This document shows positions 1 to 10,855 of a stretch of DNA of 10,855 nucleotides, in pieces. Every line of letters starts with the position of its first letter. The first letter of the stretch is position 1. Under the pieces are notes generated by a model that saw nothing but the letters and a program-made list of their open reading frames with translations, made no database searches and had not been told where the DNA came from. Both the position numbers and the translations under genes were made by a program. The DNA is from Deltaproteobacteria bacterium (GTDB lineage: Bacteria > Desulfobacterota > DSM-4660 > Desulfatiglandales > HGW-15). The stretch is from contig CP070840.1 in NCBI GenBank assembly GCA_020342025.1, forward strand, positions 2,670,926-2,681,780. Reading direction: 5' to 3'.

Positions 1-462
1 TTTGGTCATGGCCGAACTTCTCCCTATGAGATTTTGTCGGTCAAAATGGGTCCCCAGGCTCTCACGCAGGAGTCGGTTTTCCTCCCTCAAATTTCTGTGA
101 TCCATAGCGCGTTCCATAATAAGCCGCAGTTCGTCAAAATCGAGGGGCTTGGTTAGATAATCATAAGCGCCATTTTTCAGTGCCTCCACGGCGGTCTCAA
201 TGGAAGAGTAAGCGGTCATGATAATGACCGGGATGGCAGGGTTGAAGGCCTTTATTTCGTTAAGGGCCTCAAGGCCAGAAACTTTGATCATACGAATATC
301 CATTAAAATCAGATCAAAGGGCTTTTCATGGACCTTTTCTATGGCCGTGGAACCATCATCCGCCTCAAAGATGGTATATCCCCATCCCGTGAGAAGGGTC
401 CGCAGCATGGTGCGGTGGGCAGGATCATCATCCACGACGAGGACGCTATTCTCTTTTTTCAT
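1..462 (-). CDS. NtrC-family (ZraR/AtoC-like) response regulator, partial
   Basis: The 154 visible codons give a complete receiver domain and the first residues of a sigma-54 activator domain; the rest lies beyond the left edge. The receiver has the acidic pocket D11-D12-D13, phospho-acceptor D55 in LILMDIRM, T83 in IIMTAYSS and the conserved K105 in YLTKPLDF. A helical linker (about 115-140) leads to the sequence LIGRSSAM, which matches the start of the AAA+ domain in NtrC-type enhancer-binding proteins. The ATP-binding, GAFTGA and DNA-binding parts are not visible. Its start lies inside the last 17 bases of the upstream exporter gene, implying translational coupling. It is the natural partner of the kinase at 1528-3309 and the best candidate to bind the paired operators near the two sigma-54 promoters in this window. 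The family call is secure; the specific ligand is not. Confidence 0.93.
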   Translation of the reverse strand, partial: MKKENSVLVVDDDPAHRTMLRTLLTGWGYTIFEADDGSTAIEKVHEKPFDLILMDIRMIKVSGLEALNEIKAFNPAIPVIIMTAYSSIETAVEALKNGAYDYLTKPLDFDELRLIMERAMDHRNLREENRLLRESLGTHFDRQNLIGRSSAMTK

Positions 463-1426
463 CGTGCATTTCCTCATTCTGTTTCAAACAACTCTGCCCT
501 AAGTAGCCATGCACTTCCACTGTCACGTGGCTCAGTTCTGGATACTTGGAGAGCAGAGATTTGTAATGGTCGGGAGGCTTTGGGTCATGGGTTAAGAGTG
601 TAATGATTGCAGCAAAATCATGAGCGCCAACGCGCCACACGTGCAGATCTGAGACACGGTTGTCTGCCTCCGATTCGAGTGTTTTTTGAATGGATCTTGT
701 AATCCCTGCCCGGGCCTCCCCATCCAGGAGCACCTTGCTACTGTCGCGCAACAGCCCATAGGACCAACGTGCAATAATAAAGGCACCCACAATACCCATA
801 ATCGGATCCATCCACACCCAACCAAAAAATCTTCCTGTGGTTAAGGCAATAATGGCTAAGACTGACGTTAGGGCGTCTGCGATGACATGCAGATAAGCGG
901 CCCGTATATTGTGATCTTGATGGTGATTATGGTCATCCTCATGTTCCTCCCTTTCTCCATGCCCATGACGGGAACCCATGAGCAGATAGGCGCTGAGCAA
1001 ATTGACCGCCAAACCAACACAAGCAACCCATATCGCCTCATTGAACCGAATGGGTACAGGGCTAAGCAGACGTCTCCCGGACTCCCAAAGCATTATTAGG
1101 GCAATCACGCCAAGGACCACGGCGCTCGTATAACCACCCAAGACACCTACTTTTCCCGTGCCAAAGGTATAAACAGGATTGTCAGCGTTTCGACGAGCGT
1201 AGGCATAGGCAAATGCAGTGATACCCAATGCAGCAGCATGCGTTCCCATGTGCCAGCCATCTGCGAGGAGGGCCATGGAACCAAAAATCGTTCCTGCAGC
1301 GATCTCCACCACCATCATGGTCAGGGTCAGACCAATGACATAGTATGTCCTGCGTTCCGCCTCCTTTTGGCCTTCCAGATGGAATTGGTGTTCGTGCTTT
1401 AGTCTGTTCACATCATATATGTGCAT
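446..1426 (-). CDS. dmeF: DmeF-type cation diffusion facilitator metal exporter
   Basis: This 326-residue protein is an inner-membrane divalent metal/proton antiporter of the CDF family. The match to the DmeF branch (Co/Ni and related divalent metals) rests on the opening His-containing HEHQFHLEG stretch, the TM2 metal-site segment ADGWHMGTHA (D56, H59, H63), the FGTGKVG loop (about 88-94), a His/Asp-rich cytoplasmic loop at 154-172, and the TM5 site H180-x3-D184 in HVIADALTS. About six membrane helices are followed by a soluble C-terminal domain (from about 230) containing DLHVWRVG, usual for CDF proteins. The ATG start has only a weak ribosome site. It lies between the kinase and regulator genes and overlaps the regulator start by 17 bases, so it is probably co-expressed with them. 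Metal specificity cannot be read from sequence alone; zinc or another divalent ion is possible. Confidence 0.9.
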   Translation of the reverse strand: MHIYDVNRLKHEHQFHLEGQKEAERRTYYVIGLTLTMMVVEIAAGTIFGSMALLADGWHMGTHAAALGITAFAYAYARRNADNPVYTFGTGKVGVLGGYTSAVVLGVIALIMLWESGRRLLSPVPIRFNEAIWVACVGLAVNLLSAYLLMGSRHGHGEREEHEDDHNHHQDHNIRAAYLHVIADALTSVLAIIALTTGRFFGWVWMDPIMGIVGAFIIARWSYGLLRDSSKVLLDGEARAGITRSIQKTLESEADNRVSDLHVWRVGAHDFAAIITLLTHDPKPPDHYKSLLSKYPELSHVTVEVHGYLGQSCLKQNEEMHDEKRE

Positions 1427-1437
1427 ATAAGATCTTC

Positions 1438-1513
1438 TGAATTGTTGGAGTACTGGAGTGATGGAGTTCTGGATAAAAGCCTCACTCCAACACTCCTTTA
1501 CTCCAATACTTCA
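1438..1513. repeat. TGGAGT-type inverted repeat hairpin between kinase and exporter genes
   Basis: The gap holds an imperfect inverted repeat. The core arms are 1445-1467 and 1484-1506 (23 nt, 3 mismatches) with a 16-nt loop, and pairing extends with two more mismatches to 1438 and 1513. Each arm is itself an 8-bp tandem array built on the unit yTGGAGTr (TTGGAGTA, CTGGAGTG, ATGGAGTT). Such palindromic pentamer/hexamer repeats resemble dispersed intergenic elements I associate with Desulfobacterota genomes. It may act as an mRNA hairpin that sets the kinase to exporter expression ratio, or may be a non-autonomous mobile repeat. Confidence 0.75.
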
Positions 1514-1527
1514 AATAGGGGAGTTTT

Positions 1528-3309
1528 TTACGCCCCGAAAGGTAATATGATCGTCACCGTTGTCCCCTTACCTGCCACGCTTTCAACCTTAACCTCACCT
1601 TTATGTGATTCTATGATTTTATGAACAATCGCAAGCCCCAGACCTGTCCCTGACTGCTTGGTTGTAAAGTAAGGATCAAAGACATGGACCAGATCCTCTT
1701 TGTTGATCCCCGTGCCCGTATCCGAGACCGCGATCTTGATCTGGTTCTCGTCTTGGTCTGGATGAAGTTCAACAGAAAGGGTACCCCCATCCTCCATCGC
1801 CTCAATCCCATTGAGATATAGATTGAGGAAGACCTGGTTCATTCTATCCGGATCAATGGAGACTTGTTGGATTTCAGGAGAGAGGTTCGTCCTGATACTG
1901 ATATTCTTTGCTTGCGCATCCCGCTCGATCATCTTCAGGGAATGCTGAATCACGGTCTGGATGGAAGTGGGTTGCTTCCGAACACTCATGGGCCTGGCAA
2001 ATTCCAAGAGTTGACCGATGACCCTGTTCAACCTTTCCACCTCCTGCACCATGATTTCCGCTGTCTTCTGATCTTCAGGTACGTCCCTGTATCTTTCCCT
2101 GAAGTACGTGGCAAAGCCCTTGATGGAGCTGAGCGGATTTCTGATTTCATGGGCGATGCCTGCCGCAAGCCTTCCCAGGGAAGCCAGGCGCTGCGTCCTT
2201 TCAACCTCTCTTTTGAGTTCTTGAATCTCTGTCAAATCCCTGAAAAGGATGATGTGTCCCATTGAAGTGCCATCATCGTCTTCCAGCCTGGACACACTCA
2301 CATCCATGGGAATCCTTCTCCCATTTGCAACAGGGCATTCAATCTCCTTTTCGATGACCTCTTCTTCGGTTTCAAGTTCTCCGGTAAGGCACTCTAATTG
2401 CCTGGGGAGAATTTCATCGGCCTTTTTACCAAGCACCTCGTGAGCCCTAACTTGAAGGACCCACTCAGCCGTCTGGTTAAAGGAGACAATCCTCTTATCC
2501 GTATCAATGGCCAGAAGCCCAATGGGCATATTCTCTACCACATTATCAGAAAAGGCCTTGATCCGGGTGAGAGAAGTCTTTGCTGATCTGTATGCCTGTG
2601 CCAGAAAAAGGGACACGATGCCCGCGAACCCGATCAGGAGAAGGATAAGCGCCATGATGACCGTATGACGTGTATCCGCCTTTCTGGCCGCTTCAATGGG
2701 TCCCATGTCCAAACCGACAAAGATGATGTGCCCTGTGAAAGATTCATTGCTTTCAGGATTCATACCCGGCCCGCGAAACATATTGGGCATCATTCTCATC
2801 ATTCTTCTGTGATGTTCTGGGAAACGTCCCCGAGCGGGCGAGAACCGCCGAAAAACCTCGAAAGTACTGGCTCCATTGGGATCGGAGACCTGACGCCAAT
2901 GGACCTTTTCAGAGCGCGAAATGCCGTCAAGGTTCAGGTCTCTGCCGTGAATTTTCCCTATTTCAGCCGGATCATTGTGAGCAAGTACAGTTCCTTGGGT
3001 ATCGGTTACAATCAGGTATACGATGTCGGTTTGCTGCGCTGTCTCTGTTAGCAGGTTTTGGAGCTGAAACCCGCCCTCTTGCATGCCCATCATCCCCATC
3101 ATCCCTGTCCTGGTTCCCGCTTCAAAAGACCTTATGAGGGCAGCGCCCTTTTCCAAGAGCAGTTCGGTGGCGAATTCCTTTTCTCGGGCGATGTTTTGAA
3201 TCGTTATGAAAAGGAAGATGGGCACCAGAACGATCACGGCACCCAAAATGATCCATGGCGGTATACGAAACCACCCTTTCTTTTCAATTTTATCTTTTCT
3301 CATGAGCAT
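1528..3309 (-). CDS. ZraS/NtrB-like membrane sensor histidine kinase with PAS domain
   Basis: With the ATG at 3309 this is 593 residues. A short cytoplasmic tail precedes TM1 (about 18-38), then a periplasmic sensor domain of about 180 residues, TM2 (about 217-238), a PAS domain (about 255-365), a HisKA dimerisation helix with H387 in GIAHEIRNPLSS, and an HATPase_c domain with an N box (NQVFLNLYLNGIEAM), G1 (DTGTGI), F box (FDPYFTTK) and G2 (GTGLGLAIV). It should autophosphorylate and pass phosphate to the regulator at 1-462. The sensor domain has Met-rich patches near 69-76 (GMMGMMGM) and 168-183 (RRMMRMMPNMFRGPGM) and a His pair just before the second, which may bind metal. Start choice is uncertain: a TTG at 3333 and an ATG at 3303 are also in frame and none has a clear ribosome site. 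Opposite orientation to the electron-transfer genes, sharing their control region. Confidence 0.92.
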   Translation of the reverse strand: MLMRKDKIEKKGWFRIPPWIILGAVIVLVPIFLFITIQNIAREKEFATELLLEKGAALIRSFEAGTRTGMMGMMGMQEGGFQLQNLLTETAQQTDIVYLIVTDTQGTVLAHNDPAEIGKIHGRDLNLDGISRSEKVHWRQVSDPNGASTFEVFRRFSPARGRFPEHHRRMMRMMPNMFRGPGMNPESNESFTGHIIFVGLDMGPIEAARKADTRHTVIMALILLLIGFAGIVSLFLAQAYRSAKTSLTRIKAFSDNVVENMPIGLLAIDTDKRIVSFNQTAEWVLQVRAHEVLGKKADEILPRQLECLTGELETEEEVIEKEIECPVANGRRIPMDVSVSRLEDDDGTSMGHIILFRDLTEIQELKREVERTQRLASLGRLAAGIAHEIRNPLSSIKGFATYFRERYRDVPEDQKTAEIMVQEVERLNRVIGQLLEFARPMSVRKQPTSIQTVIQHSLKMIERDAQAKNISIRTNLSPEIQQVSIDPDRMNQVFLNLYLNGIEAMEDGGTLSVELHPDQDENQIKIAVSDTGTGINKEDLVHVFDPYFTTKQSGTGLGLAIVHKIIESHKGEVKVESVAGKGTTVTIILPFGA

Positions 3310-3442
3310 CTTTTTAAGCAAAAGGAATACCAAAAAGGGTTACGAGCCTGAGGCTTGAGAATAAACGCTTAAAATTACACCCTAAATGCCTCGCCCAGCC
3401 ATGTCCCACCAACTTAATGGATCATGGATGCGACAGGGATTT

Positions 3443-3457
3443 GGATACTTATTACCC
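3443..3457. promoter_or_regulatory. Operator copy 1 (GGATAYTTWTTAYCC), distal site of first pair
   Basis: The site reads GGATACTTATTACCC: a perfect left half GGATA and a right half one base from TATCC. It matches the copy at 3486 in 13 of 15 positions and the copy at 10673 in 13 of 15. Its position upstream of a sigma-54 promoter fits an enhancer for an NtrC-type activator, most likely the regulator encoded at 1-462. Binding itself is inferred. Confidence 0.65.
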
Positions 3458-3485
3458 ACCTGTATACCTTGCCTCCCTAAAATAT

Positions 3486-3500
3486 GGATATTTATTATCC
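3486..3500. promoter_or_regulatory. Operator copy 2 (GGATAYTTWTTAYCC), proximal site of first pair
   Basis: The site reads GGATATTTATTATCC, with perfect inverted half sites GGATA and TATCC around a 5-bp centre. It starts exactly 43 bp after copy 1, about four helical turns, placing both on nearly the same DNA face. It is 112 bp from the start of the sigma-54 promoter at 3598. It also lies about 180 bp upstream of the kinase gene, so it could control both directions. Confidence 0.68.
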
Positions 3501-3597
3501 GCTTTTCAAGCAGCTGCGTCAGAAAAACCAGAATCCTAAGGCCAGATAATTCTGAAAAACATTTAATATTAGGTAGTTATGCGTGATGCCGAAGTTT

Positions 3598-3613
3598 TGG
3601 CACGCTCATTGCT
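3598..3613 (+). promoter_or_regulatory. Sigma-54 (RpoN) promoter of the electron-transfer cluster
   Basis: TGGCACGCTCATTGCT matches the sigma-54 consensus TGGCACRNNNNTTGCW at every specified position. The invariant GG (3599-3600) and GC (3611-3612) are separated by exactly 10 bases. Transcription should start near 3624, leaving a leader of about 48 nt before the ATG at 3672. Such promoters need an ATP-dependent activator, which fits the NtrC-type regulator in this window. Confidence 0.9.
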
Positions 3614-3658
3614 CGATACTTGGGGGCAAGTTCAAAGATCGTGCATAGATAAGAATCA

Positions 3659-3664
3659 AGGAGG
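3659..3664 (+). promoter_or_regulatory. Strong ribosome binding site of the PepSY-like gene
   Basis: AGGAGG lies 7 bases before the ATG at 3672 and decides that start over upstream in-frame codons beginning at 3579. Those upstream codons lie before or across the sigma-54 promoter, so they cannot be translated from its transcript. Confidence 0.9.
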
Positions 3665-3671
3665 GATTCAA

Positions 3672-4040
3672 ATGAAAAGGTATATGGGATTGATTATCGC
3701 TGGTGTTCTGTTTTTGGTCATTGCAGGATTCGGTTATAGCCATTTTGCTGGCCCGAGTCATGCTTATGCGTGTGGTTGGGGCAAGTCTGGTGGAGACGAT
3801 TATGTCCCACAAAGGCGTGGGCCGACAACGGGCTCACTGTACAATAAGCCTTTTCTGACAAAAGAGCAGGCCTATGACGTGGTGGATAATCACGTAAGGA
3901 AATTAAATCCTGCACTAAGAATTGGCCAGATCAATGACGAGGGCAGCTATTACCAGGCAGAAATCCTCGCTGAGAGCGGCGAGGTTGTTCAACGCTTAGG
4001 TGTGGACAAGGAATCAGGTCAAATCATGCTCTTAAATTGA
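3672..4040 (+). CDS. Small exported PepSY-like protein
   Basis: This 122-residue protein opens with a signal sequence: KR, then a hydrophobic stretch (about 5-22), ending in SHAYA before Cys34. A signal peptidase I cut after AYA would leave a mature protein of about 89 residues starting CGWGKSGG; the Cys is not in a canonical lipobox. From about residue 60 the pattern LTKEQAYDVVDNHV ... YYQAEI ... VDKESGQIMLL resembles a single PepSY-like domain (helix followed by strands ending in a D-x-x-[ST]-G turn). It is the first gene after the sigma-54 promoter and has the best ribosome site in the window, so it is probably abundant when the regulator is active. Its genomic position mirrors zraP beside zraSR in enterobacteria, but the sequence is not ZraP-like. 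Function unknown; a periplasmic accessory or metal-buffering role is a guess. Confidence 0.85.
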   Translation: MKRYMGLIIAGVLFLVIAGFGYSHFAGPSHAYACGWGKSGGDDYVPQRRGPTTGSLYNKPFLTKEQAYDVVDNHVRKLNPALRIGQINDEGSYYQAEILAESGEVVQRLGVDKESGQIMLLN

Positions 4041-4082
4041 CCCATCGGGGAATTGTCACCTGGATCACATTTTTAGAAATAT

Positions 4083-4086
4083 GAGG
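4083..4086 (+). promoter_or_regulatory. Ribosome binding site supporting the ATG at 4093
   Basis: GAGG lies 6 bases before the ATG at 4093. The in-frame ATG at 4081 has no purine-rich site ahead of it, and this GAGG would lie inside its coding sequence, so 4093 is preferred. Confidence 0.65.
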
Positions 4087-4092
4087 AAACAC

Positions 4093-4563
4093 ATGCGCAT
4101 TTCCAAAAAAATTTTGGACCTTATTTATCTCACTCTCTTGGTCCTGATTGTCATAGGTTTACCTTTAGGCATAGAGTTCTACGATAGCCGAGTGTGGCAG
4201 AAAAAGATACCCTCTGGAGCCAAGGAATTTCTTCTTACCGGACACGCCCAAAAAGGTTGGATTAGGGGTGATGTCCGTGCCTTTGATGTCGTCTCGCTCT
4301 GGGCAGAAAATAGACCCATTGAGAAGCCTGTCATAGAGGTCTCCAAAGGAGATCTGGTTGTGTTGAAGCTCAGGAGCAGTGATGTGATACATGGTTTTAG
4401 CCTGAAAGATTTCGGCGTCTTTATAACGGATGGGATCCAACCTGGAAAAACCATGATGGTTTCCTTCAGGGCAGACAGGGTGGGCACGTTTACCTTTTCA
4501 TGCAATGCCATCTGCGGTGAAAACCACCAAAACATGCAGGGCACTCTGGTGGTTGGGGCTTAA
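4093..4563 (+). CDS. Membrane-anchored CuA protein, cytochrome oxidase subunit II-like
   Basis: This 156-residue protein has one N-terminal membrane helix (about 6-27) and a periplasmic cupredoxin domain. All the side-chain ligands of a binuclear CuA centre are present: H100 in VIHGF, then C137-x3-C141-x3-H145-x2-M148 in the segment CNAICGENHQNM. CuA is a one-electron carrier that takes electrons from a cytochrome c or cupredoxin and passes them to a haem-copper oxidase or NosZ-type site. The residue two after the first Cys is Ala, where oxidase subunit II has Glu and nitrous oxide reductase has Trp. It is shorter than a typical subunit II and has one helix rather than two; no subunit I gene is in the window. 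It starts 52 bp after the PepSY-like gene and ends 12 bp before the cytochrome gene, so it is probably co-transcribed with both. Confidence 0.88.
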   Translation: MRISKKILDLIYLTLLVLIVIGLPLGIEFYDSRVWQKKIPSGAKEFLLTGHAQKGWIRGDVRAFDVVSLWAENRPIEKPVIEVSKGDLVVLKLRSSDVIHGFSLKDFGVFITDGIQPGKTMMVSFRADRVGTFTFSCNAICGENHQNMQGTLVVGA

Positions 4564-4575
4564 TCGATACGAGTC

Positions 4576-6273
4576 ATGCAAATGCGTAGAAAAAAGTCCC
4601 TTTTCATTGCCCTCGCATCAATCTTGATTGTCTCGGTGATCACATACCTTCAAGAAAAAGGGTCGGCTCAGACATGGTCGGGGGCAGCCCAGGGCAAAAG
4701 GATTCACGGCCGCGTCATCTCCAGGTACGGCCCAGTGAAAAATGCGAGGGTGAGAGTCGCGGGAGATGAAAGTTACGCACTCACCAACACACGGGGGGAA
4801 TTTGTTTTTCCAACGGATCACCTCTCTGAAGCCAGGATTCTGGTCACGGCCGGCAAAGAAGGCTGGTTCAACAACGGGCAGATAGGTGCAGGTTCGGGCC
4901 TCATAAGGGATATCTTTCTTAACCCAGTTTATCTGAACGATCGCTCCGATTACCGTTTTATTTCACCGGTTACCTGTTCCAGATGTCATGCAAAACTGAC
5001 GCGTTACTGGGATCAGTCCAAAATGGCCCACACCTCCTCCAATCCCAAGGTGCAGGATATGTTTTATGGGACCGATGCGTATAATCGTCCGGGCATCGGA
5101 CCCGGGTTTAGGCTGGATAATCCGAGAAGTAATGGAAACTGTATCACCTGCCACGCCCCTTCGTTTGCTGTATCCAGCCCCTGGTCTCAGGATTTAAAGG
5201 GCGCTCTGCAGTCTCCTTTAACAGAGTGGGATGGAATTAGCTGCGAATACTGCCACAAGGTGCGTAAGGTTTTCCCCGACAAGACCAAGCCGAGTGGCTA
5301 CAGTGCGCTTTTGGAAAGACAATCCGCATATTCGGGTTCATCTATCCTGGTCTTTGGTCCCTACGACGATGTGGTGGTTCCGCCCATGGCTGCGTCCTAT
5401 AATCCCGTCTATGATAAAGCTGAGTTTTGCTCCACATGTCATAGTCATCGCAAAAAGCTCGGAAAGGGCAAGACATGGGACCGCAGAAAAGTCTATAGCG
5501 ATGCAGAGTGGAGGGGATTTGGCCTTGAAGATGACACGTTCCTGCCCATCCAGACAACTTATCAGGAATTCAAACTCTGGCAGGAACAGCTCTCTCCAGA
5601 TGACCCGAACAAAGGCAAAACGTGTCAGGAGTGCCACATGAGCTGGCGCAAGGAGATGTTGCCTTATGACAACTATGTGGTGGACGGGATGGCGAGGAAC
5701 ATGTGGGGCACATACCGCTCAGCCCAAAACATCCGCCCCCATCATTTTGACGGGGGAACAGAGACCCAGCTCAAAACGGCCCTATCCATGGAACTGGAAG
5801 GGGAGATAGAAGGCAAAAAATTAAATGTTGATGTCTACATAACGAACACGAACGGGGGTCATTGGGTGCCAACGGGAGAGACCATGCGAAGCGTAATGCT
5901 ACTTCTTCGAGTCTTTGACTCAAGAGGCAAGCCTCTTAAAATGATAAATGGGAGCGTACTTCCCGACTGGACGGGAAGGGGAGACCTTGAAGCAGGGAAT
6001 TATGCGGATCTACCGGGAGCGGTCTTCGCGAGGGTCCTCCAAGACGAGGAAGGTAACATCCATGTGCCTTTCTGGCAGGCGACACGCATTGCCTCAGACA
6101 CCCGCATCAGGCAAAAGAGTACATCGACCTTGAAATGGGTATTTGCTCTGGAGGATCCTGAAGATGAACCTACCGTGGAGGCCAAGCTCATCTATCGACC
6201 AGTTATCAGACCGTGGGCAGAGAAAAAGAAATGGCATGTGCAGGATATCTTAATCGTTAGCAAGGTCTGGTGA
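4576..6273 (+). CDS. Exported pentahaem cytochrome c with N-terminal carboxypeptidase-regulatory-like domain
   Basis: This 565-residue protein begins with a signal sequence or anchor (basic MQMRRKK, hydrophobic about 8-24). Residues about 42-115 look like a carboxypeptidase-regulatory-like beta-sandwich (HGRVISRYGPVKNARVRV ... TNTRGEF). Five covalent haem motifs follow: CSRCH (134-138), CITCH (189-193), CEYCH (223-227), CSTCH (285-289) and CQECH (350-354). The C-terminal part (about 400-565) is a haem-free beta-rich domain containing GGHWVPTGETMR, a GHxxPTG-like signature I know from the C-terminal region of other multihaem cytochromes. It should act in the periplasm or at the cell surface as an electron carrier or reductase; there is no family match precise enough to name a substrate. 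It sits between a CuA protein and a cupredoxin, implying electron exchange with copper sites. A second ATG two codons later (4582) is equally possible. Confidence 0.9.
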   Translation: MQMRRKKSLFIALASILIVSVITYLQEKGSAQTWSGAAQGKRIHGRVISRYGPVKNARVRVAGDESYALTNTRGEFVFPTDHLSEARILVTAGKEGWFNNGQIGAGSGLIRDIFLNPVYLNDRSDYRFISPVTCSRCHAKLTRYWDQSKMAHTSSNPKVQDMFYGTDAYNRPGIGPGFRLDNPRSNGNCITCHAPSFAVSSPWSQDLKGALQSPLTEWDGISCEYCHKVRKVFPDKTKPSGYSALLERQSAYSGSSILVFGPYDDVVVPPMAASYNPVYDKAEFCSTCHSHRKKLGKGKTWDRRKVYSDAEWRGFGLEDDTFLPIQTTYQEFKLWQEQLSPDDPNKGKTCQECHMSWRKEMLPYDNYVVDGMARNMWGTYRSAQNIRPHHFDGGTETQLKTALSMELEGEIEGKKLNVDVYITNTNGGHWVPTGETMRSVMLLLRVFDSRGKPLKMINGSVLPDWTGRGDLEAGNYADLPGAVFARVLQDEEGNIHVPFWQATRIASDTRIRQKSTSTLKWVFALEDPEDEPTVEAKLIYRPVIRPWAEKKKWHVQDILIVSKVW

Positions 6274-6276
6274 TTT

Positions 6277-6284
6277 GAGGAGGG
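6277..6284 (+). promoter_or_regulatory. Strong ribosome binding site for a TTG start
   Basis: GAGGAGGG lies 7 bases before the TTG at 6292. This strong site, plus the signal peptide that begins right there, supports the unusual TTG start of the cupredoxin gene. Confidence 0.85.
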
Positions 6285-6291
6285 ATACGAA

Positions 6292-6957
6292 TTGAGAAGA
6301 TATATAGCTATCACGGCTCTGAGCCTGTTATTTCTGGTTTTGTATTTGCCGCGGTATGCGTCCGCCGGAAACATTTCCGGTAACGTCAAAGTAAAGGGGT
6401 TACGTTCCCCAGCTAACGTGCTGGTATATGTGACCAAGGCAGCTCCCGTTTCCGTTGATGTCTCGGCTGCCAAATTTGACATGGATCAGCGTAATTTGAC
6501 TTTCATTCCACACATCTTACCCCTTTTAGTTGGCTCAAGTGTTCAATTTCCCAACAATGATAAGGTGGCTCACAATGTTTTTTCCCTTTCGAGGACCAAG
6601 ACATTTAATTTGGGCAGTTATAAACCGGGCGCGAGTAAAACTGTAGTGTTCGACAAGCCCGGCATTGTGGAACTCCGTTGTGACGTTCACGCGGAAATGG
6701 CAGCCTACATTCTGGTGATGAAAAATCCATATTGGGCCATAACGGACGAGAAGGGTCAATTTCGAATTCCCGATACGGAATACTTGGAAAGGCACAGTAT
6801 AAAAGGGATAAAAGAACTTCCGCCTGGCGAGTATTCCCTAAAGACTTGGCATGAAAAGCTGAAAAGCCAGAAGATAGCCGTTGATGTACCAGAAAGTGGA
6901 AAGGTTTCCATTCAATTAGATCTCACCCGGGGTGCCCCGAGTACCTTATATAAATAA
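6292..6957 (+). CDS. Exported plastocyanin/azurin-like cupredoxin
   Basis: This 221-residue protein starts at a TTG with a strong ribosome site. The signal peptide (MRRYIAITALSLLFL..., cleaved after about YASA, residue 25) is followed by a cupredoxin fold. The blue-copper ligand set is visible: H94 in VAHNVFS, then C130, H133 and M136 in CDVHAEM. The pattern CxxHxxM after a GIVELRC strand is that of the periplasmic cupredoxins often labelled methylamine utilisation-like. The C-terminal 80 residues (about 145-221, ITDEKGQFRIPD ... LPPGEYSLKTWHEKL) resemble a second beta-sandwich module of the carboxypeptidase-regulatory type. It should carry single electrons in the periplasm between the cytochrome upstream (18 bp away) and a membrane partner. 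Type 1 copper binding is inferred from the ligands. Confidence 0.87.
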   Translation: MRRYIAITALSLLFLVLYLPRYASAGNISGNVKVKGLRSPANVLVYVTKAAPVSVDVSAAKFDMDQRNLTFIPHILPLLVGSSVQFPNNDKVAHNVFSLSRTKTFNLGSYKPGASKTVVFDKPGIVELRCDVHAEMAAYILVMKNPYWAITDEKGQFRIPDTEYLERHSIKGIKELPPGEYSLKTWHEKLKSQKIAVDVPESGKVSIQLDLTRGAPSTLYK

Positions 6958-6983
6958 ACAATTTCCACGCATCGGGTTCATAT

Positions 6984-7631
6984 ATGGCGATAGCAAAGCA
7001 AAAAGTTCAAGCGATGTATCAATCGGGTGCAAAGCATTACGATTTCACCACGATTTTATTTAGACTTATCGGCTTACGAATGAAAACTTACCGTTCAGTG
7101 GCTATAAAAAAGTTGTCTCTTCAACGTGGCGATTTTGTCATAGAGCTTGGCTGTGGTACGGGTCTAAACTTCCCTTTGCTTATGGAACAATTAGGACCGG
7201 CGGGTCGACTGATAGGCGTTGATTTAACACCAGGAATGCTTGACCTTGCACGGGCGAGGGTCAAGAGATCTGGCTGGAAAAACGTGGAACTGGCAAAGTC
7301 AGATATAGCTACCTATTATTTTCCAGAGGGAGTAAACGGTGTGCTTGCCACAGGCGTCTTTGGCTACGTACCCCAATATGACTATGTGATCAAAGAAGCC
7401 TCGAAGTCCCTCGTACCCGGTGGTCACCTAGCAATACTTGATGGCAAGCAGCCCGAAAACTTACCTTCATGGTTGTTCAAAATCGTGTTGAAACTCGGAG
7501 GGCCATTCGTATATACCCCTGAGTATTTCAATGTTCGCCCTTGGGAATCAGTAAAAAGGTATTTTAGAGAGACTTCGTTTGAAACAAGATATGGAGGAAT
7601 GATTTATATTTTATCCGGAACTGCTCCATAA
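6984..7631 (+). CDS. Class I SAM-dependent methyltransferase
   Basis: This 215-residue cytoplasmic protein has the Rossmann-type methyltransferase signature: motif I VIELGCGTG (about 52-60), the acidic residue D80 in LIGVDLT at the end of strand 2, SDIATYYF (about 106-113) as motif II, and LVPGGHLAILDGK (about 143-155) as motif III. It is nearest to UbiE/Methyltransf_11-type enzymes, but the substrate cannot be read: quinone, lipid and small-molecule substrates are all possible. No signal peptide is seen. It begins 26 bp after the cupredoxin gene without a clear ribosome site and is the only cytosolic enzyme in the cluster. It could tune a quinone for the electron-transfer chain, but that is speculative; it could equally be an unrelated passenger. 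Confidence 0.88.
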   Translation: MAIAKQKVQAMYQSGAKHYDFTTILFRLIGLRMKTYRSVAIKKLSLQRGDFVIELGCGTGLNFPLLMEQLGPAGRLIGVDLTPGMLDLARARVKRSGWKNVELAKSDIATYYFPEGVNGVLATGVFGYVPQYDYVIKEASKSLVPGGHLAILDGKQPENLPSWLFKIVLKLGGPFVYTPEYFNVRPWESVKRYFRETSFETRYGGMIYILSGTAP

Positions 7632-7930
7632 GAATGGTCTAAAGACCGCATGAGCTTGGACTACTAAAATGCGTTACGCGCCTTTACCAGGCTGTTATGA
7701 GGGGCCTTCGTCTACCCTGGCCTTCTACCCCGTTAGAGTGATGCTCCTCCATTTATGGTGCGGTTGGCGAGATCTTAAGTCCCAACGAGATTTGGAGAAA
7801 GTCTCGTGTACATTCTCTGACGGGCTCAATGGTGCCCGACTAAAGATTTTGGTAAACGGATCTGAGGAGGATCATTGGCATCATCCGCGCATCAATATTC
7901 AAATTGCAATTCTCACTGTAGCGAGAGTGG
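7632..7930. other. Gap of about 300 bp with several short inverted repeats, no convincing gene
   Basis: No credible coding sequence is seen here. Small inverted repeats occur in series: GGTC-TAAA-GACC at 7636-7647 just after the methyltransferase stop, GTTGG/CCAAC at 7763-7786, CGAGA/TCTCG at 7786-7806 (extendable with one bulge), CGGGC/GCCCG at 7821-7838, and GGATcAT/ATcATCC near 7869-7886. None has a following T-run, so none is a classical terminator. There is also a near-repeat of GGCCTTC(gtc)TACCC at about 7703-7730. It may be a structured leader for the thioredoxin gene, a decayed gene, or chance. Confidence 0.4.
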
Positions 7931-8554
7931 ATGGCATACGAATTCCGGGAGACGATGAGGAAAAAACACGTTTCATATATAACAATTATGGGCTTTGTTG
8001 TGATCTCGATCACCATTGTGCTGCTTGCCCTTCGTGAGAGAGGGGATACACCCTCAACACCCTCAGATTTCGCTGGCAACAAATTAGAGCGACTTTTCCG
8101 TGATATGGGTATCGTAAAAGTTGCCCATGTTACAGACCCGGTAGAGATCGCCCTTAAAGATCTTAATGGTAACATGGTGAGACTCTCTGATTTTAGGGGA
8201 AAAGTGGTCTTTCTTAATTTCTGGGCCACTTGGTGCAGCCCCTGCCGTATTGAGATGCCCTCCATGGAGAGATTGCACAAAAAGCTCAAAGACAGGGGTC
8301 TTGTGATGTTGGCCATAAACCTGGAAGAGCCTGTATCCCTGGTGAGAGCGTTCTTCGAGGAATATAAGTTGAGTTTCACGGCCCTGTTGGACACGAAAGG
8401 AGAAGTGGGAGTCATGTTTGGAATTAGCGCCCTCCCCACAACTTTTATCATATACGAGGATGGACGGATAATAGGCGCTGCTATGGGAGCCCGGGATTGG
8501 TACAGTGAAAAAGCGCTCGCCCTGTTTGAATATTTGATAGATAGAGGCAAATGA
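7931..8554 (+). CDS. Membrane-anchored TlpA/ResA-like thioredoxin
   Basis: This 207-residue protein has an N-terminal membrane anchor (about 15-34) and a periplasmic thioredoxin fold. The active site is W101-C102-S-P-C105 in FWATWCSPCRIEMP, and the cis-proline loop is ISALPTTF (P169). The DFRGKVVFLNF strand before it is typical of the AhpC/TSA-Redoxin-type TlpA family. Such proteins keep periplasmic Cys pairs reduced, for example apocytochrome CxxCH motifs before haem attachment or the two Cys of CuA before copper loading. Both kinds of client are encoded next door, so the context suits a maturation role. An ATG at 7955 (residue 9, MRKKHVSY) gives a more typical anchor start and is a real alternative; neither has a strong ribosome site. 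It is preceded by a gap of about 300 bp, so it may have its own promoter. Confidence 0.9.
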   Translation: MAYEFRETMRKKHVSYITIMGFVVISITIVLLALRERGDTPSTPSDFAGNKLERLFRDMGIVKVAHVTDPVEIALKDLNGNMVRLSDFRGKVVFLNFWATWCSPCRIEMPSMERLHKKLKDRGLVMLAINLEEPVSLVRAFFEEYKLSFTALLDTKGEVGVMFGISALPTTFIIYEDGRIIGAAMGARDWYSEKALALFEYLIDRGK

Positions 8555-8642
8555 GACAATCTAGAGGGTAGGGATTGAAGCGTTGGAGAGGCATACGCGG
8601 TATAGAGTAAAGGGAGGCGACTCTCGGCAATGAGGTATAAAG

Positions 8643-10574
8643 GTGATGAAAAGAGGGGGAATTTTAATACTTATTCTTTTTTCTCTGGCAGTGGCGGTGG
8701 CAGTGCCCCTGCTCGTTCAAATGATACCCCTCGAGACCCGAACCCACCGTATTGTCTTGGAGGCCAAGAAATTTGGCTATTCGCCTTCCAGGATTTTGGT
8801 GAACAAGGGCGATACCATCGTTCTGAAACCCACGTCACTTGACGTCACGCACGGATTTCTTCTTGATGGATATCCGGTAGAGTTTATCATCAAACAGCAG
8901 GGCATTTCATACCTGAAATATACCTGGGAAGATGATGAGGGAAAGCTTCACACGGACTGGGACAAGGTCTCTGAAATCGAATTTGCTGCCGATAAGTCGG
9001 GGAAATTCACCTTCCGTTGCAATCAAACGTGCGGGAATCTTCATCCTTTCATGACGGGGGAATTAATTGTTAGACCCAATACCTCCTATCACCTCTTCGT
9101 TTCATTATCCATTTGGCTAACACTAACCCTCCTTTTCATGTTCAGAACCAACACCAGATTGGGTTTTGCACGTTTCACGCGAATTAATATCCTGGACCGG
9201 CTGCCTTGGGTGAAGCGTATCGTCAGGCTACGCAGTTTTCAGTTTTTGGTGATCTTCCCCAATTTTGTTTTTTTCTATTTGTTCATACTCAGCGCCCTTT
9301 GGGGAAGCCCTGTGGGCAATCGCAATATCAGTATTATTCTCGTATGGATCGCATGGTGGTTTGCCCTAAAAGCTTTCCTGGTACCCTTTGGCGGGAGGGT
9401 CTGGTGTCTGGTTTGTCCTCTTCCCGCACCCGCAGAATGGCTAAACCGCAAGAGCCTGACCGCCGTCAAGTACATTGAAAAACCCTTGAGGGGACTGCAT
9501 CACCGATTTATTGGTTTTCAAAAGGACTGGCCTAAACTGTTGAGTAATATCTGGCTTCAGAATGTCCTCGTCATGGCCCTGATCTCTCTTGCAATCATTT
9601 GGCTTACTCGTCCCATCGCAACAGCCTTTTTATTCCTGGTGATCCTCCTACTCACCTTTGTCCTCGCCCTGATCTATCGTCAAAGGGTATTTTGCTTGTA
9701 TTTGTGTCCTGTGGGGGGGTTTTTGGGACCCTATTCTATGGCTGCCATGACAGAGGTTCGCGCCATAGATCCAGAGGTCTGCAAAAAACACAAAGAGAAA
9801 TGTTGCTACACGGGCGGAACGGATGGCTGGGCTTGCCCCTGGAATCGCTATGTGGGAAACATGGACCGGAACAATTATTGCGGACTCTGTACCGAGTGCA
9901 TCAAGAGCTGCCCCAAAGACAATGTGGGCATCTTCCTTAGGCCCTTTGGCTCAGACCGAACTCTTCAAGGCTATGATGAGGTCTTCAATGTGATCATCAT
10001 GCTGGTGGTGGCCATCGCCTTTATCATTACCATGCTAGGTCCATGGGGAGTGATAAAGCAGGCGGCCAATGTAACCGAAAGCAGGCAAATTATTCCTTTT
10101 CTTGTATACCTTGTCTCCATATGGGGCTCAGCCCTTTTGATCGTTCCAGGGCTCTTTGCACTCACTGCGAAAGCGGCCAACCGCCTTGCCGACAAGCAGG
10201 TAAATGATAGCACAATGATTTTACGCCTAGCCTATATCCTGGTTCCCATAGGAATCTTTAGCTGGATCGCCTTCAGCCTTCCTCCGGTCATGGTCAACTA
10301 CAACTATATTCTCGCGGTCTTATCTGATCCCCTTGGATTGGGATGGGACATTTTTGGCACTGCAAACTATCCTTTTCGGCCTTTTTTGGCTGAATGGATA
10401 CCTGTCATCCTGGGGATTATTGTATTGGCAGGGCTTTATTTTGGCCTGAGCCGAGGATACTTGGCACTTAAAGATCTGTTTCTAGATCCTGTCTTGAGGG
10501 TCAGGGCCATGGTCCTTCCCTCGTTATTTGCCCTTCTCGTTGTCAATCTATTGTTGAGACTCTTCCTGGGCTGA
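8643..10574 (+). CDS. CuA cupredoxin fused to NapH/NosR-type membrane polyferredoxin
   Basis: This protein of 643 residues joins two electron-transfer modules. After an N-terminal helix (about 6-26), residues about 35-145 form a CuA domain with H70 (VTHGF), C126, C130, H134 and M137 (CNQTCGNLHPFM). A helix follows at about 150-168, then a multi-helix membrane region of the kind seen in NapH, NosR and CcoG. It has CLVCP (C255, C258), CLYLCP (C351, C355), and a full ferredoxin motif C413-x2-C416-x2-C419-x3-C423-P; extra Cys at 380, 387, 388 and 398 may complete a second cluster. Four or more further helices lie in 440-643. It could move electrons from the membrane or cytosolic face through Fe-S clusters to a periplasmic copper centre. 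The start is GTG 8643 or the adjacent ATG 8646. I know no standard family with this domain order. Confidence 0.88.
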   Translation: MMKRGGILILILFSLAVAVAVPLLVQMIPLETRTHRIVLEAKKFGYSPSRILVNKGDTIVLKPTSLDVTHGFLLDGYPVEFIIKQQGISYLKYTWEDDEGKLHTDWDKVSEIEFAADKSGKFTFRCNQTCGNLHPFMTGELIVRPNTSYHLFVSLSIWLTLTLLFMFRTNTRLGFARFTRINILDRLPWVKRIVRLRSFQFLVIFPNFVFFYLFILSALWGSPVGNRNISIILVWIAWWFALKAFLVPFGGRVWCLVCPLPAPAEWLNRKSLTAVKYIEKPLRGLHHRFIGFQKDWPKLLSNIWLQNVLVMALISLAIIWLTRPIATAFLFLVILLLTFVLALIYRQRVFCLYLCPVGGFLGPYSMAAMTEVRAIDPEVCKKHKEKCCYTGGTDGWACPWNRYVGNMDRNNYCGLCTECIKSCPKDNVGIFLRPFGSDRTLQGYDEVFNVIIMLVVAIAFIITMLGPWGVIKQAANVTESRQIIPFLVYLVSIWGSALLIVPGLFALTAKAANRLADKQVNDSTMILRLAYILVPIGIFSWIAFSLPPVMVNYNYILAVLSDPLGLGWDIFGTANYPFRPFLAEWIPVILGIIVLAGLYFGLSRGYLALKDLFLDPVLRVRAMVLPSLFALLVVNLLLRLFLG

Positions 10575-10577
10575 ACA

Positions 10578-10611
10578 GCTGCCTGACAGAGATCTCGTCT
10601 GTAATGGCAGT
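10578..10611 (+). terminator. Terminator-like hairpin after the cluster, lacking a T-tract
   Basis: Just after the last stop codon, CTGCC (10579-10583) pairs with GGCAG (10606-10610), and inside it ACAGA (10586-10590) pairs with TCTGT (10598-10602) around a 7-nt loop. It is followed by an A-run, not a T-run, so it is at best a weak or factor-assisted terminator or a 3' mRNA-stabilising hairpin. Confidence 0.45.
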
Positions 10612-10672
10612 CAAAAAAATTACTTGCCAGGCCACCGCTCTTTAAGGCGTCCGGATCCTCTAATTTTTGGCT

Positions 10673-10687
10673 GGATACTTTTTACTC
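10673..10687. promoter_or_regulatory. Operator copy 3, distal site of second pair
   Basis: The site reads GGATACTTTTTACTC, 13 of 15 identical to the copy at 3443, with the GGATA half intact. It lies 43 bp before copy 4, the same spacing as the first pair. Confidence 0.6.
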
Positions 10688-10692
10688 GATGA

Positions 10693-10710
10693 AATCAATA
10701 TTCATTGATT
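10693..10710. repeat. Perfect inverted repeat between the second operator pair
   Basis: AATCAAT (10693-10699) and ATTGATT (10704-10710) are perfect 7-nt inverted arms around ATTC. It lies between operator copies 3 and 4 and has no counterpart between copies 1 and 2, so it may be the site of a further regulator or a chance AT-rich palindrome. Confidence 0.4.
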
Positions 10711-10715
10711 CAAAT

Positions 10716-10730
10716 GAATACTTTCTATCC
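10716..10730. promoter_or_regulatory. Operator copy 4, proximal site of second pair
   Basis: The site reads GAATACTTTCTATCC, 11 of 15 identical to the copy at 3486, with the TATCC half intact. It starts 113 bp before the sigma-54 promoter at 10829; the equivalent distance for the first pair is 112 bp. Confidence 0.55.
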
Positions 10731-10828
10731 ATTCTTCTTACGATGATTGGATGAAATTTTATCCTTAGCATCTTGATAACCCAGAATAATTATTTAATTT
10801 CAATATATTAGTTAGATTTCTGTTACTC

Positions 10829-10844
10829 TGGCACGCCAATTGCC
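10829..10844 (+). promoter_or_regulatory. Second sigma-54 (RpoN) promoter at the right edge
   Basis: TGGCACGCCAATTGCC matches TGGCACRNNNNTTGCW at all but the last, weak position. GG (10830-10831) and GC (10842-10843) are separated by exactly 10 bases. Transcription would start near the last base of the window, so its target gene lies just beyond it and is probably under the same activator as the cluster described here. Confidence 0.88.
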
Positions 10845-10855
10845 TTATAAGGATT

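What the first reader, a model, noticed from the sequence alone, without database searches (positions are those of the whole stretch)
3443..10844. Two sigma-54 promoters share an identical paired-operator layout, defining a regulon
Upstream of both sigma-54 promoters (3598 and 10829) are two copies of a 15-bp motif, consensus GGATAYTTWTTAYCC. Within each pair the copies start exactly 43 bp apart (3443/3486 and 10673/10716), and the proximal copy starts 112 or 113 bp before the promoter. The DNA between the sites does not look alike, so the shared geometry is unlikely to come from a recent duplication. The simplest reading is that the NtrC-type regulator at 1-462 binds these sites as two dimers on one face of the DNA and activates both the electron-transfer cluster and an unseen downstream gene. 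I do not recognise this operator from a described regulon.
Basis: partly seen in the sequence, partly recalled or inferred. Interest (0 to 1): 0.82.

Follow-up and report, generated by a model that had tools for sequence, protein, structure and literature searches.

The report
ZraSR-like sigma-54 metal-stress regulon
The paired DNA motif is very probably the landing site of a regulator related to the E. coli zinc-stress protein ZraR, and in sulfate-reducer relatives it stands before the regulator's own genes, metal-protection genes and a copper-protein electron-transfer operon.

Summary
In detail: two pairs of a 15-bp motif, 43 bp apart, 112 and 113 bp before two sigma-54 promoters. The motif is a dyad, GGATA-N5-TATCC. 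Exact pairs occur at 15 places in 12 of 395 genomes of the phylum, all spaced 32-33 or 41-44 bp: three or four helical turns. Ten of the 15 lie within about 500 bp of an ortholog of the window's kinase. Of 30 loci chosen by the kinase alone, 16 carry such a pair (shuffled mean 0.012). Adjacent regulators are 48-61% identical to E. coli ZraR, and E. coli zraP/zraS has a similar layout with another half-site (GAGTA, 31 bp apart). Targets in relatives include the kinase, ZraP-like proteins, YHS/HMA proteins and the window's electron-transfer operon. New relative to E. coli ZraSR: operator sequence, target set, a subclade with GTATA operators and a changed recognition helix, and kinase genes predicted to be leaderless. 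Binding, inducing metal and expression are untested. New variant of a known kind; interest 0.5.

The parts
3443..3457 (+). Distal operator GGATACTTATTACCC
   Evidence: exact match
3486..3500 (+). Proximal operator GGATATTTATTATCC, shared by divergent promoters
   Evidence: exact match; perfect dyad half-sites
3567..3579 (+). IHF-like site TATTAGGTAGTTA (7 of 9 consensus positions), 31 bp before promoter
3598..3613 (+). Sigma-54 promoter TGGCACGCTCATTGCT of the orf1 operon
   Evidence: 0 mismatches
3317..3332 (-). Sigma-54-like promoter TGGTATTCCTTTTGCT of the kinase gene; ATG 29 nt after its first base (near-leaderless)
10673..10687 (+). Distal operator GGATACTTTTTACTC
   Evidence: 1 mismatch
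10716..10730 (+). Proximal operator GAATACTTTCTATCC
   Evidence: 2 mismatches
10798..10810 (+). IHF-like site TTTCAATATATTA (8 of 9), 31 bp before promoter
10829..10844 (+). Sigma-54 promoter TGGCACGCCAATTGCC of a gene beyond the window
   Evidence: 1 mismatch
1..462 (-). ZraR-like response regulator, receiver part only (cut by window end)
   Evidence: Response_reg 5.5e-34; sister protein P0244 is 60% identical to E. coli ZraR over 451 aligned columns
446..1426 (-). DmeF-type Co/Ni cation efflux protein
   Evidence: NF033827, 438 bits, cut-off 250
1528..3303 (-). ZraS-like sensor histidine kinase
   Evidence: best NCBIfam hit ZraS, 467.5 bits, cut-off 479; sensor part 30% and kinase part 46% identical to E. 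coli ZraS
3672..4040 (+). orf1, small membrane-anchored protein with alpha-beta domain, no family
4093..4563 (+). Cupredoxin with CuA signature
   Evidence: COX2 domain; signature in 24 of 24 homologs
4576..6273 (+). Multihaem cytochrome c, 5 CxxCH
6292..6957 (+). Second cupredoxin-like protein (inferred from residues; no Pfam or NCBIfam hit)
6984..7631 (+). UbiE-type methyltransferase
7931..8554 (+). TlpA/ResA-type thioredoxin
8643..10574 (+). CuA cupredoxin fused to NapH-like polyferredoxin
   Evidence: CuA signature in all 120 listed homologs

Best explanation
The module is the operator-promoter unit of a ZraSR-like two-component regulon. A periplasmic metal or envelope signal activates the membrane kinase (1528-3303); the kinase phosphorylates the NtrC-type regulator (1-462). 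The regulator binds two GGATA-N5-TATCC dyads on one face of the DNA as two dimers (the nucleus of its hexamer). An IHF-induced bend about 31 bp before the promoter brings it to sigma-54 polymerase. It drives three promoters here: the kinase-DmeF-regulator operon (autoregulation), the copper-protein electron-transfer operon, and a downstream gene, possibly a YHS-domain protein. Shown by sequence: sites, spacing, promoters, conservation, linkage to the kinase, identity of regulator and targets. Inferred: binding, looping, IHF, the metal (Cu or another soft metal suggested by the Met-rich sensor and CuA proteins), and induction.
For: Exact pairs at 15 places in 12 of 395 genomes, all spaced 32-33 or 41-44 though 19-49 was allowed; the reversed pattern hits 2 of 395 genomes. 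10 of the 15 are within about 500 bp of a kinase ortholog. Kinase-chosen loci: 16 of 30 with a canonical pair, shuffled mean 0.012. 50 unique pairs: 45 within 1.5 bp of a multiple of 10.5 (R = 0.85; null maximum 0.47 in 20,000 uniform draws). Genome-wide sample: of 18 composites in 22 genomes, first gene kinase 3, ZraP-like 3, YHS 3, orf1 1, HMA 1, ICMT 1, PilZ 1, other 3, none called 2. Regulators 48-61% identical to ZraR; 60% for the sister of the window's regulator, nearest solved structure 1ojl ZraR. E. coli zraP/zraS: two 15-bp dyads, 31 bp apart, between divergent sigma-54 promoters (read by eye). Operator class follows the recognition helix: GGATA 17 of 17 with K/R, GTATA 9 of 10 with A/M/V. 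IHF-like sites: 27 of 66 composites versus 9.5 shuffled (maximum 17), 21 hits at -32 to -29; opposite strand 7 versus 8.4.
Against: No binding or expression data. The window's own regulator is cut before its DNA-binding domain; I rely on P0244, a sister protein (94% over the receiver). Exact pairs were found in only 12 of 395 genomes, while 382 of 395 have some kinase match at E <= 1e-40; 14 of 30 kinase-chosen loci lack a canonical pair; 13 of 22 polyferredoxin genomes lack the exact composite. Upstream of orf1 the composite is in 7 of 17 distinct loci including the window, although 13 of 17 have a sigma-54-like element. The GTATA switch is one main clade; L194 breaks the rule. The IHF-like match at 3567 is only 7 of 9, and the kinase promoter has its best match (7 of 9) at -42, not -31. 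The metal is a guess from protein composition.
Confidence: 0.88

Rival explanations
1. A different NtrC-family activator in the genome binds the pairs, and the kinase/regulator gene is just one of its targets.
For: Some Desulfobacteria carry up to 69 such activators (PMC12316311, passages); the regulator's binding domain is outside the window.
Against: 10 of 15 pair places sit at this kinase; operator class changes together with this regulator's recognition helix in one clade; E. coli ZraR has a similar layout.
Confidence: 0.07
2. The dyads are operators for a metalloregulator or repressor unrelated to sigma-54, placed near the promoters.
For: At L127, L128, L125 and L163 one site nearly abuts the kinase start, a position suited to repression.
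Against: Sites cluster 102-116 bp before -24/-12 elements and at further helical steps; IHF-like matches at a fixed place between.
Confidence: 0.03
3. The shared geometry in the window is a remnant of promoter duplication and one copy is non-functional.
For: The two promoter regions are identical in 88 of 195 aligned positions.
Against: Many of these lie in the functional elements; relatives L001 and L022 carry a composite 215 and 158 bp after the polyferredoxin gene.
Confidence: 0.02

Closest known systems
ZraPSR (HydHG) of Escherichia coli K-12
   Same: Kinase with homologous periplasmic sensor (30% over the first ~240 residues), regulator 60% identical over 451 aligned columns (P0244), two 15-bp dyads about three helical turns apart between divergent sigma-54 promoters, autoregulation, and in some relatives a divergent ZraP-like gene.
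   Different: Half-site GGATA instead of GAGTA; sites about 112 bp rather than 57-66 bp from the promoters; IHF-like site between; PAS domain in the kinase; in the window the divergent partner is an electron-transfer operon, not zraP. Up to 4 exact composites per genome. E. coli ZraR is called single-target by gSELEX, but the same paper cites 25 further targets by ChIP-seq (PMC8249747, passages) and ChIP-exo adds mgtA (PMC7657598, passages), so a larger regulon as such is not unique.
DVU3381/DVU3382/DVU3384 of Desulfovibrio vulgaris (Rajeev 2011, Kazakov 2015)
   Same: Sigma-54 response regulator of a sulfate reducer with targets DVU3382-DVU3381 and DVU3384, listed as envelope stress response (PMC4641369, passages); its predicted binding motif was tested by EMSA (PMC3333781, passages).
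   Different: The motif is shown only in a figure that is not held, so it could not be compared. Two target operons are listed there. That DVU3384 is ZraP-like and DVU3381 ZraR-like is my recall, not from a call.
IHF-assisted sigma-54 promoters (nifH, Pu type; recalled)
   Same: Activator sites upstream and an IHF site between them and the promoter.
   Different: Other activators and signals.

Membership tests
ZraSR (HydHG) two-component system | Regulator reaches NCBIfam ZraR equivalog cut-off | tested here: not met
   L119 regulator (a relative): ZraR is the best model, 587 bits, cut-off 760; window copy is truncated
ZraSR (HydHG) two-component system | Kinase reaches NCBIfam ZraS equivalog cut-off | tested here: not met
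   Window kinase 467.5 bits, cut-off 479; best of 84 models
ZraSR (HydHG) two-component system | Sensor domain homologous to ZraS | tested here: met
   30% identity over 240 columns, E 1e-26
ZraSR (HydHG) two-component system | Divergent zraP with shared operators and sigma-54 promoters | tested here: inconclusive
   Seen in relatives such as L091, L119, L129, L169; not in the window, where orf1 is divergent
ZraSR (HydHG) two-component system | E. coli-type operator GAGTM-N5-KACTC | tested here: not met
   GGATA-N5-TATCC here; E. coli GAGTAAAAATGACTC and GAGTCATTTTTACTC
ZraSR (HydHG) two-component system | Induction by zinc, lead or envelope stress | not testable with these tools
   needs expression data
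Sigma-54 enhancer-dependent promoters | GG-N10-GC at -24/-12 | tested here: met
   3598 with 0 and 10829 with 1 mismatch; minus-strand element 3332
Sigma-54 enhancer-dependent promoters | Activator with AAA+ domain, GAFTGA loop and Fis-type HTH | tested here: met
   PF00158 and HTH_8 in L119 regulator; GAFTGA in 118 of the 120 listed relatives including P0244; not visible in the window's truncated copy

The most novel reading that the evidence does not exclude
Desulfobacterota evolved their own ZraSR-type regulon in which a Met-rich sensor of copper-like metals controls, besides metal-protection genes, a copper (CuA)-dependent periplasmic electron-transfer chain. Its kinase gene is translated from a leaderless sigma-54 transcript, and one lineage has rewired the regulon from GGATA to GTATA operators through a single recognition-helix position.
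Probability: 0.35. Interest if true: 0.7.

Novelty: new variant of a known kind. Interest (0 to 1): 0.5.

Why it matters
It gives a testable operator, regulator and target list for a sigma-54 regulon in Desulfobacterota, a group with very many sigma-54 activators, and ties a copper-protein electron-transfer operon, for which my searches found no description, to metal or envelope stress. The matched change of operator and recognition helix offers a natural test of how NtrC-family regulators change specificity, and the predicted leaderless kinase mRNA would be an unusual feature for a sigma-54 promoter.

Tried and rejected
Whole-genome scan of the window's own genome: not possible, none held. 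Chance as explanation of the composite: rejected by reversed-pattern and shuffle controls. A count of 41 kinase loci (35 with a site, 25 with two or more; shuffled 8.1 and 0.9) mixes in loci that had been fetched because of the motif; I use instead the 30 loci chosen by kinase score alone. Independent-contrast test of operator class against recognition residue: not significant, because there is one main switch (2 independent pairs). IHF-like sites on the opposite strand: no excess. YHS gene as the certain third target: not supported in most relatives, so lowered to possible. orf1 fold: no PDB match at E <= 0.001; sequence search gave one hit at E 0.38. Literature: no title or abstract listed describes this operator or operon (one search listed none), but most subscription papers are not held, and the motif figure of Rajeev 2011 could not be read. 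Papers were seen as passages only (PMC7657598, PMC4641369, PMC8249747, PMC8836040, PMC12316311, PMC3333781); all others only as search listings.

Full report
Observation. The two motif pairs, their 43-bp spacing and the 112/113-bp distance to sigma-54 promoters at 3598 and 10829 are as described. The motif is best written as a dyad, GGATA-N5-TATCC. The first pair lies between divergent promoters: a minus-strand element TGGTATTCCTTTTGCT (3332-3317) faces the kinase gene, with the same two sites at -125 and -168.

Gene content. Minus strand: ZraS-like kinase (1528-3303), DmeF-type Co/Ni exporter (446-1426), ZraR-like regulator cut off by the window (1-462). Plus strand: orf1, a CuA cupredoxin, a five-haem cytochrome, a second cupredoxin-like protein, a methyltransferase, a TlpA-type thioredoxin, and a CuA cupredoxin fused to a NapH-like polyferredoxin. 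Of 71 loci found by the polyferredoxin, 18 show orf1 together with the cytochrome and polyferredoxin genes; many contigs are short.

Is the layout more than chance? A pattern of one operator, a gap and a -24/-12 element gave 18 hits in 9 of 22 genomes taken through polyferredoxin loci (22 of the 71 loci used) and 0 reversed-pattern hits. In 395 genomes drawn evenly from the phylum, the composite gave 11 places in 10 genomes against 1 reversed hit. The exact operator pair gave 15 places in 12 genomes; the reversed pattern hit 2 genomes. Although spacings of 19-49 were allowed, all 15 are 32-33 (6) or 41-44 (9). Over the loci held, 50 unique pairs within 15-80 bp had spacings 21-22 (5), 26 (1), 31-34 (16), 41-44 (27) and 77 (1); reversed sequence gave 2 pairs. 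The best period is 10.6 bp, R = 0.85 at 10.5 bp, null maximum 0.47 in 20,000 uniform draws. The pairs are therefore phased on the helix. Some of these loci had been fetched by a pattern limited to spacings of 19-49, which cannot by itself create the peaks at 32 and 42.

Which regulator? The kinase of the window was sought in the same 395 genomes. Ten of the 15 pair places lie within about 500 bp of a kinase ortholog and one more 6.7 kb away. Taking the 30 kinase loci returned (best scores, chosen without regard to the motif), 25 have at least one site (8 of 10 positions or better) and 16 have two at canonical spacing within 500 bp upstream; shuffled means are 5.9 and 0.012. Regulators beside these and other kinase loci are 48-61% identical to E. 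coli ZraR. The sister of the window's regulator, P0244 (94% identical over the receiver; from a contig of the same length, 69,119 bp, as the 98%-identical kinase P0122), is 60% identical to ZraR over 451 aligned columns, keeps GAFTGA, and its nearest solved structure is ZraR 1ojl. E. coli K-12 zraP/zraS shows a similar plan: GAGTAAAAATGACTC and GAGTCATTTTTACTC, 31 bp apart, between divergent sigma-54 promoters, 57 and 66 bp from them (distances read by eye).

Operator and protein change together. A half-site search blind to the protein assigned GGATA operators to 17 loci and GTATA operators to 10 loci with a readable regulator; several of the GGATA loci had been fetched by the motif, none of the GTATA loci. 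The residue after ITR in the recognition helix is K or R in 17 of 17 GGATA loci and A, M or V in 9 of 10 GTATA loci; the exception is L194. The nine form one supported clade, so this is one evolutionary event and the independent-pairs test is not significant. In the 9 genomes of that clade exact GTATA composites occur in 3 and GGATA composites in 0.

Targets. The 18 exact composites found in 22 whole genomes stand before kinase (3), ZraP-like (3), YHS (3), orf1 (1), HMA (1), ICMT (1), PilZ (1), other (3) and no called ORF (2). The wider set of 66 distinct composites in 45 loci has ZraP-like in 16, kinase in 10, orf1 in 6, YHS in 5, a receiver protein in 1, other in 21, and no called ORF in 7; because many of these loci were fetched through the kinase or the polyferredoxin, these proportions overstate kinase, ZraP and orf1. 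Families seen among targets include Metal_resist (PF13801), YHS, HMA, outer-membrane efflux protein, ICMT, PilZ and a trypsin-PDZ protease; some targets have no Pfam match. Many of the recognisable ones fit metal or envelope stress. Upstream of orf1, in 17 distinct loci including the window (three duplicate loci removed from the 20, three more with too little upstream DNA dropped by the script), the composite is present in 7 and a sigma-54-like element in 13; so sigma-54 control of the electron-transfer operon is common but this operator is not universal. After the polyferredoxin gene, L001 has a composite 215 bp downstream followed by a YHS gene at the contig end; within 2.5 kb, a YHS-like ORF follows in 3 of 35 loci (L002, L015, L017), not in L003, L007 or L035 although these are 72-74% identical in polyferredoxin. 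The gene beyond window position 10855 may be of this kind; it was not seen.

IHF. Between operators and promoter a directed match to WATCAANNNNTTR (consensus recalled) with at least 8 of 9 positions is found in 27 of 66 composites, against a shuffled mean of 9.5 (maximum 17), and 21 of the hits start at -32 to -29; the other strand shows 7 against 8.4. The window's plus-strand promoters have 7 of 9 and 8 of 9, both at -31; the kinase promoter has 7 of 9 at -42. Several composites come from close relatives, so the effective number is smaller.

Leaderless kinase. In 10 of 17 kinase loci with a sigma-54-like element, and in the window, an in-frame start lies 27-30 nt after the first base of the element and no Shine-Dalgarno was recognised before it, so the predicted leader is about 1-4 nt. 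In L139 a later in-frame ATG does have one. Called starts of other targets lie at least 52 nt downstream, but that calling demanded a Shine-Dalgarno; checked without that demand, 0 of 49 non-kinase targets have an in-frame ATG or GTG at 26-31 nt. That transcription starts 26 nt after the first base of the element is textbook knowledge, not measured here.

Sensor and signal. The kinase sensor keeps a Met cluster (RTGMMGMMGM in the window) in 116 of the 120 listed homologs (of 6312 hits), and both cupredoxin families keep the CuA signature (120 of 120 listed of 813 hits; 24 of 24 loci homologs). Copper or a related soft metal is a reasonable guess, but zinc, cobalt or nickel (DmeF) and general envelope stress are open.

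Verdict. A real, conserved, helically phased ZraR-type enhancer module and multi-operon regulon. Works like ZraSR; it fails the NCBIfam equivalog cut-offs and the E. coli operator sequence, so I call it ZraSR-like, a new variant. The closest prior work in sulfate reducers is DVU3381 of D. vulgaris (PMC3333781, PMC4641369, passages), whose motif I could not compare.

Noticed in passing
window 3303-3332 (minus); L143, L091, L134, L136, L093, L092, L139, L141, L157, L156: Kinase start codon only 27-30 nt after the first base of its sigma-54-like element, no Shine-Dalgarno: predicted leaderless mRNA; 0 of 49 non-kinase targets show this.
   Followed up: partly
L174, L176-L182, L188: Clade whose operators read GTATA-N5-TATAC with A, M or V in place of K/R in the recognition helix.
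   Followed up: partly
window 446-1426 (minus): DmeF-type Co/Ni exporter gene lies between kinase and regulator genes; in the relatives where both were found, kinase and regulator are adjacent or within about 200 bp.
   Followed up: no
L008, L012, L013, L019, L024, L038: Apparently paralogous short operon of CuA cupredoxin plus polyferredoxin without the cytochrome nearby (some contigs are short).
   Followed up: no
L101 2413-2987 (minus): A composite stands before a short receiver-only protein (121 aa), 61% identical to the window's regulator receiver.
   Followed up: no
L163, L127, L128, L125: Proximal site almost abuts the kinase start, so in these genomes the pair may serve only the divergent gene or repress the kinase.
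   Followed up: no
window 3672-4040: orf1 has no Pfam or NCBIfam match; AlphaFold model gives a TM helix plus a confident alpha-beta domain, no PDB match at E <= 0.001.
   Followed up: partly
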